From Planctomycetota bacterium (GTDB lineage: Bacteria > Planctomycetota > UBA1135 > GCA-002686595): 64,000 nucleotides of DNA. How positions within the stretch are numbered: the stretch's first letter is position 1; every line of letters begins with the position of its first letter. The stretch spans positions 19,587-83,586 of the forward strand of contig NYXZ01000015.1 of assembly GCA_002686595.1 (NCBI GenBank), read 5' to 3'. The translations under genes were made by a program, and so were the position numbers. The notes beneath the pieces were generated by a model. That model was given only the letters and a program-made list of their open reading frames with translations, was not told where the DNA came from and searched no databases. Positions 1 to 64,000 of the stretch are shown in pieces.

Positions 1-2
1 TG

Positions 3-380
3 GTCGTGGGGGGCGGAGGCCTGTACCTCATGGGGCGAGCGGGCAGCGCCGCCTTTGGGCAGGAGGCCATGGGCTTCGGCGATGTGAAGCTGATAGCCGC
101 CGCTGGCCTGTGGTTGGGGCCCGGGGGCGTCCTGGTAGCCCTCATGCTGGCCTCCCTGGTGGCGTCCTTCTTTGGCATTGGCAATATCCTGCGCTTCTTC
201 TGCCTGCTCCGCCGTCGATGCGCCAGCCGTCGCCAACCCCATGGCCGCTGGCGCAGCCTGCGCACGGCACGCCTGGCCGGACGCTTTGTACCTTTTGGAC
301 CCTATCTCGCCCTGGGCATTGGAATCGTGCTCCTGCGCTGGAATGATGTAGCCAACTGGCTGCTGTCCATTAGCGCCTGA
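3..380 (+). CDS. Type IV prepilin peptidase (A24 family), C-terminal part, truncated by window start
   Basis: ORF with GFGDVKLIAAAGLWLGPGG, the conserved GxGDxK motif of prepilin peptidases, plus TM segments; runs in from the left edge. Confidence 0.85.
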   Translation, partial: VVGGGGLYLMGRAGSAAFGQEAMGFGDVKLIAAAGLWLGPGGVLVALMLASLVASFFGIGNILRFFCLLRRRCASRRQPHGRWRSLRTARLAGRFVPFGPYLALGIGIVLLRWNDVANWLLSISA

Positions 381-495
381 GGCTCAGGAATCAACCGGGC
401 CTTCGTCGGCGAAGACCAGCGGCGGCCGGATTTGTCCTGTGCGGCCAGCGCCGCCCCATCGTCACCCACGCTTCATCGAGAGACCCGCGACAACC

Positions 496-1164
496 ATGAC
501 ATACAACAAAACGACCCCGGCCCTGATGGCCGGTCTACTGATGACCCTGCCCCTAGTGGCGGGGTGTGTTTCCAACTCCACTTTCCGCAAGACAATCGGC
601 GACAGGGAAACCGAAATCCGTTCCCTGCGCGAAGAACGCGTGGCCCTCAAGAGCAGGATTCAAGGCCTCTCCGGTGAACGGGACACGCTTGAAGTGGCCC
701 TGGCCGAAGCCAGCCTGCGTGCCGTTGAGGTGCCCATCCAGCAGCCCGTGCTTTACCCCGGCCTGGACGAAGCAGGCGTGGGCTACGACATGGTGGGGGG
801 CAACCTGGTGTTGACCATTCCATCTTCCGTGACCTTCGGTTCCGGCAAGGCCCAACTCACGGACAAGGGTCAGGCTGTCTTGGCCACGGTGGCCGCCACC
901 CTGGCAGCGGAGCACGCCGCTGGCGTTTACTTCATCGAAGGCCACACGGACTCCGACCCCATCTCCAAGTCCAAGTTCGATTCGAACCGCGACCTTTCCC
1001 TGGCACGTGCCATGGCGGTCCTGCGGCACTTGGTGGAGGCCAGCGGCCTCAGCGATGCGCAATGCGTGGTCGTGGGGCACGGTGAATACCGCCCGGTGGC
1101 CAGCAACGACAGCGTGGAGGGCAAGGCCCAAAACCGCCGCGTCGAAATCGTCATCCACGAGTAA
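496..1164 (+). CDS. OmpA/MotB-domain lipoprotein
   Basis: Signal peptide with LVAGC lipobox, coiled-coil stretch, C-terminal EGHTDSDP...NRRVEIVI OmpA-like domain. Confidence 0.85.
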   Translation: MTYNKTTPALMAGLLMTLPLVAGCVSNSTFRKTIGDRETEIRSLREERVALKSRIQGLSGERDTLEVALAEASLRAVEVPIQQPVLYPGLDEAGVGYDMVGGNLVLTIPSSVTFGSGKAQLTDKGQAVLATVAATLAAEHAAGVYFIEGHTDSDPISKSKFDSNRDLSLARAMAVLRHLVEASGLSDAQCVVVGHGEYRPVASNDSVEGKAQNRRVEIVIHE

Positions 1165-1550
1165 GGAGTAGCGCTCGGGGCGCGGTTCGCGGACCGCGCC
1201 CCGGCGGTTGCTCTGGGCTGCAACCCCAGCCGGATGTCGGTCGGGGAAACGACGGTTCGGCGCTTGTCACAGGCTGGATTTGCCGCGCTCGCCTGGGCGG
1301 GGAAGTACGGCAGGGTCTGACACCCTATACGACCGCTGCCGCTGGCGCGGGCGTCAGCTCCAGGGTGTGACGCCGCCGCTCCCCTCCCTCGCCTCCACCC
1401 CCGCCGCCCTCTGCCGCACCGTTGAGGATTGGGGGCGTGGCCGCTAGACTATGAGGCCCTTTCTTGCCGGCCGGACAGGAGGAACTCCCCCGGACCGGGA
1501 GCCACCACACCCATTGCCACAGCGCCCTGCGGGGCCGCAAAAAGCCGGCC

Positions 1551-3560
1551 ATGAGTTCGTCCAACACCATCCATAACATCTCTTTCGTCGGTCACCCCTC
1601 AGCGGGCAAGACCACCCTCGTAGACGCCCTGGCCTTTGCCACAGGCGCCTCTCCGCGCAAGGGCTCGGTCTCGGACAAGACCAGCATCTGCGACACGGAG
1701 CCGGAGGAGCAGGACAAGCAACACACCCTGCAACTGTCCGTGGTTTGGGCTGAATGGGAGGGGCGCACCTGGTCGTTCATCGACACGCCGGGTTATCCCG
1801 AGTTCCAGGGCGAGGTGCAGTCCGCCCTCTTCGGCGCGGACCTGGTGGTGGGCGTGGTCAGTTGCGCCAGCGGGGCCACCTACAACTTGCGCACGAAAAT
1901 GACCCGGGCTGAACTCCTGGGTCGCGGACGGGCCATCGTCATCACGCACTTGGATGGCGACAACGCTGACTTCGACACCCTGGTCTCCGAGCTGCGCGAT
2001 TCCGTGGGCGAAGTCTGCGTGCCGGTGCTCCTGCCGGACGCCAGCGGCCCGGGTTTCTCCTCCGTGTGTCGCACCCTGCTGAACCCGGAATCAGAATGGT
2101 GCCAGCGCCTCAAGGATCGCGTCATGGACGCCTGCGAGGACGAGGAGATTCTGATGGAGTACCTCGATACCCAGGAGGTCAGCGAAGAGCAGTTGGAATC
2201 CCTGATGCCGGCTGCCATTGCTGGCGGCGCCCTGGTACCTGTTTTGGTTTGCAATCCTGATTCTGGTCTGGGGGTTGAGGAGACCCTGACCTTCCTCAAG
2301 CGCTTTGCGCCCTCGCCAAGTGACCTGCCGATCACGGATGCGGATGGCGCGGCCCTCGATGCCGATCCCAGCGCCGACCTCCAGGGCACCGTGTTTAATG
2401 TGAAGTCAGATCCCCACGTGGGCAAGATCTGCCTGGTGCGCATCCACTCGGGCACCCTGAAAGCCTCCGACCAGGTATGCGCCCCGGGCGAGGCCAAGGG
2501 CGAGAAGCTCGGCGGCCTGTTCCGCCTTGTGGGCAAGAAGCGCGAGGCCATTGAATCCGCCGGACCCGGCGATGTGGTGGCTTTTACCAAGGTGGAAGGC
2601 CTGACTACTTGGGATGAGTTCAACCTGGCTGGGGGCAACGCCACCACGGTCAAGAAACCGCATACGCCCACACCCATGGTGGCCCAGGCGGTAACGCCCA
2701 AGACGCGGGCCGACGAGCAGAAACTCGGCGAGGCACTCAAGAAGCTCGCCGCAGAGGATCCCACTTTTCAGATTGAGCATGCCAAGGACACTCACGAGCT
2801 AGTCGTGCACGGCATGAGCGATTTGCATCTGCAGGTCATGCTCGATCGCATGAAGCGACGTTACGGTGTGGAGGTCGAAACCCACATTCCACGCATCTCC
2901 TATCAAGAAACGATTTCCAAGGCCTCTGAAGGGCACCACCGACACAAGAAACAGTCCGGCGGTCGCGGACAGTTCGGCGAGTGTTTCCTGCGCCTGCGCC
3001 CCCTACCCTCGGGGGAGGGAGTGGTCTTCAAGGATGCGGTCGTGGGCGGTTCCATCCCGCGCAACCTGATCCCCGCCGTGGAGAAGGGCATTATGGAAAT
3101 TGCTGCCGAGGGCGTGCTGACCCGTGGGCGCGTGGTGGATGTGGAAGTAGAGCTGTACGACGGCAAATTCCACGCGGTGGATTCCGACGAGGCCAGCTTC
3201 AAAATGGCTGGCGGCCGCGCCTTCAAGGAGGGCTTCATGGCCGCCAAACCCGTGCTCCTGGAACCCCTCATGAAGCTAGAGATCCACATACCTTCGGATG
3301 ATGCGGGCACGGTTTTCAGCGATCTGACGAGCCAACGCCGGGGACAGGTCCTCGACCAGTCCAGCGAAGCTGGTGGCTCCATCACGATCATCAAGGCCGA
3401 AGCCCCCCTGGCGACGGTTCAGACCTATCACCGGGATCTCAAGTCCCAAACCGCTGGTGAGGGCGGCTACTCCATGAGCTTCTCACGCCATGCCACAGTG
3501 CCCGCTGTGGAACAGCCGAAGGTGCTGGCTGAATACGGTCGCGCCAAGGAAGAGGCCTAG
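1551..3560 (+). CDS. Elongation factor G-like translational GTPase (fusA paralogue)
   Basis: GHPSAGKTT P-loop, DTPGYPEF, THLDGD in place of NKxD, EF-G domains II-V; start chosen at MSSSNTIHN. Confidence 0.85.
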   Translation: MSSSNTIHNISFVGHPSAGKTTLVDALAFATGASPRKGSVSDKTSICDTEPEEQDKQHTLQLSVVWAEWEGRTWSFIDTPGYPEFQGEVQSALFGADLVVGVVSCASGATYNLRTKMTRAELLGRGRAIVITHLDGDNADFDTLVSELRDSVGEVCVPVLLPDASGPGFSSVCRTLLNPESEWCQRLKDRVMDACEDEEILMEYLDTQEVSEEQLESLMPAAIAGGALVPVLVCNPDSGLGVEETLTFLKRFAPSPSDLPITDADGAALDADPSADLQGTVFNVKSDPHVGKICLVRIHSGTLKASDQVCAPGEAKGEKLGGLFRLVGKKREAIESAGPGDVVAFTKVEGLTTWDEFNLAGGNATTVKKPHTPTPMVAQAVTPKTRADEQKLGEALKKLAAEDPTFQIEHAKDTHELVVHGMSDLHLQVMLDRMKRRYGVEVETHIPRISYQETISKASEGHHRHKKQSGGRGQFGECFLRLRPLPSGEGVVFKDAVVGGSIPRNLIPAVEKGIMEIAAEGVLTRGRVVDVEVELYDGKFHAVDSDEASFKMAGGRAFKEGFMAAKPVLLEPLMKLEIHIPSDDAGTVFSDLTSQRRGQVLDQSSEAGGSITIIKAEAPLATVQTYHRDLKSQTAGEGGYSMSFSRHATVPAVEQPKVLAEYGRAKEEA

Positions 3561-3730
3561 GAGCCCGTTGGAAAAGTCGCGTCGCGCGGCGAAGCCAGCG
3601 GCGGCGAGGCGAGGAAGGTGAGGCGGCGGAAGCGGCCCTGTGGGGCCGCTGAGCACGGCTCGACGAGCCTGACGCCGCATCGGCGTTGATGGCGAAGCCG
3701 TAGTAGGGAGTTTTTGGAGGGGGCTCCTAG
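3557..3730. repeat. CTAG-bounded palindromic MITE-like element, copy A (inverted orientation relative to copies B-D)
   Basis: CTAGGAGCCCGTTGGAAAAGTC...GGGAGTTTTTGGAGGGGGCTCCTAG; its reverse complement aligns with copies at 31.3, 41.1 and 45.9 kb. Confidence 0.8.
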
Positions 3731-3888
3731 GCCGCCTTCCACCGGGCCGCGGGCCCTTTGACCGCGGCGTGACATTTGGGTCGCCCTGGCTGCGGTTGCG
3801 TTCGGGTTCCAGTTGCCACAAACCAGATACTCTCAAGAACTTACCTCCGGGGGCCCGAAGAGGCCCTGGGAGAAGCGCACTGGCCGAG

Positions 3889-4944
3889 ATGGAAGAACTA
3901 CTCGCGCTCCTGGTACGCCAGGGGGGCTCTGATTTGCACCTGTCGCCGGGCAGTCCGCCGCGGGTGCGCGTGGATGGCGTGGTGACAGCCGTGGATCTGC
4001 CGCCCCTGACAGATGATAGTTCCCGACGCCTGATTACAGGCATCCTGACGTCGGAGCAAATCGCCATCCTCGACCGCGAACGGGAGTTGGATTGTGCCCT
4101 GGGTTTGGCGGGTTGCGGCCGCTTTCGCGTCAACGCCTTCTACCGTCAGGGTGCCGTGGCGGCGGTCTTCCGCGCTATTCCAGACCACATCCCGAGCTTT
4201 GCCCAGTTGGGTCTGCCGGTGGCCGTATGCGAACGGATGGCCTCCCTGCGCTCGGGCCTGGTGCTCTTCACCGGGGCCACGGGCTCGGGCAAGTCCACCA
4301 GCCTAGCGGCCCTCTTGGACCATGTGAACGAACACCGCCAGGGCCACATCGTCACTATCGAGGACCCGGTGGAGTTCACTCACCACCACCGCAATTGCGT
4401 GGTCACTCAACGCGAGGTGGGAGCGGACACACACGGCTTCGCCCGCGCCTTGAAGAGTGTCCTGCGCCAAGATCCTGATGTTGTGCTGGTGGGCGAGCTG
4501 CGGGACCAACAGACCATTGAGGCGGCCTTGACCCTGGCCGAAACCGGGCACCTGACCCTTGCCACCCTGCACACTTCCGATGCTCCCCAGACCATCAACC
4601 GCATCGTGGATGTCTTTCCGGCGGAGAGTCAAGCCCAGGTGCGTACCCAGCTCTCCTTCAGTTTGGAGGGCGTCATTTGCCAACAGCTGTTGCCCCTGGC
4701 CGCCGGCCGCGGACGCGCCCTGGCGGCGGAAATCCTGTTGGCCACGCCGGCCGTGCGCGCCCTGATTCGCGAGAACCGCACCCACCAACTCCAGTCGCAC
4801 CTGCAGACCGGTGCCCGGCTGGGCATGTGCACCATGGCCCATTCCCTGGCGGGCCTGGTGCGTTCTGGCCGCGTGCGTGTGGCGGATGCCGAGGCGGCTC
4901 TACCGGATCCCACGGAACTCCACCGTTTGATGAGGGCCGCCTGA
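3889..4944 (+). CDS. pilT: Type IV pilus twitching/retraction ATPase PilT-like
   Basis: GATGSGKSTSLAALLDHVN, GELRD, TLHTSDA; PilT length and N-terminus (GGSDLHLSPGSPPRVRVDG). Confidence 0.88.
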   Translation: MEELLALLVRQGGSDLHLSPGSPPRVRVDGVVTAVDLPPLTDDSSRRLITGILTSEQIAILDRERELDCALGLAGCGRFRVNAFYRQGAVAAVFRAIPDHIPSFAQLGLPVAVCERMASLRSGLVLFTGATGSGKSTSLAALLDHVNEHRQGHIVTIEDPVEFTHHHRNCVVTQREVGADTHGFARALKSVLRQDPDVVLVGELRDQQTIEAALTLAETGHLTLATLHTSDAPQTINRIVDVFPAESQAQVRTQLSFSLEGVICQQLLPLAAGRGRALAAEILLATPAVRALIRENRTHQLQSHLQTGARLGMCTMAHSLAGLVRSGRVRVADAEAALPDPTELHRLMRAA

Positions 4945-4957
4945 GGCGGTCGCAAGC

Positions 4958-6682
4958 ATGGTGCGCGTGCTCTCCAAGATCCGTCGTCTCTTGCTGGATA
5001 GCGGGCTCGTTTCCGAGAAACAGTGGGCCGCCGCCAGCGAGGTGCCCGGTTCGCAGGTGGAAGCCCTGCTGGCCCTCGGCAATGTGGCGGAGGAAGACCT
5101 CCTAGCGCTCCTGGGCGGCGCCTCTGGGGTGCCGCCGGTGGACCTCCACCGCGTGTCGCCGGATGCCGAAGCCCTCGCGACCCTCTCCCGCGAGGTATGT
5201 GAGGAGCACGGCATCCTGCCCCTGACCAAGAACGGGCGTAGCCTCTCGATCGTCGTCAGCGATCCCTTCGATGTACTGCTGATGGATGATCTCCGGCATC
5301 TGACGGGCTGTGAGATCCGCAAGGTGCTTTCCCATCCGGCCCTGATCCGCAGCTTGACCGAAAGCCTCTTCCAAGGCGATCGTCAGCAGGTGGATGATCT
5401 CCTCTGCGAGATGGAGGCGGACACTTTGAATCTCGAAGTGCAGATGCGCGAGGACTCCGCCGACTTGGAGGACAGCGGGGCCTGTGGGGACGATGCGCCG
5501 GCGGTCAAGCTCGTCAATCTGATCTTGCTCCAGGCTCTGCGGGAGCAGGCCAGTGACATCCATGTGGAGCCAGGTGAACATCAACTGCGCGTGCGTATCC
5601 GCGTCGATGGTCGCATGCGTGTCTTGATGACGCCGCCCAAGGCCTATCAAGCGGCGCTGATCAGCCGCTTGAAGATTCTCGCTCAACTGGACATCGCCGA
5701 GCGTTTTAGACCACAGGACGGCAAGTTCCAGATCCGTCACGAAGGCCGCAGTATCGACTTCCGCGTCTCCGTACTACCTGTCGTTGGCGGCGAAAAGGCC
5801 GTGCTGCGTATCCTGGATGCCGGCGCCATGTCCATGGAACTGGATGCCATGGGTTTCGAGGACTGCTGCCTGGCTGACATCCGCCGCGCAATCCACGCGC
5901 CCCATGGCATGTTGCTCGTAACTGGCCCCACGGGTTCAGGCAAGTCCACCACCCTCTACGGTTGTGTGCGCGAAGTGGCCACGGTGGAAGCAAATGTGGT
6001 CACGGTGGAGGATCCCGTCGAATACCGCATGGAGGGCGTCAACCAGGTGCCGGTCAACCCGCAGCGCGGCCTGACCTTCGCCGATGCCCTGCGCTCGATT
6101 CTGCGCCAGGACCCGGACATCGTCTTGGTGGGGGAGATCCGCGACCGGGAGACGGCGGACATTGCCGTCAAGGCCGCCCTGACCGGCCACCTCGTGCTCT
6201 CGACCCTGCACACCAACGACGCGGCCAGCACGGTCACGCGTCTGGTGGACATGGGCGTGGACCCCTTCCTGGTCTCCAGTTCCCTGCTTTGTGTCGGTGC
6301 CCAGCGTTTGGCCCGGCGCATCTGCCAGAGTTGTCGCATACCCCATACCGACCCACCCCCCGAGCGCCTTTTGGCGGCGGGTTTCCTGGAGCAGGAGCTG
6401 GACGAGGCGCAGCTGTTCCGGGCCAACCAGGAGGGCTGTCCACGCTGCACAGAGGGCTATCGCGGGCGTTTTCCGATCCTCGAAACCCTGGCCCTCGACG
6501 CCACCCTCAAGCGCATGGTGGTGGAAGGTCGATCCGTGGCAGAGATCCGTAGCGAGGCCGCTGCCCAGGGCGCCCTCTCCCTGCGCCGCGTGGGCATCCT
6601 GAATGTCCTGCGCGGGGTGACCTCTCTTGAGGAAGTGTTGCGCGTGACCCTAGGCGACCGTGAAGACCCCCGGAATACCTGA
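4958..6682 (+). CDS. pilB: Type IV pilus assembly / type II secretion ATPase PilB/GspE
   Basis: GPTGSGKSTTLYG, VEDPVEYRMEGVNQVPVNPQRGLTFADALRSILRQDPDIVLVGEIRDRETA, CxxC...CxxC motif near the C-terminus. Confidence 0.93.
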   Translation: MVRVLSKIRRLLLDSGLVSEKQWAAASEVPGSQVEALLALGNVAEEDLLALLGGASGVPPVDLHRVSPDAEALATLSREVCEEHGILPLTKNGRSLSIVVSDPFDVLLMDDLRHLTGCEIRKVLSHPALIRSLTESLFQGDRQQVDDLLCEMEADTLNLEVQMREDSADLEDSGACGDDAPAVKLVNLILLQALREQASDIHVEPGEHQLRVRIRVDGRMRVLMTPPKAYQAALISRLKILAQLDIAERFRPQDGKFQIRHEGRSIDFRVSVLPVVGGEKAVLRILDAGAMSMELDAMGFEDCCLADIRRAIHAPHGMLLVTGPTGSGKSTTLYGCVREVATVEANVVTVEDPVEYRMEGVNQVPVNPQRGLTFADALRSILRQDPDIVLVGEIRDRETADIAVKAALTGHLVLSTLHTNDAASTVTRLVDMGVDPFLVSSSLLCVGAQRLARRICQSCRIPHTDPPPERLLAAGFLEQELDEAQLFRANQEGCPRCTEGYRGRFPILETLALDATLKRMVVEGRSVAEIRSEAAAQGALSLRRVGILNVLRGVTSLEEVLRVTLGDREDPRNT

Positions 6683-6684
6683 CC

Positions 6685-7923
6685 ATGAACACATTCCAAT
6701 ACTCGGCTCGCGAACGCAGCGGCAAGCTCGTCGCGGGAACACTCCAGGCGGAGTCCAGAGAGGAGGCCACCCGCGAGTTGCGCGAACGCGATTTGCTTGT
6801 GCTCTCGATGGACGCCGACGCCGCCCCGCGCCGCACCTTGTCCCTGAATCCCAAAGCGTTTTTCGCACGGCGCACAAAGCCCGGTGGCAAACGCGCCGAA
6901 GTCGTGCTCTTCACGCGACAACTCTCAACCATGGTGGCCGCCGGTCTAGCGCTCCTCGAATGCCTCGAAGTGTTGGCCGAGCAGGCCGAGACCGCTGCCA
7001 TGCGTGCCACCTGTGAACGTTTGGTGGAAGAGGTGCGCGGCGGGACCGACCTCTCCACGGCCATGGGCAGCTGCCCGCGGGTCTTCCCACCCCTGTACAT
7101 CAGCATGGTCCAGGCCGGCGAGGTCTCGGGCCAGATGGATTTGATCCTGGCCCGTCTGGCGGACTACCTGGAAAGTTCCGAGGAGCTCAAGCGCGAGATC
7201 CGCGCCGCCATGACCTACCCCGTAGTCTCATTGGTGCTGGTCCTGGCCATCACCGGTTTCCTGATGGTGGGAGTCGTCCCCACCTTCAAGGAAGTCTTCG
7301 ATTCCCTGGACGCGGAACTGCCGACGGTCACTCTGACGGTCCTGGCCATCTCAGATTGGCTGCGGGGCAATGTACTCCTGGGCCTGGCCGGGGTCGGCTC
7401 GCTCGTCGCCGCATTTTTCGGCCTGCGCGCCACCCGGCGTGGCGCCTATCTCCTGGACAAGCTGCGCCTTGGCGTGCCGGTCTTTGGAGTCCTGGCGCGC
7501 AAGGTGGCCCTGGCCCGCTTCAGCCGCACCTTCTCCACCCTGATCCGCTCCGGAGTGCCGATTCTCCCCACCTTGGAGATCGTCTCCGCCACCGCCGGCA
7601 ACCAGGTCATCTCCCGGGCCGTGCTCGAATCCCGAGAAAACGTGCGCGTGGGCAACCCGCTCTCCGAGCCCCTGGCCCGGGGGCGTGTCTTCCCGCCCAT
7701 GGTCGTGCGCATGATCGCCATCGGCGAGCGCACCGGCGCCCTCGAAACGCTCATGGACCGTATCGCGGCCTTCTACGATTCCGAGGTCAAGGCCCAGGTG
7801 AAGTCTCTGACGAGTCTGATCGAACCCATCCTGATCACCTTCATGGGCTTCATCGTGGGCGGTGTGGTGCTGGCCATATTCATGCCCATCCTGGACATGA
7901 TCGGCAACCTGGGTGGCAGTTGA
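6685..7923 (+). CDS. pilC: Type IV pilus / type II secretion inner membrane protein PilC/GspF
   Basis: Two GspF domains (FTRQLSTMVAAGLALLECLEVL; FSRTFSTLIRSGVPILPTLEIVS). Confidence 0.93.
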   Translation: MNTFQYSARERSGKLVAGTLQAESREEATRELRERDLLVLSMDADAAPRRTLSLNPKAFFARRTKPGGKRAEVVLFTRQLSTMVAAGLALLECLEVLAEQAETAAMRATCERLVEEVRGGTDLSTAMGSCPRVFPPLYISMVQAGEVSGQMDLILARLADYLESSEELKREIRAAMTYPVVSLVLVLAITGFLMVGVVPTFKEVFDSLDAELPTVTLTVLAISDWLRGNVLLGLAGVGSLVAAFFGLRATRRGAYLLDKLRLGVPVFGVLARKVALARFSRTFSTLIRSGVPILPTLEIVSATAGNQVISRAVLESRENVRVGNPLSEPLARGRVFPPMVVRMIAIGERTGALETLMDRIAAFYDSEVKAQVKSLTSLIEPILITFMGFIVGGVVLAIFMPILDMIGNLGGS

Positions 7924-8113
7924 GGCGGAATCGACGAAGAGTCGTTTTCCCTTCAAGATCGGCTTTTTCCGCCGCCGATAGGGATGCTGGCTCGACCGCG
8001 CAACGGGTGTGGTCGGCATTTTGAAGAGGGGCCCCAAAGCCCCTGGGGAAGTTGGAGGAGCGGCAGGAGCGCCGCCCGCCGCCCCACTCACTGACGACCT
8101 CCTGAGGAGCACC

Positions 8114-8887
8114 ATGATTCACAACCGTAAGAACGCAGGTTTCACCCTGATCGAGCTGATGATCGTCGTGGCCATCATCGCCATCATCGCCTCGGTGGCG
8201 ATGCCCAAGCTGATGAGCGCCCGCATCTCCGCCAACGAAAACGCAGCGGTGGCCACCCTGCGTTCGATTTCCGCCTCACAACAGCAGATCCAGGCCTCCT
8301 GCGCCATCGATACCGACGCCGACGGCGGCGGTGAGTTCGCCTATTTCGGCGAGCTCTCGGGGGAGATGCCCCTGCGCGTTTACGACGGCGTGGCCGGGGC
8401 CACCCTGGGCGCCGCGCCGGACGACCTGCTCGATCCGCCCTTCCTGGCCACGGCCTTTGGCCTGGTCCAGGCCGCTGGAGCTGACGGCGCCGTGGCCCGC
8501 TCCGGCTATTTCTACAAGATCTACCTGCCGGGTCCCACGGTGGCCGGTGTGACGCCGGGACTGGGTGAGGATCCCGCTGGAGGTGCAAAGGTCGCAGATG
8601 CCACTCCGGCCAACTGGGGTGCGGACAACTCTGAGATCCTGTGGTGCGCCTATGCCTGGCCCGTGGACGCGGAGAAGACCGGCAAGCGCACCTTCTTCGT
8701 GAATCAGGAGGGTGACATCCTTCAATACGACAACCGCGATCAGGCCTATGAGGGCGCCGGCGCCGGGCCGGCCTTCGACGCCGCCTTATCGGACGAGTCC
8801 GCCGCCAATATGGAATCACCCATGGGGATTGCCGCCATGGGCAAGACCGCCAACGACGCCAATGTCTGGACGGTGGTTGGCAACTAG
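8114..8887 (+). CDS. Type IV pilin-like protein with class III signal peptide
   Basis: MIHNRKNAG^FTLIELMIVVAIIAIIASVAMPKLMSARISANE; directly downstream of pilC. Confidence 0.92.
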   Translation: MIHNRKNAGFTLIELMIVVAIIAIIASVAMPKLMSARISANENAAVATLRSISASQQQIQASCAIDTDADGGGEFAYFGELSGEMPLRVYDGVAGATLGAAPDDLLDPPFLATAFGLVQAAGADGAVARSGYFYKIYLPGPTVAGVTPGLGEDPAGGAKVADATPANWGADNSEILWCAYAWPVDAEKTGKRTFFVNQEGDILQYDNRDQAYEGAGAGPAFDAALSDESAANMESPMGIAAMGKTANDANVWTVVGN

Positions 8888-8912
8888 GACACCAGTGAAG
8901 TGCAACTTGACG

Positions 8913-8945
8913 GGCACCGTCGGCGAGGCCGGCGGTGCCTTTTTA
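8913..8945 (+). terminator. Intrinsic terminator of the pilus gene block
   Basis: GGCACCGTCGG-CGAGG-CCGGCGGTGCC followed by TTTTTATT just after the pilin stop. Confidence 0.85.
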
Positions 8946-8957
8946 TTGGCTGATCGC

Positions 8958-9719
8958 CTAACCCAGGTTGAAGAGCCGGGTGGCGTTTTCGCTCGTGAGC
9001 ACTGCCAACTCGCTGGGGCTCAGGCCGCGCAGGCGCGCCAATTCGTCCACGACCGCAGCCACGAAGGCCGGTTCATTGCGCTTGCCTCGCCGCCCCTGGG
9101 GCGCCAGGAAGGGGCAGTCCGTTTCCGCTAGCAGAAGCTGCGCCGGGACGGCGCGGGCGGCCTCCCGGTTTGCCTCGTTGGCGGGATAGGTCAGGGCGCC
9201 TGAGAAGGAAATGTGCAGGCCTGCCTCGGTGTAGACGGGAAGCTCTTCTGGTCCCATGGAGTAGCAGTGCATTACTCCGCGCACGCCGGGATGCTCCGCA
9301 ATGATCTCCGCCGTGGCGGGATGGGCGTCCCGGCAATGGATGATGACCGGCTTGTCGAGTTTCAGGGCCAACTCCAGGTGCGCGTGGAAGAGGCGCTCCT
9401 GATCGGCCCGTGGCGAGTACTCCTTGAAGAAATCCAGGCCCGTTTCGCCCACGGCGACGCATTCGTCCAGGGCGCAGAGTTCGGCCAGTTCCGCCAGGTC
9501 CTGTTGGCCCACGCCGGCGGCGTCGTGGGGGTGAATGCCGACGGTGGGGAACAGTTCCCCATGTCTCCTGCACAGTTCGATGCACTGGCGCGATGTATCC
9601 AGATTTGTGCCCACCACCAGCATGCGGGTCACGCCTGCTTCTTGAGCCCGCGCCAAGACCGCATCCAGATCGGAGGCATAATCATGCCAGGTGAGGTGCG
9701 TGTGTGAGTCGGTGATCAA
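8958..9719 (-). CDS. tatD: TatD family metal-dependent hydrolase
   Basis: DSHTHLTW, TVGIHPHDA, GETGLDFFKEYSP, VIIHCRDA, ETDCPFLAP. Confidence 0.92.
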   Translation of the reverse strand: MITDSHTHLTWHDYASDLDAVLARAQEAGVTRMLVVGTNLDTSRQCIELCRRHGELFPTVGIHPHDAAGVGQQDLAELAELCALDECVAVGETGLDFFKEYSPRADQERLFHAHLELALKLDKPVIIHCRDAHPATAEIIAEHPGVRGVMHCYSMGPEELPVYTEAGLHISFSGALTYPANEANREAARAVPAQLLLAETDCPFLAPQGRRGKRNEPAFVAAVVDELARLRGLSPSELAVLTSENATRLFNLG

Positions 9720-10624
9720 CCGCAGGCTTCTTCCAACATGTTCAGCAGGAAGATGACCATGTTCTGGTCGGCTTCCTGCTCGGCCACACGCTTGAAGATA
9801 GAGCAGGCGGTTTCCGCGGGGAGCGAAGCGGAGAGGGCCTGGGCGGCCTTGCGTCGCAGATAGCCGTTACCCGTGGACTCCACCAGAACGGCCTCCAGCG
9901 TGGCCCTTGAAAGGGTGCCCGGGTGCTTGCCGAGTTCCTCTACGGCTTGATGACGGGCCGCGTCCTGCATGAAGATATTGCCGGCCACGGTGGACAGGAC
10001 TTCCACGGGATCCGTGCCGGTTTGTTCGCAGGCGGTGACCCAACCCGCCAAAAGGAACTCCGCGTCGGGCATGGTCTGGCGCAGGCGTTCCTGGCGTAGC
10101 AGGGGCCCGAGTAACTCCTCGGCCCGGGCGGGGGAGGTCTGCGCCAGCAGGCGCACAGCTTCCGTGCGATCGCTCATGCGGTGGCCGTATTCGGTGACCA
10201 GTTGGACGAGGAGCGGTTCGGCGTCATCAGGGGCAGAGTGGGCGCCCACTTCCAAAAGGCCGTTGCGCACCGGGATCTCCTCCGGATTGTCGGCCAGCAA
10301 GCGCCCCAGGGCTGCTCGCCCGAGGGCCGGCTCAGCCTGCTTGAGGCGTGCCAGAGCTTCCCGGCCGGCGTGGAAGTGGGCATCGAGGCGGTCGCTGGTC
10401 CAGGTCAAATCAGGGGGAGTCAGGGTCCGTACCAGCTCGGTGATGGCGACGGCTTCCGGTGACCTGTCCCCCGGGGCAGCGGCGTCGACCGGGGTGGCGT
10501 GGCTTTCCCCAGCTCCTTGGGCAGCATCCACCGGAGGGCCGGAGGATTCCCCCTGGCCCCCTGTCTCGGACGCCCCGGAGCTGCAGGAGCCGAGACACGC
10601 GCCGGCGTAAAGCGCCCAGACCAT
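9716..10624 (-). CDS. HEAT-repeat-type lipoprotein, unknown function
   Basis: Signal peptide with GSCSS lipobox-like sequence, repetitive helical Leu/Ala-rich sequence; ATGA overlap with tatD. Confidence 0.6.
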   Translation of the reverse strand: MVWALYAGACLGSCSSGASETGGQGESSGPPVDAAQGAGESHATPVDAAAPGDRSPEAVAITELVRTLTPPDLTWTSDRLDAHFHAGREALARLKQAEPALGRAALGRLLADNPEEIPVRNGLLEVGAHSAPDDAEPLLVQLVTEYGHRMSDRTEAVRLLAQTSPARAEELLGPLLRQERLRQTMPDAEFLLAGWVTACEQTGTDPVEVLSTVAGNIFMQDAARHQAVEELGKHPGTLSRATLEAVLVESTGNGYLRRKAAQALSASLPAETACSIFKRVAEQEADQNMVIFLLNMLEEACG

Positions 10625-11158
10625 GGTCGAGGTGTGTGAAAACGCACGCCGGGAGCGCGGAGTGGCACGTCTCTGGGGGCGGGTGTGTGAAAAAAGCGAC
10701 ATTCTATGCTGCTGGGAGGGGGTAAGCTTGCCTCAGGGGGGTGGAATGGGGCTTGATAGGGGAATAGCCGTATCAGCATGCGCCAGGCGGCGCCAAGCGG
10801 CCTCGGGCCCTGTTGTCCCCGGCGGGTCATTCGAGGGTATTTGCCCCGACGCCCGCCCGATGGCCCAGCCTACGCCGAGGGGCCCGCTTCCGCGGGCCCG
10901 ACTCACGAATAATCTAGCAACTAGAACGGCCTCCCTTCTATGATGCGGGGAAGCCTCGGGTCGTCGGAACTCCCGCCAGGGAGTCAGCGCCGTCCGGGGC
11001 TTGTCCAGCTGTCTCCCCCCAGTCGGCGGGACCACAAAACAGAACATCTCATACTCCTTCACTCTCTCCTCCCCTTACGGGTGCAGCGCTGGTCCACACC
11101 CGCGCCGCCCCGCTCAACCAACCTCCCTACGGCGCCCTTGGCGCCCTGCAGGATGCCC

Positions 11159-14100
11159 ATGAAACTCACGGGATCGAACACCTGGCTGCTTTCCCTGGCT
11201 GCCCTCTCCACCCTAGCCGCCTGTTCCGACAGCGCTTCCAAGCTCGATACCGGTGGGGAGATGTACATCGACACCTGTTCCCTCGGCTGCAACCGCGGCA
11301 TCGACAACGACGGTGACATCCTGGATGTGACCTGTCAGGTGACAGCGATTTCCCGCAACCAGGAAATCGCCGTGGTATTCGCCAGCGCGGTGGACATGTC
11401 AAAGGTCACATCACAGTCTTTCCGCGTGATCGACACCGCCACCGGCGGCGTGCCCACGGGGACCTTCGTCCTCGATCCGGCCAATGATCACCGGCTGATC
11501 TACCGCCCGTCCCTGACCTTCGATTCCCTGGGCAACCCCATCTACGGATTCGATACGGATACGACCTATCAGGTGCGCATCAAGGGCGAGCAGGGCACCG
11601 GCCAGATGGGGCTGGGGCCCTTCATTGAGAGCGTGGGCGGGCGCACCAACCAGAGCGCGCTCGATTGCAGCGTGCGCACTGATACCACCATCGTGGACCA
11701 GGTGCCCGGTGCTCCGGTCTTTACCGCGCTAGTGGACACCATTGATCCCGGCACCGGCGGCGTGCTCACGGGCCAGGATGCCGATGGCGCGGTGGATGTC
11801 TCCCAGGACACCTCCATCGACTTCACCTTCCTCGATGTGATGAATCCGGCCACTTTGGCCAATCCGTCCACGGGCCTGGCTCCTTACATCACGATCCAAG
11901 TGGATCCGGATGGCGACCTGGGCACCTCCTCGGACCGCGTCGACGTCTTCGGTACCTTTGATCTCGACATTGACCTGGAACTGCTCGTCACGCACCTGTC
12001 CTTCACGAGCTTCCAGCCCCTGCCCTCCTCCGGCAGCGATCCCTCCAACCCGCGTCTGGTGGTTGTGAACCTGCCCCCCGGCGTGCTTGATTTGGCCGGC
12101 AACAGCCTGGATGACTTCGATGGTGACGGAGCCGCCGGTGGCACCTTCAGCTTCGCCGTGGAGGCCGTTCCCTTCGGCGCCTTCGAACTGCGCGATGAGT
12201 TCAGCAGCACCACTCCCGGCCCAAACGATTTCGGCCAGGACGCCAGCCGCAGTTGCGCTGGCATGCTGTCGGTTGACAACAATCTAGTGCGCGGCGTGGG
12301 CGGCGGTTCGGGGCGCTTGGGCGAACTGATCCTCTCACCCAATGAGACAGTGGTGCTAGTCACCGACAACAGTTCCGGTGCCGGGGCCACCTTTCCCCTC
12401 ACTAACCATCCGGCTGACATCCTCGGTAACAACAACGAAACTGTCATCGAAGTCACCGACGGCGTGTTCGAGTTTGCCTCGGTCTATGTGCCGAACGGCG
12501 CCTCGATAACATTCCAAGGCGAAAACCCGGCACGCCTCTTTTCCCGTGGACCGATCACCGTGGAGGAGGGCGGAGTGATAGATGTTTCCGGCGGGGCCGC
12601 TCCCAATCACGATGGTGTGCTCATGCACTCCCAGCAAACCACTTCCTTCGTCGGCGAGGGCGGACCCTTCGCCGGTGACGGTGGGATTGGTGGCGACCGG
12701 CATGACACCCAGGATCTCAACCTGCAGATCGCGGGTGGAACTGAGAATCCCGGGGCGATTACCGCCGGCCTGCCCGGCGAAGGCGTGGGCCAGTTCGCCA
12801 ACCTCGGGGGGGGACGGGGTGGTGTTCAGTACCCCGCTACCTATCCCACCGGTATCGCCACGCAGATCCAGTTGGAGGACTTGACCTTCTCCACGGGATG
12901 CGCCTCCGATCAAGTCGGAGGCACCGGTGGAGGCGGCGCCTATGCCATCGACGGTCTACCGGGCATCGCCGTGGCCGAGACGGACATATCCACTTCTCCC
13001 GCGGGCGTTGAAAACGCCGGGCCGGCCACCGCCGGAGGCGACTCCACGGGCATCTTCGATGCCAATGGCCTCGCGCGCACCCTGACGCCGGACGAGGGCC
13101 CCGGAGGGGTCAACTTCCCCCATGGTTTCCTGCGCGGCGGCTCCGGCGGCGGCGGGGGCGGCAACCACCCCATGAACACCCACTCGAACTCAACCGGAGG
13201 CGACAGCGATTGCTGGGACAGCAACATGTACACCATCGACGAGTGGTACGACCACAGTGGTGCCTCCGGCGGCGGCGGCGGCGGCGTGATTCAGGCTACT
13301 TCCGGCACGCGCCTCTCACTTTCCGGTGAGATCAAGTCCGTGGGCGGCCAGGGCGGAACTGCCATCACCGGCGGCTTTGCCTCTCCCGGCGGCGGCGGTT
13401 CAGGCGGGGGCGTGCTGCTGCAGGCGGTGGACATTAGCATCCTCGACCAACCTGGCCGCGTCAATGTGGACGGCGGCGAGGGTGGCGCCAGCCAATGGGT
13501 CGGCGAACTCTCCGGTTTGCCCTCCACCGGTGGCAAGGGCAGCCCTGGAATCGTGCGCATCGAGGACTTCTTCGATGCCCTCGACGTGGGGGAACTGGCC
13601 GCTTCCATTACCCCCTTCGATTCCAACGACCCCAACTCCCCGGACATTCTCTCCGCGGGCGGCGGGGCCTATGACCAGCCGGCGACTTTCCGTGATGGCT
13701 ATCTGCCCAACGCCTTCACGGGTTCCGTTTCATGCTGGAGGGTGCCGGATGGCAACTTCTTCGAGATGAGCTTCGACGCCGATAGCGACGACCCGGTCAG
13801 CGGTGATCCGAGCCTGATGGCCTGGAACGCGGATGTCATCTTTGCGCCCAACCCAGCAGCTCCCGCGACAACCGTGACGGTGGCCTATCGGGGCTTCGAT
13901 CCCCTGGGCGACAATCCCTTCGGCGTATCTCTTGAGTCCCACTACGGCAACACCATGAACCACGACTTCGATGGTGATGGCAACCCCGATGGGACGGCTC
14001 CGATTACCATTCGTTTCCAGGGCGCGCGTACCTTCAAGGACCTCGACAATCCCTGCACCGTCGACTTGATCGGCCCCGATAGCCCCATCAACCAGGGCTC

Positions 14101-14254
14101 ACTGACCCCCTGGGTCTCACACCCCGCTGAGCTCAACGACTTCGACCCGAAGCCCAACATGGTGCGCTACACGGTGGTCTACGACGCCACGCAAATCTCC
14201 ATGCACAATGTGCAGGCCATCGACAACCTGATCATCAAGGGAGCCCTAGACTAG
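11159..14254 (+). CDS. Very large secreted lipoprotein with Ig-like (SbsA/Big_5-type) domains and Gly-rich repeats
   Basis: MKLTGSNTWLLSLAALSTLAAC lipobox; two Ig-like segments (TxxFVLDPxNDHRLIYRPS..; VVVNLPPGVLDLAGNSLDDFDGDG); central GGGG-rich region. Confidence 0.7.
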   Translation: MKLTGSNTWLLSLAALSTLAACSDSASKLDTGGEMYIDTCSLGCNRGIDNDGDILDVTCQVTAISRNQEIAVVFASAVDMSKVTSQSFRVIDTATGGVPTGTFVLDPANDHRLIYRPSLTFDSLGNPIYGFDTDTTYQVRIKGEQGTGQMGLGPFIESVGGRTNQSALDCSVRTDTTIVDQVPGAPVFTALVDTIDPGTGGVLTGQDADGAVDVSQDTSIDFTFLDVMNPATLANPSTGLAPYITIQVDPDGDLGTSSDRVDVFGTFDLDIDLELLVTHLSFTSFQPLPSSGSDPSNPRLVVVNLPPGVLDLAGNSLDDFDGDGAAGGTFSFAVEAVPFGAFELRDEFSSTTPGPNDFGQDASRSCAGMLSVDNNLVRGVGGGSGRLGELILSPNETVVLVTDNSSGAGATFPLTNHPADILGNNNETVIEVTDGVFEFASVYVPNGASITFQGENPARLFSRGPITVEEGGVIDVSGGAAPNHDGVLMHSQQTTSFVGEGGPFAGDGGIGGDRHDTQDLNLQIAGGTENPGAITAGLPGEGVGQFANLGGGRGGVQYPATYPTGIATQIQLEDLTFSTGCASDQVGGTGGGGAYAIDGLPGIAVAETDISTSPAGVENAGPATAGGDSTGIFDANGLARTLTPDEGPGGVNFPHGFLRGGSGGGGGGNHPMNTHSNSTGGDSDCWDSNMYTIDEWYDHSGASGGGGGGVIQATSGTRLSLSGEIKSVGGQGGTAITGGFASPGGGGSGGGVLLQAVDISILDQPGRVNVDGGEGGASQWVGELSGLPSTGGKGSPGIVRIEDFFDALDVGELAASITPFDSNDPNSPDILSAGGGAYDQPATFRDGYLPNAFTGSVSCWRVPDGNFFEMSFDADSDDPVSGDPSLMAWNADVIFAPNPAAPATTVTVAYRGFDPLGDNPFGVSLESHYGNTMNHDFDGDGNPDGTAPITIRFQGARTFKDLDNPCTVDLIGPDSPINQGSLTPWVSHPAELNDFDPKPNMVRYTVVYDATQISMHNVQAIDNLIIKGALD

Positions 14255-14271
14255 TCAGCCAAGCACGCGCC

Positions 14272-15501
14272 ATGGGCGCCCAAGTTCTCACCGCCCCCCT
14301 CATCCTCACGGCCCCCGGGCAATGGGTTGAGGGGGGCGGTGTTTTTGTTTGTGGCGGACGCATTGAGGCCGTCCTAGCCAGCGCGAAAGATGCTCAAGCG
14401 GTCGCCGGGGAACACGCCGCGGAGCTGCTGGAATTTCCGGACACGGTTCTGACGCCGGGCCTGGTAAACGCCCACACCCACCTGGAGCTTTCGCCTCTGG
14501 CTGGGCGCCTGGGCCAGGGACTGGCCTTCCGCGCCTGGGTCGATGAACTGCTAGCGGCCCGCGGGCGGGGCTCGCCTGAAGAGCAGGCCCGGGCCCTGGA
14601 GCAGGCGGCGCAGCGCATGTTGGAAACAGGCACCACCTTGGTGGGGGACATCGCCGCTGGAAACAGCGCCGAGGAAGCACTGGCGGAGAGTGGGCCAGCT
14701 CGTGTCTGTTACCGCGAGGTGCTGGACGGCGGCGAGGAACGGCGCGCAGCGGCGGCCCTGACGACGGTGGCCGCACCCCTGGCGCAGACGCCCGACCGTT
14801 ACGAAGGACTCTCGCCCCACGCGCCCTACTCCACCAGCTCGCGCCTGTTGGCGGGCGCCCGGGACCTGGCCCGGGAGCGGAACTTGCCCCTGGCTATTCA
14901 CTGGGCGGAAACCGAGGAGGAGGAGCGTTGGATGATGCGGGGTCGCGGGCCACTCAAGGGTCTGGTCAAATCCTCACCCCGCTGCTCGCCCCTGGATCAT
15001 CTGGATGCTGCGGGACTGCTAGGCCCGCGGCTGGCCCTGATCCACGGCAACCATCCCCGGTCCGGAGATCACGAGCGCCTGGCCGCCGCCGGGACCAGCC
15101 TCGTCCATTGCCCCGGCAGCCACCGCTGGTTCGACCGTCGCCCCTTCGACATCGACGCCTACCTGGCCGCTGGCGTCAACCTGGCCCTGGGAACTGATTC
15201 CCTGGCCAGCAACGCAGATCTCTCCCTGGTGCGTGAAATGGCCATCTTGCGCGAGGAACAGCCGCACCTGGCACCTGAATGCGTCTGGAATCTGGCCACG
15301 GTGGGCGGGGCCCGGGCCCTTTGCCTGGCGGGCCAGGCCGGAGTCCTCGAACCCGGGGCCCGAGCGGATATCTGCGCCTGGCCGCGGGCTGGCTTGGCAC
15401 CGGAAGCCTGGCTGGATTCCGTGACCCGTGGTCAACGCCTCCCCCGGGCCCTCTGGTTGGGTGGTAGGCGCCGACACTCGGCCCTGGATACTCCGGCGTG
15501 A
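14272..15501 (+). CDS. Amidohydrolase family protein (chlorohydrolase/SsnA-like)
   Basis: TPGLVNAHTHLELS, LSPHAPYSTS, LAIHWAETEEEE, LIHGNH, LGTDSLASNADLSLVREM. Confidence 0.88.
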   Translation: MGAQVLTAPLILTAPGQWVEGGGVFVCGGRIEAVLASAKDAQAVAGEHAAELLEFPDTVLTPGLVNAHTHLELSPLAGRLGQGLAFRAWVDELLAARGRGSPEEQARALEQAAQRMLETGTTLVGDIAAGNSAEEALAESGPARVCYREVLDGGEERRAAAALTTVAAPLAQTPDRYEGLSPHAPYSTSSRLLAGARDLARERNLPLAIHWAETEEEERWMMRGRGPLKGLVKSSPRCSPLDHLDAAGLLGPRLALIHGNHPRSGDHERLAAAGTSLVHCPGSHRWFDRRPFDIDAYLAAGVNLALGTDSLASNADLSLVREMAILREEQPHLAPECVWNLATVGGARALCLAGQAGVLEPGARADICAWPRAGLAPEAWLDSVTRGQRLPRALWLGGRRRHSALDTPA

Positions 15502-15544
15502 TATCTTCTAGGCTCCCCCGCAGTTGACCTAGCCAGCACACCCC

Positions 15545-16588
15545 GTGAACCAACCCACTCCCGAGACCAGCGCCCAGGGCGCCGCCGCTGCCACGCCCGC
15601 GGTTACTGCCTCTGACATGGCCCCCATGCTCGCCGCCCTGGAAGCCGCGGAGAGCATCTTGCTCTCGGGCCACGAACGCCCCGACGGCGACTGTCTCGGC
15701 GCCCAAGCAGCCCTCAGCGCCGTGCTCGGCGCCCTGGGCAAGCGCGTGACGATTCTGAACCCCGACCCGCCAGCTCCGGAGCTGTCGTTTTTGAGCGAGG
15801 GCTGCACCTTCGGTCACTGGCAAGGCGGCGACTTGCCGCCCCACGACCTGCTCGTGGTGCTGGATGTGGGCGAGCTGAAACGCTGTGGCGAGTTGGGCGC
15901 GGCCCTGGCGGCGGCTCCCTCCAAGAAGGCTGTCATCGATCATCACGTGCCCGCGCCTGAGCCCTGGTGGGATGTGGCCTATCTCGATCGCAGCGCCTCG
16001 GCCACGGGCCTCATGGTGGCGCGGCTGGCACAGGGCCTGGACGTCAGCCTTTCCCCAGCCGCGGCGCGCGCCGTGTTCACTTCCCTGGTCACGGACACCG
16101 GTTGGTTCCGCTACGGCAACACGGACAGCGAAACGCTTGACCTGGCGGCGCGCTTGGTATCCGCCGGTGTCGAGCCGGATGTGATGTTCAGTTTGATCTA
16201 CCAACGCAAGCCACTAGAGCACCCCCAGGCCGTGGGCACCGCCCTCTCGGCCACGAGCTTTCACAGCGAGGCCCGCTTGGCGCTCTGTCAGGTTCCCAGT
16301 CCCGCCGCCGGCCAAGCGCCGCGCCTCGATGGCGACGATGTGCTCGACCTGTTGCGCTCCGTGGAGAGCGTGGAACTCGTCCTGCTCCTGCGGGATCAAG
16401 GCAATGGCAGCTGTCGCTTGTCGGCGCGCAGCAAGAGTTGGTTCGATGTGAACCGCCTGACCAATGCCGTGGGTGGCGGAGGCCATGCCCGGGCCGCCGG
16501 CGCCACCGTGACAGGTTCCTTGGAAGAGGTCCGGGAGCAGCTCATGGAACTGGCGCTCGAACAGTTGGAGCAGGAGGCGCCGTCGTGA
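15545..16588 (+). CDS. nrnA: DHH-family bifunctional oligoribonuclease/pAp phosphatase NrnA-like (GTG start)
   Basis: GHERPDGDCLGAQAAL, DVGELKRCG, VIDHHVP, DTGWFRYGNT, VGGGGHARAAGA. Confidence 0.88.
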   Translation: MNQPTPETSAQGAAAATPAVTASDMAPMLAALEAAESILLSGHERPDGDCLGAQAALSAVLGALGKRVTILNPDPPAPELSFLSEGCTFGHWQGGDLPPHDLLVVLDVGELKRCGELGAALAAAPSKKAVIDHHVPAPEPWWDVAYLDRSASATGLMVARLAQGLDVSLSPAAARAVFTSLVTDTGWFRYGNTDSETLDLAARLVSAGVEPDVMFSLIYQRKPLEHPQAVGTALSATSFHSEARLALCQVPSPAAGQAPRLDGDDVLDLLRSVESVELVLLLRDQGNGSCRLSARSKSWFDVNRLTNAVGGGGHARAAGATVTGSLEEVREQLMELALEQLEQEAPS

Positions 16589-17346
16589 GAATCGCGGTCA
16601 TATCCGACCTACATGCCAACCGCGAGGCTTTGGAAGCGGTCTTGGCCCACTTGGCCACCCAGGATGTGGGACGCCTCTTCTGCTTGGGTGATGTGGTGGG
16701 CTACGGTGCCGAGCCGGAGTTTTGTGTGGATCTCGTACGCGGCCATGCTGAGATATGCCTGCTCGGGAACCACGACGAGGCGCTCTTTGGAGACGCCTCT
16801 GACTTCAACACCCACGCGCGCAAGGCCATTGAGTACACGCGTTCCAGAATGCTGCCGAGGTGGTGGTCAGGCAGCGAGAAGAAGGCGCGCTGGAAGTGGA
16901 TGCGGGGTCTGCCGGATAACCACCGCGAAGGACGCTTCCTCTTCGTCCATGGATCGCCGCGGGATCATGTGCGGGAGTATGTCTTGGCCACGGACGGGTT
17001 TTTGAATCCTGACAAGATGCGCTCCATCTTCAACGCCTTCGAGGGCATTGCCCTCGCGGGCCACACACACCAGCCGGGCTTGCACGATGAGTCCCTCGGC
17101 TTTCACTCTCTTGAGGGCCGTGAGTCCTTGACTCTGCGTTTGCCGCGGGACGAGAAGTGCCTGATCAATGTCGGTTCAGTCGGCCAGCCCCGGGACGGGG
17201 ACAACCGGGCTTGCTACGCCATCTTGGAGGATGAGCTGATCACCTGGCACCGGGTGTCCTACGACTACCGCGCGGCCATGCACAAAATCCTGGATACCGG
17301 CGCCCTACCGGAAGTGCTCGCCCGCCGCTTAGCCGTGGGCAAATAG
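16585..17346 (+). CDS. Metallophosphoesterase (YfcE/ApaH-like)
   Basis: MRIAVISDLHANREALEAV, LGDVVGYG, LLGNHDEA, FVHGSP, LAGHTHQP; GTG start overlapping the nrnA stop. Confidence 0.88.
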   Translation: MRIAVISDLHANREALEAVLAHLATQDVGRLFCLGDVVGYGAEPEFCVDLVRGHAEICLLGNHDEALFGDASDFNTHARKAIEYTRSRMLPRWWSGSEKKARWKWMRGLPDNHREGRFLFVHGSPRDHVREYVLATDGFLNPDKMRSIFNAFEGIALAGHTHQPGLHDESLGFHSLEGRESLTLRLPRDEKCLINVGSVGQPRDGDNRACYAILEDELITWHRVSYDYRAAMHKILDTGALPEVLARRLAVGK

Positions 17347-17388
17347 GATCCTCCGCTAGCTGTCGCAACTCTCCCCCGCGCCGCCATC

Positions 17389-18303
17389 TCAGCGGCGCAG
17401 GAAGTTGCCCATGATGTGCCCGATGAGCTGAGGGTTCTTCTGCAAGCGGCGCTGGGAATAGGCGCGCCATTCTGGACCGAAGGGGACATAGACGCGCACT
17501 GGATGGCCGGCTGCGCGCCAACTCTGCCAGAGCTGGCGCCGAACGCCGAGTAGGACCTGGAACTCGTAGTCAGCAGTTGTCAACTGGCCCTTCGAGAGCG
17601 CCTGTGTAAGGCGCGTGGCCAATACCTCGTCATGGGTCGCCAGGGTGACCCGCGCACCGCCCGCCCACAGACTTGAGCAGCAGTCCAGGAAGGCGTCGCT
17701 GATGGACTGGGGATCCACATGGGCGACCTCCGCCGGCTCCAGGTAGATGCCCTTGACCATGCGAACGTCGAGCCGTCCCGCGGCGGCGGGGGAGCCAGCC
17801 AACAGGGCCTCGATATCTACCGGTGTGCGCAGCAAGCGCGATTGCAGCACCAGGCCGATGTTGGCGTGCTCGCGGCGCAGGCGACCGAAGAGCTCCAAGG
17901 TGGCGTCGGTGGTGGGGTGGTCCTCCATCTCCACGCGCAGGTCGAGGCCCAAGGCCGCGCACTCCCGGGCCAGGCCGTCGTAGAGCTCGAAGGCCAACTC
18001 GCCGCCGAGCAGGAGGCCGAAGTGAGTGGGCTTGACGGAGATGTAGGCGTCGAGGTCGCCTTGGGCCACGGCGCGGGCAGCCGCCAGGTAGGCAGCGCTG
18101 GCGGCTCGGGCGTGGTCCTCGTTGCCCTGGCCTTCGCCGAGGATGTCGAGGATGCCTGGGAAGCCCTCGGCGGCCAGGTCGGTCAGGGCGGTGATGGCCT
18201 GCTCCAGGCGCTCTCCGGCGATGTAGCGTCCGGCCAGGCGCCGCATGATGGGCGTGGGCACCAGGGGCATGGTCGCCAGGACGAGGCGGGTGAGGGCGGA
18301 CAT
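17389..18303 (-). CDS. Proline dehydrogenase
   Basis: ISVKPTHFGLLLG, DLRVEMEDHPTTDATLELF, GLVLQSRLLRTPVD, RMVKGIYLEPAEVAH, YEFQVLLGVR, VRVYVPFGPEWRAYSQRRL. Confidence 0.9.
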   Translation of the reverse strand: MSALTRLVLATMPLVPTPIMRRLAGRYIAGERLEQAITALTDLAAEGFPGILDILGEGQGNEDHARAASAAYLAAARAVAQGDLDAYISVKPTHFGLLLGGELAFELYDGLARECAALGLDLRVEMEDHPTTDATLELFGRLRREHANIGLVLQSRLLRTPVDIEALLAGSPAAAGRLDVRMVKGIYLEPAEVAHVDPQSISDAFLDCCSSLWAGGARVTLATHDEVLATRLTQALSKGQLTTADYEFQVLLGVRRQLWQSWRAAGHPVRVYVPFGPEWRAYSQRRLQKNPQLIGHIMGNFLRR

Positions 18304-18521
18304 GGCGGGATTCTATGCGCCGGGAGCCTGAGTGCGCCACGGTGGCTCCGCTCTTGGCAGGGGGATCTCCCCCTATCCGGATGCGTATCAGGTCCAGCCC
18401 AGCACGGGCGCTGGGGACCCGTTCCATCAGATTCCAACAGGCGCTATCCGGTGCCACGCGGGGCCACGCGCTGCCACGCTTGCTCGCCCCGCTGTCGATC
18501 TGGCCCAGTCCAAGATCTACC

Positions 18522-18908
18522 ATGGCGGCGATGACAACGGAGGAACACAAGGAGCAGCGCCCAACGCCGGCTCCGGGCTTGGCAGCGGCCCAGGCTGCGC
18601 GCTTGGTTTGCACCAGCGCGCCGGATGAAGCCACGGCCCACAGGCTGGCCCGTGACTTGGTGCAAGCGCGCCTGGCGGCCTGTGTGCAATGCGTCCCCGG
18701 CGCCACCAGCATTTATCGCTGGGAGAATGCCGTGGAGGAGGCCCGGGAAGTTCTACTCAGCATCAAGACACGCCAGGAGCAGCTGGAGGCCATCGCCGCC
18801 TACCTGGCCCGGGAGCATCCCTATGACCTACCGGAGCTAGTTGTTCTGACGCCAGAATCCCTGGGCGCGGAATACCTGGCCTGGCTCTTGGCGGAGACCG
18901 AGACCTGA
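18522..18908 (+). CDS. cutA: Divalent cation tolerance protein CutA
   Basis: RLVCTSAPDEATAHRLARDLVQARLAACVQCVPGATSIYRWENAVEEAREVLLSIKTR. Confidence 0.92.
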   Translation: MAAMTTEEHKEQRPTPAPGLAAAQAARLVCTSAPDEATAHRLARDLVQARLAACVQCVPGATSIYRWENAVEEAREVLLSIKTRQEQLEAIAAYLAREHPYDLPELVVLTPESLGAEYLAWLLAETET

Positions 18909-20569
18909 TGGTTGGCCAGCCCAATACCGGCGGACTCCCCGACATGGACCGCGGCAGCCCCGCCGCTCGCCGCGTCGGCTTGATCCTGGGCTTTGGCCTC
19001 TTTTGCCTTTTGCTCTTCGCGCCGGGCCTGCCCCTCGACCCCCTGCAGCGCAAGGTGGCGGCGGTCACGGCCCTGACCGCCGTACTCTGGATCACCGTCG
19101 CTCTCCCCGTGGGCGTCACCTCGCTCCTGCCGGCCGCCCTCTTCCCGCTCCTGGGCATCATGAATGCCCGCGAAGTGGCCCCGATCTACATGCGCGATTT
19201 GGTGATCCTCTTCCTGGGCGCCTTCATCGTCGCCCTGGGTTTGGAACGCTGGGCCCTGCACCGCCGCATGGCGCTTTGGATCATCACCCGCGTCGGCACC
19301 AGCCCGCGCAACCTGGTCCTGGGCTTCATGTCCGCCGCGGCCTTCCTGTCCCTGTGGATCAACAACACGGCCACCACCCTGCTCATGCTGCCCATCGCCC
19401 TGGCGGTCATCGGTAGCTTGGGCAGTGGAGAGAAGACCGGCACGGACGCCCGATCCGATGCCCGATCCGATGCCGGATCCGATGTGGGATCCGACGCCGG
19501 GTCTCCCGCCCAACAGCGTTCGTTTTCCCTCTGCCTGCTGCTCGGCATCGCCTACGCCGCCTCCATCGGCGGCACGGGCACCCCCGTGGGCACCGCCCCC
19601 AATCAGGAGTTCCTGGGCCAGTTCGCCGACCGCTACCCGGACGGCCCCCAACTCTCCTTCGGCGACTGGTTCATCGCCTGGATTCCCCTGGTACTGATCT
19701 TCGTCCCCGTGGCGTGGTTTTTCCTGACGCGCTTTCTGGCCCCTGTGCCCGCCGGCGAAGGCCCTGGGGCCGGCATCATCGAAGCCGAGCGCGCCGCCCA
19801 GGGTCCCCTCAACGCCCCCCAAAAACGCATGGCCGTGGTCTTCGGCGCCACCGCCCTGCTGTGGGTGACGCGGGCCGACCTGGATCTGGGCCTTTTCACC
19901 ATCCCCGGCTGGTCGCGCCTCCTGATGAGCCCGGAGCTGCTGGCCGCCGATGGCTATGCGGCCCACAAGAACGACATCTCAGATTCCACCGTCGCCCTGC
20001 TCATGGCCCTGGCTTGCTTTCTCGTGCCCTCAGGCACCCAGCGCGGCGTGGCCTTGATGGACTGGCAAACCGCCAAGCGCCTACCGTGGGAGGTCCTGCT
20101 CCTGCTCGGCGGCGGCTTCTGCATAGCCCGCGGTTTCCAAACCTCCGGCCTGGACGCTGTCATCGGTGGCTCCCTGGCACCCCTCTTTGGATCGGCCTCA
20201 CCCTGGCTGATCGTGCTGGCCGTGGCCCTGGCCATGAGCTGCCTGACGGAACTCACTTCCAATACCGCCACCTGTGCCGTGCTCCTACCGGTCCTGGCCC
20301 AGGCCGCTGCCAGCGGCGGCGTGAATCCTCTCTTGGTCATGGCTCCAGCCACGATCGCCGCCTCGGCGGCCTTCATGCTCCCAGTGGCTACGCCACCCAA
20401 CGCCGTGGTTTTCTCCAGCCGCCTGGTGCGCGTACCGGAGATGGCCCGCGTGGGCCTCTGGCTCAACCTGGTCACGGTCGTCCTGATCACCCTGGTGTTC
20501 CAACTCTGGGTGCGGCGCGTCTGGCACATCGGCGAGGCCCTACCGAGTTGGGCCGGAGGAGCGGGATGA
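18908..20569 (+). CDS. DASS/SLC13 family anion:sodium symporter
   Basis: SLWINNTATTLLMLPIA, IGGTGTPVGTAPNQEFLG, ELTSNTATCAVLLPVLAQAA; many TM segments. Confidence 0.9.
   Translation: MVGQPNTGGLPDMDRGSPAARRVGLILGFGLFCLLLFAPGLPLDPLQRKVAAVTALTAVLWITVALPVGVTSLLPAALFPLLGIMNAREVAPIYMRDLVILFLGAFIVALGLERWALHRRMALWIITRVGTSPRNLVLGFMSAAAFLSLWINNTATTLLMLPIALAVIGSLGSGEKTGTDARSDARSDAGSDVGSDAGSPAQQRSFSLCLLLGIAYAASIGGTGTPVGTAPNQEFLGQFADRYPDGPQLSFGDWFIAWIPLVLIFVPVAWFFLTRFLAPVPAGEGPGAGIIEAERAAQGPLNAPQKRMAVVFGATALLWVTRADLDLGLFTIPGWSRLLMSPELLAADGYAAHKNDISDSTVALLMALACFLVPSGTQRGVALMDWQTAKRLPWEVLLLLGGGFCIARGFQTSGLDAVIGGSLAPLFGSASPWLIVLAVALAMSCLTELTSNTATCAVLLPVLAQAAASGGVNPLLVMAPATIAASAAFMLPVATPPNAVVFSSRLVRVPEMARVGLWLNLVTVVLITLVFQLWVRRVWHIGEALPSWAGGAG
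19445..19500 (+). repeat. 12-bp in-frame tandem repeat (about 4.5 units) inside the DASS transporter
   Basis: gacgcccgatcc/gatgcccgatcc/gatgccggatcc/gatgtgggatcc/gacgccgg encoding DARS-DARS-DAGS-DVGS-DAG. Confidence 0.9.
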
Positions 20570-21981
20570 GCCCGCGCTTCCCCGGCCTGGCACTGGCTCT
20601 GGTTCTGGCCGCCGCCTGCGGCAGCGAGAAACCGCGCCCGGGCTACGCCCCGCGCCATCTCATACTGGTCACCGTCTCCGGCCTGCGCGCGGACCACACC
20701 TCCTTCCACCTCTATCCCCGGCCGACGACCTGGTTGGATTTCGACGGCGGGCAGCGCGCCCTGGGCAAGGCCCTCTCCCTGGATGACCTGGCCCGGGAAG
20801 GGGTCAACTTCGCCCGAGCCTACAGCCCCTCCGGCGACACCAATGCGGCCCTTGCCTCCCTGTTCACGGGCCGCTCGCCCCTGGAAACCGGAGTCCTCGA
20901 CGGAACCCAATCCCTGCCGAGCGATGTGCCCACCATGGCGGAGGCCTTCTCCGCCGCCGGCTTCGAAACCGTTGCCTTTGTCTCCTCGCCAGAAGCGCAA
21001 CTCTCCAGCGCCGACGGCTTGTCGGCGGGGCTCGAACGGGGCTTCGGACGCTTCTTCCTAGGGGGCAGTGATGTGCAGGCCCTGGGCGAGGCGGTGACCT
21101 GGGTTACAAAACGCGACTGGGGCACGGGCCAGTCCACCTTTGCCTGGGTACACCTCGAAGGGCCGACCTTCCCCTTCGAACCGGGCAGCTTTCCCGGCCC
21201 GGACGGTCCGGTGGACTACGCCACACTCTTCGGCGATCCGGCCTATGCCGGCCCGGCCGACGGCGGAGCAGCCTTCCGGGAGAGCGCCGCGGATCTCAGC
21301 CCCGAGGACGCCCAGCGCATCGAAGCCCTCTACGACGGCGAAGTGGCCCTGGCCAACCGCGCCCTGACCTACTTCCTCGATTACTTCCTATACGTGGGCC
21401 AACAGTCCGCCCTGTGGCGCGAGTCCGTCTTCGCCTTCGCCGGCCTGCACGGCGTCAGCCTGCCATCGCGCGGCCCGCACCCGGACCTACGCTCGGGCTG
21501 GGGGCGCACGGACACCCTGGGCGAGGGCGTACACGCCGTGCCGCTTATCCTCCGCCACCCCGACAGCCTGACCGGCAGCCGGGTGCTAGGGGAGACGGTG
21601 GAACTGGTTGACTTGGCGCCGACCCTTTTCGACTGGTTCGAGTTGGCCCAGCCCGCCTCCGCCAGCGGCCGCTCGCTCCTGGCGGTCACGGATTCCTACC
21701 GCCCGAGGACCTTTCCCCCGGGGCCAGCCGTAGCCATCAGGGCTGACGGCTCCTGGAGTCTGCGCACGGAGAAGCATCGCCTACGCCTCTTGGCCGATGG
21801 GCAGCAGGAACTCACCCTTTTCGACCTGGAGCGCGATCCCGCCGAGCGCGAGGACCTGGCCCCTTCACACCCGGAACTCGTCGCTGACTTGCTCGAAGCC
21901 TTCGACCGCTACCTGGCCGCCCATCCGCCGCACCCATCCCTCTTGGACCGCGGCTTCCAAGTCGCGCGCCCGGTGAAATGA
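20566..21981 (+). CDS. Alkaline phosphatase superfamily/sulfatase-like lipoprotein
   Basis: MSPRFPGLALALVLAAACGS lipobox; ILVTVSGLRADHTS, ASLFTGRSPLETG, AFAGLHGVSLPSRGPHPDLRSGWGRTDTLGEGVHAVPLILR; ATGA overlap with the transporter. Confidence 0.75.
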   Translation: MSPRFPGLALALVLAAACGSEKPRPGYAPRHLILVTVSGLRADHTSFHLYPRPTTWLDFDGGQRALGKALSLDDLAREGVNFARAYSPSGDTNAALASLFTGRSPLETGVLDGTQSLPSDVPTMAEAFSAAGFETVAFVSSPEAQLSSADGLSAGLERGFGRFFLGGSDVQALGEAVTWVTKRDWGTGQSTFAWVHLEGPTFPFEPGSFPGPDGPVDYATLFGDPAYAGPADGGAAFRESAADLSPEDAQRIEALYDGEVALANRALTYFLDYFLYVGQQSALWRESVFAFAGLHGVSLPSRGPHPDLRSGWGRTDTLGEGVHAVPLILRHPDSLTGSRVLGETVELVDLAPTLFDWFELAQPASASGRSLLAVTDSYRPRTFPPGPAVAIRADGSWSLRTEKHRLRLLADGQQELTLFDLERDPAEREDLAPSHPELVADLLEAFDRYLAAHPPHPSLLDRGFQVARPVK

Positions 21982-23777
21982 GTCCCTTCGTCCGTCGCTG
22001 GGAGTTGGGGCCCACTGATCGCAACCTGGCCCTAGCCACCTGGGCCATCCTCTTGGCCATCTTCACCGCCACCTTCAGCGGCGCCCCGGCCACCACCGAT
22101 GGCGAGGTCGAGTTCCAAGCCACCAGCGCCCTCGCGCGCCGCGGCAGTCTGGCCCTGGGCGGTACGCCCGAGGCGGCGCTCATCATCGAGGAGGCCCGCC
22201 GTAGAGCCGCCGAACCCGGTTCCTTCCCCGTGATCCGCGGCGCACGGGCGGCGAGCGAGCCAAGCGATAAGCAGCTCGCCGCCCCCGAGCCGGTAACAGG
22301 GGCTGGGTTGGATTCAGCCCCCATCGAGGAAGCCTGGTACGGCTGGTTCGGTCCCGGCCAGGCCATCTTGGGCCTGCCCTTCTACGGCCTGGGGAGAATC
22401 TGCTCGGTACTTCTCCCGCACATCGAAGAACGCCACGGGGCGACCACGCGCTACGGCGCAGCCCGCAGTGAGTACTTTCCCCATCTCCTGGTGGCTTGGC
22501 GCAATCCACTTCTGGCCGCCCTGACCGGAGCCCTGCTCGTCCTCTGCGCCAGGCACCTGGGCACCTCCTCCCGCTCCGCCCTGTTGGCCGCCCTGCTCTG
22601 GGGCCTGACCACATTCGCCTGGCCAGCCACCCGTTCCACCCTGAGCGATGTCCAGGCCACCTTCCTGCTCTTCCTGGCCTTCCACGGCATTCTGCGCGCC
22701 AGAGCCCGCCTGGTATCCCTGATCCCGATTGGTTGGGGGCCGCCCCTGGAACTTGGTCTAGCCCTCGCCGCGGCGGCCCTGACCCGCGTGGCCCTTTTGC
22801 CGGCGGTGCTGGGCCTTTTGCTGGTAGCCCTTTGGGTTCTGCGCCGCCACCGCCACCCGGGCAAGACCGTGCCCCCAGCCTCCGGTTCCCCGCCAGGCCA
22901 GGCTCCACTGTTTATCCTGCGCTCGGCCCTGCCCCTCGCCGCCGGCCTGGCCCTGGGCCTCATCCTGAACCACGCTCGCTTTGGCTCTCCCTTCGAGACC
23001 GGCTATGGCCCGGCCCTGGCCACCTTCTTCGGCTTCCCCCTGCACCGCGGCCTGGCTGGCTTGCTGCTCTCCCCCGGCCGCGGCCTGCTGCCCCTGGCGC
23101 CGGCGGTGTTGCTCTTGGTCCCCGCCCTGGCGCATATCCGCCGCGATGGCGATCGCCTGTGCTTCGGCACCCTGGTGATCGTGCTGCCAGCTGTCTTCAT
23201 TCCGGTGGCCCTCTCCGCCGCCTGGCACGGAGCCTGGTCCTACGGCCCGCGCTATTTGCTCCCGGCCCTGCCCTTCCTGTTCCTGGCTGTGGCCCTGGGC
23301 CTGGACCAGCTCCGCGGTCGCCGCTACGCCCGCCCGCTGGTGGCAGCCATGGCAATCCTGGGGCTTTGGGTCCAACTCGGAGGTGTGCTAGTTGACCAAG
23401 CCACTCACCAAGACCTGGCCACCCGCGCCGCCCGCCTGCGCTGGGAGGCCACGCCGGAGGAACCCGCCGCCGACGCCGATCTGGCGCGCTTTGAACACAT
23501 GCAATGGGACCTGGGCTTCGCCGCCCCCCTGGCCCATTGGCGCATCCTGCGCCACCGCCTCTCAGTGGCCGACGAGCTCTTCCCGGCGGGACAGGTCTTC
23601 GCCTTCGACAGCACGGAGCTCATTACTCCGTTCCACCCCCGGGACCGCGGTTGGAACCACCTGGTCTGGTTCGACCTCCAGCGGCGTTTGGGAGTGAGCC
23701 CGTGGCCAATCCTCTGGTTGCTCGTCCTCTTGTTAGTGGGTGGGATGAGTTTGGCCGCACGGAATCTAGATCCCTGA
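21978..23777 (+). CDS. Polytopic membrane protein, glycosyltransferase (PMT/ArnT-like) type
   Basis: Many hydrophobic segments; FEVEFQATSALARRGSL-like N-terminal loop; ATGA overlap with upstream gene. Confidence 0.55.
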   Translation: MSPFVRRWELGPTDRNLALATWAILLAIFTATFSGAPATTDGEVEFQATSALARRGSLALGGTPEAALIIEEARRRAAEPGSFPVIRGARAASEPSDKQLAAPEPVTGAGLDSAPIEEAWYGWFGPGQAILGLPFYGLGRICSVLLPHIEERHGATTRYGAARSEYFPHLLVAWRNPLLAALTGALLVLCARHLGTSSRSALLAALLWGLTTFAWPATRSTLSDVQATFLLFLAFHGILRARARLVSLIPIGWGPPLELGLALAAAALTRVALLPAVLGLLLVALWVLRRHRHPGKTVPPASGSPPGQAPLFILRSALPLAAGLALGLILNHARFGSPFETGYGPALATFFGFPLHRGLAGLLLSPGRGLLPLAPAVLLLVPALAHIRRDGDRLCFGTLVIVLPAVFIPVALSAAWHGAWSYGPRYLLPALPFLFLAVALGLDQLRGRRYARPLVAAMAILGLWVQLGGVLVDQATHQDLATRAARLRWEATPEEPAADADLARFEHMQWDLGFAAPLAHWRILRHRLSVADELFPAGQVFAFDSTELITPFHPRDRGWNHLVWFDLQRRLGVSPWPILWLLVLLLVGGMSLAARNLDP

Positions 23778-23815
23778 GCAAGTGGCGAGTTCAAGGCAGA
23801 GTCCCGGGCATGCCG

Positions 23816-25333
23816 TCAATTCAATGGAGACCTGAGACCCAGGGCGCTGGCCAGGTGGGCGGCACTGGGAGGAGCTCCCTCCAAATCGGCAAGGGTCAGG
23901 GCTACGCGGCGCAGGGCTTGCACCGCTCGGGCGGAGAGTGAGCGGCGGTCCACGGCGCGCTCTAGGAACCTCTGCCCAGGGCGGTCGAGCGGGGCGGCGG
24001 TTTTCAACTGCTCTGGTGAGAGCTGGGCGTTGGGCGTGTTGCCTTGACGGACTCCAGCGCGGCGGCGGGCGGCGCGCACGGCGGCGGCGGCCCGCCCACC
24101 TTCTGCCGGGGCGGCAGCGGTCTCCTGGGCGAGCAGTTCGCTAGAAGATGGCGGCGCCACTTCCAGGCGCAGGTCCAAGCGGTCTAGCAGAGGACCTGAG
24201 ATGCGTTGGCGGTATTGGCGCACGGCGTGGGGGGAACAGGTGCAGGGGATGCGGCCGTGGCCGCGATAGCCACAGGGACAGGGGTTCATGGCCGCCACCA
24301 GGTGGAAGCGGGCCGGGAACTGCTCTTGGCGGCCAGCGCGGCTGACCAGGATGGTGCCGGACTCCATGGGTTGGCGCAGGGACTCCAGGGCCTCGCGGCG
24401 GAACTCCGGCAACTCATCGAGGAAAAGCACACCGCGGTGGGCCAGGGTGATTTCACCTGGGCGCATGGCCGGGCCGCCGCCCACCAGGCCCACGGTGCTG
24501 GCGGTGTGGTGGGGGGCGCGCCAGGGGCGTTCCCGGGCCAGGCCGCCGGGCCAGCGACCGGCGGCGGAGAGCACACAGGTGACCTCGAGTTGTTCCTCGA
24601 TGGTGAGGGGCGGCAGGAGGCCGGGCAGGCAGCGGGCCAACATGGTCTTGCCGGCGCCGGGGGGGCCACAGAGCAGCAGCCCGTGGCCTCCGGCGGCGGC
24701 CACGATCAGGGCCTGTTTGGCGGCGGCCTGGCCGAGCACCTCGCCCAGGCGAGCGGGGGCGGGAGGCAGGCCGTCGCCGTCTGGAATGGGAACCGGCGCA
24801 AGGTCCGGCCCGCGGCCCGATAGGTGGGCCAGAACCTCGGTCAGATGGCCCGCCGAAAGGGCCTTGACCTCCGGCAGACAGGCCGCCTCCGCCGCCGTGG
24901 GGGCGGGGGCGATGAGTTGCTCCAGGCCCGAGCCCCGGGCCACCAGGGCCGCCGCCAGGCCGCCGGGTACGGCATGCAGGGAGCCGTCGATACCCACCTC
25001 GCCCATGAACAACTTGCCCGTTAAATGCTTGGCCTCCAAATGCCCGAGGGCCGCCACGGAGGCCAGGAACATGGGCAGATCCAGGGCTTCACCGGACTTG
25101 CGGCGGCTCGCGGGGACCAGGTTCAGGAACAACCGTCCCGGGCTGGGGCGCAGGCCGTTGGCTTCCAGGGCGCACAACAAACGGCCCCGGCCCTCGCGCA
25201 CCACGGGGTCCGGCAGGCCCGTGACCATGATCTCCGTGCGCCCCTCCTCGGCGCGGTGAAAGCGCGCCTCCACGGTCACCGCTTCCGCCTTGGCCCCAGC
25301 CAGGCAGATCCCCGTCACTCTAATAGTCTCCAT
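23816..25333 (-). CDS. comM: YifB/ComM family Mg chelatase-like AAA+ ATPase
   Basis: LLCGPPGAGKTMLARCLPGLLPPL, FRAPHHTAS-like (WRAPHHTAS), GEITLAHRGVLFLDELPEF, CPCGYRGH..C.C. Confidence 0.94.
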   Translation of the reverse strand: METIRVTGICLAGAKAEAVTVEARFHRAEEGRTEIMVTGLPDPVVREGRGRLLCALEANGLRPSPGRLFLNLVPASRRKSGEALDLPMFLASVAALGHLEAKHLTGKLFMGEVGIDGSLHAVPGGLAAALVARGSGLEQLIAPAPTAAEAACLPEVKALSAGHLTEVLAHLSGRGPDLAPVPIPDGDGLPPAPARLGEVLGQAAAKQALIVAAAGGHGLLLCGPPGAGKTMLARCLPGLLPPLTIEEQLEVTCVLSAAGRWPGGLARERPWRAPHHTASTVGLVGGGPAMRPGEITLAHRGVLFLDELPEFRREALESLRQPMESGTILVSRAGRQEQFPARFHLVAAMNPCPCGYRGHGRIPCTCSPHAVRQYRQRISGPLLDRLDLRLEVAPPSSSELLAQETAAAPAEGGRAAAAVRAARRRAGVRQGNTPNAQLSPEQLKTAAPLDRPGQRFLERAVDRRSLSARAVQALRRVALTLADLEGAPPSAAHLASALGLRSPLN

Positions 25334-25371
25334 GTGACCAGGACGGGCTGCCAGCGGCCGGGTCGCCGTGG

Positions 25372-25425
25372 GCGTGGCAAAAAACTCTGGCGTGCGAAAA
25401 ACACCTGGCGCGGGAAAAACACTTG
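25372..25425. repeat. Three tandem 18-bp intergenic repeats
   Basis: GCGTGGCAAAAAACTCTG / GCGTGCGAAAAACACCTG / GCGCGGGAAAAACACTTG. Confidence 0.85.
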
Positions 25426-25460
25426 GCCACTGCGCAGTGGGGGGCGAGGAAGCCGCTGCG

Positions 25461-25531
25461 CCCTGTGCCGCGCGCCCTGTGCCGCGCGCCTGTGCCTTGC
25501 GCCCGGGGCCAATGCGCCCTGGGCCAACGAT
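25461..25531. repeat. Degenerate 13-15 bp tandem repeat array
   Basis: CCCTGTGCCGCGCG x2 (perfect), CCTGTGCCTTGCG, CCCGGGGCCAATGCG, CCCTGGGCCAACG. Confidence 0.8.
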
Positions 25532-25548
25532 GCTCGTCCCGGCTGCTC

Positions 25549-26226
25549 CTAGCGCAGTAGTGGTACCAACATCCCGGCGGCCTGTTCGGACTCATCCGGC
25601 GCGTAGCGCATGATGAGTTCAGCCGCCAAGTGTTCGAGGGCAACCCGGTCCTCCAGCTGCACGGGAGAAGTGCCCGCTGCCAGCGCCTCGCGGGCCGAGG
25701 CTCCCAGGGGGGCGAGGCTGGCGGCCCGTTCCACCTGGGCGGCGATCCAGGCTCCGTCCACTTCCTCCGGCAGGGCCGGCGTGGCGAAGAACGAACGGCG
25801 CTCGGCCAAGTCCCGCTGCTCAACTCTGTCGGCATCTCGGAGCAAGTGAGCATCAGGCACGATGGCCACCAAATGGCCGGAACCGTCGCCGTTGTTGATG
25901 CGCTCCACTGTCTGCTCGCCGAGGATCAGCACCGGCTCCAGGCCCTGGCGCGGCACCAAGTACTCGCGCTCGATATCGAGCACCACCAGATAACCGCTGG
26001 ACACCAGCGGCCGCTCCGCGCGCCAGGTGTGGGGATAGGGCTGGGCCAGGGTGAAGTGGCGCGCGTAGAGCACGCCGTTCACCGGCGTCTCCGGGGCGGC
26101 CAGGGGCGGCGCTGGCCCCGGGCGCGCTCCACGCACCAGGGCTGCTCCGGCGGCGGCGGCCAGAATGACACAGGCGAAGATGGCAACTAGGTGCTTCATG
26201 GGTTTGCGCAGGGGTGTTTCCATCAC
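25549..26226 (-). CDS. Hypothetical exported protein
   Basis: 225-aa ORF with N-terminal signal/TM segment; ATGA overlap with upstream gene. Confidence 0.6.
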   Translation of the reverse strand: MMETPLRKPMKHLVAIFACVILAAAAGAALVRGARPGPAPPLAAPETPVNGVLYARHFTLAQPYPHTWRAERPLVSSGYLVVLDIEREYLVPRQGLEPVLILGEQTVERINNGDGSGHLVAIVPDAHLLRDADRVEQRDLAERRSFFATPALPEEVDGAWIAAQVERAASLAPLGASAREALAAGTSPVQLEDRVALEHLAAELIMRYAPDESEQAAGMLVPLLR

Positions 26227-28763
26227 GGGGTGAACTCCAGATCATCCAGGCCCAAGCGGCCTTCGGTCGAGTTCGCGCCCGTGGCGAAGACCAGCCGCAG
26301 GGCGGCGAGGGAACGCAGGTTGAGAGCCGGTTGGGCGTTACGGAAATCAGCCAGGCGCAAGCGCAGGGTTTCGAACTCATTGCCCCACCCGCTGCCGCTG
26401 CCTTCGCCGGTGCGTTGATAGGGTTCCTCGACACCGCCGCCGTAGGCCGAGATGTCGATGGAGCTCGCGCTGCCTGAACTGTCGCGCAGTTCGATGGCGA
26501 AGGTCAAGTCGCCCAACTCGGCGATCGTCATGGGGTGGCGCGTACCCTGGCAGGCGCGCAGGGAGAGCCAGGTCATGTCGGTCACATCGGCCAGGTCGGC
26601 GGGCACTTCCCATTCGATCCAAGCCGGTGCCGACCAGTCGAAGACGACGCCGGTGGTAATGTCGTTGTCGCGACCGCGGGTCATCCCATTCATCGGATCC
26701 GCCGCATTCCAGGTGAAGGTCGAGTTGTTGTCGTTGAGTTGTCCTTCGTGGAGGTTGTCCACACTGGAAAGCACGGCTCCACCCGAGGAACTGATCTCCG
26801 GCGCGCTCTCGCTTTCGAAGTCATCCAGCACCAGTTTGCCGGAGTTGGGCCCCTCCTTGAACTCCATGTTGACCACCAAGCATTCCGGTTGAATCGTCGG
26901 CGCTCCCAGGGGTCTCAACTCCTCAAAATGGCGCGTGAGGAAATCGCGCCCAGCGAGGTCGCCATCGAGGAAGTAGGCCAACATGGGCAGGAGGTAGCCC
27001 TTCATCAGCTTGTGTGTTTTGGTGCGCCCCACTTGGCAGGGACCGGTGGCGACGGTTGAACCGCCACCGTCGTGATAGGACCCGTGTCCCACGCCTTGAT
27101 AGGTGACCGCCGCCCGTCGCCCGGCGGAGCGTTCCAGTATTTGATAGGACTGGGCGGTGTTGGAGGTGGGTACGCCGCTCACATCCGCATCGGCGCTGCC
27201 CACCCACAGGTGGTAGTCCACTTCGTGAGGATTGGTGCGGGCCTTGCCGAAGAAGACCGTGGGCGCGATGCTGCTGAGCAAGACCACATCGCTCGTGGTG
27301 AAGTTATTCGGCGTGTAGAGCCCGTCGTGGATGCGATCGTAGGCGCGCACGATTCCCTCGCCGCCGCGACTGTGCCCCATCCAGACGATGGTCTGGTCAG
27401 CGATGTGGCCGTCCAGAATGCCGCCGTCGATTAGGGCCAAGTTCCCGAGGAACCAATCAGTGTTGGTCAGGGTCGTGGTGGAAGCAGTTTCGATTCCCGG
27501 TCCGGTTTCGTTCTGATGGCTCATGACCACATAACCATAGGAGGCCAGGTGATAGCCGATGTGGTCGTACCATTGATAGTTGTGTCCGTTGCCGTGGCTG
27601 ATGACGATTAGGGGCACCTGTCCCAAACTGCCAATGTCCCGGGGGTAGTAGGTGTTCTGGCCCAACCAGCTTCCACCCGAGTAGAGCGTCTCAATCACGA
27701 CATGGGGGCCAGGCGCCACGGTGTCGCGCACGATGGTGACCCCCGGGCCGTCACTCAGACCGTCGATTAAATCCCCGGGCCCCGCCTGGCCGTCGCGGTT
27801 GCCGTCGAAGACCACATCCAATCCGACCCCGAGGGCTGCACCGGATGTGCCTGAGAGTGTGCCCAGGTCGACGGCAAAACGATTGCTGGCCAGGTTGCCA
27901 CCCTGGACCGTATAGGTCTGGGGCGCGCCGCGCACATCGATCAGCGTGGTGTCAACGCCCCAGGTCGCCAGGTCACGATCCTCCACCAGATACAGATCGC
28001 CGGTGACGCCGGCGAGGGATGGATAGCGCGCCGGATCCAGGGCCACCTTCAGGGTGTCGGTTTCGTTGACCGCGGCGACGAACTGGAAATAGGGCACGAC
28101 CGGCAGGCTGCGCCCGGCCAACTCCGCTTCCAATGGGCCCGCGGCTCCGGCGTCGATGAAGGTCACCGACAGGGCGTTGGAGAGGTTGTGGCCAGCGCCA
28201 CAGGGGTGACCTGGGTCGCGGTACCAGGCCTGGAAATACCAGGTGTCCCCGGGGCGCAAAAGGTGTGTCGGAAGAAAGGCCTTGGACTGGGCGCCGAGGC
28301 CGGCCTCGACGATCGAACCCCCGGCATCTGCTTGGCGCAGGGAGAAACGAGCGCGTCCCGCTCCGCCGTTGCCGATGCACAAGCGCCCATCACCGAGGGG
28401 CGTGTCCATGGTGTCCGCTCCCATGAAGACCACGCCCACTTGGCCCGGGGCGATGCCCGAGACCAGCAGCGTCAGATCATCGGAAACGATGTCCGCGTCA
28501 CCGCTGGCGTCCAACAGGGCGCCGCTGGCCGGATCGCCATCATGGCCCAGGTTGCCACAACCGGCGGCGGGGTCCGTGTAACCACAGGGGCACACATCGC
28601 CGTGACAGAAGGCCCCGCCCACCTGGGCCTGGGCCGGTGTCGGGGCGAGGGCGATCAGCGCCAGCGTGAGGCAGGCGTTGAGCAGGACTCCGGTGGGATA
28701 GGAGGGGCGCGGCCGGCGTCTCTCAGCACCGGGATTCGTGGCGGTGGGTTTGAGTGAGTTCAC
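26223..28763 (-). CDS. Large secreted alpha/beta hydrolase (lipase/dienelactone hydrolase-like) with C-terminal accessory domain
   Basis: PLIVISHGNGHN, GYVVMSHQNETG, IVWMGHSRGGEGI (GxSxG nucleophile elbow), GVGHGSYHDGG; signal peptide. Confidence 0.7.
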   Translation of the reverse strand: MNSLKPTATNPGAERRRPRPSYPTGVLLNACLTLALIALAPTPAQAQVGGAFCHGDVCPCGYTDPAAGCGNLGHDGDPASGALLDASGDADIVSDDLTLLVSGIAPGQVGVVFMGADTMDTPLGDGRLCIGNGGAGRARFSLRQADAGGSIVEAGLGAQSKAFLPTHLLRPGDTWYFQAWYRDPGHPCGAGHNLSNALSVTFIDAGAAGPLEAELAGRSLPVVPYFQFVAAVNETDTLKVALDPARYPSLAGVTGDLYLVEDRDLATWGVDTTLIDVRGAPQTYTVQGGNLASNRFAVDLGTLSGTSGAALGVGLDVVFDGNRDGQAGPGDLIDGLSDGPGVTIVRDTVAPGPHVVIETLYSGGSWLGQNTYYPRDIGSLGQVPLIVISHGNGHNYQWYDHIGYHLASYGYVVMSHQNETGPGIETASTTTLTNTDWFLGNLALIDGGILDGHIADQTIVWMGHSRGGEGIVRAYDRIHDGLYTPNNFTTSDVVLLSSIAPTVFFGKARTNPHEVDYHLWVGSADADVSGVPTSNTAQSYQILERSAGRRAAVTYQGVGHGSYHDGGGSTVATGPCQVGRTKTHKLMKGYLLPMLAYFLDGDLAGRDFLTRHFEELRPLGAPTIQPECLVVNMEFKEGPNSGKLVLDDFESESAPEISSSGGAVLSSVDNLHEGQLNDNNSTFTWNAADPMNGMTRGRDNDITTGVVFDWSAPAWIEWEVPADLADVTDMTWLSLRACQGTRHPMTIAELGDLTFAIELRDSSGSASSIDISAYGGGVEEPYQRTGEGSGSGWGNEFETLRLRLADFRNAQPALNLRSLAALRLVFATGANSTEGRLGLDDLEFTP

Positions 28764-28884
28764 GGCGCCATTCTCCCATCTTTCGCCGAGGCCACAACCC
28801 CAGTTGCGTCCGTCCCCGTCCAGGCTGTCTCCAGGGCCAGTTCACCCGCTCCACCAGTCGAGCAGATCAGGCTATAGTGGATCC

Positions 28885-30522
28885 ATGGCTGGACCGTCCA
28901 AGAAACAGGGTAAGCAGAGGGCCAGGGGCGTGGCGACTGCGGGAGCGGCCGGGGAAGGGCAGGCGGCACGGCCGCGGAATTACGGACGCTGGCGGGCCCT
29001 GAGCCTCTTGACGGTTTACCTCTTGATGGCCGCCCATGTCATCCATTGGAAGCTGGCTGGCCGCACCCTGGCGCCGCTCGAACTGCATGAGGTGATGTTC
29101 ACCCTGGAGCTCGGCATCGTCACCGCCGGTTTTCTGTTCATGGCAGCCGCCTTCCTGTCGGCTGCCATCTTCGGGCGCTTCTTCTGCTCCTGGGGCTGTC
29201 ACATCCTGGCCCTGGAGGATGCCTGCGCCTGGCTCCTGGGGCGCATGGGAATCGAACCCAAGCCCTTCCGTTCGCGCTTCCTGCGCCTGGTGCCGTCGGT
29301 GGCCCTGATCTACATGTTCGTCTGGCCCCATGTGAAACGCATCACCAGCGGCGGTTCCTTCCCGGGCTTTCGCATTCAGACCGACGCCGAGGGCTGGGCC
29401 TCCTTCGCCACCAGCGACTTCTGGCGAAACTTGCCGCCGGTTTCCGTGGCGCTTTTGACCTTTGCCGTGTGCGGATTCGCCGTGGTCTACTTCCTCGGCA
29501 GCCGCGGCTTCTGCGCCTACGGTTGTCCATACGGCGTGCTCTTCGGTTTGGCGGACCGCTTGGCACCCGGGCGCATCGTCGTGGCGGAAGGCTGCGCCGC
29601 CTGCGGCCACTGCACGGATGCCTGTCAGTCCGGCGTGCTCGTGCACGAGGAGACACAGGCCCATGGGCGCGTGGTGGACAGCGCCTGTCTCAAGGACCTG
29701 GATTGCGTGGCCGCCTGCCCCTCTGGCGTCTTGAGCTACGGCCGCGCGCGGCCGGCGGGTCTGCTCCGTTCCCTGCGCAGAGAGGCGGCGGCCGCCGCGG
29801 ATGACGGACTGCCCTCGACCTACGCCTTCAGCCCCGCCGAGGATCTGGCCATGGCGGCAGTCTTCGTGCCCGCCACAGGCTTTTTGGCCGGCGCCCACTT
29901 CTCGCTCTTGCCGGTGCCCCTGTGCGCAGTGCTCGGAGCCCTGTGCGCCTGGTTGACGGTCATGTGCGTCCGTCTCCTGCGCGGGCAGGATGTGGCCGTG
30001 GGCGGCGTGCTACTGAAGCGCTCGAGCGGCATGACGGGGGCCGGGGCGGCCTTGATCGTGGCCGCCTGCCTGGCGACGGCCGGCTGGGTCCATAGCGCCG
30101 CACTTTGGAGAGATGAACTGGCCGGCAGTCGGGCACTGGGGGAGGTGCAACGCACACTTGAATCAACGCCTCAAGGGACCGTGGCTGCCGCTTCCCTTGA
30201 ACGGGGAATCGCTCTAGAGATGGCTCTCAGGCGTTTAGAACGTGCCTCGCGCCTGTCGTTGTTTGCTGCCCCACAACTTCACTGGCAGTTGGCCTGTCTG
30301 CACGGCCTCTCGGGTGGCCAACTAGATGGAGCGACGGCGCGCCGCCTGTTGAACGGAGAGCGCGGGGATCAGGATCGCGTACTACTTGAAAAGCGCCTGC
30401 ATGGCGAATACGGCGGGCAGCAGGGAACCGCTCCAAGTTCCGAGGGGGATGCCCAGCGGGCAATTCATGCGCGGGCGGGTCTGGCTCACCTGCGTCAGAT
30501 AACGCGGCCTTCCAGGTCCTGA
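28885..30522 (+). CDS. Membrane 4Fe-4S ferredoxin-type protein (NapH/CcoG-like)
   Basis: FGRFFCSWGCHILALEDACAW, FCAYGCPYG, CAACGHCTDACQSG, CLKDLDCVAACPSG; multiple TM segments. Confidence 0.82.
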   Translation: MAGPSKKQGKQRARGVATAGAAGEGQAARPRNYGRWRALSLLTVYLLMAAHVIHWKLAGRTLAPLELHEVMFTLELGIVTAGFLFMAAAFLSAAIFGRFFCSWGCHILALEDACAWLLGRMGIEPKPFRSRFLRLVPSVALIYMFVWPHVKRITSGGSFPGFRIQTDAEGWASFATSDFWRNLPPVSVALLTFAVCGFAVVYFLGSRGFCAYGCPYGVLFGLADRLAPGRIVVAEGCAACGHCTDACQSGVLVHEETQAHGRVVDSACLKDLDCVAACPSGVLSYGRARPAGLLRSLRREAAAAADDGLPSTYAFSPAEDLAMAAVFVPATGFLAGAHFSLLPVPLCAVLGALCAWLTVMCVRLLRGQDVAVGGVLLKRSSGMTGAGAALIVAACLATAGWVHSAALWRDELAGSRALGEVQRTLESTPQGTVAAASLERGIALEMALRRLERASRLSLFAAPQLHWQLACLHGLSGGQLDGATARRLLNGERGDQDRVLLEKRLHGEYGGQQGTAPSSEGDAQRAIHARAGLAHLRQITRPSRS

Positions 30523-31226
30523 CGCTGGCGCTCGACTACAAAGTCCATCACCGTTTCCTGACGCGCCAGGAAGTCAGGCGTCTCGTCCTTAAGGAAGTAC
30601 ATGCCGAGATGGATGCCGCGCGGGGCTAGGTGGCGCTCGCAAATCGAGGCGGCGAACTCCAACCGTTGACCGTCCAAGGTGAAGGCCACGGTGACGCGCG
30701 TGAAGGCCGCCAGTTTCACTTCGACCTCCGAGCCGACGCGCAGGGAGAGTCCGTCGGCGGAGATGTCGTTGAGGACCAACGCCTTGAAGGCGGCGCCCGT
30801 GGGCGTGGACAGGTGAACTGCGATCGGCTCCGTGGCCAGGGGGCGCACGCGGTAGGCGGCGCGTTGGCTGAAGAGCACTTGCAGAGCCGGAGCCAAATCC
30901 GACTCAACCTCCTCCGGACGGGTGAAGGCCAGGATGTAACGCCGGCTATTGCCGCGGTCCCGGCGGCGCTCGATGCGCGCTTCCACCTCGATGCCCACCT
31001 TCCAGGATGGCGAGCGCACCTCAAGGGTCACTAGCAAGCCCAGGGGAAAGGCGGGCAGGCCAGTTTCACCTTCCCGATAGTTGAGGATCATCTCCCGGGA
31101 TGTGATCGATTGCACCTGGCCCTCCATGGCCGCCAGGCCACAGGCTCCATCGGGTACGATGCGCGCGAGCAGCAGCGTGCGCGCCCGCCGGGTGGGCTGA
31201 AAGAGGGTTTTGGGGTCCGTCGACAT
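30495..31226 (-). CDS. PilZ-domain (c-di-GMP binding) protein with YcgR-like N-terminus
   Basis: RAAYRVRP (RxxxR) and NDISADGLSLRVG (D/NxSxxG) motifs. Confidence 0.85.
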   Translation of the reverse strand: MSTDPKTLFQPTRRARTLLLARIVPDGACGLAAMEGQVQSITSREMILNYREGETGLPAFPLGLLVTLEVRSPSWKVGIEVEARIERRRDRGNSRRYILAFTRPEEVESDLAPALQVLFSQRAAYRVRPLATEPIAVHLSTPTGAAFKALVLNDISADGLSLRVGSEVEVKLAAFTRVTVAFTLDGQRLEFAASICERHLAPRGIHLGMYFLKDETPDFLARQETVMDFVVERQRQDLEGRVI

Positions 31227-31303
31227 GGGGGGGGTATCTGACCTAGTTGTCGACCGCTGGGCCGCCTACCTTTAATGGACTAGGCCCCAGGTTGGCATGG
31301 GGG

Positions 31304-31393
31304 CTGGGAGCCCGTTGATAAACTCCCTACTACGGCTTCGCCATCGCCGCGAGGGCTGCGCCTCGCGACGGGGCTATTTCAACGGACTCCTAG
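31304..31393. repeat. CTAG-bounded palindromic MITE-like element, short copy B
   Basis: GGAGCCCGTTGATAAACTCCCTACTACGGCTTCGCCATC...CGACGGGGCTATTTCAACGGACTCCTAG. Confidence 0.8.
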
Positions 31394-31430
31394 GACGGGC
31401 GCAGTCCTGCGCGGGCGGAAGCCGTGTTCC

Positions 31431-31976
31431 TCAGCCGTCCAGCCAGGTCAGGGCTCGGTCCACCGGGATGGAGTCGGTGAAGTCCGCGCCGTAGTGAACC
31501 TGTTCCAGGTGCCCGGTGGGATTGATCAAGAAATCCGCCGGGCGGATGCCGATGCCGTCTCGCAGGGCATCGCGCCAGCGTGGCCGGTGCCCGGCCTGGG
31601 CCGCGGCCCGGGCGCGGCGCCAGGCCCCCGGATGCAAGAGGGCCGTCAAGCCGCCGCCCACGCCCCAGGCCGAGTAGGCCATACGCTGGGGGTCAGCCAA
31701 GAGGGGAAAGGGGAGGGCCTGGGGACCGCTGACGAAATCAGTCAGGGCCGTCACTGGGGAATGGAAAACGCGTATCAGCTCCACGCCCCGAGCTTGAAAC
31801 TCTTCGTAGCGGGCGGCGAACTGCCGCACCGTGAGGACGCAGGTGGGTCACGTGGCGTAGCGCTGGAAGGACAGCAGGTAGCGCCGGCCCGCCAGGTCAC
31901 GGTTGTCGAAGTTACCACCGTCGGCGGTGGCCGATGTGAGGACGGGTGCGGAGTGGCCTACTCTCAGCTGACTCAT
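31431..31976 (-). CDS. Selenocysteine-containing peroxiredoxin-like (AhpC/TSA-type) protein; TGA (31848-31850) at codon 43 = Sec, motif UPTC
   Basis: Frame reads MSQLRVGHSAPVLTSATADGGNFDNRDLAGRRYLLSFQRYAT-U-PTCVLTVRQFAARYEEFQARGVELIRVFHSP...; TGA sits at the first Cys of the family CPxC motif; ATG overlaps the murQ stop; SECIS-like hairpin immediately downstream. Confidence 0.85.
31810..31831 (-). promoter_or_regulatory. Bacterial-type SECIS element of the peroxiredoxin-like selenoprotein
   Basis: CGG(U)GCGGC-AGUUC-GCCGCCCG: 8 bp with a single bulged U on the 5' side, 5-nt loop with G at position 2, loop 26-30 nt after UGA. Confidence 0.75.
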
Positions 31977-32923
31977 GCTGGTTGTTGGTCTTCTGCGGTC
32001 GCCAGGGCGCTGCCCAAGAAGCCGTCGGCGGCCGCCAGGCGTTCTTCCGCGGCGGCTCGCTCAAGTCCACAGCGGCCCATGACCACCGCGGTCTTCACAC
32101 GGCCCCCGGCGGCGTCCAGGAGTTGGCCGGCCCGGCTCCGATCAACATCGGCCAACTCGCAAACCAGGCGCAGGCCGCGGTCCCGCAGCTTGGCATTGGC
32201 ACCGGTCTTCACATCGACCATGCGATTGCCGTGAATCTTGCCCAGGCGCGCCATGGTCAAAGTGGAGATTGTGTTCAGCACCATTTTGGTGGCAGTCCCC
32301 GCCTTGAGGCGTGTGGAGCCCGTCAGGATCTCCGGGCCCGTTTCCAGGCGCAAGCTGAGATCTGCCCGGTCCGGGGCGGCTTCGAAGGGCACGCAGGCCA
32401 AGAAGACGGATGCCGCGCCGGCGGCGCGGGCGGCGGCCAGGGCTCCGTGGGCATAGGGAGTTGTGCCTCCAGCGGAAATGGCGATGACCACATCCGCCGG
32501 GCCCAGGCCGCGGGCCGTCAGTTCGCGACCGGCGGCCTGTTCGTCATCCTCGGCCCCTTCCACGGCCCGCGTCAAAGCCCCATCGCCCCCGGCGATGAGG
32601 GCCTGGACCTGCTCGGGGGAACTGTGAAAGGTGGGGGGACATTCCGCCGCGTCAAGTACTCCCAAGCGCCCGCTGGTGCCGGCGCCCACGTAGAACAGGC
32701 GCCCGCCCTCGGCCAAGCGCGTCGCCACCAGGTCCACTACGCTTGCGATTTCATCGGCCGCTCGCTGCACGGCACTGGCCGCCGCGGCATCAGCTCGGGC
32801 ACAGAGGGCGAGGGCCTTTTTGGTGTCCAGTTCGGAGAGGCTCTCGCTTTCAGCCAGGGGGCATTCCGTGGGGAGCTGGGCGCGGTCGAGGGCTGGTTTG
32901 TGAGGCTGCGCGGACATGGCCAC
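31973..32923 (-). CDS. murQ: N-acetylmuramic acid 6-phosphate etherase
   Basis: GRLFYVGAGTSGRLGVLDAAECPPTF, IAISAGGTTPY, GSTRLKAGTATKMVLNTISTLTMARLGKIHGNRMVDVK. Confidence 0.95.
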   Translation of the reverse strand: MAMSAQPHKPALDRAQLPTECPLAESESLSELDTKKALALCARADAAAASAVQRAADEIASVVDLVATRLAEGGRLFYVGAGTSGRLGVLDAAECPPTFHSSPEQVQALIAGGDGALTRAVEGAEDDEQAAGRELTARGLGPADVVIAISAGGTTPYAHGALAAARAAGAASVFLACVPFEAAPDRADLSLRLETGPEILTGSTRLKAGTATKMVLNTISTLTMARLGKIHGNRMVDVKTGANAKLRDRGLRLVCELADVDRSRAGQLLDAAGGRVKTAVVMGRCGLERAAAEERLAAADGFLGSALATAEDQQPA

Positions 32924-32979
32924 ATCAGGTTGGCATAGGCCGGGGGCCGGAGGAAGACCCTCCCACTGACAGAGGCCAG

Positions 32980-33558
32980 CTAGGCGTCGTGGCCCAGGTC
33001 GATCTTGACCGAGGCCGGTAGGCCGAGGCTCGGCAGTTCCCGGCGCAGGTCCCGTTCCAAGCGCCGCATATCAGCATCGGGCACCTGCAGGTAGAAATCC
33101 AAGCGCGTGCGGCGACCGCCTCCGGGGGTTCTGATCTTCGAGGATTCAAACAGCACTTCCCCGTCGGTCTCCTGCTCAAGCCACTCCCGCAGGCCTTCGA
33201 TTTCGACCTGGCCGCGAAGTTCCAGGCGCAGATGAACGGGGTGCAGCTGGCGCTCAGCGGGCGTGCCCTGGTCGATGGCCACGGGGGTGCCGCGCTCGAG
33301 TTGGATGCTGCTCACCGGGCCGTGGCGGACGATGGCAGAACCCGTCAGCACCACCAGGGACAGCGTCAGGGCCAGCAATCCAAGAAAGCCCAGGCAACCC
33401 AAGAGGCAGCCTCCACCACATCCCAGACAGAGCTTGCCCGGCACCGAACCGTCGGGCTTGGTGCGGCCCAGGAGCACCGTGATGACCAGCACCAGGGCTC
33501 CCAGGAAACCGAGGAAGAGCAGGAAGAGGAAGGCCGGGGGCAGGGCGGTGTGGATCAT
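32980..33558 (-). CDS. Hypothetical membrane protein (two N-terminal TM segments)
   Basis: MIHTALPPAFLFLLFLGFLGALVLVITVLLG...LLGCLGFLGLLALTLSLVVLTGSAI. Confidence 0.6.
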   Translation of the reverse strand: MIHTALPPAFLFLLFLGFLGALVLVITVLLGRTKPDGSVPGKLCLGCGGGCLLGCLGFLGLLALTLSLVVLTGSAIVRHGPVSSIQLERGTPVAIDQGTPAERQLHPVHLRLELRGQVEIEGLREWLEQETDGEVLFESSKIRTPGGGRRTRLDFYLQVPDADMRRLERDLRRELPSLGLPASVKIDLGHDA

Positions 33559-33788
33559 GTCGCTGGAGGCTGGAGTGGGCAGAGGGGTTTGGTCTACGCA
33601 CAGCCTCCAACGGCATTTTACCACGACCGGCAACGAACGCCAGGGCTGCTCGTCATGGGGCAGAGGGGGTCTTTGCCCCCGTTCGTTCTAGCCCCTGGTC
33701 GACGCTAGTATGCTTGGAAGATGAGAGCGAAAAGGGGAGCTGAGGAGTTTGTGAGCTGGTGAGAGGAGGGGAGTGGGAGACGAGAAAA

Positions 33789-33818
33789 GGGGGCGCCCAC
33801 CGCACGGTGGGCGCCCCC
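33789..33818 (-). terminator. Strong intrinsic terminator downstream of the exported selenoprotein gene
   Basis: Perfect 14-bp stem GGGGGCGCCCACCG-(CA)-CGGTGGGCGCCCCC, followed on the minus strand by TTTT. Confidence 0.85.
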
Positions 33819-33843
33819 TTGTTTTGTTGAGTTCGATCCGGCT

Positions 33844-35046
33844 CTAGCGGCCCGGCGTCACGGGCCCGTCATTGCGGGCCTTGCCGGTGATGGGACCGAA
33901 GATGGTCCGCGCGTGCTCGATGTCGACTTTGATGTCCTTGTCCTTTGGTACTCGCCCGGAGTACTTGCTGAAGCCGCCGCCTCAGCAGCCTCCAAAACGA
34001 CCGGAGATGACCTCCTTACCAGTGCGCTTGTCGCGGATGATGATCTTGGGCGACTTGGCGTTGGGCGTGAAGGTGTGGTACTCCTCGTTGGCGGCGCCGT
34101 AGAAGACGACATCGGGCTGGACGGTGACGTATTCGCCATCCTTCTCATAGTCGAACTCGATGCGTACCGGAGAACCCCAACCGACGCTCTTTTCGGCGCC
34201 GGCCTTGACCTCAATGGGCCCCATCTTGCCGTTGCGGATGCGCACGGTCTCGGTCTTGCCGCGGGTGGCATAGCCGCTTTCGAGACTATAGGTGGCGGCG
34301 GGCACCGCCAGTCCCTCGCGGTAGTCGGCCACATTGAACGAGTAGTCGCCGGAGCGCACCACAGCCGCCACCAAGTTGCCGTTGACCGTGTATTCCTCGG
34401 TCATGTTCAGCATGCCGGTTTCGCCCTCATAGGGCGTGGCCGTCACCTGGGTACCGTTGGGGCTGATCTCGAAATCGTAGAGTTCGCCCTTCAGATTGAT
34501 GACGCGGCTCAGGAAGCTGGCCGCCTCCCCCTTGCCGACGATCATGGCATCCTGGCCGTAGTCGTTGTAGAGGCCGTTGTTGTTCTGATCGATGATCAAA
34601 ATCGTGTGTCCGCCGAGCTTGCCGCGCATGGCACCGCCGGCTGACCAACGCCAGGCTGAGCTGGAACTCTTGAAGCGCACGGCGTACTGGAAGGACTCGC
34701 CTTCTTCGTCGCGGCCGCGCAGGGTGAGTGATCCGCCCATGCCCTTGACCTTCGAGTCGAAGCGCCCGTTGCCGGTGCTGTCCACTTCGATTTTCAAGGG
34801 GCCGCGCTTGGCCACTTGATAGGCGGAGGAGTCACTGCCCGGGAGCGGGATGCGGTCGCTGACCGTCGTCCAGGTTTCCTTGGGCAGCACAAAGTCCCAC
34901 TTGGGATAGGACTTGTGGCGCAGCTCCGCCGTCAAGATGTCCTTGTCGGAGGCGCCGGGCGCGGTTGTGGTTGGCGCCGCGGCCAAGGCCGGCGGCAACA
35001 ACAGAACCCCGCCCAAGAGGGCGAGGAGTGAGTGATTCTTTTTCAT
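33844..35046 (-). CDS. Exported protein of unknown family with vicinal Cys-Sec motif (GGCUGGG); TGA (33982-33984) at codon 355 = Sec
   Basis: Signal peptide MKKNHSLLALLGGVLLLPPALAAA; after TGA the frame stays open for GGGFSKYSGRVPKDKDIKVDIEHARTIFGPITGKARNDGPVTPGR then TAG just before a strong terminator; perfect SECIS-like hairpin after the TGA. Confidence 0.8.
33948..33964 (-). promoter_or_regulatory. SECIS-like element of the exported selenoprotein
   Basis: GUACUC-CGGGC-GAGUAC: 6 perfect bp, 5-nt loop with G at position 2, loop 24-28 nt after UGA. Confidence 0.75.
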
Positions 35047-35240
35047 GGGGTCTCTCTCGGAGATTGTGATTGGTGCTCGGAGATTACCGGCGCGCTGAGC
35101 CCGGGGGCTCATGGCCGGAGGGTTCATGCTAAGGGCAGCGGGGGTATACGGCCACGGTCATTTGTAATGGTGCGGAAAAAGAGCATCCCCACGACGAGGA
35201 GGGGCCTGGAGGGGATCCGTTGAACTTCGATAAGCCGCTT

Positions 35241-35579
35241 TCAGACCCTGCTGTCCCCGTTGTCCCCCATGTCCCCGTTGTCCCCGTTTTCCCCGTTGTG
35301 CCTATCAAAAATGGGTGGCCCGGAGTCCGAGTCGTCCGGGAGTGCGCCCCAGGCGGCTGCCAGGAGGTCACGGGCCCGCTCCAAGGCGGACGCGGGGACG
35401 AAGAGGTTGGGGCGCGTATAGGCCATGTGGGCGCTGGCGCCTAACTCGGCGAAGTCCGCGTCCCGTCCGTGGGAGATGCATGGGATACCGGCTTCTTCCA
35501 GAATGCCGCGGGCCAGGTCGGCCTCGACGGCGGTGGGGGCTTCGAGCAGGCAGGCGATGTCAGCGGGGAACTGTCCCAT
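35241..35579 (-). CDS. DUF2007-like putative signal-transducing protein with NGD repeat tail
   Basis: LLEAPTAVEADLARGILEEAGIPCISHG...RPNLFVPASALERARDLL; C-terminal NGENGDNGDMGDNGDSRV. Confidence 0.7.
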   Translation of the reverse strand: MGQFPADIACLLEAPTAVEADLARGILEEAGIPCISHGRDADFAELGASAHMAYTRPNLFVPASALERARDLLAAAWGALPDDSDSGPPIFDRHNGENGDNGDMGDNGDSRV

Positions 35580-36853
35580 TAGCGTCGCTCCGAAGTGGTG
35601 CTTGTGGTGCTGTCGTCGCTGTCGTTACTCGGGCGGTTGTTCCACCAGGTCAGCCAACGGTCGGCGTCGAGTCCGAAGTCCTCGCCGGTCAGACGCTGAA
35701 GTGCGTGGCGTACAGTTGAGCGGCGCGTGCGCAGGGAGACCGTCTGTGTTCCGAGGATGCGCACATCTAGCACCGCGCCACCGGTTATCACGTTGATCTG
35801 CGGGTCGGCCACGGAGGCGCCGTTGGCCACCTCCACATCGAAGTCCTGGAGATAGGCCCTTTGGGTGCCGACGAAGATGTGGGCCGCCGGCGGGCGGGGG
35901 GAACCGGCGGCAGCCGGTGCGGACTTGGTAGAGAGGTTTGCCAGGTGCCTGGCCAGGGGTTCGACGGCTTCGGAATAGCCCGCGACGCCCAGGGCCACCG
36001 CTGCCCGTTGACTGATGCGCGGTGAACTGGACGCCAGGGCGCGGCTCAGGGGCAGTGTCATGGCCGGGTCGTCGGCGGCACCGAGGGAACTGGCACAGGC
36101 CAGACGCACTTGTTCCGTGCGATCGAAGATCGCGTGGGATAGCAGGGCGCGTCCCGTCTCGCCCGGTGCCAAACGGCCGAGGGCGATGGCGGCCAGCTCG
36201 CGGCGGCCAGGGCTGGGATGAATGAGCTCCCGGGCGAAGAGCTCTTCGGCTTCCTGTGCGTCGAAGGCGAGACGATTCAGGCAGAGTTCCCTGGCGGCGG
36301 GGGGGGCGGCGGCGGCGAAACGCAAGTAGTCTTCGAGCTCGTCTGTGCCGGACTCTGTTGCCTCTTTCATAGGCGGCGGCTGTGGCAGGGCGACGAATAG
36401 ATCGCGGGTGGCCAGGAAGGCGCAGGCCTCGGGAGCGTGGGGAGCGTCTTCCAGAACAACACCGACCTCCTCAAGAGTCTCCGCATAGAGGCCCTCGTCC
36501 GCCATCCAGTTCCAAAACTGCACACGTTGCTCCGCGCCCGGTACCAGGTCGTCGCGGCGCGCCTTGACTTCCCGCAGCAGTTCGCGTTCTTCGACCACGC
36601 GCACCACCTGCCAGGATTGCAGTGTCTTCCAGGAGCCCGTGCCGCGCCATTCCCAGCGGTCGTTCACTTTGCGCGTGGAGCCGCGCAGGACTCCTCCGCC
36701 TGCCAGGTGCAAGACGCGCTGTCCCAAGCGTTCCTGATTGTTGGCAGGAGCTGCGGCGCGGGCCGGTGCGGCGCTGGGCAGGACCAGGAAAGCTACAACT
36801 GCAAGCACGCGGCCGAGGGTTGCGGAGTGTGGGAGGAATGCTATTCGGGACAT
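35579..36853 (-). CDS. HEAT-repeat exported protein
   Basis: Signal peptide; repeats such as RRELAAIALGRLAPGE, VRLACASSLGAADDP, ISQRAAVALGVAGY. Confidence 0.65.
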   Translation of the reverse strand: MSRIAFLPHSATLGRVLAVVAFLVLPSAAPARAAAPANNQERLGQRVLHLAGGGVLRGSTRKVNDRWEWRGTGSWKTLQSWQVVRVVEERELLREVKARRDDLVPGAEQRVQFWNWMADEGLYAETLEEVGVVLEDAPHAPEACAFLATRDLFVALPQPPPMKEATESGTDELEDYLRFAAAAPPAARELCLNRLAFDAQEAEELFARELIHPSPGRRELAAIALGRLAPGETGRALLSHAIFDRTEQVRLACASSLGAADDPAMTLPLSRALASSSPRISQRAAVALGVAGYSEAVEPLARHLANLSTKSAPAAAGSPRPPAAHIFVGTQRAYLQDFDVEVANGASVADPQINVITGGAVLDVRILGTQTVSLRTRRSTVRHALQRLTGEDFGLDADRWLTWWNNRPSNDSDDSTTSTTSERR

Positions 36854-36976
36854 CGGGATACCCTGGTCTGTGTGTCGCTGCGAACCGGGCTCCGCAGCGC
36901 CTGTCGTTATGATAGCAGGGCGGGCCGATTATGCCCGGGGGCGCTTACCCCTGACCTCCGCTTGCGGCGTTTGGTC

Positions 36977-37008
36977 AGTTGGCCGGCCAACTGGCCGGCC
37001 AACTGGCC
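36977..37008. repeat. Overlapping palindromic 12-bp repeat (GGCCGGCCAACT)n
   Basis: AGTTGGCCGGCCAACTGGCCGGCCAACTGGCC. Confidence 0.85.
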
Positions 37009-37041
37009 GAGCAGGGGCGGTGCGCGCGAGACGAGTTAAAT

Positions 37042-37113
37042 AAAAGGTGCCCGGGACCGCCCTCGAATCGGCCCTTCCACGCCAATCCAAGAGCCCTGCC
37101 TTCCCGGGCACGC
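37042..37113 (-). terminator. Possible terminator of comEC (long-loop stem plus T-rich tail on minus strand)
   Basis: GTGCCCGGGA ... TCCCGGGCAC inverted repeat; minus strand continues CCTTTTATTTAA. Confidence 0.45.
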
Positions 37114-37142
37114 ACACCACATACGACACTTTTTCCCCGGTG

Positions 37143-40043
37143 TTACCGTGGGCTTGTTTCATTACACAGATTTTTCGATGCCGTGCGGGAACGCTCGGCT
37201 GTCGGGCTGCTCACCGCGGGCCTGAGAGGCGGCAGGAAGAGGGTCAGGGGGCCGTCCCGGTGCGTGCCGGCCCAGGGCAGGCCGCGGCGCTCCAGTTCCG
37301 CCGCCAGGGGCGGGCGGCTGCTCGCGCTGACCCAGACCAGGGCCGGGCGGGTGGCCGCCAAGAGGCGTCCCAGGTAGGGAGTCTCGGAACCGTGGTGCGG
37401 CAGCAACAGAAGATCCAGAGGACCGCCGAGCAATCCAGCGCGCAACTGGGCCGCCAGGCCCTCGCCCTCCGCATCCCCGGTGAGGAGCAGGCGGCGGCCC
37501 TCCCAACTGACCTCCATGGCCCGCGAGCCCTCGTTGCCCGCAAACTCGCCCCCGCGCACCAGCGCCAGGGTCGGGCCATGGGCGCCGGGACGCCGAGCCG
37601 GAAGGAGACGCCGTCCGCTCACGAGATCGATACGTCTGCCCACGGATCCCGGAAGCGTGCCTCGTGGCGGTGGAGCGCCGCCCCAGATACGCGCCGGGAA
37701 GCGGGACACCAGGTGGGGCAGGGCGCCGGCGTGGTCCGCGTCGCCGTGGGTCAGGACCACGTCGAGCTCCGCCACTTCCCAGCGGCGCAGGAGCGGCGCC
37801 ACGGCCTCGCGGGCCACGCCCGGGCGATCGCGGGAGCCGGCGTCCACCAGGCAGGCGGGCTCGCCGGGGGCGCGCAACAGAACGGCCGTGCCGTGCCCCA
37901 CATCCAGGGCGTGCACCTCTAGACCCGCCGGAGCGCGGGCCCAGGGCAGGACGAGGGCGGCCCAGGCCAGGGCCGTTGCCTTGGCCAGGACCAAGCGGCC
38001 GGTGGGGCCCCGTTCCTGCGGCCAGTGTCCCACCCGCCAACGCAGCAGGCAGAAGAGGCCTCCCACCGCGCCCCAGAGCAGGAACGCCGGTCGGGGAGGC
38101 AGGGGCGTGGGCGTCCCCGGTAGGCGGTCCCATAACTCGAGGCTTGTCACGAGCAGGCGAGCGACGGTGGCGAAGGCGCTGGCCATGGGCTCAACCAACC
38201 AGCTTGCATCTCCAGCGAGGAGCAGCAGCCAGCCGCCGGCCAGCAGGAGAGCCACCGGCACCAGGGCCAGGGAGGTGGCCACCGGCCCCACCGGGCTCCA
38301 CTCGCCGAAGGTGGTCCAGGTCCAGGGCAGGGTGGCGCCGATGGCCGCCAGGGAAGCGGCCAGGCTGCCCCGTAGGGCTCGCAGAAAGAGGCCGAGGGGC
38401 ACGCGCCAGAGTGAGCTGCGGCGGTCCGCCAGGGGGCCGATGGGGGCGATGGGTCCGAGGAATGGCAGGCGGCGCGCCAGCAGGCGGTCCAGGGGGCCGG
38501 CGCCGAGGATCAGACCCAGGGTCGCCCCGTAGGAAAGTTTGAGTGAGAGGGAATCCCAGGCCAGGGGGTTGGCGAGGAGTTCAGCGAGCAGGGCCAGGCT
38601 CCACAGGGAGAGGGGATCCGGGCGGCGGCGCAGACCCGGGCCAAGGCTCCGGCCGCCGCGGAGGCCAGCGCCACCGCCGTCAGCGCCACCGCCGAGGCCA
38701 GCGCCACGGCCGAGGCCACCGGCAACGCCAGGCGGCAGGCGCGGGGCCAGGCTTACCAGGGCCAAGACCATTGCCGCCCGCCGCACCGGGGCGGCGCCTC
38801 CCGTGAGGGGGATCAGGGCCAGGATCATGGCCGCACGCAGGAGAGCGGGCAGGTTCGCGGGCAGTTGGCCGAGGATGCCTCGGCCCGTGGCGGTGGAGGG
38901 CTGCCGCGGGCGTCCCCGCCTCCCGCGGCGCAAGAGTCGCAGCGGGAAGGCCATGAACAGCGCCAGGAGTCCGACATGCAGACCGCTGACCGCCAACAGG
39001 TGGCGCGTGCCCGTGCGCGTGAAGAGATCCGCCAGGCCCGTTGGCAGGCGCGAGCGGTCGCCCAGGCAGAGGGCCGCCGCCAAGCCGCGGGCCAAGGGGT
39101 CCGGCAGCCGGTCGAGGCGGGCCAGCAGACGGCGGCGCAACTCGCCCCGTGACCGGCCCCCACCCTCGCTCCCGCCGCGCACGGGCTCGGCTTGCGCCGT
39201 CGCGCTTCCCGCGCCTTCGCCTGGGCCGAGGCGCAGGACTTGAGCAGTGCCGACCCGCAGGGGCCGGTGTGGCGCGGGCAGTTGGTCCTTTCCATTTAAA
39301 CCAGCCGTGAGGTGCGAGCTGGCTGGACGCGTTTCCCGCAGGGGCGGCAGCAGTGCCACCGCTTCGCCGTCGGCCGGTGGCGGGCCGGCGAGCTCCACGA
39401 CTCGCGGGTGCTTCCCCGGCGGCGTCAGCGTGCCGCGGGTCAGAAGCTCTCTGCGCCCGGGGCGGGTGCGCGTTGACACCGTGCGCCAGATTCCTGTCAG
39501 TGGGGCAGCACCTGCCGCGCCGGAGTCCTGCGCTGCAACCGGCGGGCTGCGCCCCGCCAAGGGCGCTGCCAGGCAAGTCAGCGCGGCCAGGCAGAGCCAG
39601 GTGGGGAATGCGTGCCACCAGGCGGGCGGAACGCGGGGCCAGCGTCCCCCGGGGGGCGCCACACGCCGGTCGCCGGCGAGGGCAAACAGGAGCAACCCAC
39701 CGCACCCGGCCAGGGCCGCCCAGGGGCGTGGATCCGACACCAACCGCCCGACGGCAGCCCCGGCTAGGGCCGCCAGGGCTGCGGCCAGGAGCGGTCGCGG
39801 CGGCGCGGGAGGCCCGTCATGGGAGGCGTTGTTTCCGGCGATCCGCGCCGTCTGGTCGGGCCGCTGCCCATCGACGGCGGGAGGGGAAGTGGGCTTGTTT
39901 CCGCCGCGACGCTGGCGGTCCGGGCCCGAAGGGCCGTGGCCCAGCTGACCTGTCGGGCGATCGGCGACGTTGCTGGCACCTGGATAGCCCCCGGCGCCGG
40001 CGGCGGGCATATCCGGCACTCTCTCCGAGGGTGAGACTTCCAC
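37143..40043 (-). CDS. comEC: ComEC/Rec2 DNA internalization protein with C-terminal metallo-beta-lactamase-like domain
   Basis: FTRTGTRHLLAVSGLHVGLLALFMAFPLR; LEVHALDVGHGTAVLLRAPG...VLTHGDADHAGALP; LLLLPHHGSETPYL. Confidence 0.9.
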   Translation of the reverse strand: MEVSPSERVPDMPAAGAGGYPGASNVADRPTGQLGHGPSGPDRQRRGGNKPTSPPAVDGQRPDQTARIAGNNASHDGPPAPPRPLLAAALAALAGAAVGRLVSDPRPWAALAGCGGLLLFALAGDRRVAPPGGRWPRVPPAWWHAFPTWLCLAALTCLAAPLAGRSPPVAAQDSGAAGAAPLTGIWRTVSTRTRPGRRELLTRGTLTPPGKHPRVVELAGPPPADGEAVALLPPLRETRPASSHLTAGLNGKDQLPAPHRPLRVGTAQVLRLGPGEGAGSATAQAEPVRGGSEGGGRSRGELRRRLLARLDRLPDPLARGLAAALCLGDRSRLPTGLADLFTRTGTRHLLAVSGLHVGLLALFMAFPLRLLRRGRRGRPRQPSTATGRGILGQLPANLPALLRAAMILALIPLTGGAAPVRRAAMVLALVSLAPRLPPGVAGGLGRGAGLGGGADGGGAGLRGGRSLGPGLRRRPDPLSLWSLALLAELLANPLAWDSLSLKLSYGATLGLILGAGPLDRLLARRLPFLGPIAPIGPLADRRSSLWRVPLGLFLRALRGSLAASLAAIGATLPWTWTTFGEWSPVGPVATSLALVPVALLLAGGWLLLLAGDASWLVEPMASAFATVARLLVTSLELWDRLPGTPTPLPPRPAFLLWGAVGGLFCLLRWRVGHWPQERGPTGRLVLAKATALAWAALVLPWARAPAGLEVHALDVGHGTAVLLRAPGEPACLVDAGSRDRPGVAREAVAPLLRRWEVAELDVVLTHGDADHAGALPHLVSRFPARIWGGAPPPRGTLPGSVGRRIDLVSGRRLLPARRPGAHGPTLALVRGGEFAGNEGSRAMEVSWEGRRLLLTGDAEGEGLAAQLRAGLLGGPLDLLLLPHHGSETPYLGRLLAATRPALVWVSASSRPPLAAELERRGLPWAGTHRDGPLTLFLPPLRPAVSSPTAERSRTASKNLCNETSPR

Positions 40044-40110
40044 GGAATGGGGACAGGAGCAAGGCCCGTGGAGTTACCATCATTCCGCGAACAACACCCA
40101 GAGAACTGCC

Positions 40111-40650
40111 ATGGACTCACCTGCCACACCGAACCTGACCGGAACCCGCGCCGCGGGCGCGCGCCACGCCCTTTTCCCCGGCACCTTTGACCCGCCCACA
40201 AACGGCCACCTGGATCTGGTGCGCCGAGGCCGGGCCATCTTCGACGAGTTGACGGTGGCGGTGGCGGCGCACCACGACAAGCGGCATCTGTTTTCGCTGG
40301 AGGAACGCCTGGAGCTCTTGACGGAGGCCTTGCGCGAGGCCGAGCTAACCGATGTGCGCGTGAGTTCCCTGGCGGGCCTCACCGTGCGCGGCTGCGCGGA
40401 TCTGGGGGCTTCGGTCATCCTGCGTGGGGTGCGCGGAACGAGCGACCTCGAATACGAGAGCGCCATGTTGCAGACCAACCGCGTGTTGGCGCCGGAGATA
40501 GAAACGGTGCTGCTCGTGCCCGGGCCGGAGGTGGGGCACATCTCAAGTTCACTGGCCCGGCAAGTTGCGGAGCTGGGCGGAGATGTCAGCGCTCTGGTTC
40601 CGCCTGTGGTGGCCCGCGCCCTAGCGGCCCGCCGTGGGGAGGGAGCCTGA
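40111..40650 (+). CDS. coaD: Phosphopantetheine adenylyltransferase
   Basis: ALFPGTFDPPTNGHLDLVRRG, VILRGVRGTSDLEYE, ISSSLARQVAELGGDVS. Confidence 0.93.
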   Translation: MDSPATPNLTGTRAAGARHALFPGTFDPPTNGHLDLVRRGRAIFDELTVAVAAHHDKRHLFSLEERLELLTEALREAELTDVRVSSLAGLTVRGCADLGASVILRGVRGTSDLEYESAMLQTNRVLAPEIETVLLVPGPEVGHISSSLARQVAELGGDVSALVPPVVARALAARRGEGA

Positions 40651-41057
40651 TGAAACCCGCCAGCCAGCACGGCGGACGACGGGCCGTCACCACCGAAAAC
40701 GCCCCGGCGGCCATCGGCCCCTATTCCCAAGCCATCGTCTGTGATGGGCTGGTGCACTGCTCCGGCCAGATCGCCTTGGACGCCGCCAGCGGCGAGCTGA
40801 TCGAGGGCGATGTGTCCGCCCAGACTGAACGGGTGTTGCAGAACCTGGGCGCGGTCCTGGCCGCGGCGGGCAGCGGCCCCGAGGCGGTTTTGAAGTGCAC
40901 TGTGTACCTGACGGACATGGACGATTTCGCCGCGGTGAACGAGATCTACGGGCGCTTTTTCCCCGGCGAGGTGCCGCCGGCGCGGGCCTGTGTCGAGGTC
41001 TCTCGTCTGCCGAAGGGCGTGGCGGTGGAGATCGACTGCATCGCGCGGGTGAACTAG
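40650..41057 (+). CDS. ridA: RidA/YjgF/YER057c family protein
   Basis: APAAIGPYSQAIVCDGLVHCSGQIALD, VLKCTVYLTDMDDFAAVNEIYG, PPARACVEVSRLPKGVAVEIDCIA. Confidence 0.94.
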   Translation: MKPASQHGGRRAVTTENAPAAIGPYSQAIVCDGLVHCSGQIALDAASGELIEGDVSAQTERVLQNLGAVLAAAGSGPEAVLKCTVYLTDMDDFAAVNEIYGRFFPGEVPPARACVEVSRLPKGVAVEIDCIARVN

Positions 41058-41220
41058 GAGCCCGCTGAAAAACTCCCTCTGCGGTTTCGCCATCAACGGC
41101 GATGCTGCGTCAGGCTCGCCGCGCCGTGCTCAGCGGCCCTACAAGGCCGCTTCCGCCGTCTCGCCTTCGCTTTCCTTGCCTCGCCGCCGATGGCTGCTCC
41201 TCGCGACGGGACTTTCCTAG
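41054..41220. repeat. CTAG-bounded palindromic MITE-like element, long copy C
   Basis: CTAGGAGCCCGCTGAAAAACTCCCTCTGCGG...CGACGGGACTTTCCTAG; left CTAG contains the ridA stop. Confidence 0.8.
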
Positions 41221-41420
41221 GCCGGCAAACGGCGGGACGGGAGAGGTCTATGGGGGCTCCCGAGCCGGGGCCTGTTCGCGCTGCATGAGGTGTCCCTAGG
41301 GTGTGCGCCCCCATTGGGTTAAGTGAAAGCGAGTTCCTGTGATGTCTATTGTGGACTCGATTTCTGTGGTCCAGAAGAGGTACGACTGTCCGCGCGTCGC
41401 TCCCCCGTGGAGGGCGGTCT

Positions 41421-43595
41421 ATGGAAGGAACCGAACTGGGGACGACAAGACCGAGGGAGCTGGGGGGAGAGGGAACGGGCCGCGTTTTGGTGCGCTGGGT
41501 CTTTGCGGCGCTGTTGCTGTTGGGCGGAGCCACCGGATGCGGCCGCGGAGGAGACGATGTCCTGGCCGGTGGCGGAGGGGCAAGTGGCGGGGGAGCAAGT
41601 GGCGGAGTCCAGGCCGCGGCTCCCGGGGGCTACACCATGACGGGCAACAGCTTTGAGGAGAGCGGTTGGGAGGGACTGCACTGGGAGGTCGGCGGCGCGG
41701 TAGCTGGATCCCAACCCGGCCTGGAAGTGGAGGCGGTTTACGGCGAGCGCCATGCGGAGCTCGGGGGCACGCTCGGTGCGGAGATCCTGCGCCGCCTGCC
41801 CATCGGGATCGAGGATACCGAACCGCGTATCGGCGATGAGGTGGAGGCCTGTGTCTGGGTGCGCCTCGGTGATGATGTGCCCCTCGGTTCCGTGGCGAAC
41901 CCCGACCTGTTCGTGGAGGTGCAACTCCTGGGCTGGGTGGCGGGCACGGCCCTGGAGACGGCCTGGCCCCTGGCCAGCGCGCGCTGGACTCCAATCGTTG
42001 GAGACGGCGGCTATTGGCGCCTGTTGCACACGACGCCGGTGGGCGTTGGCGTGCTCGACGCGCCGGCCACGCACTTGATCATGCGCGTGAAGAAGACGCT
42101 GCCGGGGACCGTTGACTTGGACTACGCCCAGGCCGGCACCAACGGCAGCGTCAACGGCAACCCCGGGCGGCTGGTGACCGCCACCTATGTGGGTTGGTTT
42201 CGCTCGCCCCACGCCGTCGAGGCCACAGGAAGCGCCGCCACGCCGCGGGAGTTGTGGCGCAACTGGGCCTGGCTCACGCCGCCCTATGGCGAGCCGGACT
42301 ACACGGAGCTCTTCCACAACCCGGACTGTGCTTCGAGCGCGACCTGTCTGCGCAGCAATGGGCGGCGCAACGGCGCCACGAGTGAGGAGTGGGGGCCGGG
42401 CAGCCTGCCCCTCATCGGTGCCTATGACTCTCGGGATCTGGATGTCATTGGCTATCACGTGGACCTGGCCCGGGCCGTGGGCGTGGATGCCCTGGTCTTC
42501 GATTCCCTGGGCCATGCCCTGGCAGAGCAGCAGGCGGCCCAAAGCGGCGAAGCGCCCCTGGAGGAGACTGCGCTGCTGCGCCTCTTCGACGCCGCCGAGA
42601 CCGCCGGCGACACGAAGGTGGCCTTGATGTATGAGCCCAAGGGCCACATGTCGGGTTGGGTCCTCGGCGAGGCTGACTTCGCGGCGCGCAAGGCGGGGAT
42701 TCTGGCGGACCTTTTGTGGTTCGTGGAAACCCTTGGGCGGCGGCGGGCGCTGCTCACCGTGGACGGTGACATAGTGCTGCACATCTTCGATCCCTATGCG
42801 CCCCTAATAGGTGGAGGGGCGGGGGATCCACCGGCTCTCACCGACGGGGATTGGCGCGAGTTGGTGGATGCCGTGGTGGCGGCAACTGGGCGCGGACTGT
42901 TCCTGGTCAGCACCCTTGCACCACCGGACAGTGGCGCGCCCCATGCTGATCTCTTCGGCGGCTTTCTGCGTTGGAAGCTGGTCGAGCCCGCTCTACTGCG
43001 CTACGGAACTTGGCAGGACTTCAAGGACCGCATTCCCTCCTGGCCGCCGCCGGCGGTGACGAACATCGACAGCTTCGCCGCCAGCTCCAACGCCCTGGCC
43101 GTGGATTGGGCGGCCCAGGATCCCGCCAGCCGCCTGGCCGTGTCCGTGGCTTGGCCGGGTTTTGACGACAGCGGCGTCGGGGGCTGGGGGGCACCCAACA
43201 TCAATGGCACCGATGGCCAGCCGATTCGCGTGCGCGTCGTGGATCCCCTCTTCGATCAAAACGGCCAGAGCGTTTTCTTCGAGCGTACCCTGAGCGCCGC
43301 CGCCGCCTCCGGCGCCGCCTGGTTGCACCTCTCCACCTGGAATGACTGGAACGAACAGACCGCCCTGGAACCGACCTGGAACGAGGGCCTGGTACAGGCT
43401 TTCCTGGCCGGGACGGCGCCGGATCCCGCGGATGTGGCGGCTAGCTTGGGGCGCGTCACCCTGGCCCAGGAGCGGGCGGCGGCCTTCAAGGGCCAGCCCG
43501 GTGTGGGGCTCGCCAAGCGCGCCCGCCTGAGCGAGATTGTCGAGGACCGTGTCCTGGCCGCCTGGACAGATGCTGCCGTCGTGCTCTACGACTAG
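41421..43595 (+). CDS. Lipoprotein with GH99/GH71-like (WbsX-type) glycosidase domain
   Basis: Lipobox GATGCG; TATYVGWFRSPHAV, DALVFDSLGH, VALMYEPKGHM, LSTWNDWNEQTALEPTWNEG. Confidence 0.65.
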   Translation: MEGTELGTTRPRELGGEGTGRVLVRWVFAALLLLGGATGCGRGGDDVLAGGGGASGGGASGGVQAAAPGGYTMTGNSFEESGWEGLHWEVGGAVAGSQPGLEVEAVYGERHAELGGTLGAEILRRLPIGIEDTEPRIGDEVEACVWVRLGDDVPLGSVANPDLFVEVQLLGWVAGTALETAWPLASARWTPIVGDGGYWRLLHTTPVGVGVLDAPATHLIMRVKKTLPGTVDLDYAQAGTNGSVNGNPGRLVTATYVGWFRSPHAVEATGSAATPRELWRNWAWLTPPYGEPDYTELFHNPDCASSATCLRSNGRRNGATSEEWGPGSLPLIGAYDSRDLDVIGYHVDLARAVGVDALVFDSLGHALAEQQAAQSGEAPLEETALLRLFDAAETAGDTKVALMYEPKGHMSGWVLGEADFAARKAGILADLLWFVETLGRRRALLTVDGDIVLHIFDPYAPLIGGGAGDPPALTDGDWRELVDAVVAATGRGLFLVSTLAPPDSGAPHADLFGGFLRWKLVEPALLRYGTWQDFKDRIPSWPPPAVTNIDSFAASSNALAVDWAAQDPASRLAVSVAWPGFDDSGVGGWGAPNINGTDGQPIRVRVVDPLFDQNGQSVFFERTLSAAAASGAAWLHLSTWNDWNEQTALEPTWNEGLVQAFLAGTAPDPADVAASLGRVTLAQERAAAFKGQPGVGLAKRARLSEIVEDRVLAAWTDAAVVLYD

Positions 43596-43675
43596 CCAAG
43601 CGTCCTAAAGGGCGGGGCGACTCCCGCTTGGCAATCGGGTAGGATGGGTCGCCGTTTCCGCGGCCCAATCAAACC

Positions 43676-44767
43676 ATGAGCGTATCCTGTGGCATCGTCG
43701 GCCTGGCCAACATTGGCAAGACCACCCTTTTCAACGCCCTGACCTCCCAGGCGGCGGATCAGGGGAACTATCCCTTTAGCACCGTGGAGGCCAACCGGGC
43801 TGTGATCGAGGTGCCGGACGGGCGCCTGGCGACTTTGGCCAAGCTCATTCCCACCAAACGCATCATGCCGGCGGTGGTGCAGGTGCTCGACATCGCGGGC
43901 CTGGCGGCCGGTGCCAGCCAGGGCGAGGGCATGGGCAACAAGTTCCTCTCCAGCATCAAGGAGACCGACGCCATCATGCATGTGGTGCGTTGCTTTGAGA
44001 GTGGAGCTGTTGTGCGCGAAGGTGACCTCGATCCCCTGGGGGACATCGAGACCGTGGAGTTGGAGTTGGCCCTGGCCGACCTGGAAACGGTGACGCGCAA
44101 TCTGGAGCGGGTTTCAAAGAAGGCGCGGGCCGGGGACAAGGAAGCGCTCTTCCAACAGGATGTGTTCAGCCGGGCCAAGGAACTGCTGGAGGAGGGCATC
44201 CAATTGCGCACTCGCGACTGGAAGGACTCAGAGCGAGCTGCCCTGCGGCCCCTTTGTCTGTTGACGGACAAGCCCGTCTTGTTCGTGGCGAACGTGGGAG
44301 ATGATGACTTGGCTGGCAGCGGCGAGCTGGCCCTGGTCGTGGAGCGACACGCGGAGGAGAGCGGCAGCCGCTTCATCGCCCTTTGCGCGGACCTCGAATG
44401 TGAGCTGCGGCGGATGGAAGGGGATGACAGGGAACTCTTCCAGGAGGAGCTCGGCATCACCGAGCTGGGGCTCGATCGTTTGATTCGCTCCGTCTACACG
44501 CTGCTCGGCCTGCAGACCTTCTTCACCGCCGGTGAGAAGGAAATCCGCGCCTGGACCATCCGCGCCGGAGATTCGGCGCCGGTGGCAGCAGGCGTGATCC
44601 ACACTGACTTCGAAAAGAAATTCATCCGTGCCGAGATCTACGGTGTGGCTGAGCTCGTCGAATACGAAACAGAAACCGCCATCAAGGCCGCCGGTCGCAT
44701 GCGCACGGAGGGCCGTGCCTATGCCATGGGCGAAGGTGATGTGGTGCACTTCCTCGTCTCCCCCTGA
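43676..44767 (+). CDS. ychF: Redox-regulated ribosome-associated GTPase YchF (OLA1)
   Basis: CGIVGLANIGKTTLFNALTSQ, NYPFSTVEANRAVIEVPD, VDIAGL (VLDIAGL), LQTFFTAGEKEIRAWTI, IHTDFEKKFIRAEIY. Confidence 0.95.
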   Translation: MSVSCGIVGLANIGKTTLFNALTSQAADQGNYPFSTVEANRAVIEVPDGRLATLAKLIPTKRIMPAVVQVLDIAGLAAGASQGEGMGNKFLSSIKETDAIMHVVRCFESGAVVREGDLDPLGDIETVELELALADLETVTRNLERVSKKARAGDKEALFQQDVFSRAKELLEEGIQLRTRDWKDSERAALRPLCLLTDKPVLFVANVGDDDLAGSGELALVVERHAEESGSRFIALCADLECELRRMEGDDRELFQEELGITELGLDRLIRSVYTLLGLQTFFTAGEKEIRAWTIRAGDSAPVAAGVIHTDFEKKFIRAEIYGVAELVEYETETAIKAAGRMRTEGRAYAMGEGDVVHFLVSP

Positions 44768-44793
44768 CCGACACATAAAGCTACGCCAGCGCC

Positions 44794-45918
44794 ATGGACC
44801 ACATTCCGATCCTGAACCTGAAGCCCCAACTGGCCGCCCTGCGCGGTGAGATCCAGAGCGCCATGGACGAGGTGCTCGATGCCACGGCGTTTATCAATGG
44901 CCCCGCCGTGCGCGCCTTCGAGAGCGCGGCGGCGGAGTACCTCGGTGTGCGCCACGCCGTGGGACTCAACTCCGGCACGGATGCTCTGGTCATCGGCCTG
45001 CGCGCCCTGGGAATCGGTCCCGGGGACGAGGTCATCACCAGTCCCTTTTCATTCTTCGCCACGGCGGAATCGATCAGTGCCGTGGGCGCCACGCCGGTCT
45101 TCGTGGACATCGATGAGGAGTCCTTCAACATCGATGTGTCCCTGATCGAGGCCGCCATCACCGAGCGCACCAAGGCCATCCTGCCCGTGCACCTGTTCGG
45201 GCGTCCGGCCCAGATGGATGCCTTGCTCGCCCTGGCGCGGACCAATGGTTTGACTGTGCTCGAGGATTGCGCCCAGTCCATCGGCGCACGCTATGGGAGT
45301 GGCGCGGATGACGCGCCGCGGCAAACCGGCAGCTTGGGAGACGCCGGCGCCTTCTCGTTTTTCCCCACGAAAAACTTGGGCGCCTATGGCGACGGCGGCC
45401 TGTTTGTCACGGACAGCGATGAGCTGGCCCAAACGGCGCGCAAGCTCAGCAACCACGGCAGCATCGAGCGCTACCGCAATGAGATCCTGGGCTACAACTC
45501 ACGCCTCGACAGCCTGCAGGCGGCGGTGCTGAATGTGAAACTGCCGCACCTCGACACCTGGAACAATGCCCGCCGCGCCGTGGCCGGGCGCTATGGCGAA
45601 TTGCTCGGCGACATCCCCGGTGTGCTCACGCCAGAGATCACGCCGGGTCATGTTTTTCACCAATACACGGTGCGGCTGACCGAGGTCGATCCCGACGGCG
45701 GGCGCGACAGGGTGGTGGAGCGCATGTCGGCCGCCGGTGTTTCGGCCATGGTCTACTATCCCCTGCCCCAGGACGAGCTGCCTGTTTACGCCGGCCGCTT
45801 CCCGGCCTGTCCCGTCAGCCACCGCCTTGGGTCGCAGGTCATCAGCCTGCCCATCTGGCCGGAGCTGGAGGGCGAGACCCAGGCCCGCGTGGCGCAGGCC
45901 CTGGCGCAGGCGCTCTAG
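44794..45918 (+). CDS. DegT/DnrJ/EryC1/StrS family PLP aminotransferase
   Basis: GLNSGTDALVIGLRALGIGPGDEVITSPFSFFATAESI, PVHLFGRPAQMD, EDCAQSIGA, FSFFPTKNLGAYGDGG. Confidence 0.94.
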   Translation: MDHIPILNLKPQLAALRGEIQSAMDEVLDATAFINGPAVRAFESAAAEYLGVRHAVGLNSGTDALVIGLRALGIGPGDEVITSPFSFFATAESISAVGATPVFVDIDEESFNIDVSLIEAAITERTKAILPVHLFGRPAQMDALLALARTNGLTVLEDCAQSIGARYGSGADDAPRQTGSLGDAGAFSFFPTKNLGAYGDGGLFVTDSDELAQTARKLSNHGSIERYRNEILGYNSRLDSLQAAVLNVKLPHLDTWNNARRAVAGRYGELLGDIPGVLTPEITPGHVFHQYTVRLTEVDPDGGRDRVVERMSAAGVSAMVYYPLPQDELPVYAGRFPACPVSHRLGSQVISLPIWPELEGETQARVAQALAQAL

Positions 45919-46030
45919 GAATCCGTCGAAAAGCTCTCTACTACGGCGCAGCCATCAAGCGTCGATGCGGCGTCAGGCTTGCCGCCGCTGGCTGCGCCTA
46001 GCGACGGGACTTTCTCAACGGACTCCTATA
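45915..46030. repeat. CTAG-bounded palindromic MITE-like element, copy D
   Basis: CTAGGAATCCGTCGAAAAGCTCTCTACTACGGCG...CGACGGGACTTTCTCAACGGACTCCTA; left CTAG contains the aminotransferase stop. Confidence 0.8.
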
Positions 46031-46222
46031 CCCAGAATAAGCGCTCAGCTTCGCCAGACCGCCCAGCTTTGTCAGATCGCGCGGGTTACACCGCGTTCGC
46101 GGCAGTTTGAGAACCTCCGCAATGCACACCTGGAAACACCAGGCTCCGCTTGCGGAGAACCTCAAACAACCACGCCCACGGCACTACCGGACGATCTGAC
46201 GAAGCTGAACGCTTATTCTGGG
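46031..46222. repeat. 192-bp imperfect full-length palindrome (element E), different from family A-D
   Basis: Ends CCCAGAATAAGCGCTCAGCTTCG / CGAAGCTGAACGCTTATTCTGGG; inner GTTTGAG..CTCCGCAA / TTGCGGAG..CTCAAAC; apical CCTGGAAACACCAGG. Confidence 0.85.
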
Positions 46223-46223
46223 C

Positions 46224-46976
46224 CTAGAGCGCGCCCCACAGGAGCTTGGCGGCGACGAACAGAACCAGAGTCGCCGTCAGACCGCGCACCAGTCGAGTGG
46301 GGGCGTGGCCGGATCCCAGGCGGCTCCCGAGCTGGCCTGCCACCAGGACCGCCGCGGGTAGGTACAGGTGTTCCCGGGCCAGGCCCAGGCCCGGACTCGC
46401 CAGGGCCAGGCCGGCCAAGCCGGACAGGGAGTTCACCAGGATGAAGGCGCTGGCGGTGGCGGCGATCTCCTTCGGGCGACCCCAACCGAGCATGTAGAGG
46501 ATGGGGGCCAGGAAGATTCCGCCGCCGATGCCGATCAGGCCCGAGAGGCCGCCGAGCACGGCACCGAGGGGCAGGCCCAGGCTCCAGGCTCGGCCCGCTG
46601 ACAGTCCGGCGGCTGGGCGGCCCGTGAGGCGGCGGTCGAAGGCCATGCGCAGGCCCGCCAGCAGGAGGCAAATGGCGAGCAGGATCAGGAAGGGGCGCTG
46701 CTCCAGTTGCACCGTGCCTCCCAGATAGGCGGCGGGCATGGAGGTGGCCACGAAGGGCGCGAACAGCCGCCAGGAAAAATGGCCCCGGCGCACGAAGAGC
46801 CAGGTGCCGCTGGAGACCACCACCACATTGCAGAGCAGGGCCAGGGCTCGCCACTCTTCCACCGGGAGGTCCGAGAGGGCCAGCAGCGCCAGATAGGACG
46901 AGCCTCCGCCGAAACCCACCATGGAATACAGGAAGGCCACGACTGCGAAGAGCGCGGCCAAAAGGGGAGCGCTCAA
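46224..46976 (-). CDS. TauE/SafE family sulfite exporter (start uncertain, TTG proposed)
   Basis: FLYSMVGFGGGSSYLALLAL, GLIGIGGGIFLAPILYMLGWG duplicated TauE motifs. Confidence 0.8.
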   Translation of the reverse strand: MSAPLLAALFAVVAFLYSMVGFGGGSSYLALLALSDLPVEEWRALALLCNVVVVSSGTWLFVRRGHFSWRLFAPFVATSMPAAYLGGTVQLEQRPFLILLAICLLLAGLRMAFDRRLTGRPAAGLSAGRAWSLGLPLGAVLGGLSGLIGIGGGIFLAPILYMLGWGRPKEIAATASAFILVNSLSGLAGLALASPGLGLAREHLYLPAAVLVAGQLGSRLGSGHAPTRLVRGLTATLVLFVAAKLLWGAL

Positions 46977-47261
46977 GGCTGGGCTCCGGGGTGTCCTGGG
47001 GAAATGTAGTCGGTCGCGAGGCGAGGTCGACGGGAGGGGGCGCTGCTGAGAGTTCGTCCGTCTTTCCCGTCTTTCCCGAGGCGCCGCTGCATGTCGGCCA
47101 GTGTAACCATCGGGAACGGGACAACTCCACGAGGGTCCCAGACAGAGCTGGCCAGCATTCAAGTGCTTACAAAAAGGCGTGATCCGCGCCTGCTTCCATG
47201 GCAGGCTGCCCGGCGGTGCCGCTGTCCGGCGGCGCCCGCGCGTCCACGCCCTGGCAAGACC

Positions 47262-47639
47262 ATGCTCACCAAACTCCTAGTCATCGGCTGCGGCGGCTTC
47301 CTGGGCGCCATCCTGCGCTACGGCCTCTCCCTGGCAGCGCACCGACGCTTCCCCGGCTCCTTTGCCATCGGCACCCTCGCGGTCAATGTACTCGGCTGCC
47401 TCGCCATCGGCGCCTTGCTGGCCAGCGTCATCGAACGGGACGCCCTCTCCCACAATGCACGCCTGTTCTGGGGCGTGGGTATGCTGGGCTCTTTCACCAC
47501 CTTCTCCACCTTTGGCTTCGAGACCTTCGAGTGGCTGGAAAAGGGCCAGCCCCGTGCCGCCCTGCTAAACGTGACGCTCAATGTGCTCCTGGGCCTGGCC
47601 GCCGTTTGGGTCGGCCGAGGCCTCGTGCGCGGTTTCTAG
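47262..47639 (+). CDS. crcB: Fluoride exporter CrcB/FluC
   Basis: GGFLGAILRYGLS, GTLAVNVLGCLAIG, GMLGSFTTFSTFGFE. Confidence 0.95.
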   Translation: MLTKLLVIGCGGFLGAILRYGLSLAAHRRFPGSFAIGTLAVNVLGCLAIGALLASVIERDALSHNARLFWGVGMLGSFTTFSTFGFETFEWLEKGQPRAALLNVTLNVLLGLAAVWVGRGLVRGF

Positions 47640-47679
47640 GGAGCGCGGCTTCCAAGAAGCGCGGCCTGGGCAGCGGCAC

Positions 47680-50600
47680 CTAAAGCGTCACCACGCGCCC
47701 GGGGCGCAGGAAGAGCAGGCGACAGGTAATGGCCTCGCGTTCCAGTCCGAGGAATTGGGCGGCGGCGGCGCGATAGGCCTCCAACTGGGGCCGGTGATGT
47801 TCGACGCGGGCGGCGAGTTCGTCGGCCGAGGCCGCGGTGTCGGTCTTGTGATCGATGATCTCGGCCCGCCGGGGGGAACCGTTCGCGCGGAAAACAACCA
47901 ACCGGTCGATGGTGCCGTTCATCAGGTAAGGGGCGCCATCCGGATCCTCTAGTCGAACTGCGAAGGGGAACTCGTTTGCCACGCTGACCTCATCCGTGGC
48001 GGCATCCGGTTTTGACAGGGCGCGGCGTACTTCGTCATCTTCCAACGCCGAGCGAAACAGCGCCAGGGCCTGGGCGCGCAGGTCACGGTCGGGGGACAGG
48101 GGCTCCAGCAGTTCAGCGAGGGCTTGGTCCGTGGCCGCTAGGTCTTCGAGCCAATGGACTTCTTCCAGCAAGCGATGGACCAGAGTTCCAAGATCCCGGG
48201 CGCTAGCGGAGGCGGGTGAGAGGAGATCCGCGGCGCAGAGCGCTCCACCGCCCTCGGCGGCGGAGGGGGCGCGGCGCGGAAGGGAGCGTGGCCCGGCGTG
48301 GGAGGCCAGGCGGAAGGGGGGAACGGGTGGCCTTGGGGCAGGCGCATCACCTTCCTCCCGCGCCGGCGACAGGCGCCAAGGCGTGGCGTTGTCCTCGTGG
48401 CTCCAGAGCAAACCGTCATCATCCGCTTCCGACCCCAGGGCGTGGCAGAGCAGGGAAGACCAGCGACCCGTGCTGTTTTTCCGGCTCTTGTTCGCGCCGC
48501 GCACAACCATCTCCAGGCGGAAGATGGCGCGCGTCATGGCCACATAGAGCAGGCACAGGCTCTCGCGGATCTCCAGTTGCTCGCGCTCATGTCTGATGGC
48601 GAGCAACTCGTCGTCAAGGCGGCAGATGACCTGCTTGGGGGAGTGCGTGGTCGCCGCTAGTGGCCCGAATACATCCGGGCGTTCGGCCAAGAAGCGCGGT
48701 TGTTGCAGAATCAGATTATTGTCCAGCTCAGGCAGGACCACGGCGTCGAACTCCAGCCCCTTTGCTCCGTGGATGGTCATGACCTTGACCCGCGCTGCGC
48801 TGGTGTCTTCCACGTTTGTTTGGCGCACGTGTTCCACGAAGGGCGTGGAGCGTAGACCATTGCGCGGAGCGAAGGCCTGGGCCAGATCGACCAGTTGGCC
48901 AAAGCGCCGCCGATCCCAATCGCCAAACGTGTCGGCGCTCTTCCTGATCACATTGGTAAAGGAAGCGGTGAAGGCACCTAGGCCCTCGGCCAGCAGGCGC
49001 TTCCTGATGTGGGCGGCGACAGTTCCGGCGGTCTCCTTCATGTTTTCGGGCGTCAGGCCAAGAGCCGGGCCCAGGGGGCTGCTGGCCAGATGGAAGGCCG
49101 CCATGGAATCAGCCGGGTGATCCGCCAGGTGCAATAGGGAGAGGAACTGCACCACGGCTTCCGAATCAGTCAGGGGATTGCCGCCCTGGTCGCTGGCGCG
49201 AATCCCCAGGGCCGCCAGGCGGTGAATCAGGGGTGCGATGTGTGCGCGCCGCCGCAGGAGCAGGGCCACGGAGGCCTGCGGTTCCTCGGCCACGATGGTC
49301 GCCACGCGTTCCACGGCCAGATCCAAGACGGCGGCCACGGCCTGGGAGTGCTCCTCATGGTGGGGGGCCTCGAAGAGGGTGGCGCTGCCCGGGAGTGTCT
49401 TGGCGGAGCTATGGGGGTTGAAGGCGGCCTGCCATTTGTTCGCCGCCCATTGAGCGGGGCCTCCGTCGCCAAAGGCGGGACAGTCTTCCAATCCCGCGAA
49501 CACCCGATTGACCGTGTCGAGGATCAGGTCCGAGGAACGGTAGGACAGGTCCAGATGTGTTTCTTCCAAGCCCGGGAAGTGTCCATCAGTTCCGCCGAGG
49601 CCCTCGAGCAGGCCCGGCTCCGCCCCGCGCCAACCGTAGATGGATTGCTTCACATCGCCCACACAGAAAAAGCTGCGCAGAGCCGCGCCCTGCGCATCGG
49701 TCTCGCCGCTGGCGATGATCTCCTCCGCCAGGCGCGCAAGTACGCGCCACTGAAGGGGAGAAGTGTCCTGGAACTCGTCGAGCAGGAGGTGGTCGAGGCG
49801 CCCGTCCAAGCGGTACCACATGTTGAGTCCGCGGCTGGCCAAGGGCCCGCTCGCGCCGCTCGCGCGATGCTCTTCGCCGTTTTGGTCGCCGTTGGCTGCC
49901 GCCTTCGATTCAGAGTGGGCAGCGGGGGCCAGGGCCCGGGGCAGATCCTCGAAGCGCAGCCCGCCCTGTTCCGAGCGCAGCGTGGTGAGCAAGTCCTCGA
50001 AGTCACCCATGAATCGCACCGTGGCGGCGTTCTGACGCACGACATCACCGATCAGCACATGGGCAGCTTGGCGCTTGACGACTTCCCAGCCGGCGACGAC
50101 TTCGTCTGGAATGTCGACGGAGCTGTATGTGCTCTGGCCTTCGATCAGGGCCTTGGTGGGCCCGGCTTTCAGCAGGGCGAGCCAGTTGCCGGCCCGCACA
50201 TTCTCCATCATCGGGTCGAAGCCGTTGAGCCACTTCTTGTTCGGTTTCCCTGCCTTGGTGAGGGGCGCTGGAGCGCTGGCCATGCGCTCAACGGCGTCGG
50301 CCAACTCCGCCGCCGCGGGTGCTTCAGGCATCTTCAACCAGGCCCAAGGTTCGGGGCCGCTTTCCAGCCACAGGGAACGCACATCGCCCACGGTGGCGAG
50401 CATGGCGTCGAAGGTGCGCCGGGAAGCCGCCCGCTGGAGGTGCCGCAACAACTCTACCCATTCCCCGCCCTCGGCGCGCTCCAACAGGCGCGCGATGGCC
50501 TCGGCGTATTGTTCCCGAGCATCCCGTTCATCGAGGATTGTCCAACCCGCCGGCAACTCCAGGTCCAGCGCGAAGAGCGTGCCGAGGTGCGCGAAGAAGG

Positions 50601-50931
50601 CGTCCAGGGTGCACACCTGGAAGCGGTCCAGATTGCGGGTCAGCTGGGCTAGGCAGGCCAGGATATGCGCGCGATCCGTGTTGACCTGGGGCAGACAGGC
50701 GGTCAGCTCGGCGCGTTTCTCGTCACTCTCCACGGCCTCCGCCAAGCGCTCTAGAATGCGGCCCAGTATTTCCCCGGCGGCCTTGCGCGTGAAGGTCGTG
50801 GCCAGGATGCGTTCCGGCGCCACGCCGGAGAGCACCAAACCCACATAGTGGTTTGTCAGGGCAAAGGTCTTGCCCGTGCCGGCCGAAGCCAGGATCAGTT
50901 GATGCGGGCTTTTTGTGGCGGTGATGCTCAT
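47680..50931 (-). CDS. addA: AddA/RecB-like UvrD helicase-nuclease
   Basis: ILASAGTGKTFALTNHYV, ATTFTRKAAGEI, LLLDEFQDTSPLQWRVLARL, VMTIHGAKGLEFDAVVLPEL, C-terminal IIDHKTD nuclease motif. Confidence 0.88.
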   Translation of the reverse strand: MSITATKSPHQLILASAGTGKTFALTNHYVGLVLSGVAPERILATTFTRKAAGEILGRILERLAEAVESDEKRAELTACLPQVNTDRAHILACLAQLTRNLDRFQVCTLDAFFAHLGTLFALDLELPAGWTILDERDAREQYAEAIARLLERAEGGEWVELLRHLQRAASRRTFDAMLATVGDVRSLWLESGPEPWAWLKMPEAPAAAELADAVERMASAPAPLTKAGKPNKKWLNGFDPMMENVRAGNWLALLKAGPTKALIEGQSTYSSVDIPDEVVAGWEVVKRQAAHVLIGDVVRQNAATVRFMGDFEDLLTTLRSEQGGLRFEDLPRALAPAAHSESKAAANGDQNGEEHRASGASGPLASRGLNMWYRLDGRLDHLLLDEFQDTSPLQWRVLARLAEEIIASGETDAQGAALRSFFCVGDVKQSIYGWRGAEPGLLEGLGGTDGHFPGLEETHLDLSYRSSDLILDTVNRVFAGLEDCPAFGDGGPAQWAANKWQAAFNPHSSAKTLPGSATLFEAPHHEEHSQAVAAVLDLAVERVATIVAEEPQASVALLLRRRAHIAPLIHRLAALGIRASDQGGNPLTDSEAVVQFLSLLHLADHPADSMAAFHLASSPLGPALGLTPENMKETAGTVAAHIRKRLLAEGLGAFTASFTNVIRKSADTFGDWDRRRFGQLVDLAQAFAPRNGLRSTPFVEHVRQTNVEDTSAARVKVMTIHGAKGLEFDAVVLPELDNNLILQQPRFLAERPDVFGPLAATTHSPKQVICRLDDELLAIRHEREQLEIRESLCLLYVAMTRAIFRLEMVVRGANKSRKNSTGRWSSLLCHALGSEADDDGLLWSHEDNATPWRLSPAREEGDAPAPRPPVPPFRLASHAGPRSLPRRAPSAAEGGGALCAADLLSPASASARDLGTLVHRLLEEVHWLEDLAATDQALAELLEPLSPDRDLRAQALALFRSALEDDEVRRALSKPDAATDEVSVANEFPFAVRLEDPDGAPYLMNGTIDRLVVFRANGSPRRAEIIDHKTDTAASADELAARVEHHRPQLEAYRAAAAQFLGLEREAITCRLLFLRPGRVVTL

Positions 50932-53900
50932 CCGGCCGCCTCCTCGGCCAGGGCGATGGCCTCGTCCTCGGCCGCGTCGGCACTGAGCAAGCCCTCGCCG
51001 AGTAGGGCACGGGTGATCTCGTCCCTGGGCGCCTTGCCCTTCACGAAGAACTCACCGGCGCGTACTGAGCGCACCACAGCCTCGGCCCGCTCAAGGGCCG
51101 AGCTCAACTGCTCCGCATTCCAGTCGGCCTCCAGCAGCCCGATGTTGTCCTCGCTCTTGCCAATGGCCAGATAGCCCAGTTGCAGTTCATCGCTCCCCGT
51201 TATTTCCTGCGCCAAATGTGTGTAGAGGGGTAGCTGAAGATCCTTCCAATCGCTTTTTTTGCCACCGTGTACCTCGCTGGGTTTCTTGACCGTGTCGCCG
51301 CTCTTGTAGTCGAGCAGGGCCCAGCGCCCGTCCGGATGATGGTCAATGCGATCGATGCGCCCCTTGAGGGCAATGGGCTCGCCGTCCACTTCGAAGGGCA
51401 CCGCGCCCGCGGGCCACTCTGCCCATTGTGCCGGCTTTGCCAACTGTGGCTCAGGCGTCCACTGAGCTGGCTGCCACTCGCTGTGCGCTATGCGCCAACC
51501 CGCGGCCACGCGCTGGGCCTGCCAGCGCGCGAAGTGCCCCAGGCGCCAGGTCAGTTGGCGCACCTGCAGAGCCACCGCCGGCAGGGGGGCGCTTCCGTAG
51601 AGGAAGGCCGCCCGTTGTTCCGTGCAACGCACCAACCAGTCCTCGATTGCGCGCTCGTCCGTCTCCTTTGTCGGTCCGTGTAGGCCGAACTGCTCCAGCA
51701 CGAAGTGCGTCAAGTTGCCGAAGTGCAGTGGATCCAGCTCCCGGGCCGAGTCATCCAAGGTCTTCAGCCGCAGCACCTGCTCCAGGTAGTAAACATAAGG
51801 CGAGGTCAGGTACTTTCGGAAGGAGGTCACGGCCATGACCAGGGGCTGGTCGGCGGCAGGGGTGACCGGATGGCGCGGCAAGTCCCGGACCGGAGATTCC
51901 TCGTCCCGTGTCTGATCCTTGCACGGCTTCACGCTCAGGAAGTGTTTGACGCGCCCCGGGATTTCCCCAGCTTCCCGGTGAAACAAGATGCGACTCGGCG
52001 TCAGCGGATCCGAGTCCGCGCTGCGGCGCCCACTGACAAAGACCGCTTCCTCGCGGGAGTTCAAAATCAACTCACAGGCATAGACATCCCGCGCCAAGCG
52101 CTCGTCGTTATCGGGTAGCCCCAAATCCCGCCGCAGTCCCTCCGGCAAGAAGGCGTCGCCGTGCACCGCGGCGGGCACGCGCCCCTCGTTGAATCCGGTC
52201 ACCACCAAAGCCGGGGCGTCATCGAGGGCCAACTCCAGCCAACCCAGAAGCTCCACAGTCGCAACCCCGGCCTGTTCCGGCGCCGGAGGCACGAAGACTC
52301 CGTCGAGTTCGGTCAAGAGCAGGGAGATCAGTTCGCTGGCGCTGGCCCGGGCGTCGCCAGCGCCAGCGCTGGGAGAGCCTTGAATCACCGCGCTTCCCCT
52401 GGCCGCGGCGTTCTGCGCGCCGCGGCTGCCACTCTTCACAGTTTCGCGCCCCCCGCGATTCCCTAGCGCACTGAGCATGGCTTCCGGCACACCCTCGATC
52501 GTATCCAAGGCGGCGCCGATGCGGCCCAGGGCGAAAGCCAGCCCTCGATCGCCCTCATCCGTGGCCGGCCGCAGCCCTCGCTCTCCGTAAAGGCGCACCA
52601 GCAGAGCCCGCAGCGGCGCGCACCAATCAGCCAGGGCCAGCTCCTCGCGTCCGGTCAGGGCGCCCAGCTCCGCGTACAGGCCCCGCACCCAGGCCGCCAG
52701 CGCCGCCCCGCGCCGTCCGGCACCCTCCGGTATCCAAGCATCCAACTCCGCCATGTCCGGCGCACCCAGGGGCACGGGCCCCGGGAGGTGCTCGGCATAA
52801 AAAGCGTCCAGCAACATGGGGCCATCGGTTTCGCGCAAGTTGCCGCGGAGCTCCTCGTCCAAGCCCCGCCAGATCATCTCCGACAGTTCGGGATGCCGAG
52901 CCAACTCCGCCAGGGCGGCGAAGTTGCCGCGCTCCAAAAAACGCCCCAGGCTGGACAGCAATAAAACCGGACCCGTGCGCCCCAGGGGCGTGCCCTCCGC
53001 CCAGCGAGCCGCCACCCCCTCCGCCGCCAAGCGCCGTTCCAAATAGGGAGCCAACTGTCCATCGCAAACCCCCAAGCTGATCTCCCGAGCGCCATAGCGC
53101 CCGTCCCACCGAGCCATCTCGGCCAGCGTGCGCCGCGCCTGGTCCTCCGGGTTGTCCGCCACCACCCAACGCTCAAGGTCGATGCCCACCTGGCGCTCGC
53201 GCCAGTGGTCCTTGACCAGGGCGCCGAACTCGTCAAAGCCCGCCGCCTGCGACGCCGGCGCGGCCACCAAGACCACCAGCCGTTCGCCCAAGGCCTCCAG
53301 CAACCGGCGCAAAATAGCGTTCTGTTGCACCACGCCCACCAGCACCACCGGCCCCCCGTCCAAGAGCTGCCCCGCCTCCACCGCCGCCCGCCGCCCCTCG
53401 TGCGGATCGCAACACCCGCCTTCCGCCAACAGGTCACGATAGTGCTCCTGGGCCGCCGCCAATGCCGCCCAGCGTCGATCCTCGCCCCGGTTGTCGCCCC
53501 AACTGGCCTCACCGAAGCCACCCTCGCGCCCCGCCACATCCCCAAAGGTCAGGCCCTCCGCCGCCAGTTCCCCGTGCAGGGTCCGCAACCGTTCCGCCAA
53601 GCGCATGCGCCCCACCAAATCCCCCGCAGCCGGCGGCCGCGAAGCAATGGCCAAAAGCTCTCGCCGCGAGAGCCGCCCCAGGGCCCCATCCCAAGCCAAG
53701 GTCCGACTGAGCCGCCCGGCGGGGGGCTTCGGAAGCACCACCAGTTCATCGGTCAACTGCCCCGCGGTCAGGATGCGAGGAGGTTGCAGAGCCTCTCCGC
53801 TTTCAGCCGCCAGCCCCGTCAAAAGCTCCAAAAGCCGCCGCCCCGCCCGCCCCCCAGGCAGAGCCACAGTCACATTGGAACAGTCCCCACGATACTCCCC

Positions 53901-53972
53901 CCAGAGCCACTTCGCCGCCTCCCCAAGCGGCACATCATTCCAACCGAGATAATGGCATGTGGCGGTGAGCAT
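50928..53972 (-). CDS. addB: AddB-like protein with C-terminal PD-(D/E)XK nuclease domain
   Basis: ALKGRIDRIDHHPDGRWALLDYKSGD, FRKYLTSPYVYYLEQVLRLKTLDD; ATGA overlap with addA. Confidence 0.82.
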   Translation of the reverse strand: MLTATCHYLGWNDVPLGEAAKWLWGEYRGDCSNVTVALPGGRAGRRLLELLTGLAAESGEALQPPRILTAGQLTDELVVLPKPPAGRLSRTLAWDGALGRLSRRELLAIASRPPAAGDLVGRMRLAERLRTLHGELAAEGLTFGDVAGREGGFGEASWGDNRGEDRRWAALAAAQEHYRDLLAEGGCCDPHEGRRAAVEAGQLLDGGPVVLVGVVQQNAILRRLLEALGERLVVLVAAPASQAAGFDEFGALVKDHWRERQVGIDLERWVVADNPEDQARRTLAEMARWDGRYGAREISLGVCDGQLAPYLERRLAAEGVAARWAEGTPLGRTGPVLLLSSLGRFLERGNFAALAELARHPELSEMIWRGLDEELRGNLRETDGPMLLDAFYAEHLPGPVPLGAPDMAELDAWIPEGAGRRGAALAAWVRGLYAELGALTGREELALADWCAPLRALLVRLYGERGLRPATDEGDRGLAFALGRIGAALDTIEGVPEAMLSALGNRGGRETVKSGSRGAQNAAARGSAVIQGSPSAGAGDARASASELISLLLTELDGVFVPPAPEQAGVATVELLGWLELALDDAPALVVTGFNEGRVPAAVHGDAFLPEGLRRDLGLPDNDERLARDVYACELILNSREEAVFVSGRRSADSDPLTPSRILFHREAGEIPGRVKHFLSVKPCKDQTRDEESPVRDLPRHPVTPAADQPLVMAVTSFRKYLTSPYVYYLEQVLRLKTLDDSARELDPLHFGNLTHFVLEQFGLHGPTKETDERAIEDWLVRCTEQRAAFLYGSAPLPAVALQVRQLTWRLGHFARWQAQRVAAGWRIAHSEWQPAQWTPEPQLAKPAQWAEWPAGAVPFEVDGEPIALKGRIDRIDHHPDGRWALLDYKSGDTVKKPSEVHGGKKSDWKDLQLPLYTHLAQEITGSDELQLGYLAIGKSEDNIGLLEADWNAEQLSSALERAEAVVRSVRAGEFFVKGKAPRDEITRALLGEGLLSADAAEDEAIALAEEAAG

Positions 53973-54049
53973 GGGCTAGGGGCAGCTTAGCGAGTGCGGC
54001 CTGCGATGACGAGGGAGGCCGGGGCCAGGAACCGTCGGCCCCGGGTACA

Positions 54050-54071
54050 GAAAAACACCACGAAACCGTGG
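54050..54071 (-). terminator. Intrinsic terminator downstream of the DUF4190-like gene
   Basis: Minus strand CCACG-GTTT-CGTGG-TGTTTTT. Confidence 0.65.
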
Positions 54072-54134
54072 GGCGATTCCGTGATGTATCGAGCGGCAGA
54101 GAGGGGGGGGCGACCCCGGGCCTTGTGGCCGACC

Positions 54135-54404
54135 CTAATGCATCGGCGCGCCGGCGGCGAAGAGGCCGAAGCCCAGGAGCATGATGGCTCCGAGGATCAG
54201 GCTGATGACGCAGATGACGATGGAGACGATGCCGCAGATCTTGCCGGCCTGGGTCAGGCCGCGGCCTTCGGGATCCATGGTGCCGGCGTCCATGGCGGCT
54301 AGGTCGCCGTTGCCCATGAGCCAGGGGGCGATGCCCAGGGGCTGGCAGAGGATGAGGCTCAGGATGCCGAGGACGAGGATCAGGGTACCGCGGTGGTTTT
54401 GCAT
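54135..54404 (-). CDS. Small DUF4190-like membrane protein
   Basis: MQNHRGTLILVLGILSLILCQPLGIAPWLMGNGDLAAMDAGTMDPEGRGLTQAGKICGIVSIVICVISLIL. Confidence 0.75.
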   Translation of the reverse strand: MQNHRGTLILVLGILSLILCQPLGIAPWLMGNGDLAAMDAGTMDPEGRGLTQAGKICGIVSIVICVISLILGAIMLLGFGLFAAGAPMH

Positions 54405-54541
54405 GGAGATGGGGGGGGCAGGTGTTCGAGCGGGGAAGGTCGTTCCGTGGGGGCTGATGATACGCGCCAGCTGGCCTTTTCTTCGCCGTGTTCTTGGGAA
54501 GAGGGCCCCCGGGGTGAGGGGGCCCGCGCTGGCCTGCTGGT

Positions 54542-55573
54542 TCAGGGGAGGTGGCAGGCGCAGTGGTGGGGAGAGTCGGGGCGCGAGGCTGTGTCGCGCG
54601 GGAGTAGTTGCGGGCGGTCGCGCGTGCAGGCATCGGCGGGGATTTCGGGGGCGTGCATGCAGCGTGGATGGAAGGGGCAGCCGTTGGGTGGGTCCACGGG
54701 CGAGGGCACATCGCCGGGGAGCAGGATGCGGTTGCGGGTTGCTTCCGCGGCTGGGTCCGGCACGGGGATGGCCGAGAGCAGGGCGCGCGTGTAGGGGTGG
54801 GCGGGGTTTGTGAAGAGTGTGTCGCGGTCGGCCTCTTCCACGATGCGGCCGAGGTACATGACGGCCACGCGTTCGCAGATGTGGCGCACGACCGCCAGGT
54901 CGTGGGCGATGAAGAGGTAGGCCAGGTTGAAGCGCTGTTGGAGTTCCTTCAGCAGGTTGATGACCTGGGCTTGGATGGAAACATCCAGGGCGCTGACGGG
55001 CTCGTCGCAGATGATCAGTTCGGGTTCCAGGGCCAGGGCGCGGGCGATGCCGATGCGTTGGCGCTGGCCGCCGGAGAACTCGTGGGGATAGCGGTTCAGG
55101 TGGCGCGGGTTGAGTCCCACGGCGTCGAGCAGGGCCATGGCGCGCAGGCGGCGGGCCTTGGGCCTTTCGGTGCTGTGAATGGCCAGGGGCTCGGCCAGGA
55201 TCGAACCGACGGTTTGGCGCGGGTCGAGGGAGGCATAGGGGTCCTGGAAGATCATCTGCACGCGGCGTCGGTGGGGCAGCCATTGGCGCGCGCTGAGGGT
55301 GGTGAGTTCCTCGCCGTCCAGGCGGATGGAGCCGGAGCTGGCGCGCTGCAGGCCGACGATGCAGCGGGCTGTGGTGGACTTGCCGCAGCCGGACTCGCCC
55401 ACCAGCCCCATGGTCTGGCCGCGGTGCAGGTCGAAGGAGACGCCCTCCACGGCGCGCAATAGGCGGGGGCGCGAGCTGAAGAGGCCGCCGCTGCGGCCCA
55501 CCTCGAAATGCTTGGAGAGATCGCGAACGGCCAGCAGGGGCTGATCGGTGGCCTTCGTTACCGGGGTGCTCAT
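54542..55573 (-). CDS. oppF: Oligopeptide ABC transporter ATP-binding protein OppF
   Basis: GLVGESGCGKSTTARCIVGL, EFSGGQRQRIGIARALALEPELIICDEPVSALDVSIQAQVINLL. Confidence 0.93.
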   Translation of the reverse strand: MSTPVTKATDQPLLAVRDLSKHFEVGRSGGLFSSRPRLLRAVEGVSFDLHRGQTMGLVGESGCGKSTTARCIVGLQRASSGSIRLDGEELTTLSARQWLPHRRRVQMIFQDPYASLDPRQTVGSILAEPLAIHSTERPKARRLRAMALLDAVGLNPRHLNRYPHEFSGGQRQRIGIARALALEPELIICDEPVSALDVSIQAQVINLLKELQQRFNLAYLFIAHDLAVVRHICERVAVMYLGRIVEEADRDTLFTNPAHPYTRALLSAIPVPDPAAEATRNRILLPGDVPSPVDPPNGCPFHPRCMHAPEIPADACTRDRPQLLPRDTASRPDSPHHCACHLP

Positions 55574-56574
55574 CGCGCTCCTCCGGAGGCGGCGGCGATT
55601 TCCGTGGCCAGCAGGCAGGCGACGGTGCGCGGAGCGCTCTCGCCCGGGATGGCCTCCAGGGGCATGGGGCCCGACCGGCAACGCGTTTCGGCGTAGTCGC
55701 AGCGCGGGGCGAAGGCGCACCCGGCGGGCAGGTTGGCGAGGTCCGGGGGTTGCCCCTCGATGGAGGACAGGGCGCTGGTCGGGTCGCCGGTCAGGGTCGG
55801 CACGCTGGCCAGCAGGCCGCGGGTGTAGGGATGCACGGGCAGGGAGAACAGGGGTGCCGTGGGGGCGGTTTCCACCAGGCGGCCGGCGTACATGACATGG
55901 ACGCGATCGGCGCAGCCGGCGACCACGCCCAGGTCGTGGGTGATCAGGATGATGGCGGTCCCGTGGCGCTCCCTCAGGTCCGTCATGAGTTCCAGGATCT
56001 GGGCCTGGATGGTGACGTCGAGGGCTGTGGTGGGCTCGTCGGCGATCAACACCCGGGGCTTGCAGAGCAGGGCCATGGCGATCATGACCCGTTGGCGCAT
56101 GCCGCCGGAGAGCTCGTGGGGGTAGGCGGCCAAGCGCGTTTCAGGTTCGGGGATGCCCACGTCGGCCAGGCCCGCGGCGCACAGGCGGTCGGCCTCGCGA
56201 CGGGAGAGGCCCTGGTGGATTTCCAGAACCTCGCTCAACTGGCGGCCCACGGTGAGCAGGGGGTTCAGGCTCGTCATGGGGTCCTGGAAGATCATGGAGA
56301 TCTCGTTGCCCCGCAGTTGGCGCAGTTCCTCAGCCGTCAGGGTGAGGAGGTCGCGGCCCGCGAAGTTGATGTGGTCGGCCTGGACGACGCCCGGGGGCGC
56401 GGGCACCAGGCCCATCAGGGCCAGGTTGGTGACGGACTTGCCCGAGCCCGACTCGCCCACCAGCCCCAGGGTTTCGCCCTCCTCCAGCTGAAAGGAGACG
56501 CCGTCCACGGCCCGCACGCTGCCGTCTTGCGTGTCGAAACGCACGGAGAGGTTTTGGACGTCGAGGAGCGCCAT
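55570..56574 (-). CDS. oppD: Oligopeptide ABC transporter ATP-binding protein OppD
   Basis: [63 protein letters not shown]. Confidence 0.93.
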
Positions 56575-57656
56575 CAGTCCTTGCCTCTGAGCTTGGGGTC
56601 GAGGGCGTCGCGCAGGCCGTCGCCGAGGATGTTGAGGGCCAAGAGCACGCTGCCCATGGCGGCGGCCGGGAAGACCACCAGCCACCAGAAGATGCGCAGG
56701 GGATTGATGGCTTCGGTGCCGTCCACGGCCAAGAGTCCCCAGCTGACCTTGGGCGGCTCGATGCCCAGGCCCAGGAAGGAGAGGAAGGCCTCGAAGAGCA
56801 TCACCGCCGGAATCGTGAGCGTCAGGTAGACGATCACGATGGAGAGCACATTGGGCACCAGGTGCACGAAGAGGATGCGGCGGGTGGAGGCGCCCAGGAC
56901 GCGGGCGGCTTCGATGAACTCGGAGTTTTTGAGGGAGAGCACCTGGCCGCGCACCACGCGGGCCATGGTCAGCCAGTAGATGGCGCCGATCACGAGGTAG
57001 AAAACTGTCTCGCGTCCGATGCCCCAGTTGTCCTCCAGCTCCGTGCGATACTCGTTGACGATGGTGATCAGGAAGATGACCACGAAGATGAAAGGCACGG
57101 AGTAAAGCACATCGACGATGCGCATCATCAGGTTGTCGATGCGACCGCCGGAGAGGCCGGAGAATGCGCCGTAGGTGACGCCGATGGCCAGGCTACAGAG
57201 GGTGGCGATGAGGGCCACGATGATCGAGGTGCGACTGCCCCAGACGATGCGTGAGAGAATGTCGCGGCCCTTTGAGTCGCGGCCCATCCAGGAGCCCGTT
57301 TGCCAATCGTCGAAGATGGCCGCGCGCAGGTCCACGGCGGCGCTGTCGATGGCCGAGAGCTCCCAGTATTCGCGGGTGTAGTTGTGGTTGCCGAACTCCG
57401 TCCAGGGTGCGATGGGTGGCATGGGCTCGGTTTGGAGGTCGAGGGCCACGGGCGAGGGGATCGGCAGGAGGGGGGCGCACAGGCTCAAGAGGCCAAAGGC
57501 CAGCAGGAACAGCAGGCTCCACCAGGCCGTGCGATTGCGGCGCAGGCGGCGGCGCGCGTCCTGCCAGAGGCTCTCGCCCTGCAGGGCGGCGGCTTCCGCG
57601 AGCAGGGCCTCCATGTCGCGGCCGGCCAGGTCCCAGCGTTCGTTGTTGGCGCGCAC
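56574..57656 (-). CDS. oppC: Oligopeptide ABC transporter permease OppC (GTG start)
   Basis: GTDSKGRDILSRIVWGSRTSI-type motif (MGRDSKGRDILSRIVWGSRTS), EFIEAARVLGASTRRILFVHLVPN. Confidence 0.92.
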   Translation of the reverse strand: MRANNERWDLAGRDMEALLAEAAALQGESLWQDARRRLRRNRTAWWSLLFLLAFGLLSLCAPLLPIPSPVALDLQTEPMPPIAPWTEFGNHNYTREYWELSAIDSAAVDLRAAIFDDWQTGSWMGRDSKGRDILSRIVWGSRTSIIVALIATLCSLAIGVTYGAFSGLSGGRIDNLMMRIVDVLYSVPFIFVVIFLITIVNEYRTELEDNWGIGRETVFYLVIGAIYWLTMARVVRGQVLSLKNSEFIEAARVLGASTRRILFVHLVPNVLSIVIVYLTLTIPAVMLFEAFLSFLGLGIEPPKVSWGLLAVDGTEAINPLRIFWWLVVFPAAAMGSVLLALNILGDGLRDALDPKLRGKD

Positions 57657-58643
57657 CTACTCGTCCTCCAACTTGATGCGCGGATCGAGCAGCGTGTAGG
57701 CCAAATCGACCACCAGGTTCAGGGAGTAGACGAGCACGGTGAAGAGGATCGTGACGCCCATGGAGAGCGTGTAGTCGCGGTTCAGGGCGCTGTTCACGAA
57801 GTGGGAGCCCGTGCCCGGGATGTAGAAGATTTTCTCGATCACCAGGCTGCCGGTCAGGATGCCGGCGGTGGCCGGGCCCAGGTAGGAGACCACCGGCAGG
57901 ATGCCGCCCTTGAGGGCATGGCGCATGATGACCAGGCGCGGTGTCAGGCCCTTGGCCCAAGCCGTGCGGATGTGGTCTTGGCTGAGGGTTTCGAGCATGC
58001 CCGTGCGCGTCAGACGCGAGATGTAGGCGGCGAAGGGCGCACCCAGGGCGAAGCCCGGCAGCAGCATGTGGCGCAGTGAGCCCCAGCCGGCGACGGGGAA
58101 GAGCGGCACCAGGAAGACGAAGAGGATCACCAGGAAACCGGCGATGACGAAGTTGGGCAGGGCGATGCCGCCGGTGGCGGCCAGGCGCAGGCTGATATCC
58201 AGGCCGCTGCCGCGGCGCAGGGCCGAGAGCATGCCGGTGGTGATGCCCAGGGCCAGGGCCCACATCATGGCCACCGTGCCGAGCAGGGCGGAGATGGGCA
58301 GGGACTGGGCGATGATGTCGTTGACCGTGTAATCGCGGTAGCGGAAGGAGGGGCCGAAATCTCCCGTGAGTACGCCGCCGAAGAGGTCGCTGCCGTCGCC
58401 GCCGAGGAACTCGGGTCCGTGGCGGTCCAGGTTGAAGGGGCCCACATAATGGGCGTATTGCTTCCAAAGGGGCCAATCAAGGTGGTAGCGGGCTTCGATG
58501 TTGATGCGCACCGCTTCGTTCAGGGCGCGGTCCGTGTCGAAGGGGCCGCCGCGCACGCTGCGCATCAGGAAGAACGAAATCGTCACCACGGTGAAGAGTG
58601 TGATGGCGAACCACATGAAGCGGCGCAGCAGAAAGCGGGTCAT
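57657..58643 (-). CDS. oppB: Oligopeptide ABC transporter permease OppB
   Basis: ISRLTRTGMLETLSQDHIRTAWAKGLTPRLVIMRHALKGGILPVVSYLGPATAGILTGSLVIEKIFYIPG. Confidence 0.93.
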   Translation of the reverse strand: MTRFLLRRFMWFAITLFTVVTISFFLMRSVRGGPFDTDRALNEAVRINIEARYHLDWPLWKQYAHYVGPFNLDRHGPEFLGGDGSDLFGGVLTGDFGPSFRYRDYTVNDIIAQSLPISALLGTVAMMWALALGITTGMLSALRRGSGLDISLRLAATGGIALPNFVIAGFLVILFVFLVPLFPVAGWGSLRHMLLPGFALGAPFAAYISRLTRTGMLETLSQDHIRTAWAKGLTPRLVIMRHALKGGILPVVSYLGPATAGILTGSLVIEKIFYIPGTGSHFVNSALNRDYTLSMGVTILFTVLVYSLNLVVDLAYTLLDPRIKLEDE

Positions 58644-60418
58644 CGGGCGGCCCCTGCTCGTTGCGCGGCGGGCGAGTAGAGGCCGGCGGCCGGACCCGGG
58701 GCGTCCACCAGCTGGCCGCGGTCGGGATGGGCGGCGCGTTCGGCGTTCAGTTCCTCGTCACTTTTCCAATACCAGTACTTGGGGAAGTGCTCGTCTTGGA
58801 TGTTGGGTAGGAAGCCGCCCAGCCGTGGGTTTAGGAGGTTTTGCGTGACATACGTGTAGATGGGGAGGATCGGCATCTCTTCCATCAGGATCTCCTCCGC
58901 CGCGCGCAGGGTTGCCATGCGTCGGGCCGGGTCCAGTTCGACGGCTGCGGCTGCGATCAACTCGTCGTAGCGCGGGCTGCCCCAGCCGGTGTTGTTGTTT
59001 TCGCCGCCGGTCACGAACATGTCGGCGAAGGTGTTGGGGTCCACATAGTCGCCGATCCAGGCGGCGCGGCAGACATCAAAGCCCAGGTTGTGTTGCACAT
59101 CCAGGTAGACCTTCCACTCCTGGTTGAGCAGCTTGGCGTCGATGCCCAGATTGTTGCGCCAGGAAGAGGCGATCACCTCGGCGATATCCCGGTGGGCCTC
59201 GGAGGTGTTGTAGAGGATCTCGATGGTGGGGAAGTCCTGGCCGTCGGGGCCGAAGCCCGCTTCCACCAGGAGCCTCTTGGCCTCTTTGACATTCTCGGCC
59301 AGGGTGGCGGCGTGCTCCATGGCCGCGCCCTCGTAGCCGGGGATGTTCGGCGGCACCCAGGTCCAGGAGGGGATCTGGCCGGACTTGGTGATCTTCTGGC
59401 AGATGGCCGTGCGGTCGATGGTCAGGGCCAGGGCCCGGCGCACGCGCACATCATTCATGGGGGGGCGCGTTACATTGACCTTGTAGTAGTAGGTGCCCAG
59501 GTAGGGACCGGGGGTGAAGTCCTCGCGCGGCAAGAGGCGCGGGATGACCGAGGCGGGCACGGTGTAGAGCACATCGACGCCGCCGGTCAGGTACATGTTG
59601 AGGGCCGTCACGGTTTGCTCCACGGCCAGCACATCGATAGAGGACAGGGCCACATTGTCCGCGTCCCAGTAGTCGGGGTTGCGCTCCAGACGGATGCGGT
59701 CGTTGACGCGGCGTTCAACCACGCGGAAGGGGCCGTTGGTGACGATGTTTTCCGGACGCAGCCACTCCAGGCGCCAGGAGTCCGGGTGCTCGCTCTTGGC
59801 GCTTTCGATGTTGCGGCGATTGACCGGGAAGAGCGGGTAGAAGGCCATCAGGTCCATGAAGAACGGAGTGGGGGCCTCTAGCTCGACCACCAGCGTGTGG
59901 TCATCCGGGGCGCGGATCCCGACCGTGTCGAAGGAGAGAGCCGGACGGCCTTCTTCATCAGCCGTGGTGGTATAGGCGCGGGCGCCTTTCACATACCAGA
60001 GCTGATAGGCGTACTCGGCGGCGGTCTCCGGGTTGAGGAAGCGTTCCCACGAGTAGACAAAGTCGTGGGCGGTGACCGGGTCTGCGTTGCTCCAGCGCGC
60101 GCCGCGGCGAATGGAGAAGGTGTAGGTCAAGCCGTCCGGGGAGATCTGCCAGGACTGCGCCATGCCCGGGACCGGGGCCAGGGTGGCCGGGTGCTTGGAG
60201 CACAGGCCCTCGAAAATAGACTTGATGACGCGCCCCTCGGGGACGCCGGTGACCGTGGCCGGGTCCAGCGTGGTGACCTCCGTGCCGTTGTTGATGACGA
60301 GGTCGGCACGCTGCAGGCGGGCCCCGCGGGTCAGGGTCATGACACCTGCAAGGACCAGGGCGAGGAGCAGATAGGGCAGCGCCTGGCGGAGGCGGGAGGG
60401 GGCGCGCGAGGCGAGCAT
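58640..60418 (-). CDS. oppA: Oligopeptide ABC transporter substrate-binding protein OppA
   Basis: LNNGTEVTTLDPATVTGVPEGRVIKSIFEGL-like N-terminus, RRGARWSNADPVTAHDFVYSWERFLNPETAAEYAYQLWYVKGA. Confidence 0.92.
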   Translation of the reverse strand: MLASRAPSRLRQALPYLLLALVLAGVMTLTRGARLQRADLVINNGTEVTTLDPATVTGVPEGRVIKSIFEGLCSKHPATLAPVPGMAQSWQISPDGLTYTFSIRRGARWSNADPVTAHDFVYSWERFLNPETAAEYAYQLWYVKGARAYTTTADEEGRPALSFDTVGIRAPDDHTLVVELEAPTPFFMDLMAFYPLFPVNRRNIESAKSEHPDSWRLEWLRPENIVTNGPFRVVERRVNDRIRLERNPDYWDADNVALSSIDVLAVEQTVTALNMYLTGGVDVLYTVPASVIPRLLPREDFTPGPYLGTYYYKVNVTRPPMNDVRVRRALALTIDRTAICQKITKSGQIPSWTWVPPNIPGYEGAAMEHAATLAENVKEAKRLLVEAGFGPDGQDFPTIEILYNTSEAHRDIAEVIASSWRNNLGIDAKLLNQEWKVYLDVQHNLGFDVCRAAWIGDYVDPNTFADMFVTGGENNNTGWGSPRYDELIAAAAVELDPARRMATLRAAEEILMEEMPILPIYTYVTQNLLNPRLGGFLPNIQDEHFPKYWYWKSDEELNAERAAHPDRGQLVDAPGPAAGLYSPAAQRAGAAR

Positions 60419-60593
60419 GGGCGAGAGGTTAGAGATGCGCGGCGATCGCCGCAAGTATTGATCTCGTAATGGGTTGGATCCTTGATCGGGGGTTGGGGTA
60501 GGGACTAAACTCGCGGGCCGTTTTCCTGGTCCGCGAGCCATGGCCGCCCTCCGTCGCCGAGGCGGCCTCCCAGCCCCAGATACCCCCAGCCCC

Positions 60594-62660
60594 ATGGCCA
60601 AGCACACCCTTCAGCAAGCTACCACCACGCTCCTCCTCGCCGCCCTGCTCTCCACTACAACTGGGGCTGTGGCGCGGCCAGGGACTGGGGCCACGACGCC
60701 GCCAGGGCAACCCGGTGCGAGTGCGGGAGACGGTCAGGCGGTGGATAGTTTTCATCCCGCCAACCAGCCCGATGCGGATGGCAAGCGGCCTGGGGCTCCG
60801 GCGCCGGTCCATGGGGGGCGCGTGATCGTGCATCTGGCCTCCATGCCGGAGAACATCAACTACGCCATTGAGAACTCGGCGGTCACAAGACGCATGCTCT
60901 ATGAGGTGCATGAGTCCATGCTGCTCCAGGATTGGGAAACCTTTGAGTACGTGCCTACGCTGGTCAACAAGTACGAGAGTGAGGACATGTTGGTGCTGAA
61001 GGGCGGGGCAGAGAAAAAGTACGGCACCGCGGCGGTCAAGGTGCGGGTCAAGGATACGGAAGCGGAGGAGGACGACGCCCAGAAGGATGCCTTTGTGCTC
61101 TACGGGACCGTGGAGGAGAAGGGGGGTGTGTATCACGTCGCGCCCCTGTCCCGTGGTTCGGCTCTCAAGGACGCCATCGACGTGCCCAGCGCCGATGTGG
61201 AGAGCTGGCACCGCGGCAGCGTGCTGACCTGGTATCTGCGGGACGATGTCGTTTGGCATCCCACGCAGACGGTTTCGGGCCACAGGCTCAATGCTGACGA
61301 TGTGCTGTTCAGTTGGCGCGTCTACTTCAACCCGAAGATCGATTGTGACGAGAAGCGCTTTCAGTATGTGAAGGTCACGCGCGGCGACAAGGTGGACGAG
61401 CTGACGGTGCGTTTCTTCTTTGAGAATCAGTACTTCAAGGCCATTCCCACCCTGGGCACGGACATGACCATCTTGCCCAGCCATGTGTTCAACCTGGCGG
61501 ATCCGGACAATCCGGAGCACGAGCCCGAGGCTTCCCTGGACCGCCAAGCAAAGTACTTCAACGACCACCCGAACAACCGCGTCTTCATCGGCCTCGGGCC
61601 CTATCGCGTGACGGAGTTCACCCAGCAGTGGGTCCAAGCGGAGCGTTTCGGTGACTACTTCGAGCCAGAGAACGCTGGCTACTTTGACACTATTCGTTGG
61701 CGGCACATCGACAGCGACAACACTTCTTTCACGGCGCTGCTAAATGGCGAGCTTGACTTTTTTGCCCGCGTGAAGTCCGAGGATTATTTCGGTGAAGCGA
61801 CCCAGAAGGCGAGCTTCGTCGATCAGTTCTACAAGGGCTACTTCTACCTGGGCACCTATGGCTACACGGGCTGGAACACCCTGCGCCCCCACCTCAAGGA
61901 AAAGGTCGTGCGCCAGGCTCTGGCCCATTGCTTTGACTTCGATTCCTACCTGGCGACCAACTACAAAGGGCTGGCGCGTCAAATCACCGGGCCGGTGGTC
62001 TACGACTCTCCGGCCTACCCCCATGATCTGAATCCTTTCACATATGATCCAGAACTGGCCGAGGAGATGCTTGAGGACGCCGGTTGGTACGATCGCAACG
62101 ATGATGGCGTGATTGACAAGGACGGCGTTGAGTTGGTGATCGAGTTCATGATGCCAAGTGGCAACAAGGCTTCCGAAAACCTGGGGCAGAAGATGCAGGA
62201 GAGCTTCGCCGAGGTGGGCGTCAAGTTGAACCTCGTGCAATACGAGTGGGCCACATTCCTCGAACGCCTCAAGTCGCGGGACTTCGATGGCTGCAACTTG
62301 GCCTGGGTGGCGCCCCTGGAGAGCGACCCGGAGCAATTGTGGCATTCCAAATGGGGGCGGCCCGAGGCCCGGGGCTCGAATAACTCGGGGGTCATGGAGC
62401 CTGAACTGGACAAGCTGATCAGGTCTATTCAGAGCGAAATCGATGTGCCCACGCGCATGGCGCTGTGGGGAGAGTTGCACCGTTTTATCTATGACCACCA
62501 GCCCTATCTCTTCGGTTTCAATGTGCCCTCGAAGTTCGCCATGTCCAAGCGCATTCGGGGCTTCAAGACCGTGGCCCTGGATCCAGGCTATGTGCTGCGG
62601 GATTGGTACTACACAAGTCTGGACGAGCCGGGCACGCGCCTGACGCGCGAGCAGAAGTAA
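60594..62660 (+). CDS. Second ABC-type peptide substrate-binding protein (SBP_bac_5) with an unusual N-proximal insertion
   Basis: LRDDVVWHPTQTVSGHRLNADDVLFSWRVYFNP, FIGLGPYRVTEF, HLKEKVVRQALAHCFDFDSYLATNYKGLARQITGPVVYDSPAYPHDLNPFTYDPELAEEMLEDAGW. Confidence 0.88.
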   Translation: MAKHTLQQATTTLLLAALLSTTTGAVARPGTGATTPPGQPGASAGDGQAVDSFHPANQPDADGKRPGAPAPVHGGRVIVHLASMPENINYAIENSAVTRRMLYEVHESMLLQDWETFEYVPTLVNKYESEDMLVLKGGAEKKYGTAAVKVRVKDTEAEEDDAQKDAFVLYGTVEEKGGVYHVAPLSRGSALKDAIDVPSADVESWHRGSVLTWYLRDDVVWHPTQTVSGHRLNADDVLFSWRVYFNPKIDCDEKRFQYVKVTRGDKVDELTVRFFFENQYFKAIPTLGTDMTILPSHVFNLADPDNPEHEPEASLDRQAKYFNDHPNNRVFIGLGPYRVTEFTQQWVQAERFGDYFEPENAGYFDTIRWRHIDSDNTSFTALLNGELDFFARVKSEDYFGEATQKASFVDQFYKGYFYLGTYGYTGWNTLRPHLKEKVVRQALAHCFDFDSYLATNYKGLARQITGPVVYDSPAYPHDLNPFTYDPELAEEMLEDAGWYDRNDDGVIDKDGVELVIEFMMPSGNKASENLGQKMQESFAEVGVKLNLVQYEWATFLERLKSRDFDGCNLAWVAPLESDPEQLWHSKWGRPEARGSNNSGVMEPELDKLIRSIQSEIDVPTRMALWGELHRFIYDHQPYLFGFNVPSKFAMSKRIRGFKTVALDPGYVLRDWYYTSLDEPGTRLTREQK

Positions 62661-62672
62661 CGAGCCACCCCC

Positions 62673-64000
62673 GTGTTCTCCTTCGTTGTACGGCGGCTCT
62701 TGCTGATGATCCCGACCACCTTCGGGGTGGCGCTGGTGGTCTTCATGCTCTATCAGGCGGCCCCTGGTGATCCGGCCACGGTGATGATGGGCATGGGGGG
62801 CGAGATGAACCAGAACTCCGATGCTGGTGCGCGCATCGATACCTTCCGTCGCGAGCACGGGCTGGACCGCTCCCTGGTTGTTCAGTTCTTCAGTTACATC
62901 GGACCGTTCAACTTGTCTCGCAATGGCCATGCCTGGTTCACCACGCCCTTTACCGAACGCAAGATTGAAGAGGTGCAGCTGGAGAGCGGGGAGACGCTAT
63001 TCGAAGGCAAGCCCATGGCCATCGAGCACTTGCCGGGGACTTCGCCCGAGGAGCGCGTGGCCTTGGACGAGTGGGTGGCAGTGTTGGAGAATGACCATGC
63101 TGGCGAGCTGAGCGAGGTAGGGGCGGAAGCCTGGGCGCGGGCCGGGGAGCAGTTGGTCTCGCGGGGCGCTACAGCTCTGCCGGCGCTTTTTACTTCGTTG
63201 CACGCAGTGGCCCTCGATTTGGAACGGGGTGCCGGGCGCATTGAGCGCTTGAGCAAGGTGCTCGCACTGAGCACAGGTCATGCTCCGGAAGTGTCTGCGG
63301 AGCGCCAGGAACAATTGGGGCTGGGGGCCTTGGTGCGCCATTGGTTCGGTTGGTACTACAGCCACGGCGGACTGCGCGTGCGCAATAGCGGCGAAGATCC
63401 CTGGGGCGGGCTCTTGGCTGGAGACCTGGGGCGTGAAATGCAGAGCCGCGAATCGGTGGCCGAGGAGCTATTGCGGCGCCTCAAGGTGACCGTGCCTCTT
63501 TCCCTGATCTCCGTGCTGCTGTCCTATCTCATCGCCTTGCCATTGGGCATTTTCTCCGTGCGTGGTCAGGGCACATTTCTGGACGGAGTGGCGACGGTGG
63601 TGCTCTTTGTCCTCTATTCAATCCCGACCTTTTGGGCTGGGCTGATGCTGATACTCGTTTTCGGCGCCACCGGCGTGGACTGGTTTCCGGTCCTGGGATT
63701 GCACGACAAGGACGCGGCCAGCATGGACCTGGCGGCCTGGCTTTGGGACCTGTGCCTGCATGCGGTCTTGCCGGTGGCAACGCTCACCTACGGCAGCTTC
63801 GCCTACCTCTCACGCCAGATGCGCGCTGGGATGCTCGATGTCATTCGTCAGGACTACATCCGCACGGCGCGGGCCAAGGGCCTCAGCGAGCGGGTGGTGA
63901 TCTACAAGCACGCCCTGCGCAACTCGATGATTCCGGTCATCACGCTGCTGGCCTCAATCCTGCCGATCCTGATCGGTGGCTCGGTGATCGTTGAGAAGGT
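62673..64000 (+). CDS. Second peptide ABC transporter permease, DppB/OppB type, with a long insertion; truncated by window end (GTG start)
   Basis: VFSFVVRRLLLMIPTTFGVALVVFMLYQAAPGDPATVMMGMGGEMN ... SYLSRQMRAGMLDVIRQDYIRTARAKGLSERVVIYKHALRNSMIPVITLLASILPILIGGSVIVEK; frame open from 62673 to the window end. Confidence 0.88.
   Translation, partial: MFSFVVRRLLLMIPTTFGVALVVFMLYQAAPGDPATVMMGMGGEMNQNSDAGARIDTFRREHGLDRSLVVQFFSYIGPFNLSRNGHAWFTTPFTERKIEEVQLESGETLFEGKPMAIEHLPGTSPEERVALDEWVAVLENDHAGELSEVGAEAWARAGEQLVSRGATALPALFTSLHAVALDLERGAGRIERLSKVLALSTGHAPEVSAERQEQLGLGALVRHWFGWYYSHGGLRVRNSGEDPWGGLLAGDLGREMQSRESVAEELLRRLKVTVPLSLISVLLSYLIALPLGIFSVRGQGTFLDGVATVVLFVLYSIPTFWAGLMLILVFGATGVDWFPVLGLHDKDAASMDLAAWLWDLCLHAVLPVATLTYGSFAYLSRQMRAGMLDVIRQDYIRTARAKGLSERVVIYKHALRNSMIPVITLLASILPILIGGSVIVEK

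Follow-up and report, generated by a model that had tools for sequence, protein, structure and literature searches.

Does the TGA at which standard annotation cuts this Planctomycetota gene short really end it, or does it encode selenocysteine (Sec, U), and if it does, what might such a protein be doing? The gene lies in a 64,000-nucleotide stretch of DNA (hereafter the window) on contig C20 of a 3.38-Mb MAG that is 86% complete. A first-pass annotation, made from the letters of the window alone, had proposed that the frame continues through the TGA to a TAG (33844-33846), that the cysteine preceding the TGA is the only one in the protein, and that the product is an exported selenoprotein of unknown family. 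Translation of the entire minus-strand frame with TGA read as U bears out the first two points, yielding a 400-residue product that carries U at residue 355 and Cys354 as its sole cysteine, with the frame closing at the predicted TAG (Table 1). The terminator expected beyond this TAG is present as well, but its stem comes to 15 bp when flanking A-T pairs are counted and it begins 23 nt downstream, where 14 bp and ~25 nt had been given earlier.

Table 1. Positions in the window of the selenoprotein gene and its parts.
Feature	Position	Strand	Details	Basis
Selenoprotein gene	33844..35046	(-)	400 codons, ATG to TAG, Sec at codon 355	Sequence and homologues
Putative signal peptide MKKNHSLLALLGGVLLLPPALAAA	34975..35046	(-)	SPase I-like AxA cleavage site, without lipobox	Read from sequence
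Calcium-loop-like DxNxNGxYxD segment DQNNNGLYNDYGQD	34549..34590	(-)	Residues 153-166	Conserved in alignment
In-frame TGA, read as selenocysteine 355	33982..33984	(-)	Directly after Cys354 (GGCUGGG)	Translation and alignment
SECIS-type hairpin GUACUC-CGGGC-GAGUAC	33948..33964	(-)	17 nt after TGA	
Post-Sec codons (45)	33847..33981	(-)	Last Ig-like-domain strands and short tail	Conserved in homologues
Intrinsic terminator	33787..33820	(-)	15-bp stem, GTGC loop, T run	Read from sequence

Read-through is supported above all by comparison with homologues. Substitutions among 15 pairs of near relatives, counted over the 30 codons that follow the TGA, fall on codon positions 1, 2, and 3 in the numbers 94, 66, and 151, and the tail residues F383 and G384 are nearly invariant across an alignment of 26 members; judged by these patterns, the tail is conserved and is evolving as coding sequence. 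The Sec site is itself invariant as U or C in that alignment, and neither TAA nor TAG occurs at the aligned position in any homologue we examined, including four members first scored as gapped there and then read by hand, one of which (L158) is probably another GU form. Setting a profile score of 240 as the minimum gives 78 distinct members, of which 70 have Sec in the site column (53 CU, 7 CxxU, 6 UU, and 4 other xU), five have Cys (CC in L048, L050, and L052, SC in L035 and L111), one has UC, and two distant ones have neither residue. Homologues with CC, SC, or UC at this position had been named beforehand as the ones to look for, and all three exist. Four of the five Cys forms make up a single clade, starred in our tree.

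The hairpin downstream of the TGA had been put forward as a bacterial SECIS element with a G in its loop. It is a perfect 6-bp stem that is present in the minimum free energy (MFE) structure, but taken by itself it is weak evidence, with a z of only −1.6 against shuffles and a comparable perfect 6-bp stem at the same distance after ~1.3% of the TGAs across the window. It is the comparative evidence that lifts the observation far above chance. When 35 sequences are aligned with the TGA as the starting point, covariation in the unbulged stem scores 0.414; shuffled versions average 0.096 (none of 500 shuffles scored as high), slid controls reach no more than 0.182, and 5 of the 6 stem pairs have changed on both sides. 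Judged from this covariation, the hairpin is under selection and maintained by compensatory changes. A second subfamily keeps a version with a bulged U and seven pairs, and more distant Sec members have stems of their own, in most cases 14-22 nt downstream, their loops being CGUGA, CGGGA, or CGGUG-like. The stem is gone in all four members of the four-member Cys clade. In the Cys form L111 (G234; SC, GGSCGEGF), the paired letters of the bulged stem can still be read by eye, which suggests a recent Sec-to-Cys change.

The machinery for Sec insertion is present in the source MAG, where selA, selB, selC, and selD had been left to be confirmed and all four are found: SelB scores 346 bits, above the curated cut-off, with its gene on contig C52, the tRNA-Sec has the anticodon UCA, and selD carries an in-frame TGA of its own alongside selA in the genome. 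The tRNA-Sec, selD, and selA genes are clustered within 5 kb (contig C14, ~29274-34065; L011, L161, L162; G000). SelB exceeds the cut-off in 58 of 61 relatives and in 31 of the 34 tested genomes with Sec members, the exceptions being the MAGs G244, G203, and G360, which are 88, 85, and 56% complete. Two genomes without SelB over the cut-off, G262 and G158, have only distant members without Sec. Sec use in the family tracks the Sec machinery.

The first-pass proposal would have failed had the genome lacked selB or selC, had the codons beyond the TGA been unconserved, or had homologues carried TAA or TAG at the site, and it has met none of these fates. The indecisive hairpin is all that speaks for an ordinary stop codon followed by similarity due to chance or to a recent extension, and against the conserved coding tail, the TGA in the same column of most members, the Cys in others, and the covariation, we give that explanation a negligible chance and consider it refuted for practical purposes. 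A changed genetic code with TGA as Trp was also rejected, since homologues carry Cys there instead of Trp, TGA serves as the terminal stop codon of many family genes, and the Sec machinery is present. Assembly error was rejected because the same TGA recurs in many independent genomes and stands at the site in both family genes of a complete genome, that of strain Pla163 (CP036290.1). We regard it as virtually certain that the family is a true selenoprotein family, even though Sec incorporation, like export and function, is inferred without protein-level proof.

How widespread is the family, and has it been described? The 61 relatives contain 28 full-length homologues, most with an in-frame TGA, and profile matches extend to 96 of 395 Planctomycetota genomes when more distant proteins of ~700 aa are included. 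A single protein used as the query in a scan of genome contigs found no match; sequence patterns were taken from a 7-row subset, the 26-row alignment being too diverse. All named loci come from Planctomycetota records, among them one labelled only "uncultured bacterium" and one Candidatus Kuenenia. The window protein matches nothing in Pfam or NCBIfam, and the 26 aligned members yield only one chance-level match there (E = 0.0095). The 119 prokaryotic selenoprotein families inventoried in 2026 (PMC13188914) include none with such an architecture, nor is an adjacent UU motif among the motifs given, so the earlier statement that the family is unknown holds. Selenoproteins have been listed for two Planctomycetes (PMC4807772), and as far as the accessible parts of that paper go, the family is apparently undescribed, an earlier mention in its supplementary table not being excluded. 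It would have been missed because gene calling cuts these genes at the TGA. The selenoproteins of this phylum are little studied.

The first-pass annotation had centred on a Cys-Sec pair, which is what the window gene has, but this is only one of several pairings in the family. The partner of Sec can be Cys at −1 (the commonest), Sec at −1, Cys at −3, Cys at +2 (L032), or Cys at +5 (L149-L151). Our tree requires ~4 changes for UU, ~3 for CxxU, and ~2 between Cys and Sec at the site, although these counts are approximate, coming from a quick tree with open forks. The recurrence of a second chalcogen near Sec in different branches is as expected for a resolving residue, and the variation may reflect a nucleophile with a replaceable resolving partner, which is an inference and not a proof. 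Members with no obvious nearby Cys (GU in L037, SU in L049 and L133) imply that Sec can in some cases do without a resolving partner, or that the partner is located elsewhere. With CU, UU, CxxU, UC, UxC, CC, and SC in one family, nature has provided a test of the role of the partner residue.

The UU members (L028 in G021, L036/L067 and L054/L069 in Pla163, L059, L062, and L134 in G370) have two consecutive TGA codons followed by one downstream hairpin and are predicted to contain bacterial Sec-Sec pairs. The sister of L028 is the UC member L128 (G395), which has Sec one codon earlier and Cys at the site; its hairpin still lies 16 nt from the remaining TGA, with one codon fewer between them than in L028. 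Consecutive Sec residues were first reported in the algal PDI_e (GUGUU; PMC7539508). They are common to both, but PDI_e is eukaryotic and thioredoxin-like, whereas the pairs predicted here are bacterial and served by just one hairpin, which lies within the coding sequence. If both UGAs are decoded, then how SelB can act twice in succession with one hairpin becomes a question in its own right, and the Pla163 genome offers two such genes.

An AlphaFold2 model built from 14 sequences is all-beta (pLDDT 85.9, pTM 0.81) and puts the Cys-Sec pair on the loop that joins strands 345-350 and 362-365, where local pLDDT is ~68; a separate model of the C-terminal domain reached a pLDDT of 75.8. On these models the C-terminal domain is Ig-like and one of its loops is predicted to carry Sec, within an all-beta fold and not a thioredoxin fold. 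Foldseek against the PDB returned nothing at E ≤ 0.001, its weak matches being Ig/Fn3-like sandwiches, and a PDB sequence search gave weak matches only, the best of them an antibody light-chain V domain (E = 0.003) that is consistent with an Ig-like domain but is not evidence of homology. Membership in the thioredoxin fold finds no support from family matches, from the model, or from the fold matches, which are beta-sandwiches only. D153, G158, and D166 of the calcium-loop-like segment are invariant across the 26 aligned sequences, and calcium binding may be inferred from this motif. Export is likewise inferred, from an N-terminus read by eye; homologues also start with hydrophobic leader segments.

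Resemblances to known systems are local. The GCUG centre of mammalian thioredoxin reductase had been cited as a likeness, and the local motif is indeed common to both, with vicinal selenenylsulfide chemistry suggested by analogy. The likeness goes no further, since the reductase has FAD/NAD(P)H domains and a flexible C-terminal tail, neither of which is found here, whereas the pair in our protein, inferred to be exported, occupies an internal loop of another, all-beta fold with 45 residues after Sec. A SoxY reading, which would call for GGCGG at the extreme C-terminus, has no Pfam match and only weak fold matches to SoxYZ complexes (TMq ~0.14), a superoxide-reductase reading has merely a loop or fold-class likeness, and PF07610, the family of the DUF1573 selenoproteins (UGC), is not matched. 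The SoxY, thioredoxin-reductase, and superoxide-reductase readings were rejected, the likeness being one of loop or fold class only. SaoL, SaoC, HgcA, the Csac_0668 family, KCU-star, and MbdU also have CU, a SECIS hairpin just downstream of the UGA, and Cys homologues; the new family differs from them in having no NCBIfam match, an all-beta product inferred to be exported, Sec ~45 residues before the C-terminus, and several pairings. The periplasmic n-DsbD domain bears a redox pair on an Ig-like fold. Its likeness to the new family is one of analogy only, without a sequence match; our Ig-like fold matches include none at E ≤ 0.001, and n-DsbD is absent among those listed.

If these predictions hold, UGA 355 would be decoded as Sec by SelB and the downstream hairpin, and the protein would pass to the periplasm or cell envelope as an all-beta fold with calcium-loop-like segments, presenting Cys354-Sec355 on a loop of its C-terminal Ig-like domain. 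The selenolate could then attack an oxidised substrate (a disulfide, a peroxide, or another electrophile), the neighbouring Cys would resolve the product to a vicinal selenenylsulfide, and an envelope thiol reductant would reduce it again. Across the family, the centre would cycle through a selenenylsulfide or a diselenide. Export, fold, redox cycle, substrate, and reductant are all inferred here, and we see no link between the window gene and any known reductant or oxidoreductase domain. We nevertheless think it probable that the pair is an envelope redox centre, its substrate and reductant unknown. Sec redox chemistry would then take place on an Ig-like scaffold that is exported, rather than on a thioredoxin fold, which would be a new place for extracytoplasmic selenium chemistry.

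Genomic context offers one branch of the family a different possible role. One subfamily has 10 loci with a conserved neighbourhood, in all of which the selenoprotein gene comes first on the same strand as genes for a TPR-containing protein of ~790 aa (within ~250 nt of the selenoprotein gene at all 10), a membrane protein of ~500 aa, MoxR, and DUF58, with BatA-like and VWA proteins farther downstream where more was read. These loci include L082, L080, L087, and L164-L166, and by eye the TPR protein looks retropepsin-like. In Bacteroides, operons of the Bat type are connected with aerotolerance. A gene that consistently heads such a Bat-like MoxR-DUF58-VWA operon might encode a redox sensor or switch of an envelope complex, in which the selenenylsulfide alters partner binding without substrate turnover, and the Bacteroides connection would suit this. 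The window gene, by contrast, is single, has its own terminator, and lies outside any such operon, and we consider a sensor unlikely.

It is also conceivable that the Sec/Cys pair is a site for binding or scavenging soft metals such as Hg, Cu, or Cd, and not a catalytic centre. CU pairs do occur in the metal-handling SaoL, HgcA, and MbdU (PMC13188914), and the absence of a thioredoxin-like fold is compatible with such a site. No metal-resistance genes stand beside the gene in the loci examined, however, the recurrent operon being MoxR-DUF58-VWA, and GU and SU members have just one chalcogen near the site, which makes metal binding quite improbable to our minds. Returning to the redox centre, the fullest version of that reading, a phylum-wide Ig-domain envelope redox system with an evolutionarily mobile Sec partner, true Sec-Sec pairs made by tandem UGA and one SECIS hairpin, and one branch coupled to the MoxR-DUF58-VWA operon, seems to us evenly poised between right and wrong.

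The distant members L139, L141, L145, and L152-L155 have neither Sec nor Cys at the site, which implies that the fold also has a Sec-independent role. Most relatives searched contain a ~700-aa protein (L002 in G000, L039-L047, and others) that has the family's beta domains but lacks Sec and matches nothing in Pfam. In such proteins (e.g., L002 and L042), the common domains include the LGGPF and LFGKI segments, whereas the N-terminal part is long and helical-looking and a longer insert replaces the Sec loop. The neighbours of the window gene encode a HEAT-repeat protein, a ComEC-like protein, a PilZ protein, and a 4Fe-4S protein, and do not indicate its function. The HEAT-repeat gene lies upstream of it, and a HEAT-repeat gene is also found at the CC-form loci L075 and L084.
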